Of a stretch of 64,000 bases of DNA, positions 1-64,000 are shown piece after piece (position 1 is the stretch's first letter; every line of letters begins with the position of its first letter). The notes beneath the pieces were generated by a model. That model searched no databases, was not told the DNA's origin, and worked only from the letters and a program-made list of their open reading frames with translations. Made by a program: the position numbers and the translations under genes. The DNA is from Alteromonas macleodii (GTDB taxonomy: Bacteria > Pseudomonadota > Gammaproteobacteria > Enterobacterales > Alteromonadaceae): NCBI RefSeq assembly GCF_903772925.1, contig NZ_LR812090.1, positions 2,624,333 through 2,688,332 on the forward strand. The letters are read 5' to 3'.

Positions 1-2844
1 AAAAACATTGCAACTGCTGTTCGGTTAGCATTGGCTGGTAGTGTCGCTTTGACATCTGGCAACGTATTAGCGCAAGACTCAGCTTCTGAAAGCGCTGATG
101 TTGAAAAAATTCAAGTTACAGGTTCACGTATTTCACGTCAGGGTGCGATCGCACCGTCTCCTGTTACCGCTATTTCTGGCGAGTCACTACTAAACTCTGG
201 CGCGATGAACATTGGTGAAGTGCTTAACGAGCTGCCTTCTTTAGCGAATACCTTCTCGCTAGGTAACTCAAGTCAATTCATTGGTACTGCGGGTTTAAAC
301 ATTCTAGACCTTCGCGGTATGGGCACCGACCGCACGCTTGTTTTGGTTGACGGTAAGCGTCATGTGTCTTCATCAGCGGGTACTGCTGCTGTCGATACCA
401 ACACTATTCCTACTTCATGGATTGAGCGTGTAGAAATCGTAACAGGCGGTGCATCTGCTGTATACGGTACCGACGCTGTGACCGGTGTGGTTAACTTCAT
501 TCTTAAAAAGAATATTGAAGGGTTTGATGTTAGCGCAACGCAAGGCTTTGCGCAGGAAAATGGCTATAAAAACGATAAGTACCAAGCGTCTTATGGTTTT
601 AACTTTGACAACGACCGCGGCAACATCGCTTTTGCTGCTGAATACAGCTCTCAAGAGTCGCTAGATGCCTTGGACAACCCTTGGACTGCTACACCCTATC
701 GCAACATGAGCTTTGAAAGCATCATGGGATTTGAGCGTAACGAAGATCAGCTGAATTCAACCGCCTACCCAGATTATATATACACTGCTAACGCAGGTTA
801 CTACGTAATCAACAATGCGGGTGTATTCGGCGATGGCACAAAAACTTTCAACGCTGACGGTTCAATTAAAGACATATATATTGGTGACCAAGTAGATGGT
901 TCTTTCTGCGCGAACTGTGATTCTTTCAACCTTCGCCAGTTCACACAGCTACAGCCAGAATTTGACCGCACTAATCTAAACGTTAAAGGTAACTACGAGC
1001 TTAACGACGACACGACGGTTTATGCGCAAGCAAAATATGCACGCACTCGTGCTATTTCTATGGCACAGCCGGCATTTTTCTTTGGTGATGCCGAAGCCTC
1101 AATTAAAAAGGGAAATCCCTTTTTAGATGAAAGCGTTGTTGAGTATATGAAAGTAAACGACGACCTTCAGAGTATTCAGCTAAATCGCATGATGACCGAT
1201 TTAGGAGTTCGTACGGAAGCTGACGAGCGTGAAACCTATCGCTACGTGTTAGGTGTAGAAGGCTATATCAATGATGAATGGAACTACGAAGCGTTTGTAA
1301 ACTACGGTAAAACAGAGCTAGAGCGTGAAAACCGCAATAACCTGATTTTGCAAAACTTCTACAACGCGATAGACGCTGTCACAGATGAGAACACCGGCGA
1401 GATCGTTTGTGCATCAGGTAGCGACGATGGCTGTGTACCTCTAAATATTATGGGATACGGTCAAGCCTCACAAGAAGCTATCGATTATGTGAATACCACG
1501 TCTGTAGGTACTAGCAAAATTGAGCAGTACAACGCAGGCGCAACAATCGCAAACTCAGGTATCTACGAGCTTCCAGCGGGCTACGTTGGCTTTGCCGCGG
1601 GTGTGGAATATCGCAAAGAGAAAAGTGAAATTGATGAGCCAGACAACGCTGCAGGTACCTTCTTCAATGCGCTAGGTGAAGACAAGGGTGAATATGATGT
1701 CTCTGAGGTATTCACTGAAGTTACTATTCCACTTCTTGAAGGTTTACCAGGCGTAGATTCGCTTACGTTCGACACAGCGGCGCGAATTGCTAATTACTCA
1801 TCTATTGGCAACGCAAAAAGCTGGAAGCTTGGTTTAGATTGGCAGGTTTTCGAAGACTTACGTGTTAGAGCAACTAAGTCATCTGCCCTTCGCGCACCGA
1901 ACATTAGCGAACTTTACGGTGAAGCCAGCCAAACGTTCTTCGATGTTGACGACCCTTGCCGAACAAAATACCTAGAAAACCTAGCTAATCCCGACCAGCG
2001 TATTGCTAACTGCGCAGCACTTGGCGTTCCGGCAGACTTCAACTCTGACTATGATGCAGCAACGTTGGAAGGCGTAAACGGTGGTAACATCGATCTTCAA
2101 GCAGAACAGTCTATCTCTAAAACCCTAGGTTTGGTTTATACTCCAGCTTGGTTTGAAGGCTTTACTGCGACAGTCGATTACTGGGAAATTGAGCTTACCG
2201 ACGCGATCACCAACATTGACGGTCAAACTATTCTGGACCGTTGTGTTGACTCTGAAACAGGCATCGATAATCCGTACTGTGGCCTTATCGACCGTGATTC
2301 AGAATCAGGCGAAATTACCGAAATTCGCAGCTATGCGCTGAACATTGCAGGGCAAGAAGCAAAAGGTGTAGATTTCGAATTAGGTTACGACTTTGATGCA
2401 CTTGAAGGTGCATTCCGTACAAGCCTAATTGCGACTTACCTTAAAGATCGTAAAGAGTTTCCATTCCAGGACAACCCAGAGCTATTTTATCAAAACGCTG
2501 GTACTGCGGATGAGTCTGACTGGCAAGGTGTATTCACGGTTAATTACAGCCGTGGAGATTGGGAAGCAAGCTGGAAAACGCGCTACATTGAGCGCGCAAG
2601 CATTTACGACAACCAAGAGTTAGCACGCAACCCTAACCCAAGTAACCGTATGGAACTGCCTTCATACGCAGTAACTGATGTAACTGCAGGTTATAACTTT
2701 AAAAATGGTATAAGCCTAACCGTGGGTATTGATAACCTGTTCAACCGCGCACTACCTACAGGTACAACAGGTACTGGCTCAACTGATGCTGCATACGACA
2801 ATATCGGGCGTTTTGGCTATGTAACTGTAGCGTACAAAATGTAA
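1..2844 (+). CDS. TonB-dependent outer-membrane receptor (5' truncated by window edge)
   Basis: Gated outer-membrane beta-barrel that imports a scarce ligand using TonB/ExbBD energy. The frame is open from base 1, so the true start lies just upstream. The first residues (KNIATAVRLALAGSVA, cleavage after VLAQ near residue 25) form the end of a signal peptide. A TonB-box-like EKIQVTGSR follows, then a plug domain with LDLRGMGTDRTLVLVDGKR and the RVEIVTGGASAVYGTDAV segment, and a long barrel ending in GRFGYVTVAYKM. The 947 residues present fit the large Alteromonadales receptors. The ligand cannot be read from sequence. It lies just before a cluster of exported proteins that includes an SCO1-like copper protein, so a metal or metallophore is possible but unproven. 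A clear terminator follows. Confidence 0.95.
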   Translation, partial: KNIATAVRLALAGSVALTSGNVLAQDSASESADVEKIQVTGSRISRQGAIAPSPVTAISGESLLNSGAMNIGEVLNELPSLANTFSLGNSSQFIGTAGLNILDLRGMGTDRTLVLVDGKRHVSSSAGTAAVDTNTIPTSWIERVEIVTGGASAVYGTDAVTGVVNFILKKNIEGFDVSATQGFAQENGYKNDKYQASYGFNFDNDRGNIAFAAEYSSQESLDALDNPWTATPYRNMSFESIMGFERNEDQLNSTAYPDYIYTANAGYYVINNAGVFGDGTKTFNADGSIKDIYIGDQVDGSFCANCDSFNLRQFTQLQPEFDRTNLNVKGNYELNDDTTVYAQAKYARTRAISMAQPAFFFGDAEASIKKGNPFLDESVVEYMKVNDDLQSIQLNRMMTDLGVRTEADERETYRYVLGVEGYINDEWNYEAFVNYGKTELERENRNNLILQNFYNAIDAVTDENTGEIVCASGSDDGCVPLNIMGYGQASQEAIDYVNTTSVGTSKIEQYNAGATIANSGIYELPAGYVGFAAGVEYRKEKSEIDEPDNAAGTFFNALGEDKGEYDVSEVFTEVTIPLLEGLPGVDSLTFDTAARIANYSSIGNAKSWKLGLDWQVFEDLRVRATKSSALRAPNISELYGEASQTFFDVDDPCRTKYLENLANPDQRIANCAALGVPADFNSDYDAATLEGVNGGNIDLQAEQSISKTLGLVYTPAWFEGFTATVDYWEIELTDAITNIDGQTILDRCVDSETGIDNPYCGLIDRDSESGEITEIRSYALNIAGQEAKGVDFELGYDFDALEGAFRTSLIATYLKDRKEFPFQDNPELFYQNAGTADESDWQGVFTVNYSRGDWEASWKTRYIERASIYDNQELARNPNPSNRMELPSYAVTDVTAGYNFKNGISLTVGIDNLFNRALPTGTTGTGSTDAAYDNIGRFGYVTVAYKM

Positions 2845-2865
2845 TTTACGATTTAGTACGTAAAC

Positions 2866-2897
2866 CAAAAACCGGCGCTTTTACGCCGGTTTTTTTA
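2866..2897 (+). terminator. Intrinsic terminator of the TonB receptor gene
   Basis: Stem ACCGGCG / CGCCGGT at 2871-2877 and 2884-2890 with a six-base loop, preceded by an A run and followed by a T run. It lies 22 bases after the receptor stop codon. The flanking A and T tracts could let it work on both strands. Confidence 0.9.
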
Positions 2898-2999
2898 TTT
2901 GAGTTTTTCTTAACTTTGGTAAGCAGCAAAATCTGGGATCTTTCAAGACTTGTTATAGTGATAGTTTCGGTGCCAACCCCATAATCTCTGACATACCCT

Positions 3000-3686
3000 C
3001 TACGACTTCTCATTCTGTAAGGTCTGGATATCTTTTATTAAGTACTGAACAGAGGCGGCATTTAAGCCATTATATATCCCTCGAATATGTTTGTTTTTAT
3101 CAATAAGTAACAGGCTTTCTGTATGCAGAAAATCTTTGTTCTTTTGCACATTACCTAGATCTTCACTGGCAAAATAAGCTTGTTTGGCAATAGTATAAAT
3201 TTCGTCTTTATCACCGGTTAGCAAATACCACTGCTCGTTATTTATTTTGTTTTTATTGGCATAGGCTTGCAGCACTTCGATAGAATCTGTTGAAGGTCTT
3301 ATCGAATGCTGAACTATTCTTACTTTATCATTTCCTTTAAACGTTTCTTGTACTCGTATAAGTTTCGAACGCACTGTGGGGCAAATACCTGGGCACGTGC
3401 TGAAGAAAAAACCCGCGACGTAAATTTTGTTGTCAAGATCCTTGTCGCTAATTGTGTTACCGCTTTGGTCGGTAAAGCTAAAGGCGGGAATACTGTGAAA
3501 AGAGGTTAAGTCTACTTCACCCTCTGATAACCAATAAGGCGAAAATGAGGCGTCTTGGTAGTATGGTAACTCTTCAACATTGGCGCTGTTGTTCTTTTCG
3601 GTAAATACTTCGGGCTTTTCAGCTTGGGAAAAACCGCTACAGACCAGCAGATTGCAGGCGATAGTAATCAATAGAAATTTCTTCAT
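3000..3686 (-). CDS. SCO1/SenC family copper-binding thioredoxin-fold protein
   Basis: Periplasmic or membrane-tethered copper chaperone/thiol oxidoreductase of the SCO1/SenC/PrrC family, known for assembling the CuA centre of cytochrome oxidase. It has an N-terminal signal segment (MKKFLLITIACNLLVC), a thioredoxin-like core, the copper-binding CPGIC motif (Cys98 and Cys102) after FFFST, and the distal conserved histidine (His188, in FLHTESLLLID). All three copper ligands are present. The 228-residue length is normal. Its start lies inside the 3' end of the MORN-repeat gene, a 50-base overlap, so it is probably the last gene of the YHYH-MORN-SCO operon. No cytochrome oxidase genes are nearby, so it may serve a dedicated copper enzyme instead (inference). 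Confidence 0.92.
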   Translation of the reverse strand: MKKFLLITIACNLLVCSGFSQAEKPEVFTEKNNSANVEELPYYQDASFSPYWLSEGEVDLTSFHSIPAFSFTDQSGNTISDKDLDNKIYVAGFFFSTCPGICPTVRSKLIRVQETFKGNDKVRIVQHSIRPSTDSIEVLQAYANKNKINNEQWYLLTGDKDEIYTIAKQAYFASEDLGNVQKNKDFLHTESLLLIDKNKHIRGIYNGLNAASVQYLIKDIQTLQNEKS

Positions 3687-4242
3687 CTTCTAATCCAACA
3701 CAGTTATTTGCTTTTCTTAAGCCGAATATTCGGCCATTTTTGTACTCAAAATTACTAAAGAGCTTGCCGTTTTTTAGCCACGCTTGCTGTAGCCCGTTTG
3801 GCTGCCCTGACTTGAAATTAAAGCGTTTGAATATTTCGCCACTGCGATACCATTCCATCGCAACACCTTGAATTTTTCCTTTTTCAAAGTAACGCTTTGA
3901 ACGTATATTGCCGTTAGCCCACCAGCTAGTTGCTTCCCCTTCCCGTTTCGCGTCGTTAAAAGTGGCGCTGAACGCAAGTGTGCCGTTTTTAAACCATTTC
4001 TTCGTTTCACCGTGACGTCGGCCGCTTTTAAACTGCTCACTAGCTGCAATAGCACCGTTCGGGTATCGTGTGACGACTTCTCCTGTAAAAGGCTTTCCTT
4101 GGAATATACGAAGACCTTCGCGACTTATCGAAATTTCGCTATTAGACACAGGCTGCTTTTCGTTCCCATGAAAAAGGGGCTTTAAATACACAACCGCGCT
4201 TAATACAGATAACCCTATGATTAAAGCGCTTAAATACTTCAT
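3637..4242 (-). CDS. MORN-variant repeat protein (YwqK-like), membrane anchored
   Basis: The N-terminal hydrophobic segment (residues 3-20) looks like a signal anchor. It is followed by about six tandem MORN_2-type repeats of the form G-x-x-x-x-W-x-x-N-G-x-L/I (for example RHGETKKWFKNGTLAF and QGVAMEWYRSGEIF). Such proteins are often annotated YwqK-family antitoxin, but that label comes from a family name and nothing here shows a toxin partner. The protein probably sits in the periplasm as a beta-rich scaffold. It is the middle gene of a minus-strand operon: 13 bases after the YHYH lipoprotein and overlapping the SCO1-like gene by 50 bases. Function unknown; association with the SCO protein suggests a shared extracytoplasmic process. 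Confidence 0.85.
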   Translation of the reverse strand: MKYLSALIIGLSVLSAVVYLKPLFHGNEKQPVSNSEISISREGLRIFQGKPFTGEVVTRYPNGAIAASEQFKSGRRHGETKKWFKNGTLAFSATFNDAKREGEATSWWANGNIRSKRYFEKGKIQGVAMEWYRSGEIFKRFNFKSGQPNGLQQAWLKNGKLFSNFEYKNGRIFGLRKANNCVGLEDEEISIDYYRLQSAGL

Positions 4243-4255
4243 AAAAAAGCGCAGC

Positions 4256-5140
4256 TTAATTCACGCCGTTTGGCGTACCCTGAAAATCGCCTGGAAAAAT
4301 AAGGTAATAATCGCCGTTTAGGTATTGTTCAGTTGAGACATGGTAATGGTACTCGCCTTCCTCATTTGACGGGTCGGTGAATTGAGTGATACCCACATGG
4401 CCGTTTGATCCATCGAGATCGGTGGGATAGTCGGCGCTTGAATAACAACGTCTACCGTAAATAAAGAAGCCGTCTGACATAATACCTACCAAGCTATCAT
4501 CGTCATAAGTAATCGCTTTAGGTTCAAGGTGATAATGATAGGTTTGTGGGCCGGTATGTGCACCGTTTCTATCAAAACCTTGTATTACGCCCAGTGAAAC
4601 ATCGCCGTTACCTTCAGAGTCATTGAAAATAGGCGCACCACTGGTGGCAATACCTATTGCACCTAACGGAGTTGCAGAAGAAGAGTCAGCCAACTCAGGG
4701 TTTACCGGTACCGTAAGTTGAAACAAATTAACATAATCCTCGATATCTCCGGGTGAGCGCTGTTGATTGAATAAATCTGCGTCTTCAGGCGCTACATAAA
4801 GGCCGCTTTCATTCCCTGAGTCCCAATAGGAAGAAGTATGGTTAGGCTTACCATTCGCTTCAACGGTTACAGTACAGCCGTCTGAGGAAAGTACAGCAGT
4901 CACGTTTGGTGAGGCGTTAAATTCTAGGAAAATTGCAGGCAAAGTTGTTGCCGGATTATCGCAACTACCTGCAGTACTATCGGTTCCACTATTACCAGTG
5001 TCGCCTGAATCTGCGCCACTGTCTGTAGATGAGTCGGCATCGACGGTTAAACTATCATCGTCTGTGCCCCCGCAGGCAACAAGCGCTCCAACCATCGCCA
5101 TTGTGATAAATGGACGCGTCAAAGAAATAGGCTTTTTCAT
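4256..5140 (-). CDS. YHYH-domain lipoprotein
   Basis: Exported lipoprotein: positively charged start, hydrophobic segment and lipobox GALVAC with Cys23, then an Asp/Ser/Gly-rich linker (residues 25-58). The rest matches the YHYH family, named for its repeated Tyr-His-Tyr-His motif, seen twice here (TYHYHLEP and EYHYHVST). Between the motifs is the family core MSDGFFIYGRRCY and LDGSNGHVG. The paired His-rich motifs suggest metal binding, but the family function is unknown. It is the first gene of the YHYH-MORN-SCO operon and is divergent from the DUF3500 gene across a 253-base region. At 294 residues it looks complete. Confidence 0.9.
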   Translation of the reverse strand: MKKPISLTRPFITMAMVGALVACGGTDDDSLTVDADSSTDSGADSGDTGNSGTDSTAGSCDNPATTLPAIFLEFNASPNVTAVLSSDGCTVTVEANGKPNHTSSYWDSGNESGLYVAPEDADLFNQQRSPGDIEDYVNLFQLTVPVNPELADSSSATPLGAIGIATSGAPIFNDSEGNGDVSLGVIQGFDRNGAHTGPQTYHYHLEPKAITYDDDSLVGIMSDGFFIYGRRCYSSADYPTDLDGSNGHVGITQFTDPSNEEGEYHYHVSTEQYLNGDYYLIFPGDFQGTPNGVN

Positions 5141-5393
5141 AACTGACTACCTTTGCAACCGTAATTTTTATTAATTTGTGACTTAAAGATACTGAAAGTT
5201 TGTGCAGAGAATGTGCAGAAAGCGCACAAATAGTAATGAAAATAGCGACGATAAAACTGCAACGGCACTACTTATCATTATTTGTAGCGCAGCGTTGATA
5301 ACTATAAAGATAAACACATTGTCAGAGTCACAAAGTGGTCGGCGTTGATCCATATTGTTCTCAATGAAATAGTAAAGAGATTGAAATACTTTA
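5141..5393. promoter_or_regulatory. Divergent promoter region between the YHYH operon and the DUF3500 operon
   Basis: AT-rich 253-base region that must drive both exported-protein operons. It contains a TTATCA ... TGATAA inverted pair around 5271-5301 separated by about 18 bases. I could not assign a known operator (Fur, CueR or Zur) with confidence. Confidence 0.4.
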
Positions 5394-6632
5394 ATGAAGT
5401 ATCAAAGTAATAAAGCAGACCTAACAGAGCAGAAACACTTGCCCATGAATGTAGCTAAACGATTCAAAGTCTCTACCAGTATTCTTGCTATCGCCCTCGT
5501 GTTATCACCTTGTACATTTTCTCAGGAACACCCAAAAGGCCCGCATCCTGAAGGCCCACCACCGCCTCGGCCAGATACGCCTGAAACATTGGCAATAAAA
5601 GCTCGAATGGGTGATACAAGTACGCTTATGGGAGATATTAGTGTTCCAGCTGCAACGGAAGACTGTGACAACAGTGAGCATATTACGACGCTTCTGTGCC
5701 TCATCTCTTTGCTTAAATCTACCTTAAGTGAAGATAATCTATCGCTAATCCAAACCGAATATTCACTGGAGCAAGCCAAAAACTGGAGCAATTTGCCCGC
5801 CGGTGCGTTCCCAGAGCGCCCAGGAATATTTCTTGGCGAATTGTCCATCAAACAAAGGGGCATGGTAAAAGCTATTTTGAAAGAAGCGGCCAGCGAAAGT
5901 AGAAATGAAGGCTTCGATGAAATGGTTCAAACTCTTAACGCCGATGACTACATAGGAACTATTAGCACAGACTATAAAGCCGCGTACTCCTCTTACAATG
6001 GCAAGCTCGCCTTTTTAGGTGAGCCATCAGAAGATGGGCTTTGGGAGCTATATTATGGCGGTCACCATTTTGCCTTCTCTAACACGTACAACAAAGGAAA
6101 GCTTGTAGGCGCTACCCCCTCTTTTCGAGGGATTGAGCCATTTCCTTCCTTCGAAATGAATGGACGCGAGAATAAGCCGCTTCTGCAAGAACGTGATGCG
6201 TTTTCGAAATTACTCACATCATTAAGCGAAAACCAGCAAGAAAAAGCGAAATTGAAAGGAACCTACCGAGATATTTTAGCGGGGCCGCAAGCTGATGATG
6301 CTATTCCCGAAAAGCAAGAAGGTTTAGCAGTTTCCTCGCTATCAGAACAACAGGTTTCTCTGTTGAAAGAAGCTATCTATACCTATGTTGGCGATATTCA
6401 CGAAACCGAGGCGAAACGGTACATGGAAAAATACGCAAGTGAATTTAACAACACAGTTATCGGGTATTCTGGGACTACATCACTGAACTCTGAAGACGAT
6501 TACGTGCGCGTTCACGGCCCCTCGCTATGGATAGAATTCTCTATGCAGTCGAACAAATCGACAAATCAACCAGGTAACCACCCTCACTCGGTTTGGCGTG
6601 ATAGACAAACCGACTATGGCGGACAAAAGTAG
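5394..6632 (+). CDS. DUF3500 family exported protein
   Basis: A hydrophobic segment at about residues 26-43 (STSILAIALVLSPCTFSQ) reads as a signal peptide. A shorter start at Met18 (MNVAKRF) would give a more usual signal peptide, and the listed start keeps an odd 17-residue leader. A Pro/His-rich stretch (EHPKGPHPEGPPPPRP) follows, then the DUF3500 body with its hallmark WELYYGGHHFAFS and a late HVHGPSLWIEF-like segment (VRVHGPSLWIEF). DUF3500 has no established biochemical role; the conserved Gly-His-His and other histidines are compatible with metal binding. The next gene begins within the stop codon, so the two are probably translationally coupled. Confidence 0.85.
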   Translation: MKYQSNKADLTEQKHLPMNVAKRFKVSTSILAIALVLSPCTFSQEHPKGPHPEGPPPPRPDTPETLAIKARMGDTSTLMGDISVPAATEDCDNSEHITTLLCLISLLKSTLSEDNLSLIQTEYSLEQAKNWSNLPAGAFPERPGIFLGELSIKQRGMVKAILKEAASESRNEGFDEMVQTLNADDYIGTISTDYKAAYSSYNGKLAFLGEPSEDGLWELYYGGHHFAFSNTYNKGKLVGATPSFRGIEPFPSFEMNGRENKPLLQERDAFSKLLTSLSENQQEKAKLKGTYRDILAGPQADDAIPEKQEGLAVSSLSEQQVSLLKEAIYTYVGDIHETEAKRYMEKYASEFNNTVIGYSGTTSLNSEDDYVRVHGPSLWIEFSMQSNKSTNQPGNHPHSVWRDRQTDYGGQK

Positions 6633-7234
6633 TGATAACGATAAAACCGTTCAAAACTCTTATCAGTGTTACTTGCGTTTTTGTATGCAGCTTCTTCGCG
6701 CTAGCATGTCCAGCTAGCGCGCATTCACTACCAAGCAGTGAGTTAGTCATTAAACAGAGTAGCTCTCAAACAAGGATAACCTTAAGCTTCGCTTTGGAAG
6801 AGTTTGTTATTGCAGCGCCACACTTAAAGTTTGTTGAAAAGACATCAAGTTTAGGTGATTTGACCAATAGCCAAGTCAAGCAATTGTCTAGCTATTTTAA
6901 CCAACACTTTAAGATTAAGCCCTTAAATGACGAACAGGATGATCAGTTCATTTCACCAAGCTTAGATGCAATCGAAATACAGGGCGCATTCAACGAGCAC
7001 GTTGGACAATATAGGCGAGTTGAAGCCCAATTTTCAGTGGATTCAAAAACGTTGCCGTACAACAGCCTTTTTCCAGCTGTTCTGCACTTCGACGCGATTT
7101 TGCACGAAATACGAAGTCATAGAGTTGCGGTGTTTTATGAAGGTGAGCAAAACAGTAAGATAAAGCTTGTTGACTTTGTTTACAGTGAAACTAACGGAAA
7201 GCCTACCACCCATTTACTGTCACCAAACAGCTAA
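6632..7234 (+). CDS. Small exported protein coupled to DUF3500, possibly HupE N-domain-like
   Basis: The GTG start shares its first base with the last base of the DUF3500 stop (TAGTG), indicating coupled translation. Residues 1-30 are a classic signal peptide ending CPASAHS. The mature protein starts HSLPSSELVIKQ, a pattern like the extracytoplasmic N-terminal part of HupE/UreJ_2 proteins, but no transmembrane HupE core follows. I regard that similarity as weak. About 170 mature residues, predicted soluble and periplasmic. Its tight link to DUF3500 suggests they form a complex or act on the same ligand. Function unknown. Confidence 0.7.
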   Translation: MITIKPFKTLISVTCVFVCSFFALACPASAHSLPSSELVIKQSSSQTRITLSFALEEFVIAAPHLKFVEKTSSLGDLTNSQVKQLSSYFNQHFKIKPLNDEQDDQFISPSLDAIEIQGAFNEHVGQYRRVEAQFSVDSKTLPYNSLFPAVLHFDAILHEIRSHRVAVFYEGEQNSKIKLVDFVYSETNGKPTTHLLSPNS

Positions 7235-7257
7235 CAGAACGTTTAACGGCCTTGCTA

Positions 7258-8112
7258 CTATGAATAAGATTTTAGCATGTCAGACAGCGGCATAAGTTTA
7301 ACCTCGGCACAGAAAAGCGGCGATTCACTGTTGACCCAACCAGCGCAAGTAAGATGGCTTGGGTCTTTTTCAACAGGCGCAACCAACATGTTTAAACAAT
7401 CATTGCTTTTGAGTTGCGCTAATTGCTGATTATCGATACACATATTTTGCGAAACGTAGATCATTGGGTTACTTATCAAGTCATAGCCTAGGGCCTGAGC
7501 TCGTTCTAACATTGCCGAAGACATTAATGAAAGCGGATAAAACTGTGGGAAACAAACCGTATTCGCAAACTCATCAATGTATTGTGTTTGATCGGCAAAG
7601 GCGCTTAACAGGTAATTTTTAGCATTACCAACAATCATCCATTTTCGTTTTAAAAAAGCACTGTCATCTAATAATGTTCGATCTGGCATCTTTGAAAGAT
7701 GACCTTTGTCATACATAAGCAATGGGGACGAAACGGATAAATAGTCTGACTGCCTGTAGAAACCCATTAGACTTGGCTTTCCCGATGCTTTTAAGATCAG
7801 GCGTTGCGATTCTTGCTTACCCATAGGTGTTTTAGAAATACGGGCCGACTTGAGTATCAAGCTTAGTTCGTCGCCCTCTTTAGCAGGGTTAACGAAGCTA
7901 AATTCATACACTGAGTATTGTCTTTGCTCAATAGTAGAAGCACTTTGGTTTATCTGCGTTTCTACAAACAAACCAAGTTGAAAGCCAAGCGCTATCGTAC
8001 CTTGGAACGGGTTACCTGCAATACGCTGCCAGCGCAATGGATCGTGAAACAAGTTAAAATCGTCCGTAGCATTTCGAGCGATGTCGATATGTAATTGGGT
8101 AAGAATGTGCAC
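7258..8112 (-). CDS. Hot-dog fold (MaoC-like) protein of unknown substrate
   Basis: Begins with GTG; an AAGGAAAG ribosome site lies about 8 bases upstream. Residues 12-48 carry a MaoC/hydratase-type signature: DFNLFHD followed by GNPFQGTIALGFQLG, the motif that places Asp/His near the acyl-CoA thioester in R-specific enoyl-CoA hydratases. The C-terminal half may be a second degenerate hot-dog domain (SQNMCIDNQQLAQLKSND). At 284 residues it resembles double hot-dog proteins. It may bind or hydrate an acyl thioester, but the substrate is not visible. It stands alone, convergent with the DUF3500 operon with only 23 bases between. Confidence 0.6.
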   Translation of the reverse strand: MHILTQLHIDIARNATDDFNLFHDPLRWQRIAGNPFQGTIALGFQLGLFVETQINQSASTIEQRQYSVYEFSFVNPAKEGDELSLILKSARISKTPMGKQESQRLILKASGKPSLMGFYRQSDYLSVSSPLLMYDKGHLSKMPDRTLLDDSAFLKRKWMIVGNAKNYLLSAFADQTQYIDEFANTVCFPQFYPLSLMSSAMLERAQALGYDLISNPMIYVSQNMCIDNQQLAQLKSNDCLNMLVAPVEKDPSHLTCAGWVNSESPLFCAEVKLMPLSDMLKSYS

Positions 8113-8310
8113 TTGCTTTCCTTAACTAAGAAATATCCACCATAAAAAGCTATTTCAAACACGGTATTTGTGTTCAAAAAATGCCTAATTCACATAGCGA
8201 CGGGGGAAGATTCCACCTTACAGTTTCACCAAGTATAGGTCATAAAAGCAATAGCAACTAACTCTCAGATATTGCATTGTTTCATCGATATTTAGCCCTT
8301 GTTTGAGCCA

Positions 8311-8760
8311 TTATTTTATCGCCATGTACACATCTATGTGGTTGGCATTCACATAATGCTCGAAGTCTACTGTAAACGCCCTTTCATATTCAGTATCTGC
8401 TTGGGTGAAATAGCGCCAGATATCACTCCATACATCGTTAGCAATTTGCGGCATTTCACCTTGTCGGGAAAAAACGAGATATTTTCCCGCAGGGATAGTA
8501 ATGTTCTCAATCTTTAAATGTTCGGGCACTGTGTCGCCATCAAAACCTGCTAGCACCGAAAAGTCACCGGTATGATCTGATTCGTAGTTGAAATAAACGC
8601 CATACACCCGCTCGCCGCCTCGATAGTCAACAGGTATCGAATTATCAAACCTCTGCCAAAGCGCGGGGATCTTCCCCTTTGGCGAGAATTCAGCATGATT
8701 GTTGGTAATCACCGAAAAGCCTTTAATATTTATTGGTGAAGTTAGGTTTCTTACGTCCAT
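8311..8760 (-). CDS. GyrI-like / AraC effector-binding domain protein
   Basis: A 149-residue stand-alone effector-binding domain of the GyrI-like (SOUL-related) family, with typical segments IPALWQRFDNSI, VYGVYFNYESDHTGDFSVLAGF, VPEHLKIENITIPAGKYLVFSRQGEMPQ and WSDIWRYFTQAD, ending in a DVYMAIK strand. Such proteins bind hydrophobic or cationic small molecules or act as DNA-gyrase inhibitors. No helix-turn-helix is present, so it is not itself a regulator. It is likely a monocistronic cytoplasmic protein. The 198 bases downstream hold no gene. Confidence 0.85.
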   Translation of the reverse strand: MDVRNLTSPINIKGFSVITNNHAEFSPKGKIPALWQRFDNSIPVDYRGGERVYGVYFNYESDHTGDFSVLAGFDGDTVPEHLKIENITIPAGKYLVFSRQGEMPQIANDVWSDIWRYFTQADTEYERAFTVDFEHYVNANHIDVYMAIK

Positions 8761-8946
8761 GAAAACGTCCTAATTGTTAAGCATACAGAAAGTTTGTCCA
8801 AGCAAGTGGATTCAAGCAAACCATGTTTTAGCAGAATGACTTCAACACCTTACCCTAAGTTTCACTCCTACTGGTACGTTTCTTGATTTAATTTTTGATA
8901 AAATAATAAATGCTTCTCAAAATAAAAAACAAATTTAGGACTCACC

Positions 8947-9843
8947 ATGGCACATACAGGAAACGTCGTTATTTCGGGTGAAGGTTACGATGTAATTGAC
9001 TGCGAAACGTGCGGATTTAAACATGTCACGCCAATTCCAGACAAACTGGAGAATGAAACACTTTATCGTGATAGCCACTACGATGACGGCGAACGCGATA
9101 GGCTTAATTATTATGAGCGAGACCGCGATTGGTGGCTAATGAGTTACCGTGATGTACTTAGTGAAATAGCTCAATTTATTACGCCTAATGATGACAATAC
9201 CCTGGTTGATATTGGCTGCGGTGCGGGTCTGTTTTTGGAAGCCGCTAAAGGTGAAGGGTGGAACACAGTTGGTGTCGAAATAAGTACAATAGCGGCAAAC
9301 CATTGCCGCGATAAAGGCTTAGAAATCATTAACAGCAGCTTCGATGCTGATCTCACCAGCCTTCCAGAGAATATCAAAGTGGTTCACATGCGTAATATTC
9401 TAGAACATGTTCCAGACCCATTCTCACTCATTAATGTTGCTTTCGACAAACTCGCTAGTGGTGGTATTTTAGTTGTGGGTGTACCGAACGACTTTAACCC
9501 TTTACAAGAAGGCTTAAGAAAAACCCAAAATTACAAACCTTGGTGGGTTGCCGTCCCACACCACCTAAATTACTTTGATTTCGACTCGCTAGAAGCACTC
9601 GTTTCAAAATGTGGATTTAGTCCTTTGAGCCGCTTTTCCAGCTTCCCGCTCGACCTATTTCTTGCAATGGGCGACAACTACATTGAAACCCCAAGCATAG
9701 GCCGTGAATGTCATTTAAAACGAGTTAACTTTGAGTGGTTCATGGAAAACGCGGGATTAAGCAGTTTACGCCAAGATATTTATCGCGCTTTTTCTAACCT
9801 AAATTTAGGCAGAGAAGCCATTATAATTGCGCAAAAGCCTTAG
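8947..9843 (+). CDS. Class I SAM-dependent methyltransferase
   Basis: 298 residues with a SAM-binding motif I (LVDIGCGAGLFLEAA, DIGCGAG at 88-94), acidic motif II (VGVEIS) and a motif near MRNILEHVPDP. The N-terminus has a CxxC pair (DCETCGF, Cys19/Cys22), as in methyltransferases of cell-surface sugar pathways with a small zinc-binding head. Ribosome site AGGA precedes ATG at 8 bases. The metallo-beta-lactamase gene follows after 8 bases, so the two form an operon. Substrate unknown; a sugar or a small metabolite is possible. Confidence 0.85.
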   Translation: MAHTGNVVISGEGYDVIDCETCGFKHVTPIPDKLENETLYRDSHYDDGERDRLNYYERDRDWWLMSYRDVLSEIAQFITPNDDNTLVDIGCGAGLFLEAAKGEGWNTVGVEISTIAANHCRDKGLEIINSSFDADLTSLPENIKVVHMRNILEHVPDPFSLINVAFDKLASGGILVVGVPNDFNPLQEGLRKTQNYKPWWVAVPHHLNYFDFDSLEALVSKCGFSPLSRFSSFPLDLFLAMGDNYIETPSIGRECHLKRVNFEWFMENAGLSSLRQDIYRAFSNLNLGREAIIIAQKP

Positions 9844-9851
9844 GACTGTTC

Positions 9852-11201
9852 ATGAAAATTGAGTATATAACGAATGCGAGCTTTTTGTTCACTTTCAGTG
9901 ACGGAACAACGGTTTTAACCGACCCTTGGTATGAAGATGGCATATATCATGGTCTTCTTTTCAACTACCCTCCTATTCATGAAGAGCAGCGCGCACATTA
10001 TTTAAATTTAAAGCCTGATTATTTATATATTAGCCACATCCATGGTGACCACTTTAATCCTTATACGCTTTCCCATTTTGATAAAGGTATTCCGATACTT
10101 ATCGGCAAGTTTCCCACTCCCGCACTTCGTCTAGCTTTACAGCAATTGGGGTTTACCAATATAAAAGAATGCTCCTTTGATGAACCTTGGAAGTTGGGTG
10201 AAAACAGTGTCACGATCATAAAGGAATTCTCTGGGTCGTCAGATGACATTGTTAATGAAACCAACATACCTGTAGATTCTTCTATATATCTAGAGGACAA
10301 AAACGGCTACAGCGTGTTTTTCGCCGTTGATAATCCAATGCAAATTAGACACGCTGAGCAGATTAAAACAACGTTCGGCAAGCTTGATGCTGCTATTCTT
10401 GCGTATAGTGGTGCTAGTATTTACCCCTTCGTTTTTTCTCACTATTCTGATGATGAGAAAAAAGCTCGCGTAGAGCAGTTAAAGTTATCTCGATTGAAGA
10501 AATTTTGTCAGCTAGCTGAAATCATTGATGCCGATTTTAGCATTCCAGCAGCAGGCTCTTTTGTGATAGGTGGCACAGGTTATAAATATGCGCAGTATCA
10601 ACACCAAGCATGCCCCTCTGAAATAAAGTCAGCTTGGCATCAGCACAAACTTGAAGAGTCTAAATTGGCTATGTTATCTACTGGAGACGTGCTCGACTTA
10701 TCTTCGCGTTCAACGTCGCTCTCACCACTTGCTCTTGATAGAGACTTTACTCAGCAAGATAGGATAGATTACGCAAAATCGCTTAAAAATTTCCCTTGCG
10801 AGCTTCACAGTATAGCTTGGCCTGAGGGGCTAATGATGCCCATTAACAGCTTGTTATTTAAAGCTAGAGCAAACGTTTGGCGTGCTCAAGAGAAATTATC
10901 TACGTACCCAGACACTGATGTGTTTTTGCATATTGAGCCAGTAGAGATGCTACCTGCTGGGTTAAAGAGCCCAATCTACGCCAAGATAAGCATGGACAGT
11001 GAGCGGGTTAAGATAGCCACAATTTTTGAACCTACAAAAGACAAACCCTATATTGTGTTCTCGATGACGACCCAAGTGCTTATCGCTCTGCTTTTAGGCG
11101 GAACGTTCTGGAACGTGGCTGAATACCACATGACTATTGAACGGGTTCCCGACCAGTTCGACCCAACGTTACGAAGTCTAATGGCCTATTTCAAGTTGTA
11201 A
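9852..11201 (+). CDS. Metallo-beta-lactamase fold hydrolase with long C-terminal region
   Basis: Residues 1-240 are a metallo-beta-lactamase fold. LTDPWYEDGIYHG (residues 22-34) precedes the zinc motif SHIHGDHF (HxHxDH at 62-67), with a later metal Asp likely in FFAVDN and His in FSHYSDDE. The arrangement recalls the UlaG / CMP-Neu5Ac hydroxylase-like branch, though no Rieske domain is present. The last 200 residues match nothing I can name; the tail has a hydrophobic YIVFSMTTQVLIALLLGGTFW segment that could touch the membrane. Operon partner of the methyltransferase, suggesting joint modification of one substrate (inference). The stop codon lies in the loop of a perfect hairpin. Confidence 0.8.
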   Translation: MKIEYITNASFLFTFSDGTTVLTDPWYEDGIYHGLLFNYPPIHEEQRAHYLNLKPDYLYISHIHGDHFNPYTLSHFDKGIPILIGKFPTPALRLALQQLGFTNIKECSFDEPWKLGENSVTIIKEFSGSSDDIVNETNIPVDSSIYLEDKNGYSVFFAVDNPMQIRHAEQIKTTFGKLDAAILAYSGASIYPFVFSHYSDDEKKARVEQLKLSRLKKFCQLAEIIDADFSIPAAGSFVIGGTGYKYAQYQHQACPSEIKSAWHQHKLEESKLAMLSTGDVLDLSSRSTSLSPLALDRDFTQQDRIDYAKSLKNFPCELHSIAWPEGLMMPINSLLFKARANVWRAQEKLSTYPDTDVFLHIEPVEMLPAGLKSPIYAKISMDSERVKIATIFEPTKDKPYIVFSMTTQVLIALLLGGTFWNVAEYHMTIERVPDQFDPTLRSLMAYFKL

Positions 11202-11214
11202 CAACTTGAAATAG
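11186..11214 (+). terminator. Perfect 13-bp hairpin with the stop codon as its loop
   Basis: CTATTTCAAGTTG (11186-11198), then TAA (11199-11201, the stop codon of the metallohydrolase gene), then CAACTTGAAATAG (11202-11214). All 13 pairs match. No T run follows directly. It may protect the mRNA 3' end, slow termination, or act with the next hairpin as a composite terminator. Confidence 0.7.
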
Positions 11215-11231
11215 TGATACGAGTACATAAC

Positions 11232-11257
11232 CAACTAGTGTCAGTAGACACTAGTTG
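11232..11257. terminator. Second perfect hairpin after the methyltransferase-MBL operon
   Basis: CAACTAGTGTC (11232-11242), loop AGTA, GACACTAGTTG (11247-11257); 11 perfect pairs. Followed by TTGAACGTTTATTTT, a weak T-rich tail. Most simply the operon terminator, in tandem with the hairpin at 11186-11214. Confidence 0.65.
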
Positions 11258-11335
11258 TTGAACGTTTATTTTCAATACTTACTCTTATCAACGCGCATTT
11301 TGCCTTCAGAACAAATATAATTCTGCTTTATCTCT

Positions 11336-12238
11336 TTGAAACTGCAATACATTGTGAATCAACGTTTTTTACTTGCCATACTCGCAGTGCTTTTGGCCAT
11401 GATAACTATCCAATCAGGTGCATCATTTGCCAAACAACTCTTTCCTATCGTGGGGCCTGAAGGTACAAGCGCCCTGCGCGCATTCTTCGCAGCCCTGGTG
11501 TTAACAGTAATTTTTAAGCCTTGGAAAGCAAGCTTAAGTGCCAAAGGATGGCGAAACGTCACTATTTATGGCGCCTGTTTGGGGGCAATGAATATCATCT
11601 TCTACCTTGCCATTGCGCGTATACCATTAGGTATAGGCGTTGCGCTTGAATTCACAGGTCCATTGGCAGTGGCCTTTTTTAGCGCAAGAAAAAAACGTGA
11701 TTTTGCGTGGGCCATTTTAGCTGTTGCTGGCGTTTGTTTACTGCTTCCGGATATTTTCGGTGCATCAACAGAAGGCCTAGATCCTATCGGCGTAATGCTT
11801 GCGCTAACCGCGGGAGCTTTTTGGGCCGGCTACATTGTATTTGGTAACAAAACGGGCAACGAAGGTTCAGGCGGCGTAACGGTTACCTTAGGTATGCTAG
11901 TAGCCGCCATTTGTGTGGTACCTATTGGTATAGTGAGTCAAGGTAGTGCTTTATTATCTTCAGAGGCGGTCCTTATAGGCTGCGCCGTAGGGATTTTTTC
12001 ATCCGCTATTCCCTACACCTTAGAAATGAGTGCCATGCGCAATATGCCCAAGCAAACTTTCAGCATAATGATGAGTGTAGAGCCTGCTGTTGCAGCTGTA
12101 GCAGCGTTTATCATTATTGACGAAACCCTTACACTGACTCAGTGGCTTGCAGTAGCTTTAGTGGTCATAGCTACCGCTGGAAGTTCTGCTACTCAGAAAC
12201 AAGTGCCCAAACAAAAGCAGCTTGAAACGCTTTCTTAG
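11336..12238 (+). CDS. rhtA: EamA/DMT exporter of the RhtA type (threonine/homoserine efflux)
   Basis: Ten-helix inner-membrane drug/metabolite transporter. The first helix and loop (AMITIQSGASFAKQLFPIVGPEGTSALRAFF) follow the RhtA signature closely, and both EamA halves are present (residues about 10-140 and 150-285). RhtA exports threonine and homoserine. The exact substrate here is an inference from similarity. The start is TTG at 11336 or GTG at 11354; neither has a strong ribosome site, but the length (300 residues) matches RhtA (about 295). Monocistronic; a pyrimidine-rich repetitive stretch follows. Confidence 0.85.
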   Translation: MKLQYIVNQRFLLAILAVLLAMITIQSGASFAKQLFPIVGPEGTSALRAFFAALVLTVIFKPWKASLSAKGWRNVTIYGACLGAMNIIFYLAIARIPLGIGVALEFTGPLAVAFFSARKKRDFAWAILAVAGVCLLLPDIFGASTEGLDPIGVMLALTAGAFWAGYIVFGNKTGNEGSGGVTVTLGMLVAAICVVPIGIVSQGSALLSSEAVLIGCAVGIFSSAIPYTLEMSAMRNMPKQTFSIMMSVEPAVAAVAAFIIIDETLTLTQWLAVALVVIATAGSSATQKQVPKQKQLETLS

Positions 12239-12240
12239 TA

Positions 12241-12360
12241 TTTCAAGCTCAGTTGCTTAGCTTTTTTTGCTTTAGGTCTTTTGGCTTAAGCTCTTTCTAC
12301 CTTAGTTCTTTTTAACTTAGTTCCTTGTACCTTACTTGGCTTTGTTTTTACCTTTCGCCT
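12241..12360 (+). repeat. Degenerate pyrimidine-rich direct repeats (CTTAGTTC-like)
   Basis: Between rhtA and the DUF2945 gene the plus strand repeats related units such as ACCTTAGTTC, AACTTAGTTC and ACCTTACTTG at 12-16 base intervals, rich in C and T. There is no ORF. It may be a slipped-strand expansion or a poor terminator region. Confidence 0.4.
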
Positions 12361-12447
12361 TTCCACTGTATTGCTTTATGAACTAAGCGGCTATTTTCCA
12401 CGTTTAACACTGTGTAAATAGTAAAACTTACGCTACAGGGAATGATG

Positions 12448-12666
12448 ATGAAGCACTACGCGGTAAATACAGAAGTTGAATGGGAATGGGGTAATGGCAG
12501 TGCCACAGGCAATATAAGAGAGAAATTTACCAGTGATGTTACACGCACTATTAAAGGCTCATCGGTAAAGCGTGAAGCGAGCGACAGTGACCCTGCCTAC
12601 CTTATTGAACAAGACGATGGCAGTAAGGTTTTAAAATCTCACAGCGAAATTAAAAAATCGTCGTAA
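12448..12666 (+). CDS. DUF2945 (hypervirulence-associated TUDOR-like) small protein
   Basis: 72 residues from the third of three consecutive ATGs; GGGA at 12438-12441 places the ribosome best for 12448, although 12442 gives two more residues. It matches the DUF2945/HVA1 TUDOR family: VEWEWGNGSATGNIREKF, RTIKGSSVKREASDSDPAYLIEQDDGSKVLKSHSEI. The family is a small SH3/TUDOR-like barrel of unknown function. It lies 26 bases before the glycosylase gene and may be cotranscribed with it. Confidence 0.85.
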   Translation: MKHYAVNTEVEWEWGNGSATGNIREKFTSDVTRTIKGSSVKREASDSDPAYLIEQDDGSKVLKSHSEIKKSS

Positions 12667-12692
12667 TTTACCTTTAATCTACTTTGAAATAA

Positions 12693-13313
12693 ATGCAGCT
12701 TCCTTTTTTCACTGACAGTGATGTGGTCAACATTGCTAGGTCACTTGTTGGCAATTTTGTTTTTAGCAGTGTCGGTGGTTCACTTACCGGAGGAATGATC
12801 ACAGAAACTGAAGCTTATTGCGGTGAACGGGATCTTGCCATGCAAAAACACCTATTGCGCCGGCCCTCATCTGTAACAACGCTTAAGAAAAAGGGCGGCA
12901 TAGCCTACATCTATACGGTTTACGGTTACCACAGCATGTTCAATATTGTCACTAACGAGGTGGGCTATACTGATTCTGTGCTTATCCGAGCAATCAGTCC
13001 TACCGTGGGCTTAGATATAATGCAGGAACGACGAGGGTCAAACATTGCGGTGCGTAACTTATGTTCTGGCCCGGCGAAGCTTTCACAAGCTTTAGGGTTA
13101 ACACCAGCGCTAAATGGCGAACCTGTGGTAAACAACAATACTATCTGGATTGAGAGCAACGCCGAATTTAATGCGGCCGAAAGTATCATCAGCGCACCTC
13201 GCATAGGCATAGATTACGCCAAAGAAGATAAAAAAGACGATAAAGGTAAACCGCGTCCCGCAAGGGATGATACAAGCCTACCTTGGCGCTTCACACTGAA
13301 ACAGGGTGTATAA
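12693..13313 (+). CDS. mpg: Alkyladenine (3-methyladenine) DNA glycosylase, AAG/MPG family
   Basis: Excises alkylated purines (3-methyladenine, hypoxanthine) to begin base-excision repair. The conserved core is ITETEAYCGERDLA with the catalytic Glu, then KKGGIAYIYTVYGYHSMFNIVTNE with the intercalating Tyr region, and VLIRAISPTVGLDIM. A later LCSGPAKLSQALGL matches the family ...GP.kL..alg motif. 206 residues is a normal length. The usual D-x-A-x-H-x-x-x-x-x-T-x-R stretch appears as DLAMQKHLLRRPSSVTTL, somewhat divergent. Cytoplasmic; likely cotranscribed with the small DUF2945 protein. Confidence 0.9.
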   Translation: MQLPFFTDSDVVNIARSLVGNFVFSSVGGSLTGGMITETEAYCGERDLAMQKHLLRRPSSVTTLKKKGGIAYIYTVYGYHSMFNIVTNEVGYTDSVLIRAISPTVGLDIMQERRGSNIAVRNLCSGPAKLSQALGLTPALNGEPVVNNNTIWIESNAEFNAAESIISAPRIGIDYAKEDKKDDKGKPRPARDDTSLPWRFTLKQGV

Positions 13314-13358
13314 AAAGGCTTAATGTGACAATTTCCTTCGCTCTCCCTTAGGAAGACC

Positions 13359-13694
13359 TTAGTTAGTTAGGGCATACGTAAGCTTACAGTCTATATACTT
13401 CAGCAATTTGTTTACTACCCTTGGTACGGCGATATCCCCATTAGCATTTTTGGCTTCTACAAAAATATCACAGTCATCGTACTTAATTTGCTGGCGTATA
13501 ACATAGTCGTTGAGTTCGTCGAACAACGTTTCTTTTAAAGGCACCATGCCGACAAAAACGCCAGCTTTTTGGTCATCATCATTTTTTTCGCGCTTAATAA
13601 AATAAGCGCCTTCAATTTCTCTTTTTAGCGTATAGGCCTGCATGGCATCTAACTTTGTTAAGCGAAAGTGCACGCTTATTAGGGGTTCTGTCAC
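13359..13694 (-). CDS. Hypothetical protein, 111 residues
   Basis: Starts with GTG (VTEPLISVHFRL). No family recognised. It is a mixed alpha/beta protein without signal peptide or membrane segment, with several charged stretches (KREKNDDDQKAG) and a C-terminal helix VPRVVNKLLKYIDCKLTYAL. It lies 29 bases downstream of the VOC-family gene on the same strand, so it may be cotranscribed. Convergent with the glycosylase gene (45-base gap). Codon usage looks like the neighbours. Confidence 0.6.
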   Translation of the reverse strand: MTEPLISVHFRLTKLDAMQAYTLKREIEGAYFIKREKNDDDQKAGVFVGMVPLKETLFDELNDYVIRQQIKYDDCDIFVEAKNANGDIAVPRVVNKLLKYIDCKLTYALTN

Positions 13695-13723
13695 TAATTG
13701 TCTCGGGATATTTATTTAAATAG

Positions 13724-14110
13724 TTACTGCTTAATTTCTACTTTCCACGGCGGGTTTACTCTGTTTTCTCCCGCCCAATAAAGCTTTATTTTATTGCCAG
13801 ATGGGTCTTTTAAAATAGCTTCTTTCCAAAGGTAACGTTGATCAGTGGGCGGTTGATCAAAATGAATACCCTTTTCTACAAGCGATGCATATAGCTCGTC
13901 TAACGCTTCATGTTCAAAGTAAATCACGCTGTGATTTTGCACGTTTTCGTTTTCTAAAGAGAGTGAAAATGTGGAGGTGCCTTCTGGGCACGTAAACCTT
14001 GCATAATGCGGTGTATCTACTATTTGTGTAAACCCAAGGGTAAGATAAAACTCAACCGCTTCAGCCATATTGGTAACAGGTAGTGTAACTTGATTCAATT
14101 CCATGAGCAC
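13724..14110 (-). CDS. VOC superfamily (glyoxalase/bleomycin-resistance-like) protein
   Basis: 128-residue vicinal-oxygen-chelate protein with two beta-alpha-beta-beta-beta modules: LNQVTLPVTNMAEAVEFYLTLGFTQIVDTPHYARF and SVIYFEHEALDELYASLVEKGIHFDQPPTDQRYLWKEAILKDPSGNKIKLYWAGENRVNPPW. Metal ligands would sit in the first and last strands of each module; a Glu/His pattern is visible (YFEHEALDE). Reaction unknown: such small VOC proteins may be isomerases, dioxygenases or antibiotic-binding proteins. It lies 31 bases after the NTF2-like gene, all on the minus strand. Confidence 0.85.
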   Translation of the reverse strand: MLMELNQVTLPVTNMAEAVEFYLTLGFTQIVDTPHYARFTCPEGTSTFSLSLENENVQNHSVIYFEHEALDELYASLVEKGIHFDQPPTDQRYLWKEAILKDPSGNKIKLYWAGENRVNPPWKVEIKQ

Positions 14111-14141
14111 TTGCTCCTATAGGGTTTTACTGCAACCTAGC

Positions 14142-14480
14142 TTAATCTTCACGTCCTAGATAAGCATGAATAGAGGTGATTTTACCGTCTTCATCAAATG
14201 TTAAAACATCGACAACAAATAATGTTTCTGCTTTATCAACCACAATTTTAAGCTCTCCAGACACCATATTATCGTTTGCCATGGTTGATAGCACGTGTAT
14301 TTCTATTGAGTCTGCATTCGCAAAGTTTTTACGTGTTTCGTCAATTGCTAAAGATTTACCACGTACGGAAATTTTCCAATCACGTAATGCGATGTCATCT
14401 GAAAACATGTCGGAAATGCTGTCTAAGTTCTTTTTTTCATAAGCATTTAGGTATTGAATGAAGTTACCGACCAAATTCAT
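14142..14480 (-). CDS. NTF2-like / SnoaL-like small protein
   Basis: 112 residues from the ATG at 14480, chosen because GGAACG sits 6 bases upstream; a longer frame begins at 14516 without a good site. It has the cone-like NTF2 pattern: an N-terminal helix (GNFIQYLNAYEKKNLDSISDMFSDDIALRDW), then strands VRGKSLAIDETRKNF, GELKIVVDKAETLFVVDVLTFDEDGKITSIHAYLG. Such proteins bind small hydrophobic ligands or act as isomerases/hydrolases. The substrate is unknown. Upstream of the VOC gene, probably one transcript. Confidence 0.75.
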   Translation of the reverse strand: MNLVGNFIQYLNAYEKKNLDSISDMFSDDIALRDWKISVRGKSLAIDETRKNFANADSIEIHVLSTMANDNMVSGELKIVVDKAETLFVVDVLTFDEDGKITSIHAYLGRED

Positions 14481-14562
14481 TATTCGCGTTCCTTTCATCA
14501 AGTTTTTAAGAGGCACTAGCTAGTCGATTTTTCTAAAAGCTAGCACCAAGTTCATACAAAGG

Positions 14563-15165
14563 TTACACAATTAAAAACAACGTTGCAGCTGTTGCCGCGC
14601 CCATTGTGAGGTTAAACTGCCGTCTTCGAATTGGCGAACTCAACCATACACGAATTCTTGCACCTACTGCAGCCCATAGCGAAATACAAGGAAACCCAAT
14701 AACTGCAAAGGCGGTAACAATTGCAATGCCAGATTCCGTATAATGCTCTCCAGGCAGGGAAAATGTGCCTACACTCGCTAACGCCATCATCCATGCTTTA
14801 GGGTTTATCAACTGAAATAATGCCCCTTCCCACCATTTGAGTGGCTCCTGACGTCTGGCTGATTTTATCTCAATTTCATCCACAGGCCCGGTGGCAATTT
14901 TAAATGCTAACCATAACAGATATGCAACGCCAAGCACCTTAAGCACACTGTACAATACGGGAAATATACTAAATAACGCACCAATGCCAAGCAGTGTGCT
15001 AACCATTAAACCTGCAACACCAATCACAATACCCAACATGTGCGGCAGCGAACGTTTATAACCGTACTGTGCCCCTGAAGCCAAAAGCATCATATTATTT
15101 GGGCCAGGCGTTACCGTGCTGATGAATGCGAATGTCGCCAGTGCAATGAGAAGAGATGTTTCCAT
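14563..15165 (-). CDS. LysE/RhtB family amino-acid exporter
   Basis: 200 residues from ATG at 15165, where AAGGA lies 7 bases upstream; the longer frame to 15246 adds a non-membrane leader. Typical LysE fold: METSLLIALATFAFISTVTPGPNNMMLLASGAQYGYKRSLPHMLGIVIG, with the family TPGPNN motif, and a loop LFQLINPKAWMMALASV. About six helices. It exports amino acids or related small molecules. Divergent from a MocR-type regulator across 256 bases packed with CTGTATG boxes, so it is probably under that regulator's control. Confidence 0.9.
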   Translation of the reverse strand: METSLLIALATFAFISTVTPGPNNMMLLASGAQYGYKRSLPHMLGIVIGVAGLMVSTLLGIGALFSIFPVLYSVLKVLGVAYLLWLAFKIATGPVDEIEIKSARRQEPLKWWEGALFQLINPKAWMMALASVGTFSLPGEHYTESGIAIVTAFAVIGFPCISLWAAVGARIRVWLSSPIRRRQFNLTMGAATAATLFLIV

Positions 15166-15257
15166 GACAGTCCTTATGTGTTGAGGTAAGTTATGCGTTG
15201 CTTTGAGAGAAACTGGGTTAACCAAACGCTTATTTTTCGCTAACACATTACAGCCAT

Positions 15258-15394
15258 ATTTCTGTATGCATCAGACTCAAAAACCTTTAAAAACGGCCAT
15301 ACAGATTAGCCATATTCATCTCTGTATGGTTGTTATTTAACTAATCTGTATGGTTAAAAGCACCCGTTAACTGAGATATAGTTATCTGTATGCA
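15258..15394. promoter_or_regulatory. Array of five CTGTATG boxes between lysE-like and MocR-like genes
   Basis: Five copies of the heptamer, four on the plus strand (15262-15268, 15322-15328, 15346-15352, 15387-15393) and one on the minus strand (CATACAG at 15298-15304). The minus copy and the copy at 15343 form TAATCTGTATGG / CCATACAGATTA-like mirror sites. Repeated half-sites are expected for MocR-family dimers, so this is the likely operator region for both divergent genes. Confidence 0.75.
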
Positions 15395-15421
15395 GATGAC
15401 TTCAGAAGAATAAAGGTTACG

Positions 15422-16849
15422 ATGACGCTTTATGAAACATTAGCCCATGAACTTAAAGCCCAAATCGAACGTGGTGTTTTTGAGGTGGGAAACAAATTAC
15501 CTTCTGTAAGGCAGCTGTCAACGGAGCATAAAGTAAGTATTGCTACCGTGCAGGAAGCTTATCGTGTTTTAGAAGCGCAGCAACTGGTAGAGGCAAAGCC
15601 TAAATCAGGTTATTTTGTTGCCCGTAGTGTATTAATAGACAACACGCCACGCATGACGAAGCCACCGCAGCGTCCTATGGATGTGTCTCAATGGGAAGAT
15701 GTGCTAGACACTTTGCTGAATACCTTCAGTAAAGACCACAATGTTAATACCCTTTGTCAGTTCCAGCATGCCATGCCTAACATGACCGCCAAAACCCTTA
15801 AACCGCTGATAAAACGTCTGCATGAACTAACCAAACATAGAGCCTTAGACGGCATGATATACGGTGACGTAAAAGGTGATGAAACTCTGCGAAAACAGCT
15901 AAGCCGATTGGCCGCAGCATCTGGCTGTGTGTTACAAAGCGATGAATTTATTGTGACCTCTGGCTGCCAAGAAGCACTATCAGTGTGTCTTCGTGCAGTG
16001 GCAAGCGCTGGTGACGTGATAGCGGTAGAATCTCCTGGGTTCTACGGTGCTATGCAGGCTATAAAGGGCGCAGAGTTGAAAGCGTTAGAAATTCCCACTG
16101 ACTCTGAAACGGGGCTAAGTATAGAGGCATTAAAACTAGCGCTTGACCAATGGCCGATAAAGGCAATTTTAGTCGCTCCAACGGTGAATAACCCGCAGGG
16201 ATTCGTTATGCCTGAGGCAAAAAAGCAAGCGCTATACGAGTTGGCGAGAGAATACGACATTGCCATTATCGAAGACGATATTTACGGCGATATAGCTTAT
16301 TCTTACCCTCGACCAAAAACGATAAAATCGTTCGATGAGGACGGTCGCGTTTTGCTATGTTCGTCGTTTTCAAAAACCCTCGCGCCTGGCTTTCGCGTAG
16401 GTTGGATAGCGCCCGGTAGCTATAGAAACAAAGTACTACATGCTAAGTATGTCAGTAGCTCTATGTGCCCTACCTTGCCCCAGTTAGCTATAGCAAGCTT
16501 TATTGAGCAGGGTGGCTACGACAAACACATTAGGTCCATGCGCCATTACTACGTGAGCGCGCGAGATGCTCTGCGTGCAGACATTAAACGCTTTTTCCCT
16601 TCAGACACGTGTATTAGCTACCCTCAAGGTGGCTATGTGCTGTGGGTCGAGCTCAACAGCCGTTACGACAGTGTTAAGCTTGCTGATGAGGCCAAACAAC
16701 ATGGTATTTATGTCGCGCCCGGACAGCTGTTTTCAGCGACGGGAAAATATCGGCATTGTTTGCGTTTTAATTTTATTGATAGTACTCAATCTGAACGGAC
16801 CGAAGCTATTAGGCGCCTTGGCGAATTGCTTAACGCGCAAATAGCCTAG
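15422..16849 (+). CDS. MocR-type regulator: GntR winged helix fused to aminotransferase domain
   Basis: 475 residues. Residues 1-70 are a GntR winged helix (LYETLAHELKAQIERGVFEVGNKLPSVRQLSTEHKVSIATVQEAYRVLEAQQLVEAKPKSGYFV). Residues 100-475 are a fold-type I PLP aminotransferase domain with VTSGCQEALSVCLRA, APTVNNPQGFVMP, IIEDDIYGDI and the PLP lysine in CSSFSKTLAPGFRVGW. Such proteins use PLP or an amino-acid aldimine as signal rather than acting as enzymes. Good AAAGG ribosome site. Divergently placed from a LysE exporter, which is the likely target; autoregulation through the CTGTATG boxes is plausible. Confidence 0.92.
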   Translation: MTLYETLAHELKAQIERGVFEVGNKLPSVRQLSTEHKVSIATVQEAYRVLEAQQLVEAKPKSGYFVARSVLIDNTPRMTKPPQRPMDVSQWEDVLDTLLNTFSKDHNVNTLCQFQHAMPNMTAKTLKPLIKRLHELTKHRALDGMIYGDVKGDETLRKQLSRLAAASGCVLQSDEFIVTSGCQEALSVCLRAVASAGDVIAVESPGFYGAMQAIKGAELKALEIPTDSETGLSIEALKLALDQWPIKAILVAPTVNNPQGFVMPEAKKQALYELAREYDIAIIEDDIYGDIAYSYPRPKTIKSFDEDGRVLLCSSFSKTLAPGFRVGWIAPGSYRNKVLHAKYVSSSMCPTLPQLAIASFIEQGGYDKHIRSMRHYYVSARDALRADIKRFFPSDTCISYPQGGYVLWVELNSRYDSVKLADEAKQHGIYVAPGQLFSATGKYRHCLRFNFIDSTQSERTEAIRRLGELLNAQIA

Positions 16850-16994
16850 TTCACTATCCAAAATATTTGGTGCTGACCTTTTCATACGACCACCGTTTTA
16901 AAAATAGCTTGTAGCCCAGTATTTGCCTCTGATTGATCCACATCAACGCAGGACAAACGTAACTCCACCACAATAAAGTCATCAGAATTACCCC

Positions 16995-17414
16995 GTGAAA
17001 CTTTGTATGCTAACGCTAGTGAATGATACAGATGCAAATGATGATATTGTGCCGGAGTCACATGGACTATATCGGCTGCATATAAAGCCGAATACGCAGA
17101 TGGCTATAGAAAACAAACCAGTTTTCGGTGCGAACATTACGTTACACAGCAGCTTATTAAAGCACGAGCATTTTGTTGCGACACCAAATAATATATTAGG
17201 CTGGCTAGATCATTTCGGCTTATCGCACTTCTCCATAAAAGCCGAAACTAATCGCCTAGAAAATGATGACAATTCTGTGCTTTTGCCTTCACAGTTTTTA
17301 AACGCTGAAGGCGGTATTTTGCGCGTAAGCGCACCCACCCGCATTTATTTGATAAGCAAAACGCCAATTGCTATTAACAAAAACGGCCTTTGTCTGTTTA
17401 CGCCTGTGAAATAA
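16995..17414 (+). CDS. Hypothetical protein, 139 residues
   Basis: Start GTG at 16995, or ATG at 17007 (MLTLVND). No family recognised. No signal peptide or membrane helix; predominantly beta-strand pattern with a DHFGLSHFSIKAETNRLENDD stretch, ending in NKNGLCLFTPVK. It is isolated, 145 bases downstream of the MocR-type gene and convergent with recD. It may be a lineage-specific protein. Confidence 0.5.
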   Translation: MKLCMLTLVNDTDANDDIVPESHGLYRLHIKPNTQMAIENKPVFGANITLHSSLLKHEHFVATPNNILGWLDHFGLSHFSIKAETNRLENDDNSVLLPSQFLNAEGGILRVSAPTRIYLISKTPIAINKNGLCLFTPVK

Positions 17415-17427
17415 CAACGCAGAAATG

Positions 17428-17458
17428 TACTCTGCCCCCCAAATTGGCGGACAGAGTA
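17428..17458. terminator. Hairpin between convergent hypothetical gene and recD
   Basis: TACTCTG (17428-17434) pairs with CAGAGTA (17452-17458), with additional C-G pairing inside. Flanked on one side by TTGTTTCTTC. It sits in the 53-base gap between two convergent stop codons and probably terminates both. Confidence 0.55.
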
Positions 17459-17467
17459 TTGTTTCTT

Positions 17468-19642
17468 CTATTCTGTTTCTGTGACTTCGCCAGTCTTACC
17501 CTCTAGGTATTGGCTGATTGCTTCTGACAACCCTGAATAGCGCTTATCTACTCGCTGAACCATATGGCTAAATGTTGCGTCGTCTGAAATGATCAGACAA
17601 CCGCCTTTTGCACGGGTTAAGCCGGTATACACTAAACCCCGATGGAGTAGGTTGGCGGCTTTCTCACTATCGGGCTTGGGCAGTATGAGTACAACGTGGT
17701 TGAATTCAGAGCCCTGGGATTTGTGAATGGTCATGGCATACACGGTTTCAAACTGTGGCACTCTTGATAACGATATGCTACGTAACGTTTGTTTTTGCAT
17801 TTGGCTTTGTATGCCAGTAGCATTCTCGCCCTTGTCTGACGAGGCTTGTTGGTCTGCACCTTTGGCGTCTTGGTAAAACCATGCATACAGCTTACCCGTG
17901 CTATCAGGCCAGATTACGCCTACTTCACCGTTAGATAGCCTCTGTGGATGATGATTTTTTACAATCATTATGGGCTGACCTTGATAGAAATGCCCTTCTC
18001 GCTTTTTTATTTTGTGCTTGATGGCATCGAACACTAAGCTATTTAGGCCCTCTACTCCCATTGCCCCCTTGCGAACCGGTGTGAGCCACCTGACATAGTT
18101 CAGGCGATTAAGCGCTTCTTCGGCACTATCGGCGTCAAAGATGGGAAAGAAGCTTTCTTTAGCCAACTCATGTAAATCACGACTGCCAACTTCATCTTCT
18201 GACCATAAATGCACGCCTTCTTTTAAGCGTGAATTAGTGGTGGAAGCTAGGTTTGTGGTTTCACTGCTTTCATCGCCCCCTTCAGCGATGGCACCAATCG
18301 CTCCACCAGCATCACCTTTTTGGATGGCCGTCGCTACTTTTGCTACTTGGCCTTTGAAACGCTGCGGTGCCTGCAGTGTTGCCACATAGCTTTTGGCTTG
18401 CTCATTAACAGGTAACATAGGAAGATGTGGGCACAGCGTGGCAATATGCTGGCGCATCATCGAAGGCACGCCCCCCAATGAAAGCGGGCCGTTATCACTG
18501 TGTGAGCTACTTTCGCTACTCAACGATACATTCTCTACTACGTCAAAGCTTGTTGTGTCACTAACCAGTTGCTCTAAGACATTGCCAAGCTCAACAGCTG
18601 GAAGCTGGTCAGCATCACCGATGAAATAGAGTCGTGCATGGTCCGGCAATGCGCGGACAATGCGCGTCATTAACGCTAGGTCGACCATACTTGCCTCATC
18701 GACAATGAGCACATCTGCGGCTAATTGATTGTGCTGATTGTACTTGGTCGATACACCGTATTCTCGCAATCCTAATAATCTATGCAGCGTTACAGCGTCA
18801 GTAGGCACATTATCAAGCGCAGCATCGTCCACCTTGCCGCGAAGCCCTTCAATACTGTTAACGATAGACTCGGTCATACGTTGCTGCGCTTTGCCGGTTG
18901 GGGCAGCTAATACAATATTTAGGTCTTTGTCACACGCCTGTAGCGCCAGTAATAGGCGCAATACGGTATAGGTTTTACCGGTTCCAGGCCCACCATTTAT
19001 GACACAGAAACCCTGCATTAAACTTTTAGCAACAGCAATTTGCTGCCAATCTTGTTGATCTGTAGTTTCGGTAGGGAATATAGCGGGCCAAAGTTGCTTT
19101 ACTTTGTCATTCGCTTCTTCTGTTAACGGCGTAAGCGCCGCCCGCTTCACTATGTCTCGCGCTACCTCTTGTTCAAACTCATAATAACGACGGCTATAAA
19201 GCCTACCGTTTTCATAAACAAATAATTGAGCAACTTGTTCATTTCCCAGCGCGCTTTTTACGATTTTTAGTAAAGGAGTAAGCTGAGGTAGTTCTAAACC
19301 TGTCTTAAGGGCCTGTTCTGGCTCTTGTTGATATATGACCCCTTGGGGATTGTGAATAGATGATGCACTTTCGCTTTCTTGAACTTGGGCCGTCAAGCCA
19401 GCCGCTTTTTCGGTGTCAGTCTCTTTGAAAAGGGTCGTTCCAGCTACTTCTTTAAGATAGATACAGCTATGCCCGTTACGCTGCATGTATGACAAATACG
19501 CCAGTACCCCAGCCCAGATAAACCTCTCTTCTTGTGCGAGTTCATCAATAAAGCCAAACTCTTTTGCGACAAATTTGTCGATAGCTTCGATGCCAAACAA
19601 GTTATCGAAAAACGACGATACAGAATGTTGATTGTTGTTCAT
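17468..19642 (-). CDS. recD: RecD, exodeoxyribonuclease V alpha subunit
   Basis: The 5'-3' helicase of RecBCD, which degrades and processes double-strand ends. I place the start at ATG 19642 (MNNNQHS): AGGAAAA lies just upstream and this gives a 31-base gap to recB; the longer frame to 19732 overlaps recB. Superfamily-1B helicase motifs: Walker A GGPGTGKT (residues 217-224), DEASMVD box, FIGDADQLPAVE, and the late TIHKSQGSEFNHV and LTRAK motifs. At 724 residues it is longer than E. coli RecD (608), partly through a Ser/Glu-rich insert between the motif IIIFIGDADQ and the LRYVRWLTP-like region. Last gene of recC-recB-recD. Confidence 0.95.
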   Translation of the reverse strand: MNNNQHSVSSFFDNLFGIEAIDKFVAKEFGFIDELAQEERFIWAGVLAYLSYMQRNGHSCIYLKEVAGTTLFKETDTEKAAGLTAQVQESESASSIHNPQGVIYQQEPEQALKTGLELPQLTPLLKIVKSALGNEQVAQLFVYENGRLYSRRYYEFEQEVARDIVKRAALTPLTEEANDKVKQLWPAIFPTETTDQQDWQQIAVAKSLMQGFCVINGGPGTGKTYTVLRLLLALQACDKDLNIVLAAPTGKAQQRMTESIVNSIEGLRGKVDDAALDNVPTDAVTLHRLLGLREYGVSTKYNQHNQLAADVLIVDEASMVDLALMTRIVRALPDHARLYFIGDADQLPAVELGNVLEQLVSDTTSFDVVENVSLSSESSSHSDNGPLSLGGVPSMMRQHIATLCPHLPMLPVNEQAKSYVATLQAPQRFKGQVAKVATAIQKGDAGGAIGAIAEGGDESSETTNLASTTNSRLKEGVHLWSEDEVGSRDLHELAKESFFPIFDADSAEEALNRLNYVRWLTPVRKGAMGVEGLNSLVFDAIKHKIKKREGHFYQGQPIMIVKNHHPQRLSNGEVGVIWPDSTGKLYAWFYQDAKGADQQASSDKGENATGIQSQMQKQTLRSISLSRVPQFETVYAMTIHKSQGSEFNHVVLILPKPDSEKAANLLHRGLVYTGLTRAKGGCLIISDDATFSHMVQRVDKRYSGLSEAISQYLEGKTGEVTETE

Positions 19643-19673
19643 TATTTTCCTAACTATATTGTCCTTGATACCA

Positions 19674-22600
19674 CTACTTGTCATCGAAACTAAACTGCTG
19701 CTGTTCTGAATGCTGTTGAGTAGTGCCTTCACTTTTCAAATTGTCGCTTTGCTGACTATTGCCACCACTTTCAAATATTGAATCTATTTGCATGAGCAAA
19801 GACGAAGGAATATCGGTATAAAACACCCCTTCACCCCGTTCGTTCTCTGGGTGCATGCCGCGTAAATATAGGTAATACACACCGCCGAAATGAACATCAG
19901 GGTCGTAATCAGGCAGGGTATTTTTTAAATAGCGATGTAAAGCTAAGCAGTAAATTAAATATTGAAGATCGTAAAGGTGGTGCTGATTATTGTGAAACAG
20001 CGCAACAGGTAAGTAGCTATCTAAGGTATCTCCAAGCCAGGTTGATTTGTAATCCGCCACAAAAAACTGACCATCATGTTCAAAAATCAAGTCGATGAAA
20101 CCGTGCATCATTCCCTGCAATTTCGTCGTGATTAGCTGAGGCGCGGCCTCGGTTTTACCACCAATCGAGTCAGCTACATATTGGCGGTGGTGAGCAAGAA
20201 CATCACGAAGCTGAGCCCATTGCGTATCATTCATGGGAAAGTAAAACTCTGCTTCGCGCAGGGTTTGCGCTAACGGTAAATCACTCATGCTTAGTTGCAT
20301 TTTAGGGTACAAGGGCGTCTGTAACGTTTCTTCAAGCCACTCGTAAAGTAGCGGCGTGCGCTTTTCTTCTAGACCAAAGCGTTTAACGAGTTCTTTGCCA
20401 GTTTCTTCCCATTCGGGCGCACTAAAATCACTGTTCTCAAGAATGTCGTGAAGTAAGTTACCTGCGCTTGCACCTTTTTCCAAAGTAAAACGCAAGTCAC
20501 TTTTACTGATTGTAGTTGTAGTGCTAAAAGAAGGATCTGCATTACTTGCGCCTAACAGCTCTTCTCCCCCCACAAGTGAATCCGCCGCGTACACCTCTTC
20601 GTCACGAATGGTTTGAAGTACGGGCACACTCGGAAGTGTTTGACCTGAAGCTTCTACTGGTGTTGTATTTGCGCTCGTACCCACGGTAGTTAAACGGCTC
20701 ATCGCTGAAAATGAATACAGCCGCCACTCTTCGCTCGCCGTGCCGGTAAATTGCAACGCGCTAAGTTGTGGCAGCTCGTCTTCTTGTTCAAAGCCTGAAT
20801 ACACTTCTTCGAACTCGTCACCATCGATGTGGCTTGCATGAGACGCATCTTCTGCGGCAACCCTGCTTAATACACTTGGCCAATCGTTGTTGCCGCTATC
20901 CCCACTTACGCCTAAGGCTCGAGCCAGTGCGCTTTTTTCATTGTTAGCAAGAGGTACAACCCCCATGTAGCAGCGGTGCGCTGCACGGGTTACTGCCACA
21001 TAGGCCAAGCGCATATCTTCCGCTTCGCTTTCATGTTGAACCCGAGCTATGGCTTGTGGCGTTTGCCCCAGCTGCATCTGCAAGTCTTGCTTCTCTTCGT
21101 CGTAATAGGTAAAGATTTGCGATGTCGCCTTTCCATTTTTCGACGCGTCTTTATAGCCCGTGGCATAGGGTACAAAAACTATTGGATACTCAAGGCCTTT
21201 TGAGCCATGCTGAGTAATAAGACGAATAAGCTGACTATCACTCTCAAGGCGAAGCGTTAGCTCTTCGTCACTTTCCGGCTTGTGGATTTGCTTGTTCAGC
21301 CAATCCAATAGTTGCTCAGGGCGCTGGTGTGTAGTGCTGGCTTTTTCCAGTACTTCCGCTAAATGCTGATAGTTGGTTAACGCCCGCTCCACACTGTCGG
21401 CATGGGGCTGATAACTGTCTTGCATTAAGTGCAGCAGTACGCTCATACAGCCTTTTTGCAGCCACATCTCACGCAGGGACAGTACTTTATCGATAGCGGC
21501 ATCCCACTGTGCATCATCTTCGTGATAAAGCAGTTCGATAAGGGTATTTGCGCTATAGCCCCAAAGCGGAGATGCCAGACTGGACGCTACTTTACTGGTA
21601 TCGTTCGCATGCCAAATGCCATTAAGCAACCTAAGCACGTCTTTCGCCTCAGCACTAGCAAATAGGTTACTGCGATCGCTTAAATAAACACAGGCCAGCC
21701 CTTTTTGCTGTAATACATTTTTGATAGCGCCTGCTTCGGTTCTGTCTTTGACCAGAATGGCGATATCTTGAGGCTTTACTGGCGTAGTGTGACCGTCCGC
21801 CGCTTTAAAATGCGCTTCATTCAACAAGCGATAAATTTCTTGCGCAATCCACTGCGCCATTTTACGCCGCATAATGTTAGTGTTTTCTTTCTCCTCTAAA
21901 CACATGCTCACGTAATTCATTGCACTGCGTTTCACTACATTATTTTGATCAGCGAGGTCTACCAAAGGTGCCTTAGCAGCTGCGGCTTTAGGGGTAAATT
22001 CAACAGGGTTGTAGTTAATGCCGAAGCCAAATACATCAGTGGGCTTACCCGATGCCACTGGCGCACCATAGAATAATCGATTGTAGGCCCTTACCATACC
22101 TTCCACTGAACGCCAGTTAGTGTTCATCACCCAGCGGTAATCCGCCTGCCTACCCGCTTTTAAATAGGTAAAGATGTCGCCTCCCCGAAAGCGATAAATA
22201 GCCTGTTTCGGGTCGCCAATCATTAGCAGCGCACTTTCATCAGCGTCAGCTAAATTAGGATATACCGAGTCTAAAATAGCGTATTGCTTAGCATCAGTGT
22301 CCTGAAACTCATCGATTAGCGCGACTGGAAACTTCTTACGAAGTTCTGGCACAAGGATATTGTTTGGCTTTATAACCTCATCAGCTAACATGCGAATAAG
22401 GTCGTCGAAGTCGATAACACCCAGCTGTTTTTTCTGCTTTTCAACTCGCTCTTTGATAAAAGCAATAGCTTCGATAACCAACTTGAAAACAGGTACTTTA
22501 CCTAGTGCTTTATCTTTCTCGGCAAATGCTTTTTTAAGCGCACCAGCAAATTCCTTAATTGGCGTTAAAATCTCTTTTACGCCTGAAGAATTCCGAGCAT

Positions 22601-23531
22601 ATCGATTCCCCTTAACAAAAGCCTCTGCTTCTGGTGGTGCGAGATAATACTGCTGCTCACTTACGCAAGAGCCTAACCATGCTTTAAGCGCAGCCAATTC
22701 TTGGGGTCTTTCTTTTTTATGGGCCGGTGTTTTAATAAGCTGCTCTACGATTAACCCTTCGTTTTCTTCCACACTTTGCAGTAAAGATTTCGCATAGGCC
22801 AAAGACGTGTTTGGCGCGTCATTCAGCTGTTTGTTAAAAGCCGCTTCAATGTCGTCCTCAGTTAGTATTAATGGGGTCAGCGTACTTTTTATGCTGGCGT
22901 TAAATTCACGCAGTAGGTTTTCTGGTGTGTGCCAGCCAGACTCTGCCAACAGCCTGAAATCGTCCTCGCTTTTACTTATTTTTCGAATGAAATCTTCGGC
23001 AGCCTGAAGATATAAATCGCTAGTATCGTTACCCAAATTTAGAGACATAGCGAAGCCACTGTTGAACGCCAGCTGAGTAATAACGTGCTGACAAAAACCG
23101 TGGATAGTGAAAACCGATGCCTCATCAAGCTCTAGCTGCGCTGCTTTTAATAGGGCTAAACTCTCATCAGGATCGCAGCTATTAAACAAGCTCTGATAAA
23201 CCGGGTCGCAGCTAGCGTCTATTTCGTTGCCGTTGTCTTTGGCTTGCTGCCAAATAAGCAATGCCTCTCTTAGGGTGGCCGCAATCCGCCCCTTAATTTC
23301 TTCGGTAGCGGCTTTGGTGAAGGTCATCACCAATATTTCTTTAACGTTAAGCTTTTTTTCTAACAGCAAGCGTAGGTACAAACGCGTAATGTTAAAGGTT
23401 TTGCCTGTACCTGCGCTCGCTTCAATAAGGTGTCGCCCCTTTAGCGGCATAGCCACCACGTCAAGCAATTGCGCTTCGCTATGGGGTCGCTCGTTCTTGT
23501 AATTTTCAGAGGATACAGAATTCTGGCTCAT
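19674..23531 (-). CDS. recB: RecB, exodeoxyribonuclease V beta subunit
   Basis: The 3'-5' helicase and nuclease subunit of RecBCD. UvrD-type motifs: Walker A SAGTGKTF (about residues 39-46), LIDEFQDTDAKQYAILD, GDPKQAIYRFRGGD, and the TQHGSKGLEYPIVFVPYA motif. The C-terminal nuclease carries GFIDLIFEHDGQFFVADYKSTWLG, with the D-x-K metal-binding core, so RecA loading and Chi-regulated cutting should be intact. 1285 residues (E. coli 1180). ATG overlaps the recC stop by four bases, indicating coupling. Unlike E. coli, no ptrA gene lies between recC and recB. Confidence 0.97.
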   Translation of the reverse strand: MSQNSVSSENYKNERPHSEAQLLDVVAMPLKGRHLIEASAGTGKTFNITRLYLRLLLEKKLNVKEILVMTFTKAATEEIKGRIAATLREALLIWQQAKDNGNEIDASCDPVYQSLFNSCDPDESLALLKAAQLELDEASVFTIHGFCQHVITQLAFNSGFAMSLNLGNDTSDLYLQAAEDFIRKISKSEDDFRLLAESGWHTPENLLREFNASIKSTLTPLILTEDDIEAAFNKQLNDAPNTSLAYAKSLLQSVEENEGLIVEQLIKTPAHKKERPQELAALKAWLGSCVSEQQYYLAPPEAEAFVKGNRYARNSSGVKEILTPIKEFAGALKKAFAEKDKALGKVPVFKLVIEAIAFIKERVEKQKKQLGVIDFDDLIRMLADEVIKPNNILVPELRKKFPVALIDEFQDTDAKQYAILDSVYPNLADADESALLMIGDPKQAIYRFRGGDIFTYLKAGRQADYRWVMNTNWRSVEGMVRAYNRLFYGAPVASGKPTDVFGFGINYNPVEFTPKAAAAKAPLVDLADQNNVVKRSAMNYVSMCLEEKENTNIMRRKMAQWIAQEIYRLLNEAHFKAADGHTTPVKPQDIAILVKDRTEAGAIKNVLQQKGLACVYLSDRSNLFASAEAKDVLRLLNGIWHANDTSKVASSLASPLWGYSANTLIELLYHEDDAQWDAAIDKVLSLREMWLQKGCMSVLLHLMQDSYQPHADSVERALTNYQHLAEVLEKASTTHQRPEQLLDWLNKQIHKPESDEELTLRLESDSQLIRLITQHGSKGLEYPIVFVPYATGYKDASKNGKATSQIFTYYDEEKQDLQMQLGQTPQAIARVQHESEAEDMRLAYVAVTRAAHRCYMGVVPLANNEKSALARALGVSGDSGNNDWPSVLSRVAAEDASHASHIDGDEFEEVYSGFEQEDELPQLSALQFTGTASEEWRLYSFSAMSRLTTVGTSANTTPVEASGQTLPSVPVLQTIRDEEVYAADSLVGGEELLGASNADPSFSTTTTISKSDLRFTLEKGASAGNLLHDILENSDFSAPEWEETGKELVKRFGLEEKRTPLLYEWLEETLQTPLYPKMQLSMSDLPLAQTLREAEFYFPMNDTQWAQLRDVLAHHRQYVADSIGGKTEAAPQLITTKLQGMMHGFIDLIFEHDGQFFVADYKSTWLGDTLDSYLPVALFHNNQHHLYDLQYLIYCLALHRYLKNTLPDYDPDVHFGGVYYLYLRGMHPENERGEGVFYTDIPSSLLMQIDSIFESGGNSQQSDNLKSEGTTQQHSEQQQFSFDDK

Positions 23532-26500
23532 AACTTCTCCTCCTGAGACGCATTATTGACCATGGAAAAAAGTACAAAGGCACACAAGTGCGGGGCATCG
23601 TTCCAGCTTACACCTTGCGGGAATAGCCAGTTGAGGTAAGGATTGCTTGCCATATCCGCACTGTACTGCCCGTTACTTTGCTGCCAATCGGTTAGCGCAC
23701 GCTGTAGTTCAATGGTGTCAAAAAGTGCGGCAGACTGACTAACTATCTGTTTCGCTTTTTCGTTTCTATCACTTGTTGTTTCGCGAGTAGTGTCGCTGTC
23801 TTTCTCAGCAAACGGGCAGACTTCCTCAATTACCTGTTGAAATTGATCGAGAATGGCTTTATCGGTTTCACTTGTAACATCTGTACTATGCAGTAGTGCA
23901 TGCAGGATATGGTTAAACATATCCGGTTTTATGCTTTCAACTACGGGCTTAGTCTCTGAGTTTCTTGTGCCGGGCATAAAGGTGCCAAACAAGCTTAAAT
24001 GCACTGGCGTTGGCGCCGTATAAACAGCTATGTAAAGCTGTTCTATAAACAAGAGTAGCCGCACCGCAGTTTCTTTGTCATAAGAAGGGAAACGCTGCTT
24101 TTTCAATACAGTTTCGCCCTTTTCCCATGAACATGAATAAATATCCAGTGGGTAGTTATTGTAGCGAGTTGCTTCATCACTGCATGAAAATATCAATTGA
24201 GAGATGAAAAAGCTTAACGCGCGGTGGGAGTCTATTTTACCGGCACAAAGCTCTACTAACGCGTCGCTACCAACAAGGGCAGTTGTGGTAAAGGTGATAA
24301 ATTTACCTTGGAACTGCGCCTTTACAGGTTCAGCATCGTGAGGTCCCATCGCCTGACTTAATGCTAACGCCCCTTCTTTCCACATTTCAACTTCATCTCT
24401 GGCAACAGGGTTATTGGGAATATCGCCCCGAAGCGACGCAAAAGCGATTACCTGTTCACCGTATGACATTGAGTCATGCTCTTGTGACAACTTGCGTTCA
24501 GGCGATGAGAAGATGGCATCAAGCACCTGATAGCGCAGCAACGCATTGGTCTCAAATGGCTCGCTGTTTTCCAGTAGCGTAAATGACTGTGATAAGTTTA
24601 CACCTAGCCTTTGTATAGAAAAGTGCTCAAGAGGGTCTTTAAAGGCTCTTGCAATTTGGCTATTTGATAGTCGAAGTTCTTGTGTTGAAAGCGTATTGGA
24701 TTGCTCATCAGGTATCGCTAAATGATTAGAGTCGCTGCTATCGACACCTGTCTTATCAGACTGTGACTTTGTATGCTGTAGCGCATCGGCCAGTCTAAGC
24801 CAACCGGTTTCGTAGCTTGGCAATTGTCCAGCGAATCCCTCTTCACTAAAGGGGTGAAGCGGCGCATGTACTCGGTATCTAGACAAGGCCAGAGCGTAGC
24901 TATTTTCCAGCATGTCCATAAACTCAGCTAGTACCAGACTAGGTTGGCGCTCACTGTTATTGGTAACATCGTTGCCTTGATAGCTTAAGTACAGGCTTTC
25001 CCGCGTTGAAATAATGGCTTCAAGAAATAAATATCTGTCTTCCAAACGCCTTGAACGATCGCCAACCCTTCGGTTCGCACCTGCCATTAAGTCCAGGCCT
25101 AGGGGGCTTGATTTTCTTGGGAACTCACTGTCATTTAGGCCAAGAATACACACTTTTTTAAACGGTATACTTCGCATTGGCAACATTGAACATACCGTGA
25201 CCTGACCGGTCATAAAGTGGTTACCTGCATCTGGTGATGAGAATCGATTTAGCAAAAGGTCGCGTACTTGGCGTAAGGACAATTCATGCTGGTAACCCGC
25301 TTCTTCGCATCGTGCTGCAAGATCGGCTGCAACGTTAGCAATAAGATCCCAGCTTTGCTGCTGGTCTTTTATAGGCATAAAGCACGCATCGCGAAGGTCG
25401 ATTAACGCTTTGGACCACTGTTCGGGTGTTCTTGGAGCGGTTAACTCTTGTGCGAATTCCCCGAGCATTGCCACTATATCAACAAGTTTACCTAGGGTTA
25501 GCGCACTTTGCCCTTCCACATCTGGAATAGTAAGTAGGTCACTCACAACCACTTCGGCGTCTTGCGCCAACATGCCCATTAGCAGCCTACGAATGCCCCA
25601 CCACCAGCTGTACGTTTCATCTAGTTTAACGCCCTCTGATACAGCGGTTTTATGGGTACTATTAAGGCCCCAATGGATATGGGCTTGTTTTAGCCACACC
25701 ACCATTTGCTCTATGTCATCTTGAGATACTGAAAATCGTTTTTGTACAGAATCCAGCTGCAAATAATCCATGATGTCCGATACGCCAAAGCGGCTATCAG
25801 GTAGCTGCAAAAGCGCCATAAACGCCGCGATAAGTGGCTCTGCGTCCATAGGGCTTCTATCTGCAATGGTACAGGGAAGTCTAACCTGCCCGGTGCCAGC
25901 TAAGGTTTTAGTACCAACCCTGTGAAATACGGCATCAACAAATGGCGCATAGTTTTCAATAGCCGGGCACATCACAAGAATATCTGATGGGGTACGCGTT
26001 TTATCTTGAGATAACCAATGAAGCAGATGGTCGTGCAACACTTGCACCTCGCGAAGCGCGGAATGAGTGCACATGATGGTGACGCTATCGTCATTTTGTT
26101 TTAGTTCGCTAGTGAATGGCGCAGGTTGAGCGGCTTGTAAAATATCGTTATGGATATAATCCAGCAGGCCGCGAGTAGGCTCTGTATCACCACTTTCGAC
26201 CACTTCGTCGAATTCTGGCGAATCAAAAGCGCTTATCTCAAACGTGTCCAGTTCGGTAAGAAGATTAAATAGCTCTCGGCCCTGCTTACCTAAGTTGCCA
26301 AGTAATGGGTTGGACTGGTCTTCTTCCATCCATTTTTTAAGTCCTTCCAGGCGTAATAGCTTGGCTTGTTCACTACTACTTTTCGCTTCCCCCCAATAAT
26401 TTACGCTGGGGTTTAGGTGGAATATATGAATATCAATATGCTGTGCGAGGGCGTCAAAAAATGCTATTAGTTGCGGTGCCATGGTGTTAATGGCAAAAAC

Positions 26501-27145
26501 AATAACGCGCTTGGGTAAATGACCGACGGGATCATTTGGTATGTCACCTGCCTCTAACGCCTCTAGGGTCATTTGATGCAAACGGGCAGGATGCAACGGC
26601 TCTTCTTTGGCAAGAATACGCCAAATTTCGCTTTGCCATAATTCCATATCATCGAATACAGCCCGTTCATTAGCTTCCCACTTAAACAGCCAGTCGGGAC
26701 GGTATAAGAGATATTGTTCGTACACGTCAGCTAACGCAGTAGCAAGTTGAAGACGCTGAAGGCCCTGCTCCTGCTCGCTGCCGGCGTTTTTCCAATATCT
26801 ATTTACTTGCTCAAAAGCTTCACCGTTCATCAGTGAGTCATCTTGAAGAATATTGTCAATGCGCCAAGTCAGTACTTCACGACGATAAGGAGATTGCTTA
26901 GGTACTTTATCCTGCCCTAATACAGAGCGCGCTGTATTCCACATAAAGCGTACAGGCAGCGGGTAATCAATGTTCATCGCCACGCCGTGTTCAGTGGCTA
27001 ATTGCATACTAACCCAATGTTGCATACCTGGGCTTTCAACCAGAATGGTTTCTGGCGTGAATACCCCCAAGGGTTGCTGACGTAAAAGCGTGGTAAGAAG
27101 AAAACTTAAGTGTTCTAATTTATTAGAGGGGTATAACGCAAGCAA
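23528..27145 (-). CDS. recC: RecC, exodeoxyribonuclease V gamma subunit
   Basis: Inactivated helicase-like subunit that recognises Chi and splits the strands for RecB and RecD. It starts with TTG at 27145 (MLALYPSNKLEHLSFLL) with AAAGGA nine bases upstream, matching the usual short hydrophobic RecC start. Family segments include ESPGMQHWVSMQLA, VMCPAIENYAPFVDAVF, VTVCSMLPMRSIPFKKVCILGLNDSEFPR and RLEDRYLFLEAIISTRESLYLSYQGND. 1205 residues (E. coli 1122). First gene of the recCBD operon. Its leader lies downstream of the small RNA candidate and its terminator. Confidence 0.97.
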   Translation of the reverse strand: MLALYPSNKLEHLSFLLTTLLRQQPLGVFTPETILVESPGMQHWVSMQLATEHGVAMNIDYPLPVRFMWNTARSVLGQDKVPKQSPYRREVLTWRIDNILQDDSLMNGEAFEQVNRYWKNAGSEQEQGLQRLQLATALADVYEQYLLYRPDWLFKWEANERAVFDDMELWQSEIWRILAKEEPLHPARLHQMTLEALEAGDIPNDPVGHLPKRVIVFAINTMAPQLIAFFDALAQHIDIHIFHLNPSVNYWGEAKSSSEQAKLLRLEGLKKWMEEDQSNPLLGNLGKQGRELFNLLTELDTFEISAFDSPEFDEVVESGDTEPTRGLLDYIHNDILQAAQPAPFTSELKQNDDSVTIMCTHSALREVQVLHDHLLHWLSQDKTRTPSDILVMCPAIENYAPFVDAVFHRVGTKTLAGTGQVRLPCTIADRSPMDAEPLIAAFMALLQLPDSRFGVSDIMDYLQLDSVQKRFSVSQDDIEQMVVWLKQAHIHWGLNSTHKTAVSEGVKLDETYSWWWGIRRLLMGMLAQDAEVVVSDLLTIPDVEGQSALTLGKLVDIVAMLGEFAQELTAPRTPEQWSKALIDLRDACFMPIKDQQQSWDLIANVAADLAARCEEAGYQHELSLRQVRDLLLNRFSSPDAGNHFMTGQVTVCSMLPMRSIPFKKVCILGLNDSEFPRKSSPLGLDLMAGANRRVGDRSRRLEDRYLFLEAIISTRESLYLSYQGNDVTNNSERQPSLVLAEFMDMLENSYALALSRYRVHAPLHPFSEEGFAGQLPSYETGWLRLADALQHTKSQSDKTGVDSSDSNHLAIPDEQSNTLSTQELRLSNSQIARAFKDPLEHFSIQRLGVNLSQSFTLLENSEPFETNALLRYQVLDAIFSSPERKLSQEHDSMSYGEQVIAFASLRGDIPNNPVARDEVEMWKEGALALSQAMGPHDAEPVKAQFQGKFITFTTTALVGSDALVELCAGKIDSHRALSFFISQLIFSCSDEATRYNNYPLDIYSCSWEKGETVLKKQRFPSYDKETAVRLLLFIEQLYIAVYTAPTPVHLSLFGTFMPGTRNSETKPVVESIKPDMFNHILHALLHSTDVTSETDKAILDQFQQVIEEVCPFAEKDSDTTRETTSDRNEKAKQIVSQSAALFDTIELQRALTDWQQSNGQYSADMASNPYLNWLFPQGVSWNDAPHLCAFVLFSMVNNASQEEKL

Positions 27146-27408
27146 TCGAAAAATCCTTTGTAAAACGTGCTATTAGGTTCTGTATAAAGACTATGCACGC
27201 ATCGTCGAACTTATCAATTAAGTGTATCGCATTAGGCCAAGTAGTTAAGTTATTTCTCAAAAAAATAGATAAGCAAATGTCTTGTGAAGATAAAAATAAG
27301 GACTAAGGCAATGATATAAATAAGCGTATCCAATTAACTCAGTGACAAGTAATAGGAGAAAGCTAGGTATCGGAGGTACGAGAAAAGTAATGGTATCGTT
27401 TTTTAGAC

Positions 27409-27454
27409 AAAAAAAACCCATACAGACCTCAGGACACGAAAAATCTGTATGGGT
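27409..27454 (-). terminator. Intrinsic terminator of the minus-strand RNA candidate
   Basis: On the minus strand, ACCCATACAGA pairs with TCTGTATGGGT (plus 27417-27426 and 27443-27453), followed by a run of eight T. No annotated minus-strand gene lies upstream within 600 bases, so it implies an unannotated transcript. Confidence 0.85.
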
Positions 27455-27540
27455 AAGGTTTACGGTCTACTCAGTAACAACGTGAATAAGCGTTGCCTGG
27501 CACTCATTCACGTTAGCGCTACTGGGCAGCACTGTTAACT
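27413..27540 (-). ncRNA. Candidate small structured RNA with intrinsic terminator
   Basis: Read on the minus strand: a hairpin formed by CAGTAGC / GTTACTG and AACGTGAATGAG / CTTATTCACGTT (plus coordinates 27472-27524), with a TGCC-A-GGCA apex and G-U wobbles, then a single-stranded linker, then the terminator at 27416-27453. No ORF longer than a few codons. I do not recognise it as 6S, Spot 42, GcvB, GlmZ or RyhB. The 5' end is estimated; promoter elements are weak. It could instead be an attenuator leader of recC, whose start lies 270 bases further on. Confidence 0.55.
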
Positions 27541-27783
27541 CTTTAGGTTTTGCAGGTAGAATGCCAACTTTTTAAACTTTAAAATTCAAACACTTAGAGC
27601 AATTTAGAAAATATGACTAATCAGTCATGGTTTTACTCTGGTGCAAGTGCACCACAAGCAAGCACTTAGTAAAAAAGATGCTTCACTATTATTGGCTAAA
27701 ATTTAGCAGTTTCTCCTTCATCGTCATTCAAGTACAATTTCGCCTTTAAAAGATGCATTACACATTCACGGTCAGGAGCAACA

Positions 27784-28437
27784 ATGTTAACCGCCCAACA
27801 ACTCGCCACCATGCTTTCTCTTCAAGATAAAATGAACGCCAAAGTAAACCCAGACTGGCTAAATGCGGGATATGGATACTTGCGCGCAGCTATGGTTGAG
27901 TCTGTTGAAGCCATTGAACATCACGGCTGGAAATGGTGGAAAGCACAGAAAAAAGACTTGCCTCAGCTTCAAATGGAGCTCGTGGACATTTGGCATTTTG
28001 CGCTGAGCGCATGCATTATTGAATATAAAGGTGATATTAGTGAGTCAGCCAAAAGTATTGCGGCTGAGCTGGCAAGTGGCAATACTCAAGTGACCTTCGA
28101 CGGTAAAGACTACGACGCATCTAATCAGTCCCTTCTTGATAATTTAGAATTAATGACAGGCCTATGTGCCGCTAAGCGCTTCAGCGTTCCACTATTTATG
28201 TTTATCGTGAGCCAATGCGAAATGTCGGCTGACGAGTTGTATCGTCAGTATGTTGGCAAAAATGTTCTCAATTTCTTCCGTCAAGATAACGGTTACAAAG
28301 AAGGAACATACGTCAAAGTATGGGAAGGTCGCGAAGACAACGAGCACTTAGTTGAAGTCATGGACGCACTTGATTTGACTAAACCCGAGTTTAGCGATTT
28401 AGTGTACGAAGGCTTGCGCGCACGCTACCCTTCTTAA
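27784..28437 (+). CDS. Dimeric dUTP diphosphatase (dUTPase_2, all-alpha NTP pyrophosphatase)
   Basis: Hydrolyses dUTP to dUMP and pyrophosphate, keeping uracil out of DNA. It belongs to the all-alpha dimeric (MazG/Leishmania-type) group, not the trimeric Dut. Opening QQLATMLSLQDKMNAKVNPDWLNAGYGYLRAAMVESVEAIEHHGWKWWK gives the ExxxE metal site, and LQMELVDIWHFALSACI gives the second ExxD. 217 residues, normal. Ribosome site AGGAGC at 7 bases. Monocistronic, ending at a shared terminator. Confidence 0.92.
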   Translation: MLTAQQLATMLSLQDKMNAKVNPDWLNAGYGYLRAAMVESVEAIEHHGWKWWKAQKKDLPQLQMELVDIWHFALSACIIEYKGDISESAKSIAAELASGNTQVTFDGKDYDASNQSLLDNLELMTGLCAAKRFSVPLFMFIVSQCEMSADELYRQYVGKNVLNFFRQDNGYKEGTYVKVWEGREDNEHLVEVMDALDLTKPEFSDLVYEGLRARYPS

Positions 28438-28583
28438 ACTTCCCTTAGGCATGATAAAGCTTCATTCTAATAACGTATTAGGCTTAGGTTTTAGGTGCGC
28501 ATAGTAGACAGTGCTGAGTGGAGACTTGAGGTGCGAAAGGAATAGGCTGTTTAACGCCCGGCAGTATTCATAAGACTACTACG

Positions 28584-28613
28584 AAAAAGCTCTGTCCAAG
28601 GACAGAGCTTTTT
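28584..28613. terminator. Bidirectional terminator between dUTPase and acyl-CoA synthetase genes
   Basis: AAAAAGCTCTGTCC (28584-28597) and GGACAGAGCTTTTT (28600-28613), 14 perfect pairs with A and T tracts on the two sides. Serves both convergent genes. Confidence 0.9.
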
Positions 28614-28647
28614 AATCTAGTCAGAAAAATATAGCCAAACAGGCGAT

Positions 28648-30327
28648 TTACGCGTCAACCCACACCAGTTTATCGCTGTAGTTACCTTGTATAATGTCAA
28701 CAAATCGCTCTTCTAGCACATGGCGCTTAACCTTAAGCGTCGGGGTAAGTAAATCGTTCTCAATACTCCATTCGTTTTTCATTACTACAACGCGGTCCAT
28801 TACCTGGTGGCTTTCTAATTTAGCGTTGATAGCTTCAAACGTTTTCTTAAGGCTAGCTTCAATACTGGCTTTGTCTTTCTTTTGTGCTTCCTCACTCAAC
28901 ACCAAAAGCGCAACTGGTTGGGGTAAGTTAGTGCCCGTCACACACACCTGTTCAACAACAGGGTTTTCCATAAATTTAGCTTCAATGGGTGCCGGTGTAA
29001 CATATTTACCCTTCGCCGTTTTAAAGATGTCCTTCAAACGACCAGTAATTTTAACGTAGCCATCGTTATCTATGACGCCTTTGTCGCCAGTGCGCAAGTA
29101 GCCGTCTTCGGTGAACACTTCAGCGGTTTTATCAGGCTCTAAATAATATTCCAGCATGTTGCATGGCGACTTAACCTGAATTTCGCCTTCCTCTGAAGTG
29201 CGAATATCGACACCGTTATAAGGCTTACCGATACAACCAATTTTGTCATGTCTGAAAGGTACACTACCAGTACCGTAGGCACTGTTTTCAGTCATCCCCC
29301 ACCCTTCAGAAATGTAGATACCGATTTTCGCAAACCACTCAATAACAGCTGGCGCCAATGGTGCAGAACCGCTCGCCCATAAGCGCGCATTATTTATACC
29401 CAAGCCGTTTCGAATCTTCTTGGCAACGATTTTGTTGAGGAAAGGTATTTTGAGCAAAGTATCTAGCTTTTTCTGCGGCATTTTCGCTAGTACGCCCATT
29501 TGGAATTTTGTCCATAGGCGAGGCACAGAAATAAACAGCGTAGGCTGGCAATGACCTACATCTCGTTGGAAGGTAGCTAAGTCTTCCACAAAATGAATTT
29601 TTCCACCGCTATAGTAGCTTGAAAGTTCTACAAGCACGCGCTCTGTAATATGTGCAAGAGGCAGATAACTCATAGTGCGATCGTTTTCGTTGATACCTAA
29701 CTGATCCAATGAACGCCGGGCTGCCCAACAAGCCGTGTTATAGCTGTGCACCACTCCTTTTGGCTGCCCCGTACTTCCGGACGTGTAGATAATCGTCATC
29801 ATGTCGTCCATGTCAGGCACAGGTGAATCCGAGATTGGCGCTATATCCATGAACTCTTTCCACTGCTGTTTGGTCGCAATGTTTGGATAAGGGAAGGCAA
29901 CAGTTAGATACTCTGAAGGAATTGAGGCTACCTGTTCGGCAGTATTATCAAGCTTTCCTACAAACAACAACTGTACATCAGCGTGTTTCAGCACATACTG
30001 AACCGTATCAGGGCCGGCTGTAGAGAAAATAGGTACCGACACGTGACCTGCCATCATTATGCCCAGGTCGACAATAAACCACTCTGCACAGTTTTTAGAA
30101 AAGATACCGATGCGGCTGCCTTGTGGGAAATCTAATTCACGCAAACGTGCCGCCACCTTTCGGGCTTGCTCTGCAACTTGTTTCCAAGTGTAGTCGTGAT
30201 ACTCACCGTTGATTGGCTGCGTAAGAAATACGTCGTTGCCACGTTTTTTTTCCCAGTGGTACAACATACTTAATGGCGATGTTATTACTTCCGTGGTATT
30301 TGCGTTTACTGTCATGTCTAGCGGCAT
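28648..30327 (-). CDS. AMP-binding long-chain acyl-CoA synthetase (FadD15-like)
   Basis: Activates fatty acids to acyl-CoA through an acyl-adenylate. Adenylation-family motifs: YTSGSTGQPKGVVHS (181-195, phosphate-binding loop), LPLAHITERV, EGWGMTENSAYGT, then YLRTGDKGVIDNDGYVKITGRLKDIFKTAKGKYVTP with the catalytic lysine region. The pattern with KTAKGKYVTPAPIE is that of the FadD15/FACL branch. 559 residues. The start may be Met1 or Met5 (MTVNANT); no clear ribosome site distinguishes them. Cytoplasmic or membrane-peripheral. Monocistronic. Confidence 0.92.
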   Translation of the reverse strand: MPLDMTVNANTTEVITSPLSMLYHWEKKRGNDVFLTQPINGEYHDYTWKQVAEQARKVAARLRELDFPQGSRIGIFSKNCAEWFIVDLGIMMAGHVSVPIFSTAGPDTVQYVLKHADVQLLFVGKLDNTAEQVASIPSEYLTVAFPYPNIATKQQWKEFMDIAPISDSPVPDMDDMMTIIYTSGSTGQPKGVVHSYNTACWAARRSLDQLGINENDRTMSYLPLAHITERVLVELSSYYSGGKIHFVEDLATFQRDVGHCQPTLFISVPRLWTKFQMGVLAKMPQKKLDTLLKIPFLNKIVAKKIRNGLGINNARLWASGSAPLAPAVIEWFAKIGIYISEGWGMTENSAYGTGSVPFRHDKIGCIGKPYNGVDIRTSEEGEIQVKSPCNMLEYYLEPDKTAEVFTEDGYLRTGDKGVIDNDGYVKITGRLKDIFKTAKGKYVTPAPIEAKFMENPVVEQVCVTGTNLPQPVALLVLSEEAQKKDKASIEASLKKTFEAINAKLESHQVMDRVVVMKNEWSIENDLLTPTLKVKRHVLEERFVDIIQGNYSDKLVWVDA

Positions 30328-30490
30328 AAGTCACTCATATGTTGTTATAATGTAGCTCATTTTTACAATGATTTCACAGACTTCTAATAAGCCTTATTTT
30401 TTATTGAAAAACAAGCTTTTTAAACGAGCGTTTACATTATTTGCGATGAATAACAACAATTTGAGCGCTAAATTTAGTTTTTTTATACAT

Positions 30491-30532
30491 GCGGCTTTTT
30501 ACTCTTTATGATTGTTTAACGTTAAAAGCCGC
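30491..30532. repeat. Inverted repeat downstream of the propeller-GGDEF-EAL gene
   Basis: GCGGCTTTT (30491-30499) pairs with AAAAGCCGC (30524-30532) across a 24-base spacer that includes the perfect palindrome TTTAACGTTAAA (30515-30526). It lies just after the stop codon of the minus-strand sensor gene. Without a T run on that side it is at best a weak terminator. Confidence 0.5.
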
Positions 30533-30544
30533 TACTAATTACGT

Positions 30545-33500
30545 TCACTCAGACCAATTTTTAAACAAAATAGGTACTATTTCATCTGCTGTGCATGGCT
30601 TTGCGTAAAAATACCCTTGATGGAAGTAGCAGGCCTTTTCGATAAGTTCATCAACTTGCGACTGTGTTTCAACGCCTTCTGCAACACAACTCATCTTTAG
30701 ATTAGTTGCGAGCGCGATAGTCGTTGTTACCAAGGCTTCGTTGGCATTACCCGGAGCCATCTCATTAACGAAGCTTTTATCTATTTTAAGTACCGACAAC
30801 GGGTAACGTTTTAAATAGCTTAGCGATGAGTATCCAGTTCCGAAGTCGTCTAACGCTAAAACAAAGCCTTCTTTTACGAACCGCTCAATCTGCCGTAACG
30901 CATTATCGCTATCGTCCATCAATACGCCTTCTGTGATCTCAAATCTAAATGCCTCTTTTGGTAAACCAAACTCGCTCAACAGGCTTAGTACCCCGCTTAA
31001 GTCGAACTCAGTTTTAAAGTGGAGGGCAGATAGGTTTATTGACACATAACCGTCAAAGCCTTTTTCATACCACAAAGACAAATCTTGAGCCGCGCGGCGC
31101 ATTGCTTGCCTTGTCACTTCAATGATGTATTTAAGCTCTTCTAAAACTGGAATGAACTGATCGGGGAACAGCGGCTCCTCGTCTAATCTTCCCCGAAGCA
31201 GCAGTTCTACCCCAATCGTTTTATTAGTTCTTGCATCTATGATGGGCTGGTAATGATTAAAGAAGCAGTCATCTGAATAAGCGCGTTTTACTTTGTTTTC
31301 TATCTGTAAGCGCGTTTTTGCGCGTTCATTCATATCACTTGTGAAATAAGTAAAACCGCTCAACGCATCTTTTTTAGCGCTGTACATAGCAACATCAGCT
31401 TGCTTGATAAGCTCGGCAGGTTCAGACGCATCTTCCGGATAAAAAGCAACGCCAATACTACAAGATACACGAAGCACTTCTTCAGCCAATGAAATAGGTG
31501 TTTCTACCGATTCAATAATTTGCGATACAAATGAACTTAAATCATCGTCGGCGCGCACCTCTTCAATAACAATCACGAACTCATCGCCACCAAGACGCGC
31601 AACCGTACCCGACTCTGCCACTAGGTTTCGCATTCTATTAGCGACAATACGTAGAAGTTTGTCGCCATAATCGTGACCTAGAGAATCATTGATGCCTTTA
31701 AATCTGTCTAGGTCAACAAACATCACAGCTACACGATGCCCATGATGACGCGCAAGCCCTATGGCGTGCTCAAGTCTATCGAGTAGTAATGTCCTGTTAA
31801 CCAAGCCGGTAAGACTGTCGTAGGTGGCAATTTTAAGCAGCTTGCGTTCTGCATTTTTTTGCTCGGTAATATCAGATATAACAATCAGATAGTGTTCTGC
31901 GTCATTAGTTTCGCCACTTACTGCTGTTATATCTATCAAAACGTCGTAACGTTTACCGTCAGCACCATCAATAGCGGTCTCATCTTTCCAAAAGTCACCG
32001 CCTTGCATTTCGGGTAACTTACCCGAAAGGTGTCGATTAAGGTTGGGATAACGCAGGTAAAGGCGAGCTAACTGTTTAGGGAGTGGCTCCCTGTTATTAA
32101 ATCCAAACACTTGCTCAAAGGCAGGATTAGCGGCAACTAAACGCTTATTTTTATCAAAAATGAGTACCCAATCCCGAGTTTGTCTAAACGCATCGCTAAA
32201 TAAGGTAACCTGTTGTTGCGCCTTCTGCAGCCTAAACAGGTGACGTTGTCTAGAGAGTAAATAAGCCACTAAAAGGCCAACAATAAGGGTGGCATATAAG
32301 GAGTAAGCCAGTGGTGAACGAAGGGGTGCATAAGGCATGGAGAGCGTTATTTCTGCCGGCAATACGTTAAATTCGAAGCTACCTGGAGTCGGCGCCACGG
32401 TAAAAACATAGTCGCCAGGCTCTATATTGGTAAAGGTTATTTTCGCATCGTCGGTAACGCCTTCTGTTACCACGCGGTCACCGTTAAGAAACTTATAGTA
32501 ATATTTAACTTTACCTATTCCAGACATAGCGAGCGAAGAAAAGTGAATGGTTAACCCGTAGTCTTCATAGTCTAAATTAAAGTGGTGACCACTTAAGTTT
32601 TTTAAGGGCTGGCTAAGAGCTCGATTGTCTACTGCAACTTCAGTAATGGCCGTTTTTTTGCTCAGCATGCTTTTCTCTGTATCTAAGCTTTCAAGCTGCG
32701 AAGCCGAAAATACAACGGCTCCACTTGTTGAACCATAGGCGAGCCTTCCATCATTAAGTTTTAGCGAAGCACCTTGGTTAAATTCAGAAACACTTAGCTC
32801 ACGACCGTATATGAAATTTTTGATTTGGGCAGTGGAAGGATCGTACCGATGAAGGCCTTTATGCGAGCTAAACCAGATGTTCCCAAACTCATCTTTTTGA
32901 AGCCCGTAAACTATGTTTGATAACAAAATATTAGTGTCGTTTAAATTGTATAGGGGGTCGAATGTATCGGCATCGACACCAATCAAACCGACGCCACTAT
33001 AGGCAAGCCATAACACGCCCATATCATCAATGACCCAAGACGATATTGAGCGCTCGTTTCCGCGCTGCGACTCTGGGAAACGATAAACAAGTTCATGTCG
33101 CGAAGTCTCAGGATCTATTAACCATAAGCCTCCTTTGGTAGCCAAGAACAACCTATTGTTGTGATAGGAAGACTGCCCTATAAAGCCATAAGAGAAATTG
33201 ATGTCGAAAACTCGTGAGTCTAAATTAAGTGGAGAGATGGCTTTATTTTCGACGTCATACTTAAAAAAACCCTCATACCCAATAAAGTACAAAACATCGT
33301 TATCAGACAGAACCATGCCGGGAATATAAGTATCGAAGACAACATCATCTCCGCCACTAAGTACTTCTGGCCGAGATATTTCCTCTGTCTTCGGGTCGAA
33401 TAGTCGGATTCCCTCATAAGTACTCACGAACAGCTTTTCGTTTTCCAAAGGAATAATTTTATCTACCGCTCCCTTACCATAAACTTTGGTATCAAAATAA

Positions 33501-34720
33501 AGAAACTTGTCAGATGTTTTTGTTGTGAAGTCATAATGATTTAGCCCATTGTCAGTACCTATCCATATTTTATTGGGCTCGGTTTCCGCGAAAGTCCACA
33601 CTACGTGACTAGTTAAAGCGCTTTCTGCTCCCGCTCGCTCGTTCTGAATGGTAGATATATCAGCACTTTTAACACCGAAGTATAGAGCGCCTGCGTAGAC
33701 AGAACTCATCCACAAGTTATCAGATTCGTCTTTTGCTATTGCTGTAATTTTCTTATTTGAAATTTCAGTGAACCCATTATTGGGCTCTAAAATGTGTTCG
33801 CTCTCCCAACCGTCTGACACCTTAACTAGTCGATACAGACCCTTGTTAGTTCCCATCCAGAATGCATTGTCCTTGTGCTGGACCATTGTCCACACATTCC
33901 TATTATTGACTACCCGATCAAATACACTCTTTTTAGCGCCGTTGACTTGCGCTATAAAATCTTCTTTTTGTGCGACGAATACGCCAAGTACCGTTGAAAT
34001 CCATACTCTGTTTTGTTCATCCAACAGCAGAAACTTCGCATTGATGTTGTCAATATTCTGTGGTGTTTCACCTAAGTAATCTAAGCTAACCAGTGGCTGT
34101 TCTGTATCGTGTATATTTTTTACATAAGCGCCTTTAGATGTTGCTACCAGCAAAGTATCGTCAATAGTAATAGCTGCGCGAATGATATGATTATTTTCCA
34201 AAAGCTCAGTAGGTAGCTTAGCAAGGCGAGTTAATTTTTTTTCTTTAGTATCAAATAGCTGAACTTCTTCGTGAAGCGCGATGACCAATTTATTAGTAGT
34301 GTACCAATGGAATGTCTGGGCGTGTTGAACCATACCTTCAATATCGTGGTAACTCGTAGGCTCTATTTGAACAATTTTTTGGGTAGTTAAGTCTAGATAG
34401 TAATTACCCTTGCCAAAAATACTAAACCAAAGCCCTTCGGAGCCTTGCAGCGCTAATCTGTATACTGACGAATCAAGCAGCGTGTTAGTAGAATCCGTTA
34501 TCCGTTTTGTTCTAACGCCGTCCCAGCGCACTAATCCACCTTCAGTGGCAATCCACACAAACCCATCGTCACTTATTACAATGTCGTTTACGACATCTTG
34601 AGGCAGTCCATTTTTTGTCGAAAGTGATTGGAAAACCGGGTTGGTAAGCCGTGGAGAAGCCTCTGCATAAATACAAACAGTAAAAGCCAAAAGAACCAGG
34701 TAGGATAAAAACTTCATCAC
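30545..34720 (-). CDS. Two-component-propeller sensor with PAS, GGDEF and EAL domains
   Basis: 1391 residues. A signal peptide (1-22) precedes a periplasmic region of repeated Reg_prop blades (for example SDDGFVWIATEGGLVRWDG, DESDNLWMSSVYAGALYFG, DEFGNIWFSSHKGLHRYDP), then a Y_Y_Y-type domain (about 730-815), a transmembrane helix (about 825-845), PAS (about 860-960), GGDEF (ARLGGDEFVIVIEE, near 1044) and EAL domains. The EAL signature reads ELLLR in place of EALLR, but the Glu and the DDFGTGYSS loop (near 1287) and AEGVET are kept, so cyclic-di-GMP phosphodiesterase activity is plausible. The diguanylate cyclase motif is intact. It likely couples an external cue, often a sugar, to c-di-GMP level. 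Monocistronic. Confidence 0.95.
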   Translation of the reverse strand: MMKFLSYLVLLAFTVCIYAEASPRLTNPVFQSLSTKNGLPQDVVNDIVISDDGFVWIATEGGLVRWDGVRTKRITDSTNTLLDSSVYRLALQGSEGLWFSIFGKGNYYLDLTTQKIVQIEPTSYHDIEGMVQHAQTFHWYTTNKLVIALHEEVQLFDTKEKKLTRLAKLPTELLENNHIIRAAITIDDTLLVATSKGAYVKNIHDTEQPLVSLDYLGETPQNIDNINAKFLLLDEQNRVWISTVLGVFVAQKEDFIAQVNGAKKSVFDRVVNNRNVWTMVQHKDNAFWMGTNKGLYRLVKVSDGWESEHILEPNNGFTEISNKKITAIAKDESDNLWMSSVYAGALYFGVKSADISTIQNERAGAESALTSHVVWTFAETEPNKIWIGTDNGLNHYDFTTKTSDKFLYFDTKVYGKGAVDKIIPLENEKLFVSTYEGIRLFDPKTEEISRPEVLSGGDDVVFDTYIPGMVLSDNDVLYFIGYEGFFKYDVENKAISPLNLDSRVFDINFSYGFIGQSSYHNNRLFLATKGGLWLIDPETSRHELVYRFPESQRGNERSISSWVIDDMGVLWLAYSGVGLIGVDADTFDPLYNLNDTNILLSNIVYGLQKDEFGNIWFSSHKGLHRYDPSTAQIKNFIYGRELSVSEFNQGASLKLNDGRLAYGSTSGAVVFSASQLESLDTEKSMLSKKTAITEVAVDNRALSQPLKNLSGHHFNLDYEDYGLTIHFSSLAMSGIGKVKYYYKFLNGDRVVTEGVTDDAKITFTNIEPGDYVFTVAPTPGSFEFNVLPAEITLSMPYAPLRSPLAYSLYATLIVGLLVAYLLSRQRHLFRLQKAQQQVTLFSDAFRQTRDWVLIFDKNKRLVAANPAFEQVFGFNNREPLPKQLARLYLRYPNLNRHLSGKLPEMQGGDFWKDETAIDGADGKRYDVLIDITAVSGETNDAEHYLIVISDITEQKNAERKLLKIATYDSLTGLVNRTLLLDRLEHAIGLARHHGHRVAVMFVDLDRFKGINDSLGHDYGDKLLRIVANRMRNLVAESGTVARLGGDEFVIVIEEVRADDDLSSFVSQIIESVETPISLAEEVLRVSCSIGVAFYPEDASEPAELIKQADVAMYSAKKDALSGFTYFTSDMNERAKTRLQIENKVKRAYSDDCFFNHYQPIIDARTNKTIGVELLLRGRLDEEPLFPDQFIPVLEELKYIIEVTRQAMRRAAQDLSLWYEKGFDGYVSINLSALHFKTEFDLSGVLSLLSEFGLPKEAFRFEITEGVLMDDSDNALRQIERFVKEGFVLALDDFGTGYSSLSYLKRYPLSVLKIDKSFVNEMAPGNANEALVTTTIALATNLKMSCVAEGVETQSQVDELIEKACYFHQGYFYAKPCTADEIVPILFKNWSE

Positions 34721-34962
34721 AAGTTGTTCGCATAATTTAAATTTTTATTATGCAATTAAGTGTACCAGAATGTTCGAAACATGGGCAGTTTCAAAAGAAG
34801 GTTTTTACACTTCCTTAAGATACCGCTATCGCATTGAAATTAATAAACTAATTACACTAGATACAAGAAGTTTAAAAACGCAAAAAGTAAGTCTTAAAAG
34901 GATTAAAGAATGATTAAATTATGCCAAGACTTTTTCTTTCTACCCTACTTTTTTCGAAAAGT

Positions 34963-36351
34963 TTAGTCTTGTTGGACTGGCACCCGCCCCACTGGAACAA
35001 CTTGGCGGCGAATGCTGGGCTGAGGAGATAACCGATACAAATCGCCATTTTGTCCCACGTAGTGTTTCATTACCCCGCACGCCTTAGCAATATCTGCATG
35101 TGCCTGTAAATGCTGATGCTCACCATGCACCGGTATAGCAATTTTAGGTTTAACCCAGTGGTACATAAGTTTAAGTTCCTCAGCGCAAGGATGGCCGCTG
35201 GCATGAATAGGCAAGGCGCTATCCTCGCTGTGAATTACAGTAACCCCTTTCGCCGATAGCGCTTTACTTAAACGCCTTACACTCTCTTCGTTACCAGGGA
35301 TCACAATAGACGAAAATATAGCAGTGTCGCCTTTGTCCAAAGTTAAGTGTGGATGATTATCGCGAGCTAAACGCGCCAAGGCTGTATTTTTCTCGCCTTG
35401 ACTCCCTGTTGCTACCGCTAAAACTTCATGTGGGGGCAAGTAACCCAAGTGCTGAGGGTCAGTTATTGGTAAATCATCAGGCCAAATACCTTGCTGCTTT
35501 GCAATACCATACATGTTTAATAATGAACGTCCGTACAGCGCCATGTAGCGCTTCGTTTGTTTGGCAATTTTAGCTAACGAAATAAGCCTAGCTATGTTAC
35601 TGCCGAAGCACCCGACTACCACCCGCCCTTTAAGCGGCGAAATAGTACTGAGTAAACCGTCATAACAATTTCTTTCGGAAATGGAAAATCCAGGCTTTGG
35701 GGCATTGGTGGAATCGCCGACTAACGCAAGGATGTTTTCGTTCCCTAGTTGCTTATAAAGGTTTACATCAAAGGGTAATCCAGTAATGGGGTTAGCGTCG
35801 ATTTTCCAATCAGCAGTGTGTAGAACAGTGCCTGCAGGTGTTGTAATTTTGAGCGCAAAAGGCTCAGGCAAAGAGTGTGTGATAGCCAACCAATTGACGT
35901 TAAAGGGACCAATTTGGCGGGTGTCACCAGCCTCTACTTCAACAATAGGAATACGATTGGCAAGCTTGCTCCTAGCTAGCTTGCGCCTTAACACCTCGGC
36001 AGTAAATGGGGTAGTGAAAATCGGCGTTTGAAATCGCTCCCAGAGGTAAGGGATAGCGCCCACATGATCCTCATGAGCGTGAGTGATCACAATGCCGGCC
36101 AATGAATCTTTCTGCTTCGCTATAAAAGTCGGATCAGGTGCTACTACTCGATGCGTAGCCCCCTTAGGCGGAGCGACGCTGCCTACTGAAGCGTCAGTTT
36201 TGTAGTTCGGAACAAGGGGCTCATCGAATGACACCCCACAGTCCACCATCAACCATTGACCACTGTGTCCGTATAAATTTAGATTCATACCAATTTCGCC
36301 TGTCCCTCCTAAGGGGACAAACCACAAATCATCAATGTTTGGGTGTAACAA
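34963..36351 (-). CDS. rnj: RNase J family metallo-beta-lactamase ribonuclease
   Basis: Beta-CASP ribonuclease with 5'-3' exo- and endonuclease activity on RNA. Start FVPLGGTGEIGMNLNLYG, metal motif THAHEDHVGAIPYLW (HAHEDH at 91-96), VLHTADWKID, beta-CASP segment LYGRSLLNMYGIAKQ, VATGSQGE, then HASGHPC and PVHGEHQHL. 462 residues, so the usual C-terminal dimerisation domain of Bacillus RNase J (total about 555) is absent. TTG start at 36351, with AAGG about ten bases upstream. The presence of RNase J in a gammaproteobacterium that probably also has RNase E is notable. Confidence 0.88.
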   Translation of the reverse strand: MLHPNIDDLWFVPLGGTGEIGMNLNLYGHSGQWLMVDCGVSFDEPLVPNYKTDASVGSVAPPKGATHRVVAPDPTFIAKQKDSLAGIVITHAHEDHVGAIPYLWERFQTPIFTTPFTAEVLRRKLARSKLANRIPIVEVEAGDTRQIGPFNVNWLAITHSLPEPFALKITTPAGTVLHTADWKIDANPITGLPFDVNLYKQLGNENILALVGDSTNAPKPGFSISERNCYDGLLSTISPLKGRVVVGCFGSNIARLISLAKIAKQTKRYMALYGRSLLNMYGIAKQQGIWPDDLPITDPQHLGYLPPHEVLAVATGSQGEKNTALARLARDNHPHLTLDKGDTAIFSSIVIPGNEESVRRLSKALSAKGVTVIHSEDSALPIHASGHPCAEELKLMYHWVKPKIAIPVHGEHQHLQAHADIAKACGVMKHYVGQNGDLYRLSPQPSIRRQVVPVGRVPVQQD

Positions 36352-36418
36352 AGCGTATACTGCCTTTTTTAAAAATTAGAAATTAGCTAAGAAAGCGATA
36401 GATGCATGCTAAGTCGTG

Positions 36419-36652
36419 TTACTCGTGCAGTTCTACATTTAACTGATCGATAACCTCAGCCCATGCAGCATCTTCTACGATAGCATCTTTCAAAAATGCG
36501 GACTGACTTTCGCTCCAGTACGGTGCCTCGTGCAAGTGCTGGCTTTTGTTTAGTCCTCTATGTGTTTCGAAAAACTCTGCAATTTCTTCGTCTGAACTTC
36601 CTAGACCAAGTTGACTAAATAGGCTGTTCATTGTGGGTTGTTCAGTAAACAT
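36419..36652 (-). CDS. DUF2789 family protein
   Basis: 77-residue conserved protein: NSLFSQLGLGSSDEEIAEFFETHRGL, then HLHEAPYWSESQSAFLKDAIVEDAAWAEVIDQLNVELHE, which is the DUF2789 pattern with the PYW...Q..FL..A..EDA.WAEV.DQL signature. Small, acidic, cytoplasmic; function unknown. It lies 65 bases upstream of the RNase J start on the same strand, so cotranscription is possible. A perfect GTTATC-T-GATAAC palindrome sits just upstream (36667-36679). Confidence 0.85.
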   Translation of the reverse strand: MFTEQPTMNSLFSQLGLGSSDEEIAEFFETHRGLNKSQHLHEAPYWSESQSAFLKDAIVEDAAWAEVIDQLNVELHE

Positions 36653-36666
36653 AACGCCTCCTTTGG

Positions 36667-36734
36667 GTTATCTGATAACAAGAGACATAGATACAATGAG
36701 CGGTCTATGATTAAACTGCCGCTCAATTGTCTCT
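36667..36734. repeat. Palindrome and long imperfect hairpin upstream of the DUF2789 gene
   Basis: GTTATC-T-GATAAC at 36667-36679 is a perfect palindrome. Next, AGAGACA (36681-36687) pairs with TGTCTCT (36728-36734), and inside it TGAGCGG (36697-36703) pairs with CCGCTCA (36719-36725). This lies between two small minus-strand genes and may be an operator plus a transcript hairpin. Confidence 0.5.
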
Positions 36735-36816
36735 ATCTACTTACTAAATAACTACCCCAGGCTCTTTGCTTAAGATCACCCGTAACTTTTGAACTTACAG
36801 TGCCTTGAACAACATG

Positions 36817-37167
36817 TTATAGGTACTCAGCAAACTCTTGTGGCGAAATGACCTCACCTTCTTCAGCGGGAACAGGACAAACAATAACCATGAGTTCGTC
36901 TTGCGTCATACCTGGAACCCATTTGGTTAGAAACTCTTCAGTACTGAGTTCCATTGCTTCACAGTGAGCCCAATCTTCTGTAGCCCACAAAAGCGCAAGT
37001 TCAGCGTCTGGCCAAACCGGAACACCATCTTCTTCGTCAGTGGTTAGCATAACGCAACCATGTTCATCTTTAAGGATAAACAATTTCTTATCAGATTTAA
37101 TCGTGGCCAGGCTAGTTTCTAAGCGTTGAAAAGCGTTTTTTTCTAATAAAGGATGTATTTGAGACAT
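36817..37167 (-). CDS. DUF2750 family protein
   Basis: 116 residues from ATG 37167 (MSQIHPLL), with an AAAGAGAG site upstream; the longer frame to 37224 lacks one. DUF2750 features: NAFQRLETSLATIKSDKKLFILKDEHGCVMLTTDEEDGVPVWPDAELALLWATEDWAHCEAMELSTEEFLTKWVPGMTQDELMVIV. Acidic and cytoplasmic. Function unknown. It lies between DUF2789 and HdfR, all on the minus strand. Confidence 0.85.
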   Translation of the reverse strand: MSQIHPLLEKNAFQRLETSLATIKSDKKLFILKDEHGCVMLTTDEEDGVPVWPDAELALLWATEDWAHCEAMELSTEEFLTKWVPGMTQDELMVIVCPVPAEEGEVISPQEFAEYL

Positions 37168-37240
37168 AGTACTCTCTTTTAAATTCTGTCGTTGATGCGC
37201 CATATATGATTGGCATTTTCGCAAAACCTCTCGGTTGCAT

Positions 37241-38071
37241 TTAACTTACTGTAGATACGCTGTCTATTATCTCTGCAAGGCCCACGCGTCGTATTTGCTT
37301 CATGCTGTGTATGTATAACCTTAATGGTACATTTTCAAGGGTTCTTATCTTAACCACGTTAATATGGGCCGGTATCTGCTTTTCTATATTGGTGGGCAGC
37401 ACGGCTATTCCGCCTTCGCTAAGTAAGTTATTTAGCGCAAGATTAAGCGAATTAGTCCTTAACTTTGCATCGCGAAGCTGCGGGTAGGCGGTAAGAAGCC
37501 AGTCTCTCGCTTTGGTACCCCAGTCAATTGCTACAAAATCAGCAGCATTAACAGCATCGGAAATTTCACCTACACGGTACAATGCTATTTCGTGTTCCAT
37601 CAAAACCTCGCTATTCACTTCTTCAGACTTAAGCGGCTCAGTAGAAAAAGCGAGATCTGTAACTCTTTCATGTAGTTGACGTGACAGTGAGTCGAGCGTC
37701 AAAACTTCTGCCTTTACGGAATAGTCAGGAAATGAGTTGTGAAGGTGGCTAAGCATTGTTGGCAATAAGAGCTCGCTGGCAAGCTGTGTTGCCCCGCAAA
37801 CCACATACTCAGATGATTGTATTTGCAGCTCTTGTTTGGCTTCGTTAAGCGTGGCACACAATTGCCTAGCATAGGGTAGCAGCTTTTCTCCAGACTGCGT
37901 GAGCTGAATACTGTTACGCTGTCTAATAAATAGCGTTGTGTGGAAGTATTCTTCAAGCAACTTTATTCTAGCACTAACGGCAGATTGAGTGAGGTAGAGG
38001 TTTTCAGCGGCTTTACCAAAGTGACGAGTTTTAGTCACCTCTATAAAGGTGGTGAGAAAGCGTATATCCAT
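37241..38071 (-). CDS. hdfR: LysR-type regulator, HdfR-like
   Basis: 276 residues from ATG 38071 (MDIRFLTTF); the longer frame adds 27 residues without family likeness. The winged helix FIEVTKTRHFGKAAENLYLTQSAVSARIKLLEEYFHTTLFIRQRNSIQLTQSGEKLLPYA follows HdfR closely (RHFGRAAE, LTQSAVS, LF.R.RN.I.LT.aGEKLLPYA). HdfR represses flhDC and activates glutamate synthase genes in Enterobacterales. The maoP gene lies close by, as in E. coli, which supports the assignment. The effector domain follows the normal LysR length. Confidence 0.85.
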   Translation of the reverse strand: MDIRFLTTFIEVTKTRHFGKAAENLYLTQSAVSARIKLLEEYFHTTLFIRQRNSIQLTQSGEKLLPYARQLCATLNEAKQELQIQSSEYVVCGATQLASELLLPTMLSHLHNSFPDYSVKAEVLTLDSLSRQLHERVTDLAFSTEPLKSEEVNSEVLMEHEIALYRVGEISDAVNAADFVAIDWGTKARDWLLTAYPQLRDAKLRTNSLNLALNNLLSEGGIAVLPTNIEKQIPAHINVVKIRTLENVPLRLYIHSMKQIRRVGLAEIIDSVSTVS

Positions 38072-38197
38072 GCTTGATGTACAACCGAATTGAGTTGGTT
38101 CTAAACTGACACAGATAATACGGTAAGTAAATACAAATGCACAGAAGCGCACCGCTTTAATCGGTGCGCTTAATTAAAAAATCATCAACTCGCTGAA

Positions 38198-38365
38198 TTA
38201 ATACTCTTCTTGATGTAAACGTCGTTGTTTTTCACGACGTTGGAGGTCACGCTTCTGCTTTACTTTAACAGTGCTTTGACGTTTGGAATTTGATTTTTTT
38301 GCGTGAAGATCTTCCTCTTCTACCGAGTCCCATTCATCACGCTGGTAACGATAGTCTTTACTCAT
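38198..38365 (-). CDS. Small highly charged hypothetical protein
   Basis: 55 residues from ATG 38365 (MSKDYRYQRDEW), which has AGAGAAG six bases upstream; a longer frame reaches 38395. Very rich in Lys/Arg/Glu, with KVKQKRDLQRREKQRRLHQEEY at the end. It could bind nucleic acid or be a disordered partner. No family recognised. It lies between hdfR and maoP, replacing the single intergenic region of E. coli. Confidence 0.55.
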   Translation of the reverse strand: MSKDYRYQRDEWDSVEEEDLHAKKSNSKRQSTVKVKQKRDLQRREKQRRLHQEEY

Positions 38366-38395
38366 TGACTTCTCTGGGTTATGAACACGTTTCAA

Positions 38396-38762
38396 TTATC
38401 ATCCTAAGCAGAAAAATAGAAAACGAATTTTAATCATCGTAGCGACAAGAATTTTTGATGGCATTTTTACTGTATTTTCACAGGTGCACTTCGCCAACAC
38501 ATGTTTCACTTTTGTAACAAATTTCCCACCGCAAAAACTTGTCTAAAAAGTCGGATATATTGATAAATTTCATCAGGTTAAAAAAGGTAAACTCTCGTCC
38601 TATTGCTTATGAGAGAGCCCATTCGCGACAATATTCTTATTAGATTCCATTACTTTTTGACCCATTAAAAATTTTTTATTGATAAGGAAAAAATCTTTTG
38701 TTTTATCTTCGTTTATATTTATTTTAAAAGTGCGCTGAACAAAACAATACGTTGGGTACAAC
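38396..38762. other. 367-base intergenic region between hdfR side and maoP
   Basis: AT-rich, no ORF of note. In E. coli the maoS site needed for Ori-macrodomain organisation lies near maoP between hdfR and maoP; a functional equivalent could be here, but I cannot align its 17-base sequence from memory. Short inverted segments such as CTCTCG ... GAGAG at about 38592-38615 are present. The promoter of maoP presumably lies in the AT-rich last 80 bases. Confidence 0.4.
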
Positions 38763-39119
38763 ATGAAAAGTTTAGCTATTCGACTATCTGCAAAACCATA
38801 TATCGACCGTCAAAAGTTTCCCTATGGATTTCGTAAATCAGGTGACTTCAGTATCACTGAAGCCGATCTTCTAACTAACTACGGCAAGACTTTATTAGGC
38901 CTCGAAAGCGGTGAACTTTCGCCAGAAAGTGAAGATGAGCAACATTTCGTTTCGTTCATTAATGGAAAAGTTGAAGCAGTAAATAACCTCGAAAAGGCAT
39001 GGGCAAAATATGTGAGACTGGCAAGAGGGAAAAAACATTTTTATACCCTTCATAGCAGTGCTAGTAATCAATCAGAATACGATGATGATTATTCTGATGA
39101 AGAGTTTGATGTAGCCTAA
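38763..39119 (+). CDS. maoP: MaoP, macrodomain Ori organisation protein (DUF413)
   Basis: 118-residue DUF413 protein. Shared pattern with E. coli MaoP: YIDRQKFPYGFRKSGDFSITEADLLTNYG, FVSFINGKVEAVNNLEKAWAKYVRLARGKKHFYTL, acidic tail DDDYSDEEFD. MaoP with its DNA site maoS constrains the mobility of the Ori macrodomain in E. coli. The hdfR neighbour, as in Enterobacterales, supports orthology. It also implies this window is near the replication origin if synteny is kept (inference). Confidence 0.9.
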   Translation: MKSLAIRLSAKPYIDRQKFPYGFRKSGDFSITEADLLTNYGKTLLGLESGELSPESEDEQHFVSFINGKVEAVNNLEKAWAKYVRLARGKKHFYTLHSSASNQSEYDDDYSDEEFDVA

Positions 39120-39143
39120 CCCTCAAACATACCAGTCAACGTT

Positions 39144-39172
39144 AAAAAGCTCGCTCAGGCGAGCTTTTTTGT
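39144..39172 (+). terminator. Terminator after maoP
   Basis: AAAAAGCTCGC (39144-39154), loop TCAG, GCGAGCTTTTTT (39159-39170). Strong intrinsic terminator. Confidence 0.92.
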
Positions 39173-39305
39173 TTTAAGCGATAAATGATCTCAATCAAGG
39201 TTAGGCAAGAAGAAAATGAAGAAAGGTTAAGGACTGTCTACACTTAGAGTATTAAAGAGTGACGTTAACTAATAATAACTGTCGCTCTATACAAAGAGCC
39301 CTAGC

Positions 39306-39320
39306 AAAGGAGGCGCAACG
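39306..39320 (+). promoter_or_regulatory. Near-perfect Shine-Dalgarno AAAGGAGG before the PRC-barrel gene
   Basis: AAAGGAGG lies eight bases before the ATG at 39321, the best ribosome site in the window. It predicts high translation of the PRC-barrel protein. Confidence 0.8.
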
Positions 39321-40061
39321 ATGATCATTAGTTCAAAACAGCTTACTCACTTTTCTATTCATGCCGTTGATGACAAAGTAGGCGGCGTTCGCGATATTCT
39401 TTTTGACGATGAAACGTTTACCGTACGTTATCTGGTTGCAGATACAAATACGTGGCTTCCGCTTAGCAGAAAAGTGGTTATTTCTCCCATCGCCGTGACA
39501 GAACTAGATAGCAGTGATGACACTGTTCATGTAAATATGACTGTTGAAAAGTTAAAGAACAGCCCATCGATCGATGAACATAAGCCCGTGTCTCGAGAGT
39601 ATGAGGAGAACCTCTTTAAATATTTCGGCTACGGCTACTACTGGATTGGGCCAGGAGCATGGGGAGAGTTTGCACATCCCAATGAGCTTGTTGAAATACA
39701 GCAAGCGGAAGAATCTGAAACACTTAACCCTAAGAAAACAAGTAATCACTTGAGGGCTGTTGGAGAAGTGGGAGGCTATGAGGTTGCCACGACTACCGAC
39801 AATGTTGGGCACATAAGCAACTTCATAATCGACACGCGAAGTTGGAAAATAATAATGCTGGTGGTCGATACCAATAATTGGCTTCCAGGCGGTAAACACT
39901 TGGCGCTATTACCGGGGGATATTGAAAATATTGATTGGGCCGCACACAGTGTCGCGGTCAACCTAAGCCATGATGAATTAGTCAATAGGCCAGAAGTAGA
40001 TAGTGATAGAATTCCAGAAGAAGATTACATCGCCATGTTGTGCAAACAACTGGATAAATAG
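39321..40061 (+). CDS. Double PRC-barrel domain protein
   Basis: 246 residues with two PRC barrels: GGVRDILFDDETFTVRYLVADTNTWLPLSRKVVISPIAV (about 19-60) and VATTTDNVGHISNFIIDTRSWKIIMLVVDTNNWLPGGKHLALLPGDIENIDW (about 154-205). PRC barrels occur in photosynthetic reaction centres, RimM and stress-induced YsxB-type proteins. The two-domain form is common in marine bacteria and is linked to stress response by expression in other species, not proven. Cytoplasmic, with no signal peptide. Strong ribosome site. Confidence 0.9.
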   Translation: MIISSKQLTHFSIHAVDDKVGGVRDILFDDETFTVRYLVADTNTWLPLSRKVVISPIAVTELDSSDDTVHVNMTVEKLKNSPSIDEHKPVSREYEENLFKYFGYGYYWIGPGAWGEFAHPNELVEIQQAEESETLNPKKTSNHLRAVGEVGGYEVATTTDNVGHISNFIIDTRSWKIIMLVVDTNNWLPGGKHLALLPGDIENIDWAAHSVAVNLSHDELVNRPEVDSDRIPEEDYIAMLCKQLDK

Positions 40062-40095
40062 TTTCAGATATGAATTTGAAGGAATGTTAAACGAT

Positions 40096-40130
40096 ACAAT
40101 GTCCGCTATGTGGCGGACATTGTTGTTTTA
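40096..40130. terminator. Bidirectional terminator between PRC-barrel and ArsR-type genes
   Basis: ACAATGTCCGC (40096-40106) and GCGGACATTGT (40113-40123) with a six-base loop, then TGTTTTA. Eleven perfect pairs. Confidence 0.9.
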
Positions 40131-40148
40131 ATGATAATTAAGAAAAAC

Positions 40149-40466
40149 CTACTCGCAGAAGAATTCGTCCATCAGCGCAATAAGTCGTTTAACACGCTCA
40201 TCCGCAAGTCGATAGTAAATTGTTTGGCCTTCCCTTCTGGTAGCTACCATTTTTGATTCTCGCAATAATGCGAGGTGTTGAGAAATCACAGGCTGTGAAA
40301 CATTGACTACCTCTAGAAGCTCGGTTACCGACTTTTCCTCTTTCAACAATGAACAAAGCACCATGAGACGTGTTTTATTCGCAAATTGTTTAAGGAAGAT
40401 CTCAGCTTCCACCGCATGTTCCATAATATCATCTGAACCTATTACCATATCCTCAGACATAAGCAC
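40149..40466 (-). CDS. ArsR-family regulator, BigR/SqrR-like persulfide sensor
   Basis: 105-residue winged-helix repressor. FANKTRLMVLCSLLKEEKSVTELLEVVNVSQPVISQHLALLRESKMVATRREGQTIYYRLADERVKRLIALMDEFF is the ArsR fold. Cys38 (in VLCSLL) and Cys104 (DEFFCE) are 66 residues apart, the same spacing as the dithiol pair of BigR (42/108) and SqrR (41/107), which form a polysulfide bridge when sulfide or persulfide is present. It is divergent from a rhodanese gene, a frequent target of such repressors, across 183 bases. The metal-site cysteines of ArsR are absent. Confidence 0.88.
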   Translation of the reverse strand: MLMSEDMVIGSDDIMEHAVEAEIFLKQFANKTRLMVLCSLLKEEKSVTELLEVVNVSQPVISQHLALLRESKMVATRREGQTIYYRLADERVKRLIALMDEFFCE

Positions 40467-40506
40467 TTCCTTTCTTTAACGTTTCTGGCAATAATTTAGC
40501 CATTAA

Positions 40507-40522
40507 TTATACTAAAGTATAA
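40507..40522. promoter_or_regulatory. Candidate operator TTATACT-AA-AGTATAA of the ArsR-type regulator
   Basis: 7-base arms TTATACT and AGTATAA with a two-base centre, 41 bases upstream of the repressor start and 128 bases upstream of the rhodanese. AT-rich dyads of this kind are usual for BigR/SqrR. The placement would let one site control both genes. Confidence 0.65.
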
Positions 40523-40649
40523 GACATTTTGCCGACTTGCCATTATATGCGATGAATTCCGGTAATTGATATTGTTTTATTGAATTTCCATTCATACATT
40601 AGATATTGCTTATTTGTTTTGCACAAAATCGTCATAAATTGGGAGTACT

Positions 40650-41000
40650 ATGCTAATAGATATTAAAACTCGGATTGAGAACATCAGCTTCGATATTCGT
40701 TGCGTCACTGCACAAAAAGCTTCTGAAGAGTTAGTGCACAATGATGGAACCCTTATCGACGTAAGGGAAAGCGGCGAAGTAGCGAGCCAGCCAGTCCCCT
40801 ATGCCCTCAACATACCCCGAGGCGTGCTCGAGATGAAAGCATTAGAGAGATTCAAAGATGCCTCAATACCGCTCTACATCCATTGTGCATCTGGCGTTCG
40901 TGCAAAGTTAGCTGCCGAGCAACTAATGCAGATGGGATACGAGAAGGTATCAGTGGTAACGTGTCCAGTATCAACCATTAACCAAGCCCTTAAAGAATGA
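40650..41000 (+). CDS. Rhodanese-like sulfurtransferase
   Basis: 116 residues, one rhodanese domain. Strand LIDVRESGEVASQPVPYALNIPRGVLE and catalytic loop IHCASGVRAKLAA, with Cys at the active site (CASGVR). It moves sulfane sulfur, e.g. from glutathione persulfide to a thiol acceptor. Ribosome site GGGAG precedes the ATG. Divergent from the BigR-like repressor, so it is probably induced by sulfide or persulfide. No SQR or dioxygenase gene is next to it here. Confidence 0.88.
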   Translation: MLIDIKTRIENISFDIRCVTAQKASEELVHNDGTLIDVRESGEVASQPVPYALNIPRGVLEMKALERFKDASIPLYIHCASGVRAKLAAEQLMQMGYEKVSVVTCPVSTINQALKE

Positions 41001-41055
41001 CTTGTATAATCTGTCTATGCTATAAGTAGCCCAAAAGACAGGTAAAGGGCGTTGT

Positions 41056-41979
41056 ATGCTTAAATCCACATTAGAACAATGGCGTATGTTTAAAGCCGTT
41101 GTTGATGCTGGTGGCTTCAATCAAGCAGCTGCAGAAGTACATAAAAGTCAATCTAGTGTTCATCACGCTGTTCAAAAACTTGAAAACGCCATTGGTGTAG
41201 CACTATTTGAAAATATTGGTCGTAAAGTACAGCTTTCTCCACAAGGTGAGCTCATGTACCGTCGAGCTTCGTTTTTGCTCAACGAAGCTCAAAAGCTTGA
41301 AGCGGTAGCAAGTAGCTTAAAAGTAGGAACAGAAACAACACTGCGTATAGCTGTAGATATTATTTTCCCTTCTGAATTATTGTATAACGTGCTTGCCAAA
41401 GTCTCTGCAGAGTTTCCGCTCTTGCGTATAGAAATAGAGGAAACCGTGCTTAGCGGTGCTAACGCATTATTAAGTAGCGGAAAAGTAGATTTAGGCATTT
41501 CTCCCTTTGCCTTTCCGAATGGCTTTAGCGAAGACTTATGCGAAATTGAGTTTGCCGCGGTGGCTCATGCTAAGCACCCTTTACACCAATTAAACAGAAC
41601 CCTAACCTTAGAAGACCTCAAAACTCATCGTCAGATTGTAGTTCGCGACTCTTCTGCAGAGCGCAAGGCAGATGTGGGTTGGTTAGGTGCAGAGCAACGT
41701 TGGACAGTGAGCCACGTGAGAACATCTTTAGATATCATTACTCAGGGATTGGGGTTTGCGTGGCTACCTATAGCAATTATTAAGGAAGAATTAGAAAACG
41801 GTACCCTAGTTCCGCTTCCTTTAGATAACAATGCGGCGTTAAGAAAAGCCCTTCTCTATCTTTCTTTTGAAGATGGAGACACCTTAGGCCCGGCGGCGCG
41901 GGCATTTATGGGAGAACTGAGATACCAAACAATGAACCTACCTACCTCAGATTTTATGCTTGATTCATGCTCAGTGTAG
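41056..41979 (+). CDS. LysR-type transcriptional regulator
   Basis: 307 residues. Winged helix LEQWRMFKAVVDAGGFNQAAAEVHKSQSSVHHAVQKLENAIGVALFENIGRKVQLSPQGELMYRRA (1-70) and a substrate-binding domain of normal length with IEIEETVLSGANALLSSGKVDLGISPF. The inducer and target are unknown. It lies 55 bases downstream of the rhodanese and is convergent with ExoD. No dyad (T-N11-A) typical of a LysR box was found directly upstream, since the gene follows closely. Confidence 0.9.
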   Translation: MLKSTLEQWRMFKAVVDAGGFNQAAAEVHKSQSSVHHAVQKLENAIGVALFENIGRKVQLSPQGELMYRRASFLLNEAQKLEAVASSLKVGTETTLRIAVDIIFPSELLYNVLAKVSAEFPLLRIEIEETVLSGANALLSSGKVDLGISPFAFPNGFSEDLCEIEFAAVAHAKHPLHQLNRTLTLEDLKTHRQIVVRDSSAERKADVGWLGAEQRWTVSHVRTSLDIITQGLGFAWLPIAIIKEELENGTLVPLPLDNNAALRKALLYLSFEDGDTLGPAARAFMGELRYQTMNLPTSDFMLDSCSV

Positions 41980-41987
41980 CTCGCGCA

Positions 41988-42611
41988 TTAGCTAACTACT
42001 GTCGGCAAATGCTGAAAGCCTAACACAAATCCAAACAGTGAAATTGTTACACCTATCAAGGCTACTGCCCCGTCGTCAGTAGCCATTCCAACGGCCATAA
42101 TGAAAACTGCCAAGGCGGGAATAAGACCCATAAAGGGAATAAGCTCTAACGGAACCATTACCAAGCCGCAGCCAACACAATTTAAAGCAATTAAAGAGCG
42201 AAACACGGGCTGTTTCATAAAAAAACAACGGGGAACGAGAAAGCGGTCGATACTAGCTGCATAGGGTTTTATTTTTTCGACTATATGGCGTAGTTGATCA
42301 GCATCGCAATGTATGTCCATCACTTTTTGAGGTAACCATGGGTGCCTGCTACCGAGTAATATTTGCAATGCAATAAGTAAAATCGTCACACCGGTTAAAG
42401 AAGGTACACCAGGAATAGCGCCTATAGGGGTGCAGGCGATAAACGACGGAAGCGCTAGCATTGGGCCAAAGCCCCGCTTTTCCATAACTTCCCAAAAATC
42501 TGCAAAATAAAATAAATCTTGACTAGCCCGAGGCTGCATTTTTGTCAGCAGCTCGGTTAAAGTCATTGATCTCTCAGCTGTTTTTGCCCACATTTTCAAT
42601 TCCTTTGACAT
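41988..42611 (-). CDS. ExoD family membrane protein
   Basis: 207 residues, four or five helices. GPMLALPSFIACTPIGAIPGVPSLTGVTILLIALQILLGSRHPWLP, followed by ALNCVGCGLVMVPLELIPFMGLIPALAVFIMAVGMATDDG, is the ExoD signature. ExoD was first noted in rhizobial exopolysaccharide synthesis and alkaline stress. Its biochemical role is unknown. It is convergent with the LysR gene (8-base gap). Confidence 0.85.
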   Translation of the reverse strand: MSKELKMWAKTAERSMTLTELLTKMQPRASQDLFYFADFWEVMEKRGFGPMLALPSFIACTPIGAIPGVPSLTGVTILLIALQILLGSRHPWLPQKVMDIHCDADQLRHIVEKIKPYAASIDRFLVPRCFFMKQPVFRSLIALNCVGCGLVMVPLELIPFMGLIPALAVFIMAVGMATDDGAVALIGVTISLFGFVLGFQHLPTVVS

Positions 42612-43079
42612 AAATTTAGCCGTAGTCCTCTAACTTCAGAGAGCAAATGCGGGCCTACCATAGGCAAATTCTCGGTAAACCTTATCTATTCCTTTCACCA
42701 ATAATAAAGTTGCTCTACATACAAATTGTGCGAAAAATGTGCCATAGCCAAGCTCACCTACACTTTATAAGGAAATGGGAATACTTTTTGCAGTTATATG
42801 TAAATAGGTAACACTCAATGTGTATTTGATAGACCGAGAATCTTCTAGATTAAATCAAAAGAGTAAAATTATAGACGGTCGTTCGTACAGATGAATCACT
42901 ACAATTAATGTGACTTTATTGAACATTCATTCGGTTTTACCTGAACTAAACAAGTTATTGCTAGGAAAGGAGTAAGTATAGCTAGGTATCTAGTTATTTT
43001 TCCTTGCCTTTTATGATACAACTATAACATTGATTTTATTCCATATTTTAAATGGAAAGTAATAGAGAGGGACATCCAC
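42612..43079. other. 468-base region upstream of the sigma-54 regulator
   Basis: No gene, repeat or clear terminator. AT-rich, with a GAGAGGG ribosome site at 43064-43070 for the GTG at 43080. I looked for a TGGCAC-N5-TTGCA sigma-54 promoter and saw none convincing. Confidence 0.4.
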
Positions 43080-44411
43080 GTGCTAACCGTACTTTTAGTT
43101 GATGACGATGCCGAGTTTACAGAAGTAGCTTGTACTATTATTGAGTTTTTAGGCCACGACGTCCTAACAGCTGCGACATTAGCTGAAGCCCGCGACTGGC
43201 TAGAGAAAGAAACATTCGATCACGTACTGTTAGATTTCATGTTGCCCGATGGTAGCGGCGCTCATCTGTTTAATGAACTTGATGCGCTCCCAAAGCGTCC
43301 TCGTGTTACCTTAATCACCGGCCACCCTTCGGTTAAAAGCGTAATCAAAGGCTTGTGTGGCCCTACCGTAGACTACCTTGTCAAGCCAATACAGCGCGAA
43401 GAAATCGAGGCTGTGTTAAGTAAAAAGCCAAAAGAAAAAGCACCTAAAGAAGAGACAATTGAAAAACACTTCGATTTGCTTATTGGCGAGTCACCGGTGA
43501 TGAAGGAGTTATACAAACTCATTTCAAGGGTTAGCAAAACAAGCGCTAACGTCATGCTGTTAGGTGAAAGTGGTGTTGGTAAAGAAGTAGTCGCAGCTGC
43601 TATTCACCGAGCCTCAGAAAGTGATGGCCCTTATATCGCCACAAACTGTGGTGCCTTTTCTAAAGAATTGATTGGTAGTGAGTTGTTCGGCCATGAAAAA
43701 GGTGCCTTTACCGGTGCTGTGGGCCGTAAAGAGGGTGTTTTCGAGCAGGCAGAAGGAGGCACCCTTTTCTTAGATGAAATCACAGAAATGCCTATCGATA
43801 TGCAGCCTAACCTTTTGCGTGTGCTCGAAAACAAAGTGGTGCTTCGTGTAGGCGGCACAAAATCTATACCTGTGAACTGTCGCGTAGTATCTGCAACAAA
43901 CAGAACAATGGAAGAAATTGCGCAAAGCAAAGTGTTGCGTGAAGATATCTATTTTAGATTGGCCGTTTTCCCAATCACTATTCCACCTTTACGTGAACGA
44001 AAAGAAGATATTCCGCTTCTAGCGAAAACCTTTATTGCAGAATTCAACAAAGACAACGGCTCTAATTTTAAGTGGGAAGATAATCAGCTTGAAACGCTTC
44101 AAGCTTACGACTGGCCTGGTAACGTTCGAGAGTTAAGACACTTTGTTCACCGTGCCGCCATTATGAGTGACCCTGAAAAGAGTGAGATTGAGCTACCTAA
44201 AACCATCGAATCTCCTTTTGCGCAAAAGCAGAGTACGACACCTGCCCTTCAAGCCGGAAGAACGATTGAAGATGTGGAAAAAGAGCTTATATACGCCACA
44301 TTAGAGAAAGTCAGCGGCAATAAAACCACAGCCGCAGAAATGTTAGGGATTAGTACCAAAACGTTGTACAACCGCCTTCACGCCTACGGCGATCTTAGCA
44401 AAGATGAGTAA
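43080..44411 (+). CDS. Sigma-54-dependent NtrC-type response regulator
   Basis: 443 residues. A receiver (1-115) with phospho-acceptor Asp52 in VLLDFMLPDG; an AAA+ sigma-54 activator domain (about 130-360) with Walker A GESGVGKEVV and GAFTGA (about 208-213) that contacts sigma-54, plus EGGTLFLDEITEMP; and a Fis-type helix-turn-helix (EKVSGNKTTAAEMLGISTKTLYNRL, 405-435). It drives RpoN promoters after phosphorylation. GTG start with GAGAGGG. First gene of the signalling island. Confidence 0.95.
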   Translation: MLTVLLVDDDAEFTEVACTIIEFLGHDVLTAATLAEARDWLEKETFDHVLLDFMLPDGSGAHLFNELDALPKRPRVTLITGHPSVKSVIKGLCGPTVDYLVKPIQREEIEAVLSKKPKEKAPKEETIEKHFDLLIGESPVMKELYKLISRVSKTSANVMLLGESGVGKEVVAAAIHRASESDGPYIATNCGAFSKELIGSELFGHEKGAFTGAVGRKEGVFEQAEGGTLFLDEITEMPIDMQPNLLRVLENKVVLRVGGTKSIPVNCRVVSATNRTMEEIAQSKVLREDIYFRLAVFPITIPPLRERKEDIPLLAKTFIAEFNKDNGSNFKWEDNQLETLQAYDWPGNVRELRHFVHRAAIMSDPEKSEIELPKTIESPFAQKQSTTPALQAGRTIEDVEKELIYATLEKVSGNKTTAAEMLGISTKTLYNRLHAYGDLSKDE

Positions 44412-44426
44412 TGAGAGGTATTCGAT

Positions 44427-44651
44427 ATGACTAGCGAAGAATTCTCACGTTTAAGCGTTTTCGTTCATGATGCTCGCAAGCCTCTAAATAGAATATCTAT
44501 GCAGGCAGAGTTAGTAAAAATGGCACTAAATGGTGATGTTGCGCCTGAAAAGGCATTAGCGGCGTTAGATAAAATAATAAGCAGTGCAAAAGACTGCAGC
44601 GAGACCCTTTCTGAAATGACCTCAGAATTGGGTGAGAATGATGCGGAATAA
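44427..44651 (+). CDS. Lone DHp (HisKA)-like protein, 74 residues
   Basis: SVFVHDARKPLNRISMQAELVKMAL (H-box His14) followed by a second helix APEKALAALDKIISSAKDCSETLSEMTSEL; together they look like a histidine-kinase dimerisation/phosphotransfer helical hairpin without catalytic ATPase domain. The H-E/D-x-x-x-P pattern is close (HDARKP; the expected Leu is Lys or Ala). Function inferred: a histidine phosphotransferase linking neighbouring kinases and receivers, or a kinase inhibitor. Ribosome site GAGAGGT. Sits between NtrC-type and CHASE3 genes. Confidence 0.6.
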   Translation: MTSEEFSRLSVFVHDARKPLNRISMQAELVKMALNGDVAPEKALAALDKIISSAKDCSETLSEMTSELGENDAE

Positions 44652-44655
44652 ATAA

Positions 44656-46173
44656 ATGATCTCTAAAGTTCTGTCTTCCATTTACAGCTGGATAATTTTG
44701 GTTGTAGTCATCATTGTTGTTATGACAGCAAACTCTTTTTATGTAGTGAGTACGCTTAACGACCTGTCAGCACTTGAAGCGCGATTATTTACAACTAATC
44801 GGGTTATTAATGCAGTTAATAGGCTTCATGTAGCTGTACTTCGGGTGGAGTCTGGTCAACGAGGCTACATGCTTACTGACGATGAAGAATATCTAACTGA
44901 CTACACCGAAACACTTGGCGTTATCGGCGAGTTAATGGACGAAGTAGAAGTAAGCTCTTTTTCGTCTGATATAGAGGAACAATCTGTAAGAATTGAGGAA
45001 TTGCTTTACCTAACCAAGGCAAAGATCAACGAAGTTATTAAAGTCGTTGAGCTTATAAAGGAAGGAAAACAGAAAGAGGCCATTAAACTAGTTGAGAGTG
45101 ATAAAGGTATTGACCTTTACAGACGTTTCGAAGAGCTATTTCGTGAAATTGATACTTCTGAACGTGGTATGCAAGGTACACATTTAGCAAATTTGATGAG
45201 CTTGCGAAGAGACTCGGTCAATACCTTAATCATCTCATCCGCTACTACCCTGCTGCTCGTTATTGCCGTTTTTCTATTGCTGAAAATTAACTCGCGAGAG
45301 CACGAGAAGTATCAGGCTGATCTTGAATCTGTAAATGAGGACTTAGAAAATCGCATAGAAGAGCGGACACAAGAACTTAGCCTTTACTCCGACGAGTTAG
45401 CCCGAAGTAACCGAGAGTTAGAAGATTTCGCTTTTGTTGCTTCACACGACTTGCAAGAGCCACTTCGCAAAATTCGGGCGTTCGGTAACCGTCTTGAGTC
45501 GGGGTACACCGATGTCATTGATGAGAGAGGCAGAGACTATTTAGCGCGAATGCTAAACGCCGCAGAGCGCATGTCGATGCTCATATCCGATCTTCTCGCT
45601 TTTTCTCGTGTTTCAACACGTGGCAAAGATTTCAGTGAAGTAGACTTAGATAACGTTATACAAAGCGTATTAGATGATTTAGAAATCGCCATTGATGAAA
45701 AATCAGCACAGATAGACGTAAGCGAAAAGATGCCTATTATTCGAGGTGATAAGACACAACTTGAGCAGTTGTTTTTAAACTTGATCTCTAATGCACTCAA
45801 ATTTCAAAGTGAAGGCGTAACACCCGTTGTCAAAATCACTTTACAAGAAGCAAGCGAAAAAGATACCCAAGATATCCTCATGTCTGAGGAATACGATTGG
45901 ATAAAAATTACGGTTACCGACAATGGTATTGGTTTTGACCAGTCGTTCGCAGAGAAAATTTTTGCTCCTTTCCAGCGCCTTCACGGTAGAAGTGAGTATA
46001 AAGGTACGGGCATAGGGCTTGCCGTATGTCGAAGAATAGTAGAAAGACATAATGGTCAGATTACTGCCACGAGCGCGCAAGGTCACGGGGCCACGTTTAC
46101 AATAATAATGCCGGTGGATAGCGAGCCGTTTGGTTCCAACAACAATAATGGAGAGACACACAATGACGCGTAA
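44656..46173 (+). CDS. CHASE3-domain membrane histidine kinase
   Basis: 505 residues. TM1 about 10-32, CHASE3 sensor about 40-185 (LEARLFTTNRVINAVNRLHVAVLRVESGQRGYMLTDDEEYL), TM2 about 193-213, coiled coil to 260, HisKA with His264 (FVASHDLQEPLRKIRAF), and HATPase with DKTQLEQLFLNLISNALKFQ, DNGIGFDQ and GTGIGLAVCRRI. Architecture matches the bacteriophytochrome-like or nitrate-type group. The lone helix-pair gene ends 4 bases before it; its stop overlaps the next receiver gene by 11 bases. Confidence 0.93.
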   Translation: MISKVLSSIYSWIILVVVIIVVMTANSFYVVSTLNDLSALEARLFTTNRVINAVNRLHVAVLRVESGQRGYMLTDDEEYLTDYTETLGVIGELMDEVEVSSFSSDIEEQSVRIEELLYLTKAKINEVIKVVELIKEGKQKEAIKLVESDKGIDLYRRFEELFREIDTSERGMQGTHLANLMSLRRDSVNTLIISSATTLLLVIAVFLLLKINSREHEKYQADLESVNEDLENRIEERTQELSLYSDELARSNRELEDFAFVASHDLQEPLRKIRAFGNRLESGYTDVIDERGRDYLARMLNAAERMSMLISDLLAFSRVSTRGKDFSEVDLDNVIQSVLDDLEIAIDEKSAQIDVSEKMPIIRGDKTQLEQLFLNLISNALKFQSEGVTPVVKITLQEASEKDTQDILMSEEYDWIKITVTDNGIGFDQSFAEKIFAPFQRLHGRSEYKGTGIGLAVCRRIVERHNGQITATSAQGHGATFTIIMPVDSEPFGSNNNNGETHNDA

Positions 46174-46615
46174 ACAAACCCAGCCAATAAATATATTGAT
46201 GGCCGATGATGATGAGGATGATCGCTTACTGACCGTCGACGCACTGCAAGAAAGTCGCGTACTAAATAATTTATTTTGTGTTGAAGACGGTGTGGAATTA
46301 TTAGAGTTTCTCCGTCACGAGGGAAAATACACAGATCCTGAGTCTGCTCCTCGCCCTAGCCTCATCTTACTTGACTTAAACATGCCTAGAAAAGATGGTC
46401 GCGAAGCACTCCAGGAACTTAAAAACGACCCAAAACTACGCAGTATTCCCGTTGTTATCTTAACAACATCGAAAGAAGAAGAGGACATGCTACGCGGTTA
46501 CGACCTTGGTTGCGCTTCTTATATTACCAAACCAGTTAACTTTGAAGGGCTGGTTGAACTGATGCGTGCTTTAGGCCGTTATTGGATCGAGTTCGTAGAG
46601 TTACCACACGAGTAA
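46163..46615 (+). CDS. Rcp1-like single-domain response regulator
   Basis: 150 residues from ATG 46163, since GGAGAG lies upstream; a longer frame begins at 46130 inside the kinase gene. A single receiver: ILMADDDEDDRLL acidic pocket, LILLDLNMPRKDG phospho-Asp, VVILTTSKEE and YITKPVNFEGL. No output domain, as in CheY/Rcp1 proteins; the kinase-CHASE3 partner is the usual pairing. It passes phosphate to other proteins by contact. Confidence 0.9.
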   Translation: MTRKQTQPINILMADDDEDDRLLTVDALQESRVLNNLFCVEDGVELLEFLRHEGKYTDPESAPRPSLILLDLNMPRKDGREALQELKNDPKLRSIPVVILTTSKEEEDMLRGYDLGCASYITKPVNFEGLVELMRALGRYWIEFVELPHE

Positions 46616-46627
46616 AAGAGGTACTAG

Positions 46628-48721
46628 ATGTCAGAGGTTATTAAAATTCTATTGGTTGAAGATGATGAAGATGATTACTTCTTAACTTCTGACTATCTAG
46701 AACAATGTGAGTCACCTAAGTTTGAGTTGACCTGGGTGACAAACAGTCTTGACGCCATAGAAGCGCTGAAGACGGAAGACTTTGATTTATGCTTGCTTGA
46801 CTACTTGTTGGGCGCAGAGAATGCCATAGATGTTCTGGGTGTTCTGAAGTCGAACCAATTTAGCCTGCCTGTGGTTATTTTAACAGGTCAGTCTGACGCT
46901 ACAGTAGATGAAATGGTAATGCGCGCAGGGGCCGCAGATTATCTACAGAAATCGGAGATAGAATCGCCGCGCTTTATGCGCACTATCCGCTACGCCATGG
47001 TACGTCGCGATATAGAAAACGAGCGGATTGAACGCAACAAAGTTGAACAAAAAAACAAAGCGAAAGACAAGTTCCTTGCTCACCTTGGCCATGAATTGCG
47101 CACGCCTCTTACCTCTATTTTGGGGTACACAGAACTTCTCATAGATGACGCAAGAAACAGCCCGTTTCAGCAAGAGCTATCAATAATTCATTCAAACGGC
47201 AAACACTTATTGAGCTTGCTCAATGATTTACTTGATATGTCACGGATAATGGCCGAGAAGCTAGAACTAAATATTAAAGATGTTAACTTATCTGCTTTCC
47301 TTACCGATATTCACTCGTTAATGCGTTTGAATGCCAAGGATAAAGGGCTGAGTTTAAATGTGGTTTCGAATACAAAAATTCCCGAATTTATTAAGACAGA
47401 TCCCACTCGACTTCGCCAAGTGCTGCTTAACCTGATCTCCAATGCGGTAAAATTTACCGATAAAGGCAGTATCACACTCACTATTACCCTTGATGAAAAT
47501 TCAACAGATAGTGAAAAGCCGCAGTTACTTAGATTTTCCGTAGACGATACCGGCATAGGTATGCCACCAGACAAACTAATCAATATCTTCCAGCCCTTCG
47601 AGCAGATTGAAGATGTGATGCGCGCTAATCATGGTGGTGCTGGTCTAGGTTTAGCTATTTGTAAAGAGCTTGTCACCAAGCTTGGCGGCGATATAAATGT
47701 ATCATCTCGCCTTGGTGAAGGCAGTACGTTTACCTTCGATATTGACCCTGGCGATATATCCAAACAACCTCTTGTCGACTTAGAGCTTGGTCAGATACAA
47801 ACCGTTGAGTCTAGCAGTATCGATTTGAATGTTACCGGTAGAGTGCTAATTGTTGATGATTTAAGAGAAATTCGGCGCCTTACCGGTCATCTTGTAAGTC
47901 AGTCTCAGGCAGACATTAGTTACGCAGAAAACGGTGTCAAAGCACTGGAAGCGGTATTACAGGCCGACGAACACAATCGACCTTTTGACCTCGTTCTTAT
48001 GGATATTCACATGCCTGTGATGAATGGCATTGAGGCCCTACACGCTATTCGTCGTCATGGTAAAGATATTCCCGTTATTGCGGTTACCGCAGCGAGTCGT
48101 AAAGGACTGAGAGAATCACTAATACGTGAAGGCTTTAATGACGTTATAGGTAAACCAATAGACCGCTTTGCATTAGCTCAACTTCTTTCACAATACCTTC
48201 CGCCTGGCGACCACGTTACTTTTACCAATGTGGAAGCACAGGTTGCTGACATGCCGATACAGAAACCTTACGCACCAGAGGAAAACATACCATCAAGCGA
48301 TGGATTTGAACGCAATACGAATATAGGCATAGCAGCTGAAGATCCCCCTCAGAAAAAAGGTGACGGAAGCCCTTCTAGTAAACGTATCTTAGTAATTGAA
48401 GATGATGAAGATGCAGCAGAGCTATTGCAGTTGTTTTTAGTACATTTAGGTCATGAAGTCACCACCGAGTACTGTGGTGTTGATGCGCTTAGCACAGCGC
48501 AAGATAATGACTTTGACCACGTATTAATGGATTTAACCCTACCTGATTACAATGGTTACGACCTCGCTGGCGAACTTAAAAAACAATTACCAAATGCTTC
48601 GCTTACCATAGTTAGTGGGCACGAAGCCGAAGAAGAAGCAATGGACGCAATAGGAATAGATAGCGCGCTGCTTAAGCCGGTTTCAAAAGATGACCTCGCA
48701 TCCGTCGTAGGTGGAAGCTAA
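46628..48721 (+). CDS. REC-HisKA-HATPase-REC-REC hybrid sensor/response protein
   Basis: 697 residues. First receiver (1-125; LLVEDDEDDYFL, DLCLLDYLLG), HisKA with H-box LGHELRTPLTSILGYTELL (near 155), HATPase (NLISNAVKFTDKG, DDTGIGM, GAGLGLAICKEL), second receiver about 404-530 (VLIVDDLREIRR, DLVLMDIHMPVMNG) and third about 586-697 (ILVIEDDEDAAEL, DHVLMDLTLPDYNG). Cytoplasmic, no TM. It can both receive phosphate at its N-terminal receiver and donate it. Fourth kinase/relay gene in the island, 12 bases after the Rcp1-like gene. Confidence 0.93.
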   Translation: MSEVIKILLVEDDEDDYFLTSDYLEQCESPKFELTWVTNSLDAIEALKTEDFDLCLLDYLLGAENAIDVLGVLKSNQFSLPVVILTGQSDATVDEMVMRAGAADYLQKSEIESPRFMRTIRYAMVRRDIENERIERNKVEQKNKAKDKFLAHLGHELRTPLTSILGYTELLIDDARNSPFQQELSIIHSNGKHLLSLLNDLLDMSRIMAEKLELNIKDVNLSAFLTDIHSLMRLNAKDKGLSLNVVSNTKIPEFIKTDPTRLRQVLLNLISNAVKFTDKGSITLTITLDENSTDSEKPQLLRFSVDDTGIGMPPDKLINIFQPFEQIEDVMRANHGGAGLGLAICKELVTKLGGDINVSSRLGEGSTFTFDIDPGDISKQPLVDLELGQIQTVESSSIDLNVTGRVLIVDDLREIRRLTGHLVSQSQADISYAENGVKALEAVLQADEHNRPFDLVLMDIHMPVMNGIEALHAIRRHGKDIPVIAVTAASRKGLRESLIREGFNDVIGKPIDRFALAQLLSQYLPPGDHVTFTNVEAQVADMPIQKPYAPEENIPSSDGFERNTNIGIAAEDPPQKKGDGSPSSKRILVIEDDEDAAELLQLFLVHLGHEVTTEYCGVDALSTAQDNDFDHVLMDLTLPDYNGYDLAGELKKQLPNASLTIVSGHEAEEEAMDAIGIDSALLKPVSKDDLASVVGGS

Positions 48722-48755
48722 GCTTTCGTTTTAACGACTAAGAAAATATTACAGG

Positions 48756-48789
48756 GGTTTGCAAGGATAACGCGCTTCTCTTGCAAACC
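48756..48789 (+). terminator. Inverted repeat after the hybrid kinase gene
   Basis: GGTTTGCAAG (48756-48765) pairs with CTTGCAAACC (48780-48789) across a 14-base loop, then TTTC. Probably the terminator of the phosphorelay operon, though the T run is poor. Confidence 0.6.
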
Positions 48790-48845
48790 TTTCACCCTTC
48801 CAAATAACTCAAACCACCTATCCCTCTGTAAATTAAGGAATTATT

Positions 48846-48869
48846 CTATTGGTACAGCCGTTGCAATAG
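48846..48869 (+). promoter_or_regulatory. Inverted repeat and shared 13-mer in the YqjD-like promoter
   Basis: CTATTG (48846-48851) and CAATAG (48864-48869) are inverted; overlapping them is TAGTTATTGTGAA (48867-48879), which recurs 42 bases upstream of the DUF1328 gene (52177-52189). Confidence 0.4.
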
Positions 48870-48902
48870 TTATTGTGAACCCAAAATATTAAGGAGAGTA
48901 TT

Positions 48903-49232
48903 ATGGCTACACAAGCTTCAGCAAAACCACAAACCGTTAAAACTAACAGCACTAACGGTGTGGCTGAACCGAGTCACCCAGTAACGGATCAACTGAAAGA
49001 CACCCTTCATGCATCAGTAGACAAGCTTGCAGATAGTGCAAGTGTGGCAGAAGAAAAAATTCGTCGTACTGCTTCATCATCTGCCGAAAACATGTCAGAG
49101 CGAAAGCGTCTAGCAGAGCAGAAATGGCAGGCGTCAAAAGTACGTAAATATGCAATTGAGAACCCTGTAACGACTGCAGGTATCGCTTTTGCAGCGGGTA
49201 TGCTAGTAACATCGCTTCTACGTAAGAAGTAA
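48903..49232 (+). CDS. YqjD/ElaB-like (DUF883) membrane-tail protein
   Basis: 109 residues. Long helical, charged N-part (DQLKDTLHASVDKLADSASVAEEKIRRTASSSAENMSERKRLAEQKWQASKVRKYAIENP) and a C-terminal membrane helix with glycine (VTTAGIAFAAGMLVTSLLRKK), the DUF883 plan. In E. coli such proteins anchor ribosomes to the inner membrane in stationary phase and are RpoS-dependent. Excellent ribosome site AAGGAGAG. First of a block of small envelope proteins. Confidence 0.85.
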   Translation: MATQASAKPQTVKTNSTNGVAEPSHPVTDQLKDTLHASVDKLADSASVAEEKIRRTASSSAENMSERKRLAEQKWQASKVRKYAIENPVTTAGIAFAAGMLVTSLLRKK

Positions 49233-49236
49233 TATT

Positions 49237-49758
49237 ATGAAAGCACCAGATTTTCACAAAGCGCGTTATAGCACGTGCCATGAAAATCCATTTCGCCTGA
49301 CGCCGCCCCCGGCGCAGGCGAAGTTGCATGTAAACGCTACAGGAGAAAGTAACCCCACAGCGTCAGCATCTGACGAGCAGTCAACCCAGCAACAATACCC
49401 CGACCCGTCATTCTCTGAAGTTGTCAACGCGTTCAAAGAAGCATTCTCTCAAAGAAAAGAACAAGGCTTTGCATTTCTTGAGCTCACCAATAGTGAACTC
49501 ATGCTTGTCAAAAAGAGTTTTTTCGTCACTGTTTTTGCATGCCTTGCAGCATTCGCGGTTGGTACAGTTTGTTGGCTTATTTTAAATATTGCTATAGGCG
49601 CTATACTTCACAATGCTGGCGTGCACTACGTTGTGGTACCACTTGTATTATTAGTACTTAATAGTCTTGCGGCATTTGGTTTCTTTAAGCTTGCTCAGAA
49701 TGCGTTTAACTATTTAAGTTTAAGCAGATTGATTCAGACGTGGCGTAGAGTCTTCTGA
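49237..49758 (+). CDS. Two-helix membrane protein, YqjE/holin-superfamily-like
   Basis: 173 residues: a cytoplasmic, Pro/Ser-rich N-part (1-85), then helix pair FFVTVFACLAAFAVGTVCWLILNIAIGAIL and VVVPLVLLVLNSLAAFGFFKL, and an amphipathic tail. Directly after the YqjD-like gene, 4 bases away, as YqjE follows YqjD in enterobacteria. Function unknown; probably interacts with the YqjD-like protein. Confidence 0.65.
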   Translation: MKAPDFHKARYSTCHENPFRLTPPPAQAKLHVNATGESNPTASASDEQSTQQQYPDPSFSEVVNAFKEAFSQRKEQGFAFLELTNSELMLVKKSFFVTVFACLAAFAVGTVCWLILNIAIGAILHNAGVHYVVVPLVLLVLNSLAAFGFFKLAQNAFNYLSLSRLIQTWRRVF

Positions 49759-49854
49759 TAAGGCACATACGGGAAGGCGAGTAGATCTTTTTTGATTAAG
49801 CCCTTTAACCGCGGCTTTTAACTGAGCCTTTTCAACAATAGTGAGGTGAGTACT

Positions 49855-50112
49855 ATGAACATCTTTTTGAAAGCGAACATGAGAGACATAGCGCAAAAGG
49901 AGCATGCCTATTTTTCTCAAAAACATCACGCTGATGTTGCACTTACACAAGCAAAAAGGCAATGTTCGTTAATGATGGGTAAGCCGGAGACGTTACTTGG
50001 CATAGCTTCTGTTGGAGCTTATAAGGGTGCAGTAGACGCTAAGCCAAAAGCAAAGCGCAATCGCGCTTTAATGGTTTTAGGTAGAACCGCACTCTTCTCT
50101 TTGTTTCAGTAA
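49855..50112 (+). CDS. Small basic protein of the YqjD-like operon
   Basis: 85 residues from ATG 49855, with GAGG eight bases upstream; a GTG at 49846 is also in frame. KANMRDIAQKEHAYFSQKHHADVALTQAKRQCSLMMGKPETLLGIASVGAYKGAVDAKPKAKRNRALMVLGRTALFSLFQ. Helical, basic, with a weak hydrophobic stretch near 45-58. It occupies the yqjK position in the yqjD-yqjE-yqjK order, but similarity is not clear. Confidence 0.55.
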   Translation: MNIFLKANMRDIAQKEHAYFSQKHHADVALTQAKRQCSLMMGKPETLLGIASVGAYKGAVDAKPKAKRNRALMVLGRTALFSLFQ

Positions 50113-50136
50113 TCACAGTATTAAGGAATTTGTGAG

Positions 50137-50715
50137 ATGAACATCAAAAGTAAAATTAAAAGTAGCCGCGTACTTTTTGCCACAGTAGGTGCGGCACTAA
50201 GCTTCGCGATAGTAGGGTGTTCATCGACACCAGTAGCTGCCCCTACCCCATACAAATCAGCGAACTCTAGAGCCTCATATGGTTATTCGAGCGAAAAAGT
50301 ATCTGCAAATCAGTATCAGGTTCTTTTTAAAGCGACTGATAAAACTCCGGCCGACGGAGTACAGCAGTACGCTCTATATCGCGCCGCAGAAGTCGCACAA
50401 GAGCAAGGCTTTACTTATCTAGAGGTGATTAATACAAATATTGATAAAAAGCCTGTCATAGCGCGGGAAGTAACGGCTGGCAAAAATGAGCCAGCAATAT
50501 TTCAAACAGATAGGCAATGCACTATGTCAGGCTGTGAGGAAGTTGCTCAACCGATGGCCGCCCCAAGCTCAAACGATGTTGTAAATACTCAGATTAACGA
50601 CATCTACTTTACTATTGATGTAAAAATGGCGAATGATAAAACTCGTTTAGGTAAAAACGCCTTTACTGTCTTAGAAGTGCTGTCACAGCCTCTAGAGCCA
50701 AAGAATACAAATTAG
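50137..50715 (+). CDS. CC0125/CC1285-family lipoprotein
   Basis: 192 residues with lipobox AIVGC (Cys28) after a positively charged helix. The mature part starts SSTPVAAPTPYKSANSRASYGYSSEKVSANQYQVLFKATDKTPADGVQQYALYRAAEVAQEQGFTYLEV, the CC0125/CC1285 pattern (GYS..., N.Y.V.F......, .LYRAAE....G). Outer-membrane or periplasmic; function unknown. Last gene of the small block. Confidence 0.8.
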   Translation: MNIKSKIKSSRVLFATVGAALSFAIVGCSSTPVAAPTPYKSANSRASYGYSSEKVSANQYQVLFKATDKTPADGVQQYALYRAAEVAQEQGFTYLEVINTNIDKKPVIAREVTAGKNEPAIFQTDRQCTMSGCEEVAQPMAAPSSNDVVNTQINDIYFTIDVKMANDKTRLGKNAFTVLEVLSQPLEPKNTN

Positions 50716-50731
50716 CTGCACGTCATTCTGT

Positions 50732-50968
50732 TCATCTATAAACTGCATCATCAGTGTTCTGACAAAATGCTTTTCGGTACGCAATCAGTGTTACTGAAAA
50801 GCATAGCTTATATGCACGAGCAAGTCTGTGGAACGCCCTAAAGCCCACTACCCTAAATTCATAGCTATCATCCATTCCCTGAAGTGCCTCATAAAAAGCA
50901 GACTGAGGAGCAGCAAAATCGAGTAATTCCATTCCTTCGTATGCAATTAAACAAATAAATTTGCGCAT
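50732..50968 (-). pseudogene. Remnant of a GlxA-type (DJ-1/PfpI + AraC) regulator
   Basis: The N-terminus MRKFICLIAYEGMELLDFAAPQSAFYEALQGMDDSYEFRVVGF matches the start of DJ-1/PfpI-containing AraC regulators (LIAYEGMELLDFAGPQ.AF.EA). After about 43 residues the match ends and the frame stops 35 residues later, well short of the usual 320. The rest of the DJ-1 domain and the AraC helix-turn-helix are absent. I interpret it as a truncated gene, decayed by a large deletion. Confidence 0.5.
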
Positions 50969-51266
50969 AAGTCACGTAATATCGATGAAGTAATGCGACA
51001 ATAAAACACACTTACCAGCATGATAGATGAGACATTCATTCGTTCAGAACTGATACATGTCTGAACACCTTCATTTTTTAATGACCCATTAATCTTCTAT
51101 TAATGTTGTACAAAAGTCTCCGTCATCCAAGCCAGCTATCATTAAACCCATGAACTGCAGAGCAGATTTGTAGACCGCTTTTTACAACGTTATACAGCTT
51201 CTGCTCCCAGCAATTTAATTAGGTAATAACACGTATTTATTTTGCAAATGACTGAGGAGTCACGCG
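50969..51266. other. 298-base gap upstream of the NTF2-like lipoprotein gene
   Basis: AT-rich, without ORF. Contains repeated TTAATG units (51078, 51102) and the presumptive promoter of the lipoprotein gene at 51267; its ribosome site is GAGGAGT. No remnant of the DJ-1/AraC gene can be seen. Confidence 0.4.
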
Positions 51267-51911
51267 ATGAAAAAGCTAAACTCGCTAATGACAAAAACAA
51301 CGCTTGTAGCAGCTTCGATTATGCTAGTAACAGGCTGCAGTGCAGTGGCCAAACCGCAAATGAATGAGACCGCCACTTCGAACGTGGGTGTATTGAAAGC
51401 TAAGGCGCTAGACAATGCGTTACTGTATTCGGATGAATGTATTACAGAGCGTGAAGTTGTAGCAGCACAAAAGATGTGGGGTGAAGGCATTGTACGTATT
51501 GGCGCAGTGTTTAGTAACGACGGTGATTACTCTGGCGAAGCGGCTGATTTTATCCAGGACATGTACGGATATGATTTAAGTAGTGTGCTGTTTAAACCAA
51601 CTCTTGCAGCAAATGATCAGTTCCGTTCAAGCTTTGATGCAGCGCTTTCTTACTTTGTCGGTGGAAATGACGCTTATCAGGAAGATAAGGGTTTTGCAAT
51701 TAAGCCTTATACAAACGTGAAATTCGACAATGTAGGAATTATTAATAACAGTTGTCGGATGGCGGTGGCGATGGGTAACTACTTCTTTACTGACACTAAG
51801 GGCGGAGAAACAAAAGTAGAGTACACCTTTGCCTATGTGAAAGACAGTGATGGAGACCTGCGTATTGTCGCTCACCAATCTTCGTTACCCTACAACCCAA
51901 ATGGTAACTAG
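51267..51911 (+). CDS. Exported NTF2-like lipoprotein (phosphoribosyl-AMP-cyclohydrolase-misnamed family)
   Basis: 214 residues, lipobox VTGC (Cys24). Mature segment AAQKMWGEGIVRIGAVFSNDGDYSGEAADFIQDMYGYDLSSVLFKPTLAANDQFRSSFDAALSYFVGG, then EDKGFAIKPYTNVKFDNVGIINNSCRMAVAMGNYFF and KVEYTFAYVKDSDGDLRIVAHQSSLPY. The last pattern is that of NTF2-like/CaMKII-association-like folds. Databases often call it phosphoribosyl-AMP cyclohydrolase; a lipobox and absence of the HisI motifs argue against that. Role in periplasm unknown. Confidence 0.75.
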   Translation: MKKLNSLMTKTTLVAASIMLVTGCSAVAKPQMNETATSNVGVLKAKALDNALLYSDECITEREVVAAQKMWGEGIVRIGAVFSNDGDYSGEAADFIQDMYGYDLSSVLFKPTLAANDQFRSSFDAALSYFVGGNDAYQEDKGFAIKPYTNVKFDNVGIINNSCRMAVAMGNYFFTDTKGGETKVEYTFAYVKDSDGDLRIVAHQSSLPYNPNGN

Positions 51912-52218
51912 GTAACGCTCAGTCCCCAATCTTCTAAGATTATGAGGGGCGTCACCTCCTCCCTTTTATCGGCAAAGCGTTTTTCTCTTTCGCTTTGCCC
52001 CTTTTTACGTTTTGAATCAAATGATGAGAAAACGGCTTCTGCTCTATCATGTAAAAAATGCATTCGCTTGTGTAATCGTGACTCCTGCCACTGAAAATTA
52101 CGTTTCAAAATTTCAATCTAAAACAAACTTAATCTATATAATTCATACACTTAAAAAACAGGCATAAAGATAGCATTAGTTATTGTGAAAGTAACGGAAG
52201 CAATACGAGGATCTAGTT
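51912..52218. other. 307-base region upstream of the DUF1328 gene
   Basis: No reliable gene. A 66-codon minus frame (51908-52108) begins at TTG without a ribosome site and I reject it. The region contains a small AATCTT-CT-AAGATT hairpin near 51927-51940 and the motif TAGTTATTGTGAA (52177-52189) shared with the YqjD-like promoter. Confidence 0.5.
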
Positions 52219-52395
52219 ATGTTAGGTTGGGCAATCACATTTTTTATCATCGCCATTATTGCAGCAGTTTTTGGTTTTGGAGGCATCGCAGGTGCAGCAA
52301 CAGGTATAGCACAGTTTCTTTTCTTTGTGTTTATCGCGTTGTTAGTAATTTCACTTATCGCTAATGCGTTACGTGGAAAATCACCAAGGGCCTAA
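52219..52395 (+). CDS. ytjA: DUF1328 (YtjA-like) small membrane protein
   Basis: 58 residues, start [54 protein letters not shown]: the UPF0391/DUF1328 family, two helices with the GFGGIAG hinge. Inner-membrane protein, linked in E. coli to stress conditions, function unknown. Followed after 32 bases by the acidic lipoprotein gene. Shorter than most gene finders accept, but the family match is clear. Confidence 0.9.
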
Positions 52396-52427
52396 GAAAA
52401 TTTTATATAGGAAAAAGGAGTAAGGAT

Positions 52428-52622
52428 ATGTTTTCATTTAAAAATCTATCAAAGGTACTAGTAGCATCAGCATTTGCACTATCACTAGCGGCATGCGGTG
52501 ACGGTGAGGCGGAAGACGCAGGCGAAGAGTTAGACGAGATGGTTACCGATGCAGGTAACGCCGTTGAAGACGCTTGTGAAGATGTGAAAGAAGGCGCAAA
52601 CGCCGAAGATAAAGATTGTTAA
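52428..52622 (+). CDS. Small acidic lipoprotein
   Basis: 64 residues, lipobox SLAAC (Cys23) and then a very acidic mature part GDGEAEDAGEELDEMVTDAGNAVEDACEDVKEGANAEDKDC with three cysteines in total. Entericidin-like in size but not in sequence. Strong ribosome site AAAAAGGAG. Likely outer-membrane. A long hairpin terminator follows. Confidence 0.75.
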   Translation: MFSFKNLSKVLVASAFALSLAACGDGEAEDAGEELDEMVTDAGNAVEDACEDVKEGANAEDKDC

Positions 52623-52637
52623 TCACGTCTTTATAAG

Positions 52638-52666
52638 AGAAGGGCCAGACAATGTCTGGCCCTTCT
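52638..52666 (+). terminator. 13-bp hairpin after the acidic lipoprotein gene
   Basis: AGAAGGGCCAGAC (52638-52650), loop AAT, GTCTGGCCCTTCT (52654-52666), then TGTATG. Very strong stem; the T tract is weak. Works as terminator of the DUF1328 unit and may also block minus-strand read-through. Confidence 0.75.
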
Positions 52667-52705
52667 TGTATGTATTGATCTAACCTATTATGTCTAATTT
52701 TCTCG

Positions 52706-52924
52706 TTAAGAGACTTCTTCACCACCTAACTCTCGGGCAAGGTCATCCAGTGTAGATAGCGTAGAATCAAACTCCCCTATCCCATAACGATACTGTACAC
52801 TTACGTGATGGTCGGTACGTCCGAATTTAACTCTCAACCCTTCAGCATCAATATGCTTTACGGTATTTAAAAAACGATACGCTGACATTTCGGTTTCAAA
52901 TTGAAACTCAACACTGTTTTCCAT
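52706..52924 (-). CDS. Hypothetical protein, 72 residues, downstream of DUF349
   Basis: MENSVEFQFETEMSAYRFLNTVKHIDAEGLRVKFGRTDHHVSVQYRYGIGEFDSTLSTLDDLARELGGEEVS. No family identified; the pattern looks like a small ferredoxin-like beta-alpha-beta protein. Twelve bases after the DUF349 stop, so it shares that operon. Confidence 0.6.
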   Translation of the reverse strand: MENSVEFQFETEMSAYRFLNTVKHIDAEGLRVKFGRTDHHVSVQYRYGIGEFDSTLSTLDDLARELGGEEVS

Positions 52925-52936
52925 TTATTTTCCCGC

Positions 52937-55888
52937 TTAAGCCACAATTTCAGGGTGAGCATTAATTACTGCGACAACACGTTGAAGCAGATTATTGTCC
53001 ACTTTATCTATTGAGTCGTAGGATAACCAGTCAGCAAGAATATCGGGAGCGGTCGCCGCCTCTCCTTTTTCCAACTTAGACGTCATCATTTGTAACTGTA
53101 CGCTAGAACGTATCGAAGCATCACCATCTGGGCTAGGCATTCCTGTTGCTACTTCTAATGCCACCGTCAACCACTGTCTATCGTGTTGACTCGCTGTACT
53201 GCCAGTAGACTGACCAAGTGAACTTGACCACCGCTTACCTAACGTTTCTGCTAACGATTGTTCATCAGCCCGTTCATCAATACCGGCTTCGCCAGCGCTC
53301 AACTGAAGTAATGAGACAAGCGCTTGAGCTCGGGCTAAGCGAGCCTGCGACTGTGCATTTTTTACCAGTGTCTCGCGTTTGTTTTCAATAGCGTCTATCT
53401 TTCGTTCAACTTTATTGCGCAGTGCTTTAGGCAGTTCATTTAGCTGAGCTTGTACAACATTGACGGATTGAGTAAAGCTTGCGTCATCACTGTTGATATC
53501 GATAGCCTCAGTTTGCGTCAGCAAAGAATCAACTAATTCATTAGATGCATTACTCTGCACTTTACGCTGCGCTTTTAAACGCTCAAAAACCGTATCGTTT
53601 GCAGCTTTAAACTCTGCCCACAACTTACTCTCTTCCCGTTTACCAGCGTGACCTATTTGCTTCCATTGCTTTTGTAACTGCTGAGCCTTGTCGGCAGCGT
53701 CTGTTATATCCTCTTCGGTTGAAAGCTGTTGAGCTTTGGCAACCAAACTACGCTTTTGTGTCTGGTTATCACTTTGCCACTGAGTCACCTTAGCTTGGAT
53801 AGGCGAAGAAACCGTCTTCCATTCTTGTTTCAACTCCTCATATACTTCACGCTCAACCTGACCTGCGCTGTGCCACTTTTTAGATGCTCTATCAAATACC
53901 TTCACCAACTCAGCTTCAGGCATAGTAATATCCATTGCCTTGACTGTATTAATGATGGATTCACGCTGTTCCCGCGCGGCAGCGCGTTGTTGGTCTAACT
54001 TAGCGTAATGTGCTCTACATGGCTCAAACGCTTTCTCAAGGGCAGCATCGAATTGCTGTTGCAATGCATCATCACTGCTTTCGTCGTTATTTGACGATGA
54101 CGGTGTTAGCGATAACCATTGCTTACGCAAGTATTTGATGGCGTTACTTCTTTGCTTAATGTTATCAGGAGCAACATCTGCCAGTGCTTGGGCCTCTGCC
54201 ACAAGAGCTGGCTTACGCGGCGCTGCAAGGTAATCCTGCCAGCCTTCCAATCGCGACACATCATCTGCAGTCTTCACAAAGCGCTTTTCCACACTCTTTT
54301 TTGCTGAGCTTGGCATTGCAGAGTAAGTGTCTTGAAGCTTGGCAAACTTTGAAATAGCAACGCGAAACTTACCTTGAGCAATTAAGTTATCAATCACACT
54401 AATGTGTTTACGAACGTGTTTAATGTGCTCGTTTTCTTTCGTTCTCTGCGCGCGCTCTTTGGCATTTACACTGTTTTTGGCAGTGTTAAAGCGCTTAGAC
54501 AAGGCTTTAGGAACAGCGTCGATTTCACCACTAAGCGCTTTATACGCTTGTTTTGTTTCGTCAAATTGAGCTTTAAGGCTTTGCAAGGTGTCTTGTTCGA
54601 CCGTCTCACTGCTTGCTACGCTTTCCTCACTAGCAGCAGGGGCCACCTCATCTTTGGCATCTGAATCGCGATTGACCTGCACATTATCGCTATCATTTTC
54701 AGAAACAATCTTGGCGGCGATATCTTCAAGCTGTTGTAGCTTAATTAGCAGCTTTTGTCCGTATTGCTGTTGCATGGAGAAGCGATCAAGCTGGTCGTTT
54801 AACGTATCAACCTCACGCTTAATTTCTGCAATACGCTTCTCGGCCGTAAGCTCACTGCCAAGGCGAGTAAGCTGTTCTAGAGTAGCCTCTACGCCGCGAA
54901 CGCTTTCGTTAACGGTAGCCACATCGGCGAGCGTCGCTTCACATAAACGATTGTTGTATAGCCAGGCAACTTGCTCTTTCGCATGAGTTAATTGCTGTTC
55001 GCATAAAGCTTTGGTATTGGCACGTTGCGAAGCTTGTTGCTTTTCCTCCCATGCAGGGCGAATACGGCTTACATATCGCTCTACTTGTTCGGTTATACGA
55101 GCGCGCTTTTCTTCATAATCAGCGCGTTCTTCCTCAACAAGCAAATCAATTTGTGCAAATAATCCAGTTAGCTCGCTTTCTAACTCGTTGCGTTTCTCTT
55201 CAATAGTTTCAACGTCTGACTTATCGAGTAATGCTTGGTATTTAGATAGCACCAGCGTTAGCTGCTTTTTAAGCTCAATTGGACGCTTTGCAGCCTCTTT
55301 AATAGCGTCAATTCGCGCATTAATTTGCTCTACAAGCGCATCACTTGACACTTTTTTGGCAAGCTTCTGTAGCTCTGAAACCTCTGATTGTGCGTTAATC
55401 AACTGAGTTTGCAGCTTAGCGCTTGCTCCCTCTAAAAAGATAAATTGAGTAAACGAGGGCTTACCCACTTTTTCAATTAGCGCGCTAGCTAGGGCATCAT
55501 CTTGTAGAAGACTAGGCTCTTTCTTCAACATTTGCGGCACTAACTGTACCACTAAGTCAGGGTTGGCTGTTTCTGTCAAAAACGAGAATATCTCTTGACG
55601 TGAAAGCCTAACATCTCCCTCGCCTAATAAAGCAGCATTCACCTTCTTTTCAGCGGCTTTCTTAACCCTAGATTGCTTTGCAATTTGCGACATTTTGAGC
55701 CACAACACAAAGCTGTTTAGCTTTTCAAGCGCTGCCAGACTGACATTTGCCTCTTCATCATTAAATGCCAGTTCGTGAAGTATTGTTTTTTCCTGTGCCT
55801 TGTCGGGAGAGAGACTCTCAATCGCCTGCATCCGTTTCTCAGGCTTTGGGCTTTGGTGTGAAGGCGCAAATATACGACTAAATATCAT
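52937..55888 (-). CDS. Large DUF349 protein
   Basis: 983 residues, almost wholly helical and charged, with several DUF349 units of the form ...W...G...REEE..LW..FK.A.D..F (e.g. WKQIGHAGKREESKLWAEFKAANDTVFERLKAQ and KKWHSAGQVEREVYEELKQEWKTV). Long coiled coils, no membrane segment. DUF349 has no assigned role. The gene overlaps the YeaC gene start by 11 bases; the YeaC-type gene is upstream. Confidence 0.9.
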   Translation of the reverse strand: MIFSRIFAPSHQSPKPEKRMQAIESLSPDKAQEKTILHELAFNDEEANVSLAALEKLNSFVLWLKMSQIAKQSRVKKAAEKKVNAALLGEGDVRLSRQEIFSFLTETANPDLVVQLVPQMLKKEPSLLQDDALASALIEKVGKPSFTQFIFLEGASAKLQTQLINAQSEVSELQKLAKKVSSDALVEQINARIDAIKEAAKRPIELKKQLTLVLSKYQALLDKSDVETIEEKRNELESELTGLFAQIDLLVEEERADYEEKRARITEQVERYVSRIRPAWEEKQQASQRANTKALCEQQLTHAKEQVAWLYNNRLCEATLADVATVNESVRGVEATLEQLTRLGSELTAEKRIAEIKREVDTLNDQLDRFSMQQQYGQKLLIKLQQLEDIAAKIVSENDSDNVQVNRDSDAKDEVAPAASEESVASSETVEQDTLQSLKAQFDETKQAYKALSGEIDAVPKALSKRFNTAKNSVNAKERAQRTKENEHIKHVRKHISVIDNLIAQGKFRVAISKFAKLQDTYSAMPSSAKKSVEKRFVKTADDVSRLEGWQDYLAAPRKPALVAEAQALADVAPDNIKQRSNAIKYLRKQWLSLTPSSSNNDESSDDALQQQFDAALEKAFEPCRAHYAKLDQQRAAAREQRESIINTVKAMDITMPEAELVKVFDRASKKWHSAGQVEREVYEELKQEWKTVSSPIQAKVTQWQSDNQTQKRSLVAKAQQLSTEEDITDAADKAQQLQKQWKQIGHAGKREESKLWAEFKAANDTVFERLKAQRKVQSNASNELVDSLLTQTEAIDINSDDASFTQSVNVVQAQLNELPKALRNKVERKIDAIENKRETLVKNAQSQARLARAQALVSLLQLSAGEAGIDERADEQSLAETLGKRWSSSLGQSTGSTASQHDRQWLTVALEVATGMPSPDGDASIRSSVQLQMMTSKLEKGEAATAPDILADWLSYDSIDKVDNNLLQRVVAVINAHPEIVA

Positions 55889-56171
55889 CCTGTTTAAACC
55901 GCGCTATTGTATTTTTATCTTCCTGCTCGTCGCGTAACGAGCGTTTAAAGTCGGCTTTGCTTTTATGTACAATTTCGCCGCTTTCACCTACGGTCATGTG
56001 TTCAGAGGACCTTTCTATTTTAGCTTGATAAAGCATCACGGCCTGCATGCTGCTTGCTTTTTGCTCGTCATTCAAAGGTGTACCATCTGGCCACTTACCG
56101 GTTTCAACTGCCTGACGCAGACGCTCGTAAATCTCCGGCGTCATACTGGCTACAAGTGCTTCTATATTCAT
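55878..56171 (-). CDS. yeaC: DUF1315 (YeaC) family protein
   Basis: 97 residues: IEALVASMTPEIYERLRQAVETGKWPDGTPLNDEQKASSMQAVMLYQAKIERSSEHMTVGESGEIVHKSKADFK, the YeaC pattern with WPDGTPL. Cytoplasmic, function unknown. Genes run zinc-ribbon, YeaC, DUF349 and the 72-residue protein on the minus strand without a gap, so they form one operon. Confidence 0.9.
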   Translation of the reverse strand: MNIEALVASMTPEIYERLRQAVETGKWPDGTPLNDEQKASSMQAVMLYQAKIERSSEHMTVGESGEIVHKSKADFKRSLRDEQEDKNTIARFKQDDI

Positions 56172-56498
56172 TTAGGAAAAACGCTTTATGTAAACAATTC
56201 GCGCGCGATTTACTAAGTACCATACAAAGCCAACCACAGCGCCCAAAATAGCTAAATTATGTTGCAAATCGCCCGGGCGTGTCCCGCCCCAATACATGAA
56301 GCCAAAACTCGCAACAAATATCAGCATAGCAATAAGCGACTGGTTTTGGATACTCGCTAATTTTTTAAATCTTTGTAAGCTTTGTTTGCGCTCTATATCT
56401 TCTGAGGTAGCGTCTCCGATTTTAAAATCGCAGTGAGGGCACGTCTTTGCTTTATCAGACGTTTTCTTATTACATGAAGGACAGTCAACTAATGCCAT
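56172..56498 (-). CDS. Zinc-ribbon membrane protein
   Basis: 108 residues. The N-terminus is a zinc ribbon (DCPSCNKKTSDKAKTCPHCDF, two CxxC pairs); then two helices IAMLIFVASFGFMYW and NLAILGAVVGFVWYLVN. It ends next to the YeaC start, same strand. A typical zinc-ribbon membrane protein; role unknown. First gene of the YeaC-DUF349 operon. Confidence 0.8.
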   Translation of the reverse strand: MALVDCPSCNKKTSDKAKTCPHCDFKIGDATSEDIERKQSLQRFKKLASIQNQSLIAMLIFVASFGFMYWGGTRPGDLQHNLAILGAVVGFVWYLVNRARIVYIKRFS

Positions 56499-56641
56499 AT
56501 GTTGCTCCTGTTTACTGGGTGCGAACTAGAAATGCTTAAGCGTGATTAAGTACGCCAACATTTTACGCGGACGGGTATCATACTGAAGTTCAACACAACA
56601 ATGAAGTCGATTCTGTTGAATACCCTCTTCGTTACAAAACA

Positions 56642-56702
56642 AAAATGCGCAGGGTGTTAACTTTTGTACAAAGTTCACCACTGCGCATTTTTACAGGCTA
56701 GC
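56642..56702 (-). terminator. Terminator of the alanine symporter gene
   Basis: AAAATGCGCAG (56642-56652) pairs with CTGCGCATTTT (56691-56701), with inner pairing GGTGTTAACTT / AAGTTCACC. T runs on both sides; reading on the minus strand it follows the symporter stop. Confidence 0.85.
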
Positions 56703-56759
56703 TTTCCGTACTCTCTTTCTTCTAAATACCCGAAAAAAGTACTAAAAGTAGCTTAAATA

Positions 56760-58418
56760 CTATTTTTTGTGTCGAGACCAGTAGTCATTGACCGTTTCTT
56801 TCATTTCTTTACATAGCAGCATGATGCCAAACAGATTGGGAAGCGTCATTACTACAATAGCCACGGCAGAAAGCGCCCAAACAAGGGTGGTATCAGAAAA
56901 TGCCGCCCAAACAAAGCCCGCTACGTAAATAACGCGATACGGCATTACAGAGCGTGGTCCAAACAAGTAGGTCATAGCGCGATCGCCATAATAAGACCAA
57001 GCAATAGCGGTTGAAAAAGCAAATAACATTAATCCAATTGAGACAATATACTGCCCTGCATCGCCAAAGAAACCACGAGTAAAGGCTATAGTGGTGAGCG
57101 CTGCCGAGTGAACCAGTGACTTACCGCTTACTTCAAGGTTCTCTTTAACCGGCTTTCCGTCGACAATCTTAAGCGTGCCAGTAAACAAGTCTTCACTGCC
57201 TACTGCATACTTCACGTCTTCTGCGACAGATCTAGCGTTAAGTAGCGTAAAACCATCGCTTACAGCCGTGCCGTTTACAACGGTAATTGACCCTGTGTAC
57301 GGCTCTACATTGTTACCTTCAATTTCATTCAGGTAACCATATAGTTTGTTTACGTCATCCTGATTCGTGTCGTCGTATTGACCTGCAACAAAGTACATAT
57401 CTGAACGATCGAAAACGTTTTCATGTTTTTCTTTCCACACGCCTGACGACAGAATAACTAAACCAGTAACAGTACAAATTAGAATGGTGTCGATAAAAGG
57501 TTCAAGTAGTGAAACCATACCTTCTGACGCTGGCTCTTTTGTTTTTGCTGCTGCGTGAGCGATTGGTGCAGAGCCCTGACCCGCTTCGTTCGAAAACAGG
57601 CCGCGGTTAACGCCACGGTTAAACGCATAAGCTAGAGAAGCCCCTAAAAAGCCACCTGCAGCTGCTGAACCAGTGAACGCATCACCAATAACTGCGGCAA
57701 AGGAAGGCCCAATGTTCTCTAGGTTTGCGAAAATCACGGCAAGTGCGCCAATAAGGTAGATTACGGCCATAACCGGAACAACCCGCGCTGTAAACGCAGC
57801 AATACGCTGTATACCGCCAAGAATTACTAGCGCCAGAAGAATACCCAATACACTCCCAACCAACCAAGGCTCGAAGCCAAAAGTAGCTTCAATACTTTGC
57901 GCGATACCATTACTTTGTGGAAGGTTACCCGTACCAAATGAACTTACTACTGTGGCAACAGCAAACGCTACGGCAAGCCACTTCATGTTTAGGCGACGGT
58001 CCATGTAATACATAGGGCCGCCGGCCATGGTGCCGTCTTCAGTTTTCACACGATATTTATGTGACAGGGTAACCTCAACAAACTTAGTCGTCATACCTAA
58101 GAAAGCCGTCACCCACATCCAAAACAGTGCTGCAGGACCACCAAGGAAAATAGCGAAAGCAACACCTGAGATGTTACCTGTGCCTACGGTACCAGACAGT
58201 GCAGTAGTTAGTGCACGAAAGTGCGTGGTGTCACCTGGATCGCTTTCTTTATCAAACTTACCGGTAACAACCTGCCAGGCGTGTTTGAAGAAACGAATTT
58301 GTGGAAACTTAAGATAAACCGTAAAGAAAAGACCTACGCCTAATAGAACATAAGGAAACCAGAACGCGCCCCCTAAGAATCCATCGAGCATAGTTAGAAA
58401 ACCATATAACCCTTCCAA
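56760..58418 (-). CDS. Sodium/alanine (AGCS) symporter
   Basis: 552 residues, about ten helices. Motifs: [80 protein letters not shown]. These are diagnostic of the alanine/glycine:cation symporter family (DagA/AgcS). Substrate most likely alanine or glycine with Na+. There is an unusual loop (about residues 320-430) between helices 7 and 8 that is longer than the common 450-residue members. TTG start with AAGGGG upstream. Confidence 0.92.
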
Positions 58419-58468
58419 CGTTATTCCCCTTTTTTATTATGTTTAATTGTTGTTTTATTTTAATAATT

Positions 58469-58497
58469 AAAAGGCCTCTTTTTGTCGAGGCCTTTTT
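58469..58497. terminator. Terminator between M14 peptidase and symporter genes
   Basis: AAAAGGCCTC (58469-58478) and GAGGCCTTTT (58487-58496), with A and T tracts. It lies just after the M14 stop on the minus strand and before the symporter start. Confidence 0.88.
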
Positions 58498-58526
58498 GCA
58501 GAAGCTTTCGCTTCCTAATTCTTATT

Positions 58527-59666
58527 TTATTGCTCTGATGCTTTTAGCTTTTTAACAACCGCATTCACACCAATAAGTAAATCTTCACCTAATTGGCGGC
58601 TGCGCTGTACCGACCAACCGTAGATGTCGTCTGGTACATCTGCGTTGTCTTTAAATGGCATTTCTACCGTGTACGCCATGCACTTGAACTTCTCGCCCAC
58701 CGCGTTTGAAGCCACGGTTAAATTAGCCTTACCCGGCTCATCTTTATCGTAGCCAAACTCGTCTTGAAATTCAGGCGTTGCATTTAACAACGCATCTTTA
58801 AACGTATTTTCAAGCATTTTGATGGTGTCATTATAGCTAGGGTTACCCTCACTTCCTGCGACAAAGTTGTACGGCAATGCCTCATCACCGTGCAAATCAA
58901 GATACATGTCTACACCAATTTCGCTCATTGCATTCAGTACGTAAAGTACTTCTGGGCTTTTTTCTTGCGAAGGCGTTGCCCACTCACGGTTTAGATTGGT
59001 TCCTACAGCGTTGGTACGCAGGTGGCCACGTGCGCTGCCGTCTGGGTTCATGTTTGGCACAATGTAGAAAACAGCATTATCAAGCAACTGTCGCGCCAAA
59101 CCATCTTGCTCGTCGAGCAGACGGTAAATAATACCTTCGGCACACCACTCGGCCATGGTTTCGCCAGGGTGTTGACGTGCCGTGATCCAGACTTTTTTCT
59201 TTTCTGGTGTTTCTTCACCGATAACCAGCATAGACATATCACGGCCATCAAGGGTAAGGCCTAGGAATTTGTGCTCGCACAGTAGTGACATCTGCGCGTC
59301 GTGTACAAGGTCAAGGTGACGTTCGTAGCTAAAAGGAATGAAATACGCGAAGTACACACTTGGCTGTTCTAGCGTTAGTGAGAACGTAAGATTGTCACCG
59401 TCAAATTCGCTAGGAATTCTAAACCAAGTTTGACGGTCGTAAGACGCTAGAACGTTATATCCCTTCCAACCTTCTGGATACGCTGACTTAGCCAGATTAC
59501 CAATCGTCATTGTGTGCGTAACAAAAGTTTCGCCCACTAAACGAAAATGGAACCACTGAGCAAATTCAGATTGGTTGTCATTAGGGATGGTTAGACGGAT
59601 ATCGTCTGGTGATTGTGCGCTAACAACTTCAATGTTACCGCTGTCGAATTGACTGGAAATATGCAT
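58527..59666 (-). CDS. M14 family metallocarboxypeptidase (cytosolic, CCP-like)
   Basis: 379 residues, no signal peptide. N-terminal beta-sandwich domain (about 1-120), then peptidase: HPGET (zinc ligands His166 and Glu169), NPDGSARGHLRTNAVGTNLNREW, LDLHGDE (His259, third ligand) and TVEMPFKDN with the catalytic Glu near 340. This arrangement is that of the CCP/AGBL branch, including bacterial relatives. It removes C-terminal residues from peptides; substrates unknown. Confidence 0.9.
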   Translation of the reverse strand: MHISSQFDSGNIEVVSAQSPDDIRLTIPNDNQSEFAQWFHFRLVGETFVTHTMTIGNLAKSAYPEGWKGYNVLASYDRQTWFRIPSEFDGDNLTFSLTLEQPSVYFAYFIPFSYERHLDLVHDAQMSLLCEHKFLGLTLDGRDMSMLVIGEETPEKKKVWITARQHPGETMAEWCAEGIIYRLLDEQDGLARQLLDNAVFYIVPNMNPDGSARGHLRTNAVGTNLNREWATPSQEKSPEVLYVLNAMSEIGVDMYLDLHGDEALPYNFVAGSEGNPSYNDTIKMLENTFKDALLNATPEFQDEFGYDKDEPGKANLTVASNAVGEKFKCMAYTVEMPFKDNADVPDDIYGWSVQRSRQLGEDLLIGVNAVVKKLKASEQ

Positions 59667-59779
59667 AGACTGTCGTTTTCCTCATTATTTGAGCGCTAAT
59701 TTAGCATAGACGTAAACACAAATTCCACGCACACAGCGGGTTTTGTACTATCAAGAGTATACAAAATGTTTACACCATC

Positions 59780-59809
59780 AAAAAACCGACCACTTGGGTC
59801 GGTTTTTTA
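59780..59809 (-). terminator. Terminator of the GAPDH gene
   Basis: CCGACC (59786-59791), loop ACTTG, GGTCGG (59797-59802), extended by A/T pairs on both sides. Reading on the minus strand it follows the GAPDH stop codon by 30 bases. Confidence 0.9.
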
Positions 59810-59834
59810 TACAGTTAATTAAATTGCGTGTCGC

Positions 59835-61280
59835 TTAAAGTGGCAATGTAGGGAAGCTTAGCCCCGCCATATCGCGAACCACGCGCAATACCTGGCAGCT
59901 ATAGCCAAACTCATTGTCATACCATACGTAAAGTGTCAAACGGCTGTCTGCTGCGATGGTCGCCTGAGAGTCAACCACAGATGCAGCACGTGAGCCTACC
60001 AAGTCTGTAGACACGATCTCTTTACTTGCCGTGTAGTCAATTTGATGCTGAAGCTTTGAAAACAGTGCGGTATCGCGCAAGAACTCATTGACGGCAATGC
60101 GATCCACCGGCGTCTTAAGATTTAGGTTCAAAATCGCTAGCGATACGTTTGGTGTAGGTACACGAATAGCATTACCGGTAAGCTTACCTGCCAACTTCGG
60201 GTAGGCTTTTGCGACGGCTTTTGCTGCGCCTGTTTCGGTAATAACCATATTAAGTGGCGCGCTACGCCCGCGACGGTCGCCCTTGTGGTAGTTATCGATA
60301 AGGTTTTGATCGTTAGTGTAAGAGTGAACCGTTTCAACGTGACCGTTTTCAATACCGTACTCTTCGTCAAGCGCTTTAAGTACCGGCGTTATTGCGTTAG
60401 TCGTACAGCTTGCAGCAGATACAATTGTGTCTTCTGGTGTGACTTCTTCGTCGTTTACACCGTGTACAATGTTCTTAATATCACCTTTACCCGGGGCAGT
60501 AAGAATAGCTTTCGCTGCACCCTTAGCTTTAAGGTGTAGGCCAAGGCCATCGCGGTCACGCCAAATACCTGTGTTATCAACGATGATAGCGTTATCGATA
60601 CCATATTGAGTGTAATCCACTTCATCTGGGCTGTTGGCATAAATGACTTGAATGTATGAACCGTTTGCTTTTAGCGCGTTACGTTCGTGATCAACTGTGA
60701 TGCTGCCGTTGAATGGCCCATGCACTGAATCGCGGCGCAGTAAGCTTGCGCGTTTTTCTAAGTCGCCATCGCGCCCGCCACGAACCACAATAGCACGTAA
60801 GCGAAGCTTGTTGTTTTTACCCTGACGCTCAATTAGCAAGCGAGCAAGTAAACGACCTATACGGCCAAAACCATATAGTACAACGTCCTGAGGTTTCTGA
60901 TCGTCCTCTTTGTCGGCAACGTCGTTTAGTTTTTCGTTAAGGTAGGCCGTAAGGTCGTTGTTGTCGACCGCAGAACCGTAGTGAAAATCAAAAGCTAATT
61001 TACCAATATCAATTTGTGCCGGAGCAAGCTTCATGTTACTCAGGGCTTCTAAAATTGGGTAGCTTTCGCGTAGGCGTAGTTTAATACCTTCGTGCAGACG
61101 CACTTTGCGGTGCGCTTTAATAACATCAATAGCACTGGCGTTCAGTAGCGAGCGTCCATAAACTGAAATTTCAACTGCCTTATTACGGTATAACTTACCA
61201 ATAAGGGGCAACATCATTTCTGCGTATTCCTGACGCTCTTGCCAGCTGCTTTGTAATTCCTGCTCAAACTGTTGATTCAT
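59835..61280 (-). CDS. gap: Glyceraldehyde-3-phosphate dehydrogenase, N-terminally extended
   Basis: 481 residues versus about 330 for usual GAPDH. Residues 1-130 are an extra helical domain (QELQSSWQERQEYAEMMLPLIGKLYRNKAVEIS); the canonical part has the NAD motif VVLYGFGRIGRLLARLL (137-143 GFGRIGR), and catalytic SCTTN (Cys292) plus THGDRRGRSAPLNM-like YHKGDRRGRSAPLN and WYDNEFGYSCQV. This long form is known in Shewanella, Vibrio and Alteromonas. Likely glycolytic or gluconeogenic; the extension's function is unclear. Monocistronic. Confidence 0.93.
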   Translation of the reverse strand: MNQQFEQELQSSWQERQEYAEMMLPLIGKLYRNKAVEISVYGRSLLNASAIDVIKAHRKVRLHEGIKLRLRESYPILEALSNMKLAPAQIDIGKLAFDFHYGSAVDNNDLTAYLNEKLNDVADKEDDQKPQDVVLYGFGRIGRLLARLLIERQGKNNKLRLRAIVVRGGRDGDLEKRASLLRRDSVHGPFNGSITVDHERNALKANGSYIQVIYANSPDEVDYTQYGIDNAIIVDNTGIWRDRDGLGLHLKAKGAAKAILTAPGKGDIKNIVHGVNDEEVTPEDTIVSAASCTTNAITPVLKALDEEYGIENGHVETVHSYTNDQNLIDNYHKGDRRGRSAPLNMVITETGAAKAVAKAYPKLAGKLTGNAIRVPTPNVSLAILNLNLKTPVDRIAVNEFLRDTALFSKLQHQIDYTASKEIVSTDLVGSRAASVVDSQATIAADSRLTLYVWYDNEFGYSCQVLRVVRDMAGLSFPTLPL

Positions 61281-61497
61281 GCTTCTGCCTTCATCGATAT
61301 TAAATTAACGGTGTTGTCATTGTTGTATGCGCGGCCAATTTATTGATTGGCACTAACGCTCTCAACTATTCCTAATTACGCGTCAGCTTTTTATTATTTT
61401 TAGGGTACACTAGGTGAGTTTTCGCCTGACGGTGACGAGCAGTATCTTAAATAAACAAGCAAGGAAGACCAAATTGTTGATAAGTTTCAAAACCTCT

Positions 61498-62358
61498 ATG
61501 AAAACTCGTACAACAACGAATTTATTTAGTAAGTTTCCAACAAAAGGTTATGTAACGACTATGTGGCTGGCAGCAGCGGCAACACTCACCGGTTGTGGCG
61601 ATCTTTTTGAACCTACTATCAGTGAAATTTGTGAATCTCATAGTGAGATTTGCACAGATTTGAGTTTAGATGCGCGCTGTCGCGCTGAGCGTGCCGAGAT
61701 CATTCGCCTTCGTTATTACAATCAAGATTCAAAAGACGAGGCTTATAAGTACCCTCTCCTTTTAAACTTTGAGGAATACCTAGTATGCGTCGAAGAAGCA
61801 CAACATATCGAACACGTTAAACGAAAAGGTAAAGAGGCTACGAGACTTAAGGGCGTTATTACTGCACAGCGTGAAATTAAACGCCTAAGCCGGGAAACGA
61901 AAGACTCCCTTGACCCTTATCTTTCTTACTACCATTGGACTCGCTATAACGACAAAGATGCTTTTCATCGCTTCGAGCGCTATGCAGCGAGCAACCTTGT
62001 CAGCGACCCTAAATTGTTAGTCGAACTCGCTTCTGTACAAATAAAAACTGACCAAGAACGCACCATCAGCACACTATATCGCGCGCTGAGTTTATACACG
62101 GATAGTGACGATATTGATGTCAGTATCTTTTACTCACTGGCTTCAATGGGAATGGATGAAGATAACTTTCGCCTTGCCTATGTTTGGTATGGCGTTGCTG
62201 AACATTATGATGACCGACTTGACGAGACACAGCGCATTCAGCTTGGCCAGAGATACGCGCTGCCTGTTGAGATATTAGATAATATCATCGATGAAATAGT
62301 CAGTAGCTTAAACAGCGCTACGTTTGATGCAACCTCGTTAAAACTCAACAAACTTTAG
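61498..62358 (+). CDS. DUF2989 lipoprotein
   Basis: 286 residues from ATG 61498, which gives a signal region ending in the lipobox TLTGC; GTG 61414 and ATG 61561 are alternatives. DUF2989 body with EICESHSEICTDLSLDARCRAERAEIIRLRYYNQDSKDEAYKYPLLLNFEEYLVCVEEAQHIEHVKRKGKE, several Cys, helical TPR-like repeats in the second half (LYRALSLYTDSDDIDVSIFYSLASMGMDEDNFRLAYVWYGVAEHY). Outer-membrane lipoprotein, role unknown. No good ribosome site for any start. Confidence 0.8.
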   Translation: MKTRTTTNLFSKFPTKGYVTTMWLAAAATLTGCGDLFEPTISEICESHSEICTDLSLDARCRAERAEIIRLRYYNQDSKDEAYKYPLLLNFEEYLVCVEEAQHIEHVKRKGKEATRLKGVITAQREIKRLSRETKDSLDPYLSYYHWTRYNDKDAFHRFERYAASNLVSDPKLLVELASVQIKTDQERTISTLYRALSLYTDSDDIDVSIFYSLASMGMDEDNFRLAYVWYGVAEHYDDRLDETQRIQLGQRYALPVEILDNIIDEIVSSLNSATFDATSLKLNKL

Positions 62359-62400
62359 AATTTTGAAATTCAATTACACAATTTCATTAGTAAATAATTA

Positions 62401-62431
62401 AAAAAACCGCCGTTTATGGGCGGTTTTTTTT
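62401..62431 (+). terminator. Terminator after the DUF2989 gene
   Basis: AACCGCC (62405-62411), loop GTTTATG, GGCGGTT (62419-62425), with six leading A and eight T afterwards. Confidence 0.92.
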
Positions 62432-62529
62432 AACTAGGTCTAAAGGCACTTGCCACAAGGTTAAATTTTAATCAGATGTTTACCTTAATTAGCGCTTATA
62501 TAGATAGAAGCGCGATTCAATTAAAGTAT

Positions 62530-62958
62530 TTAGCCTTTGATTTTTATATCGTCTTCACCTTTAAACGTCATAGATAGCGAGTTAACGCAATAACGTTGGC
62601 CGGTTGGCGCTGGTCCATCTGGAAATACGTGGCCTAAATGTGAACCACACTGTTTACAAAAAATCTCGACCCGGCGCATACCGTGCGTTAAATCTTCTCT
62701 ATAATCTACGTTGCCGTCATCAAGCTGTTTATAAAACGAAGGCCAGCCACAGCCGGCATCAAACTTAGTATCTGAAGGAAAAAGTGGTGCTTCACAGCAC
62801 TTACAGACGTATAGGCCATCTCGTTGTTCATCTAGCAGCACACCGGTAAAAGGTCGCTCTGTGCCGGCTTCGCGACATACATAATACTCTTCTTCGCTAA
62901 GCTCAGTTTTCCAGTCCTTTTCAGTCTGTGATGCGTTTGGGTTCTTACCTGTCGACAT
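62530..62958 (-). CDS. msrB: Peptide methionine-(R)-S-oxide reductase MsrB
   Basis: Repairs methionine-R-sulfoxide in proteins. 142 residues. Zinc ligands Cys52/Cys55 (VCKCC) and Cys101/Cys104 (FCKQCGSHLGHVF); catalytic Cys124 in QRYCVNSLS; the GCGWPSF segment holds a Cys70 that may act in recycling. Cytoplasmic, uses thioredoxin. Monocistronic, with the gnd terminator just upstream. Confidence 0.95.
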   Translation of the reverse strand: MSTGKNPNASQTEKDWKTELSEEEYYVCREAGTERPFTGVLLDEQRDGLYVCKCCEAPLFPSDTKFDAGCGWPSFYKQLDDGNVDYREDLTHGMRRVEIFCKQCGSHLGHVFPDGPAPTGQRYCVNSLSMTFKGEDDIKIKG

Positions 62959-62976
62959 AAATTACCTCTTAAACAA

Positions 62977-63008
62977 AAAAGGTGTATTTGAATACAAATA
63001 CACCTTTT
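62977..63008 (-). terminator. 14-bp perfect hairpin terminating gnd
   Basis: AAAAGGTGTATTTG (62977-62990), loop AATA, CAAATACACCTTTT (62995-63008). On the minus strand it follows the gnd stop and is trailed by six T. Confidence 0.92.
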
Positions 63009-63056
63009 CATAGTTTACGCTCAAAAATGAACGTTTGCCTCAGTATTTAGCTCATG

Positions 63057-64000
63057 CTATCTCTTGATAGCAGTTTGAGGTCGTGCTGGATCACTCCACT
63101 CAATGTGATACTTCTTGCCTGCAGGCTTATCTACACGCTGATAAGTATGTGCACCAAAGTAATCCCGTTGACCTTGTAATAAGTTAGCTGGTAGCACTGC
63201 AGAGCGATATGAATCGTAGTAGCTAAGCGCCGACATCATTGCAGGGCACGGTACACCAGCCAGTGTCGCCTGAGCGATAGACTCACGCCAGTCAGCCTGA
63301 TACTGCGTAATTTGCTCTGCAAAGAACGGGTCTAATAACAAGTTAGCCAAGTCTTCATTCGTTTCGTAGGCTTGAGATATAGACTGCAGGAATACAGCGC
63401 GAATAATACAGCCTGCACGCCATATTTTAGCTATTTCACCAAACTCTAGCGTCCAACCGTGCTCTTTACCCGCCATTGCCATAAGCTGGAAACCCTGTGC
63501 ATAGGCACAGATTTTGGAGCAATAAAGCGCTTGTTCTAGCTTATTGATGATAGACGCTTTTTGATCATCGCTAAACGTAGGCGTATCTGGGCCAGCAAGC
63601 ACTTCGCTTGCCGCTACACGCTCTTCTTTCAAGCTCGAAATACTACGAGCAAATACTGCAGAAGTAATGGTCTGTGCAGGACTACCTACTTGTAATGCAC
63701 TTACTGCAGTCCAAAGGCCCGTGCCTTTTTGGCCCGCTCTGTCTAAGATAACATCAACTAATGGCTGTTGCGTTTCAGGGTCCATTTGCTCGAGGACTTC
63801 AGCGCTGATTTCCATCAAGTAGCTGTTTAACTTTCCTTCGTTCCAATTTCGAAACACTTCTGCAATATCAGCAGGCGTCATTTTAAGGGCTTCGCGCATT
63901 ACATGGTAAGTTTCGCAAATAAGTTGCATGTCGGCGTATTCAATACCGTTATGCACCATTTTTACGTAGTGCCCTGCCCCAACGGGACCGATATAAGTGG
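63057..64000 (-). CDS. gnd: 6-phosphogluconate dehydrogenase (decarboxylating), N-terminus outside window
   Basis: Oxidises 6-phosphogluconate to ribulose-5-phosphate with NADP in the pentose-phosphate pathway. The frame runs to the window edge with [28 protein letters not shown], the 6PGDH substrate-binding segment ([15 protein letters not shown]), so the N-terminal NADP domain is beyond the right edge. The rest, 314 residues, includes [20 protein letters not shown] and the C-terminal tail [22 protein letters not shown]. Terminates at the hairpin. Confidence 0.96.

Follow-up and report, generated by a model that had tools for sequence, protein, structure and literature searches.

Qrr, GlmY/GlmZ and CrcZ are small RNAs driven by sigma54, the type of promoter also predicted at the locus described here, and rnTrpL is a leader RNA that acts in trans as well. 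In Pseudomonas aeruginosa, the available part of one report describes NrsZ as an RpoN-dependent RNA located downstream of ntrBC and acting on rhamnolipid synthesis and motility (PMC9731577). The target of ANTAR-domain proteins is described, in the part of the source available, as two hairpins with hexanucleotide loops carrying an A at position 1 and a G at position 4, the second hairpin overlapping a terminator (PMC3369931). A 2014 RNA-seq study lists, in its accessible part, 16 noncoding transcripts including AltRNa2 (309 nt) (PMC4223743), and 127 chromosomal small RNAs are given for Alteromonas strain Te101 in the available section of another source, among which the RNA presented below may already figure (PMC5864184). 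Literature searches on Alteromonas small RNAs, NtrC-dependent small RNAs and nas leaders gave no description of it in the titles and abstract openings of the matches listed, which is not proof of absence.

The RNA lies in a 64,000-nucleotide stretch of Alteromonas macleodii DNA, called the window. It is structured, stands alone and is about 130 nt in length, encoded on the minus strand at 27409-27540 in the gap between a dUTPase gene and recC. In our preferred reading, held with moderate confidence from sequence comparison, it would be an NtrC-induced, trans-acting small RNA that represses glnA and shares its seed hairpin with nas attenuators. The features of the locus are as follows.

27409..27540, minus strand: small RNA gene, with the predicted +1 at 27540 and the 3' end in the T-run 27416-27409
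27467..27529, minus strand: long imperfect hairpin, 24 pairs, two covarying helices
27493..27500, minus strand: apical loop CCAGGCAA, closed by a G-C pair (27501, 27492)
27409..27454, minus strand: intrinsic terminator, 11-pair stem and eight T
27431..27439, minus strand: proposed seed UCGUGUCCU, part of the terminator loop (17 nt) and complement of AGGACACGA at the glnA ribosome-binding site
27552..27566, minus strand: sigma54-type -24/-12 promoter TGGCATTCTACCTGC, a motif match
27584..27596, minus strand: IHF-like site, lying between enhancer and promoter and, by eye, off the consensus at one position here
27639..27664, minus strand: NtrC-like enhancer TGCTTGCTTGTGGTGCA, centred at -116, with an additional half site TGCACCA after it
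23528..27145, minus strand: recC (PF04257, TIGR01450), neighbour on the downstream side, probably not under control of the RNA
27784..28437, plus strand: dUTPase_2 gene (PF08761), divergent upstream neighbour

Structure and distribution of the RNA

The terminator proposed at 27409-27454 by the sequence-only reading was confirmed. Its stem pairs 27454-27444 with 27426-27416 and encloses a 17-nt loop (27443-27427); the first of the eight T (27416-27409) is part of the last stem pair, at 27416. A simple terminator scan of the window did not list it because that scan permits loops of 3–8 nt only. The long imperfect hairpin of the same reading was also recovered, with a span of about 27467-27529. 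The minus-strand RNA folded at -57.6 kcal/mol (z -6.7, none of 200 shuffles as low) and the plus strand at -47.0 kcal/mol (z -5.5). The strand asymmetry that had been drawn from G-U pairs is therefore real but modest. What settles the strand is the U-run together with the pair counts and a sigma54-type promoter on the minus strand, in agreement with the transcription first proposed, and the divergent dUTPase_2 gene fits the remark that no annotated minus-strand gene lies upstream.

The main pair counts were made on 34 aligned sequences, from which one locus with a decayed body (L031) was omitted and to which two further loci (L377 and L271) were added. The three helices comprise 35 pairs; 94.2% of the pair cells were standard compared with 79.8% after shuffling, 29 of the 35 pairs showed two-sided changes (16.6 when shuffled), and the covariation score was 0.492 (0.214 when shuffled). 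None of 500 shuffles reached any of these measures, with the caveat that related sequences can beat shuffles without structure; the controls in which partner columns were slid by 1–3 positions preserve relatedness, and there the pairing fell to 29–43%, with 13–15 two-sided pairs. The alignment that included L031 and left out L377 and L271 gave the same outcome (94.4%, 30 pairs). In the long hairpin, 20 of 24 pairs had changes on both sides, with 92.9% and 91.8% of the cells paired, and in the terminator stem this was so for 9 of 11. The covariation among relatives that the first reading had named as a check is thus present. The segment GCCAGGCAAC, which is the apical loop CCAGGCAA with its closing G-C pair, and the core CGUGUCCUGA of the terminator loop were invariant in all 34 sequences; UUUUCGUGUCCUGA in the terminator loop was invariant in 33/33 recC-linked loci of the genus. 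In L023, L033 and L377 the seed loop was constant and the stem had been rebuilt by paired changes. L031, outside the main alignment, was without GCCAGGCAAC. That this is a real structured RNA with signals of its own appears practically certain.

Segment GCCAGGCAAC is nearly self-complementary (UGCC-A-GGCA, 27492-27501 on the minus strand of the window), and this loop could be a dimer contact, a protein site or a second seed. A possible kissing pair between loop 1 (CAGG) and loop 2 (CCUG) was spotted by eye. The complement of the second loop (GTTGCCTGG/TTGCCTGGC), searched for around glnA, gave three matches in 30 loci, none of them at the start.

In all counts the genus is Alteromonas in a broad sense, including genomes labelled Salinimonas and Aestuariibacter. 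A 171-bp stretch was matched in 33 of 60 relatives, all of them in the genus (33/36 there, own genome included), and in none of the 24 genomes of other families. The order dUTPase, RNA, recC was kept in 33/33 recC-linked loci, the distance from terminator to recC ranging from 63 to 425 nt. One genome (G026), whose locus was opened since the 171-bp search gave no match, carries the RNA at L377, its terminator stem rebuilt. The loci of G012 and G025, opened likewise, held no RNA, the dUTPase-recC gap of G025 being short. The RNA is therefore present in 34 of the 36 genus genomes, in one of them (G015, L031) with promoter and terminator loop kept and the body decayed. A copy at recC was also found in genus g120 (G514, L271), where the dUTPase looks, by eye, to be of another (trimeric) type, so the linkage of RNA and recC outlasts a change of the other neighbour. 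A covariance model run with strict filters on 394 genomes of the order matched nine genomes in 2 of 114 genera. A search of plasmids gave no match.

No Rfam 15 covariance model matched the window at gathering score, in keeping with the initial impression that the RNA belongs to no known family. At permissive settings, 27100-27800 yielded four matches, none of which came near its gathering score (the best, bglG-cis-reg, with 23 of 80 bits), and a scan of six related loci gave two, both below gathering. Frames starting with ATG, GTG or TTG inside the RNA have 4–45 codons; a coding role was rejected because these short frames are inconsistent in length and frame among relatives.

Promoter, enhancer and glnA as candidate target

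The sigma54 promoter is a feature that the sequence-only reading missed. The motif TGGCAY-N6-TG was found upstream in 33/33 loci and in its full form, with TGC, in 27/33, against shuffled means of 0.45 and 0.08, respectively; we take TGGCAY-N6-TG(C) to be the -24/-12 signature of sigma54. The spacing from promoter to terminator loop varied by 3 nt only, and the +1 near 27540 was placed by position, from the -12 C of the element at 27552. The sole sigma70 match upstream on the minus strand, at 28082-28054, lies within the dUTPase gene and was rejected. An NtrC-like site was present between -150 and -80 in 27/33 loci (shuffles: mean 3.7, maximum 10), mostly at -116 to -119 and adjoining the half site TGCACCA, under an assumed NtrC consensus of TGCACCA-N3-TGGTGCA. 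An exact IHF-like YAANNNNTTGATW occurred within 60 nt before the promoter in 11/33 loci (shuffled mean 0.24). These motifs predict that the RNA is very probably under sigma54/NtrC control and would be expected when NtrC is phosphorylated, and they point to an NtrC/sigma54 small RNA, not to a leader of recC. Upstream of glnA, NtrC-like sites of the same kind exist in most genus genomes, often paired 21 bp apart, together with a sigma54-type promoter recognised by eye.

The RNA has what a base-pairing small RNA is expected to have, an intrinsic terminator with a U-run and a conserved unpaired seed, and the reverse complement of the terminator loop resembles a ribosome-binding site. The glnA gene of the window's genome carries GGAGGACACGATG, which forms nine pairs with the loop. 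A full-length glnA was found in 35 of the 36 genus genomes (none in G005), and the ribosome-binding site read AGGACAC / GGAGGACAC in 34 of these 35; the nine-base AGGACACGA was present in 32 genomes, and G026 and G009 had AGGACACA. Only G025 deviates (GGAGGAAACG); it and G012 are the two genomes that lack the RNA. The glnA leader was 94–100% conserved at positions -10 to -1 compared with about 50% for the dUTPase spacer, used as the one control gene.

GGACAC was found at glnA in none of 22 outgroup-order loci. Elsewhere in the family, 21 more full-length glnA loci were compared: GGAGGACAC was present in g37 (2/2), g38 (1/1) and g35 (2/2), and in 0/16 of the others. Genera g37 and g38 have the terminator loop, the g38 genome tested (G321, GGAGGACACA) being itself without a pattern match. 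In g35 (L242, L245) the glnA ribosome-binding site is GGAGGACACATG and the loop pattern gave no match; these genomes either carry a variant of the RNA or have a site that is independent of it. Five of the 16 others, from g29 and g33, where no loop was found, carry GGAGGACA or GGAGAACA followed by other bases (variants GGAGGACAT, with -AA or -AG, and GGAGAACA in one g33 locus), so GGAGGACA is partly ancestral.

The duplex between the loop and the glnA of the same genome averaged -20.0 kcal/mol (range -21.0 to -13.3, 32 genomes); the loop of the window gave -6.4 to -15.3 kcal/mol with the 22 outgroup glnA loci. With 200 target shuffles in each of seven genomes (shuffle means of -8.7 to -11.7), the observed duplex was below all shuffles in G000 (the genome of the window), G016, G014 and G015. 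It was not in G030 (best shuffle -21.3 vs. -21.0) or G011 (-19.5 vs. -18.5), and in G009, which has the glnA variant AGGACACA, the duplex of -13.3 was unexceptional (best shuffle -19.6). When the complete RNA was folded together with the glnA leader, the gain was only about 2 kcal/mol (-79.1 vs. -76.9) because the terminator stem must open partly.

The site at glnA is thus conserved and complementary to the loop, yet partly ancestral and without genome-wide enrichment. It is possible, though rather unlikely, that the RNA is a genuine NtrC/sigma54 small RNA acting chiefly on other mRNAs, and that its match at glnA is a coincidence between a UCCU-bearing seed and a constrained Shine-Dalgarno region. 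Such a seed fits many ribosome-binding sites: AGGACAC-N(0-8)-ATG occurred 30 times in the genome of the window, compared with 39 for the reversed pattern, which means no enrichment near ATG, and 17 of the 30 matches open a reading frame of at least 50 aa. The partly ancestral GGAGGACA also speaks for this possibility, as does G012, which lost the RNA and kept the glnA site. On the other side, the only mutated glnA site sits in a genome without the RNA, the glnA spacer is fixed and not only the Shine-Dalgarno sequence, and glnA was the only gene common to three divergent genomes among the matches listed (all 30 of G000, 30 of 34 of G030 and 30 of 37 of G016). Among those same matches, one other gene (accA, named by eye) was common to G016 and G030 only.

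The full-length loop complement TCAGGACACGAAAA, searched for in the same genome with up to two mismatches, gave 19 matches including the RNA gene itself, compared with 47 for the reversed control. The other 18 were rejected, none being judged a convincing start site, and the one with a single mismatch (L036) has no reading frame of 60 aa starting nearby.

Repression of glnA by pairing at its start site is a prediction from sequence that we consider reasonably likely. The sequences show the RNA with its covarying structure, promoter- and enhancer-like sites, an invariant seed and its complementarity to the target; expression under nitrogen stress, direct pairing, repression and any role of Hfq are what we infer. 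In the model proposed here, phosphorylated NtrC bound near -117/-97 would activate the sigma54 RNA polymerase at 27566-27552 when nitrogen is scarce, and an RNA of about 130 nt would be made, ending at its own terminator. The terminator loop UUUUUCGUGUCCUGAGG would pair with the Shine-Dalgarno and start region AGGACACGAUG of glnA and would lower the translation of glutamine synthetase. Why NtrC should induce both a gene and its repressor calls for an explanation. Since NtrC also drives glnA, the two arms would form an incoherent feed-forward loop capping glutamine synthetase, which may limit the enzyme while NtrC is active or speed its shut-off on the return of ammonium. If this is true, an RNA layer is added to the control of glutamine synthetase in widespread marine bacteria, and the prediction is a simple one: a single 9-bp pairing and one gene, in cultivable Alteromonas.

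Probable kinship with nitrate-operon leaders

One genus genome (G005, an assembly with 7% contamination) had two matches to the RNA. The second, L034, lies away from recC and consists of a sigma54-type promoter and an RNA with a homologous terminator directly before a NarK-like MFS gene. In g37, the model found the hairpin in G301 (L227), where the end of an ANTAR-domain gene and a gene of the NMT1_2 (NasS-like) family come before it and an nrtA-like gene comes after; in G341, L226 lies ahead of an nrtA-like gene, and another match, L228, is without such a loop. Nas-type leaders lacking the loop therefore exist (L228, L055).

The pattern GTGTCCTG-N(8-13)-GGGYTTTT was found in 31 of 246 family genomes, in 8/52 genera; it misses variants such as that of G031, which has the RNA. 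We inspected 21 loci outside Alteromonas, leaving out the second matches of G028 and G583, and G431. Leaders of nrtA-like genes (L257, L258, L260, L261, L272, L274) and of narK (L275-L281) were seen, together with the recC-linked L271, and operon-less leader-like RNAs were present in g37 (L254, L255, L256, L259). L273 has no nitrate gene adjoining, and L282 looks like chance. Protein-family matches fit the names of L260 (NMT1_2, as expected of an nrtA-like gene), L279 (NarK) and L253 (MoaA); the other names were given by eye. The presence of the loop in these leaders is by construction, since it was the search key. The ANTAR P2-type hexaloop GGC-ANNGNN was found just 5' of the terminator in 15 of 16 leaders with a same-strand downstream ORF, a set that includes L034 and L227, with L273 as the exception. 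The operon-less RNAs of g37 had it in 0/4; G4 was lost in 4/4, and three of the four, which are near-identical, also lose the P2 stem. The terminator of the RNA is, in our estimation, very likely to be homologous with that of the nas leaders of related genera.

Several side observations concern these loci. The operon-less RNAs of g37 (near position 1500) have a sigma54-type promoter and the terminator loop, no same-strand ORF of 90 aa downstream, and a convergent amidohydrolase-like ORF (named by eye) about 37 nt away. L253 (G432, g124) is a sigma54-type leader with an ANTAR-type hexaloop and the terminator loop of the small RNA, located before moaA; molybdenum cofactor synthesis is perhaps under nitrate antitermination there. 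At L034:1460-1680, the leader loop also fits the ribosome-binding site of its own narK (AAAGGACACAATG, -15.1 kcal/mol).

As a general target narK was rejected: a strong NarK match was found only in G005, G023 and G013 of the 36 genus genomes and cannot explain the conservation. Two g38 narK leader loops fitted their own ribosome-binding sites poorly (-5.7 and -7.7 kcal/mol). Leader loops of g37 paired with their own glnA (two tested), and four g38 loops with the glnA of another g38 genome, gave -12.7 to -13.8 kcal/mol; this is weak, inside the outgroup range, and makes it less likely that those cis leaders act in trans.

A tentative extension of the model is that the terminator loop of the nas attenuators is itself the seed of a small RNA in part of the family. 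Leaders stopped early, under nitrogen starvation and without nitrate, would then be released as regulators of glnA and would report the lack of nitrate both in cis and in trans. Such a leader could have survived as a pure small RNA after loss of the operon or of ANTAR control, at least twice: once as the recC-linked RNA and once as the g37 leader-like RNAs, which lost G4 of the hexaloop and kept loop and promoter. If true, the link with nas terminators shows an attenuator becoming a free regulator, with intermediates visible in living genomes.

The same kinship could suggest that the RNA is a decoy that titrates the ANTAR proteins NasR/NasT and thereby tunes nitrate assimilation, for which the small RNAs that sequester EutV are a precedent. 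The terminator homology and the GGCAA string shared with ANTAR-type nas leaders are compatible with this, and the genome of the window encodes a NIT-ANTAR (NasR-type) protein (L381:7656-9062, minus strand) near nirB- and nasA-like genes named by eye; positions 9050-10080 of L381, read by eye, held no copy of the small-RNA-type loop. We find a decoy very unlikely, as the consensus fold lacks a hairpin whose hexaloop carries A1 and G4; it has the 8-nt loop CCAGGCAA, and no hexaloop hairpin at the terminator. A search for ANTAR domains was positive in 26 of the 36 genus genomes, and 8 of the 10 genomes without one retain the RNA or, in G015, the terminator loop (G004, G005, G007, G009, G015, G022, G026, G030; the other two are G012 and G025), so binding of NasR/NasT is an unlikely reason for its retention.

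Relation to recC and comparison with known systems

The sequence-only reading had left the choice between a free small RNA and a leader or attenuator of recCBD. The first is strongly supported by the covarying structure, the RNA's own sigma54-type promoter, NtrC-like site and terminator, and its presence in 34/36 genus genomes; the second found no support. The RNA does share its strand and a conserved order with recC in the 33/33 loci as well as in L377 and L271, but a gap to recC as variable as 63 to 425 nt, a counted structure of three separate helices with no antiterminator helix among them, and terminator relatives located at nitrate genes or before no same-strand gene make a cis role highly improbable. 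Control by sigma54/NtrC is not known to be linked to recBCD. A DNA element or chance inverted repeat, which would agree with both strands folding better than shuffles, can be dismissed with near certainty given the compensatory changes including G-U states, the invariant loop, the sigma54-type promoter and the U-run, all on one strand.

As a predicted NtrC-induced regulator of glnA, the RNA is set apart from Qrr, GlmY/GlmZ and CrcZ by the absence of any Rfam 15 match at gathering score in the window. Going by the available part of the source, NrsZ resembles it in being a sigma54-dependent, nitrogen-controlled trans small RNA (PMC9731577); NrsZ lies at another locus, whereas the RNA here is beside recC, and has another reported role, the two being set apart by description and not by sequence. 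GlnZ, a small RNA from the glnA 3'UTR of Enterobacteriaceae, is in the accessible text likewise an RNA branch of the NtrC regulon connected with glnA, but it is cut from the glnA mRNA and represses sucA, whereas the RNA here has its own promoter and a predicted action on glnA (PMC9731577). The archaeal sRNA154 of Methanosarcina mazei, likened by description only, is nitrogen-related and acts on glutamine synthetase mRNAs according to the part of the report available (PMC9170634). The ANTAR-controlled nas leaders (NasR/NasT attenuators) resemble it in having a homologous terminator hairpin and loop and a sigma54-type promoter; the recC-linked RNA differs from them in having neither the P2-type hexaloop nor a downstream operon. 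Rli51, Vsr217 and RZ are, as far as the available parts of the sources describe them, 5'UTR or terminated leader RNAs reused as small RNAs, and none of them appears there as an ANTAR or nas leader, whereas in the present case operon-less versions of the leader also exist.
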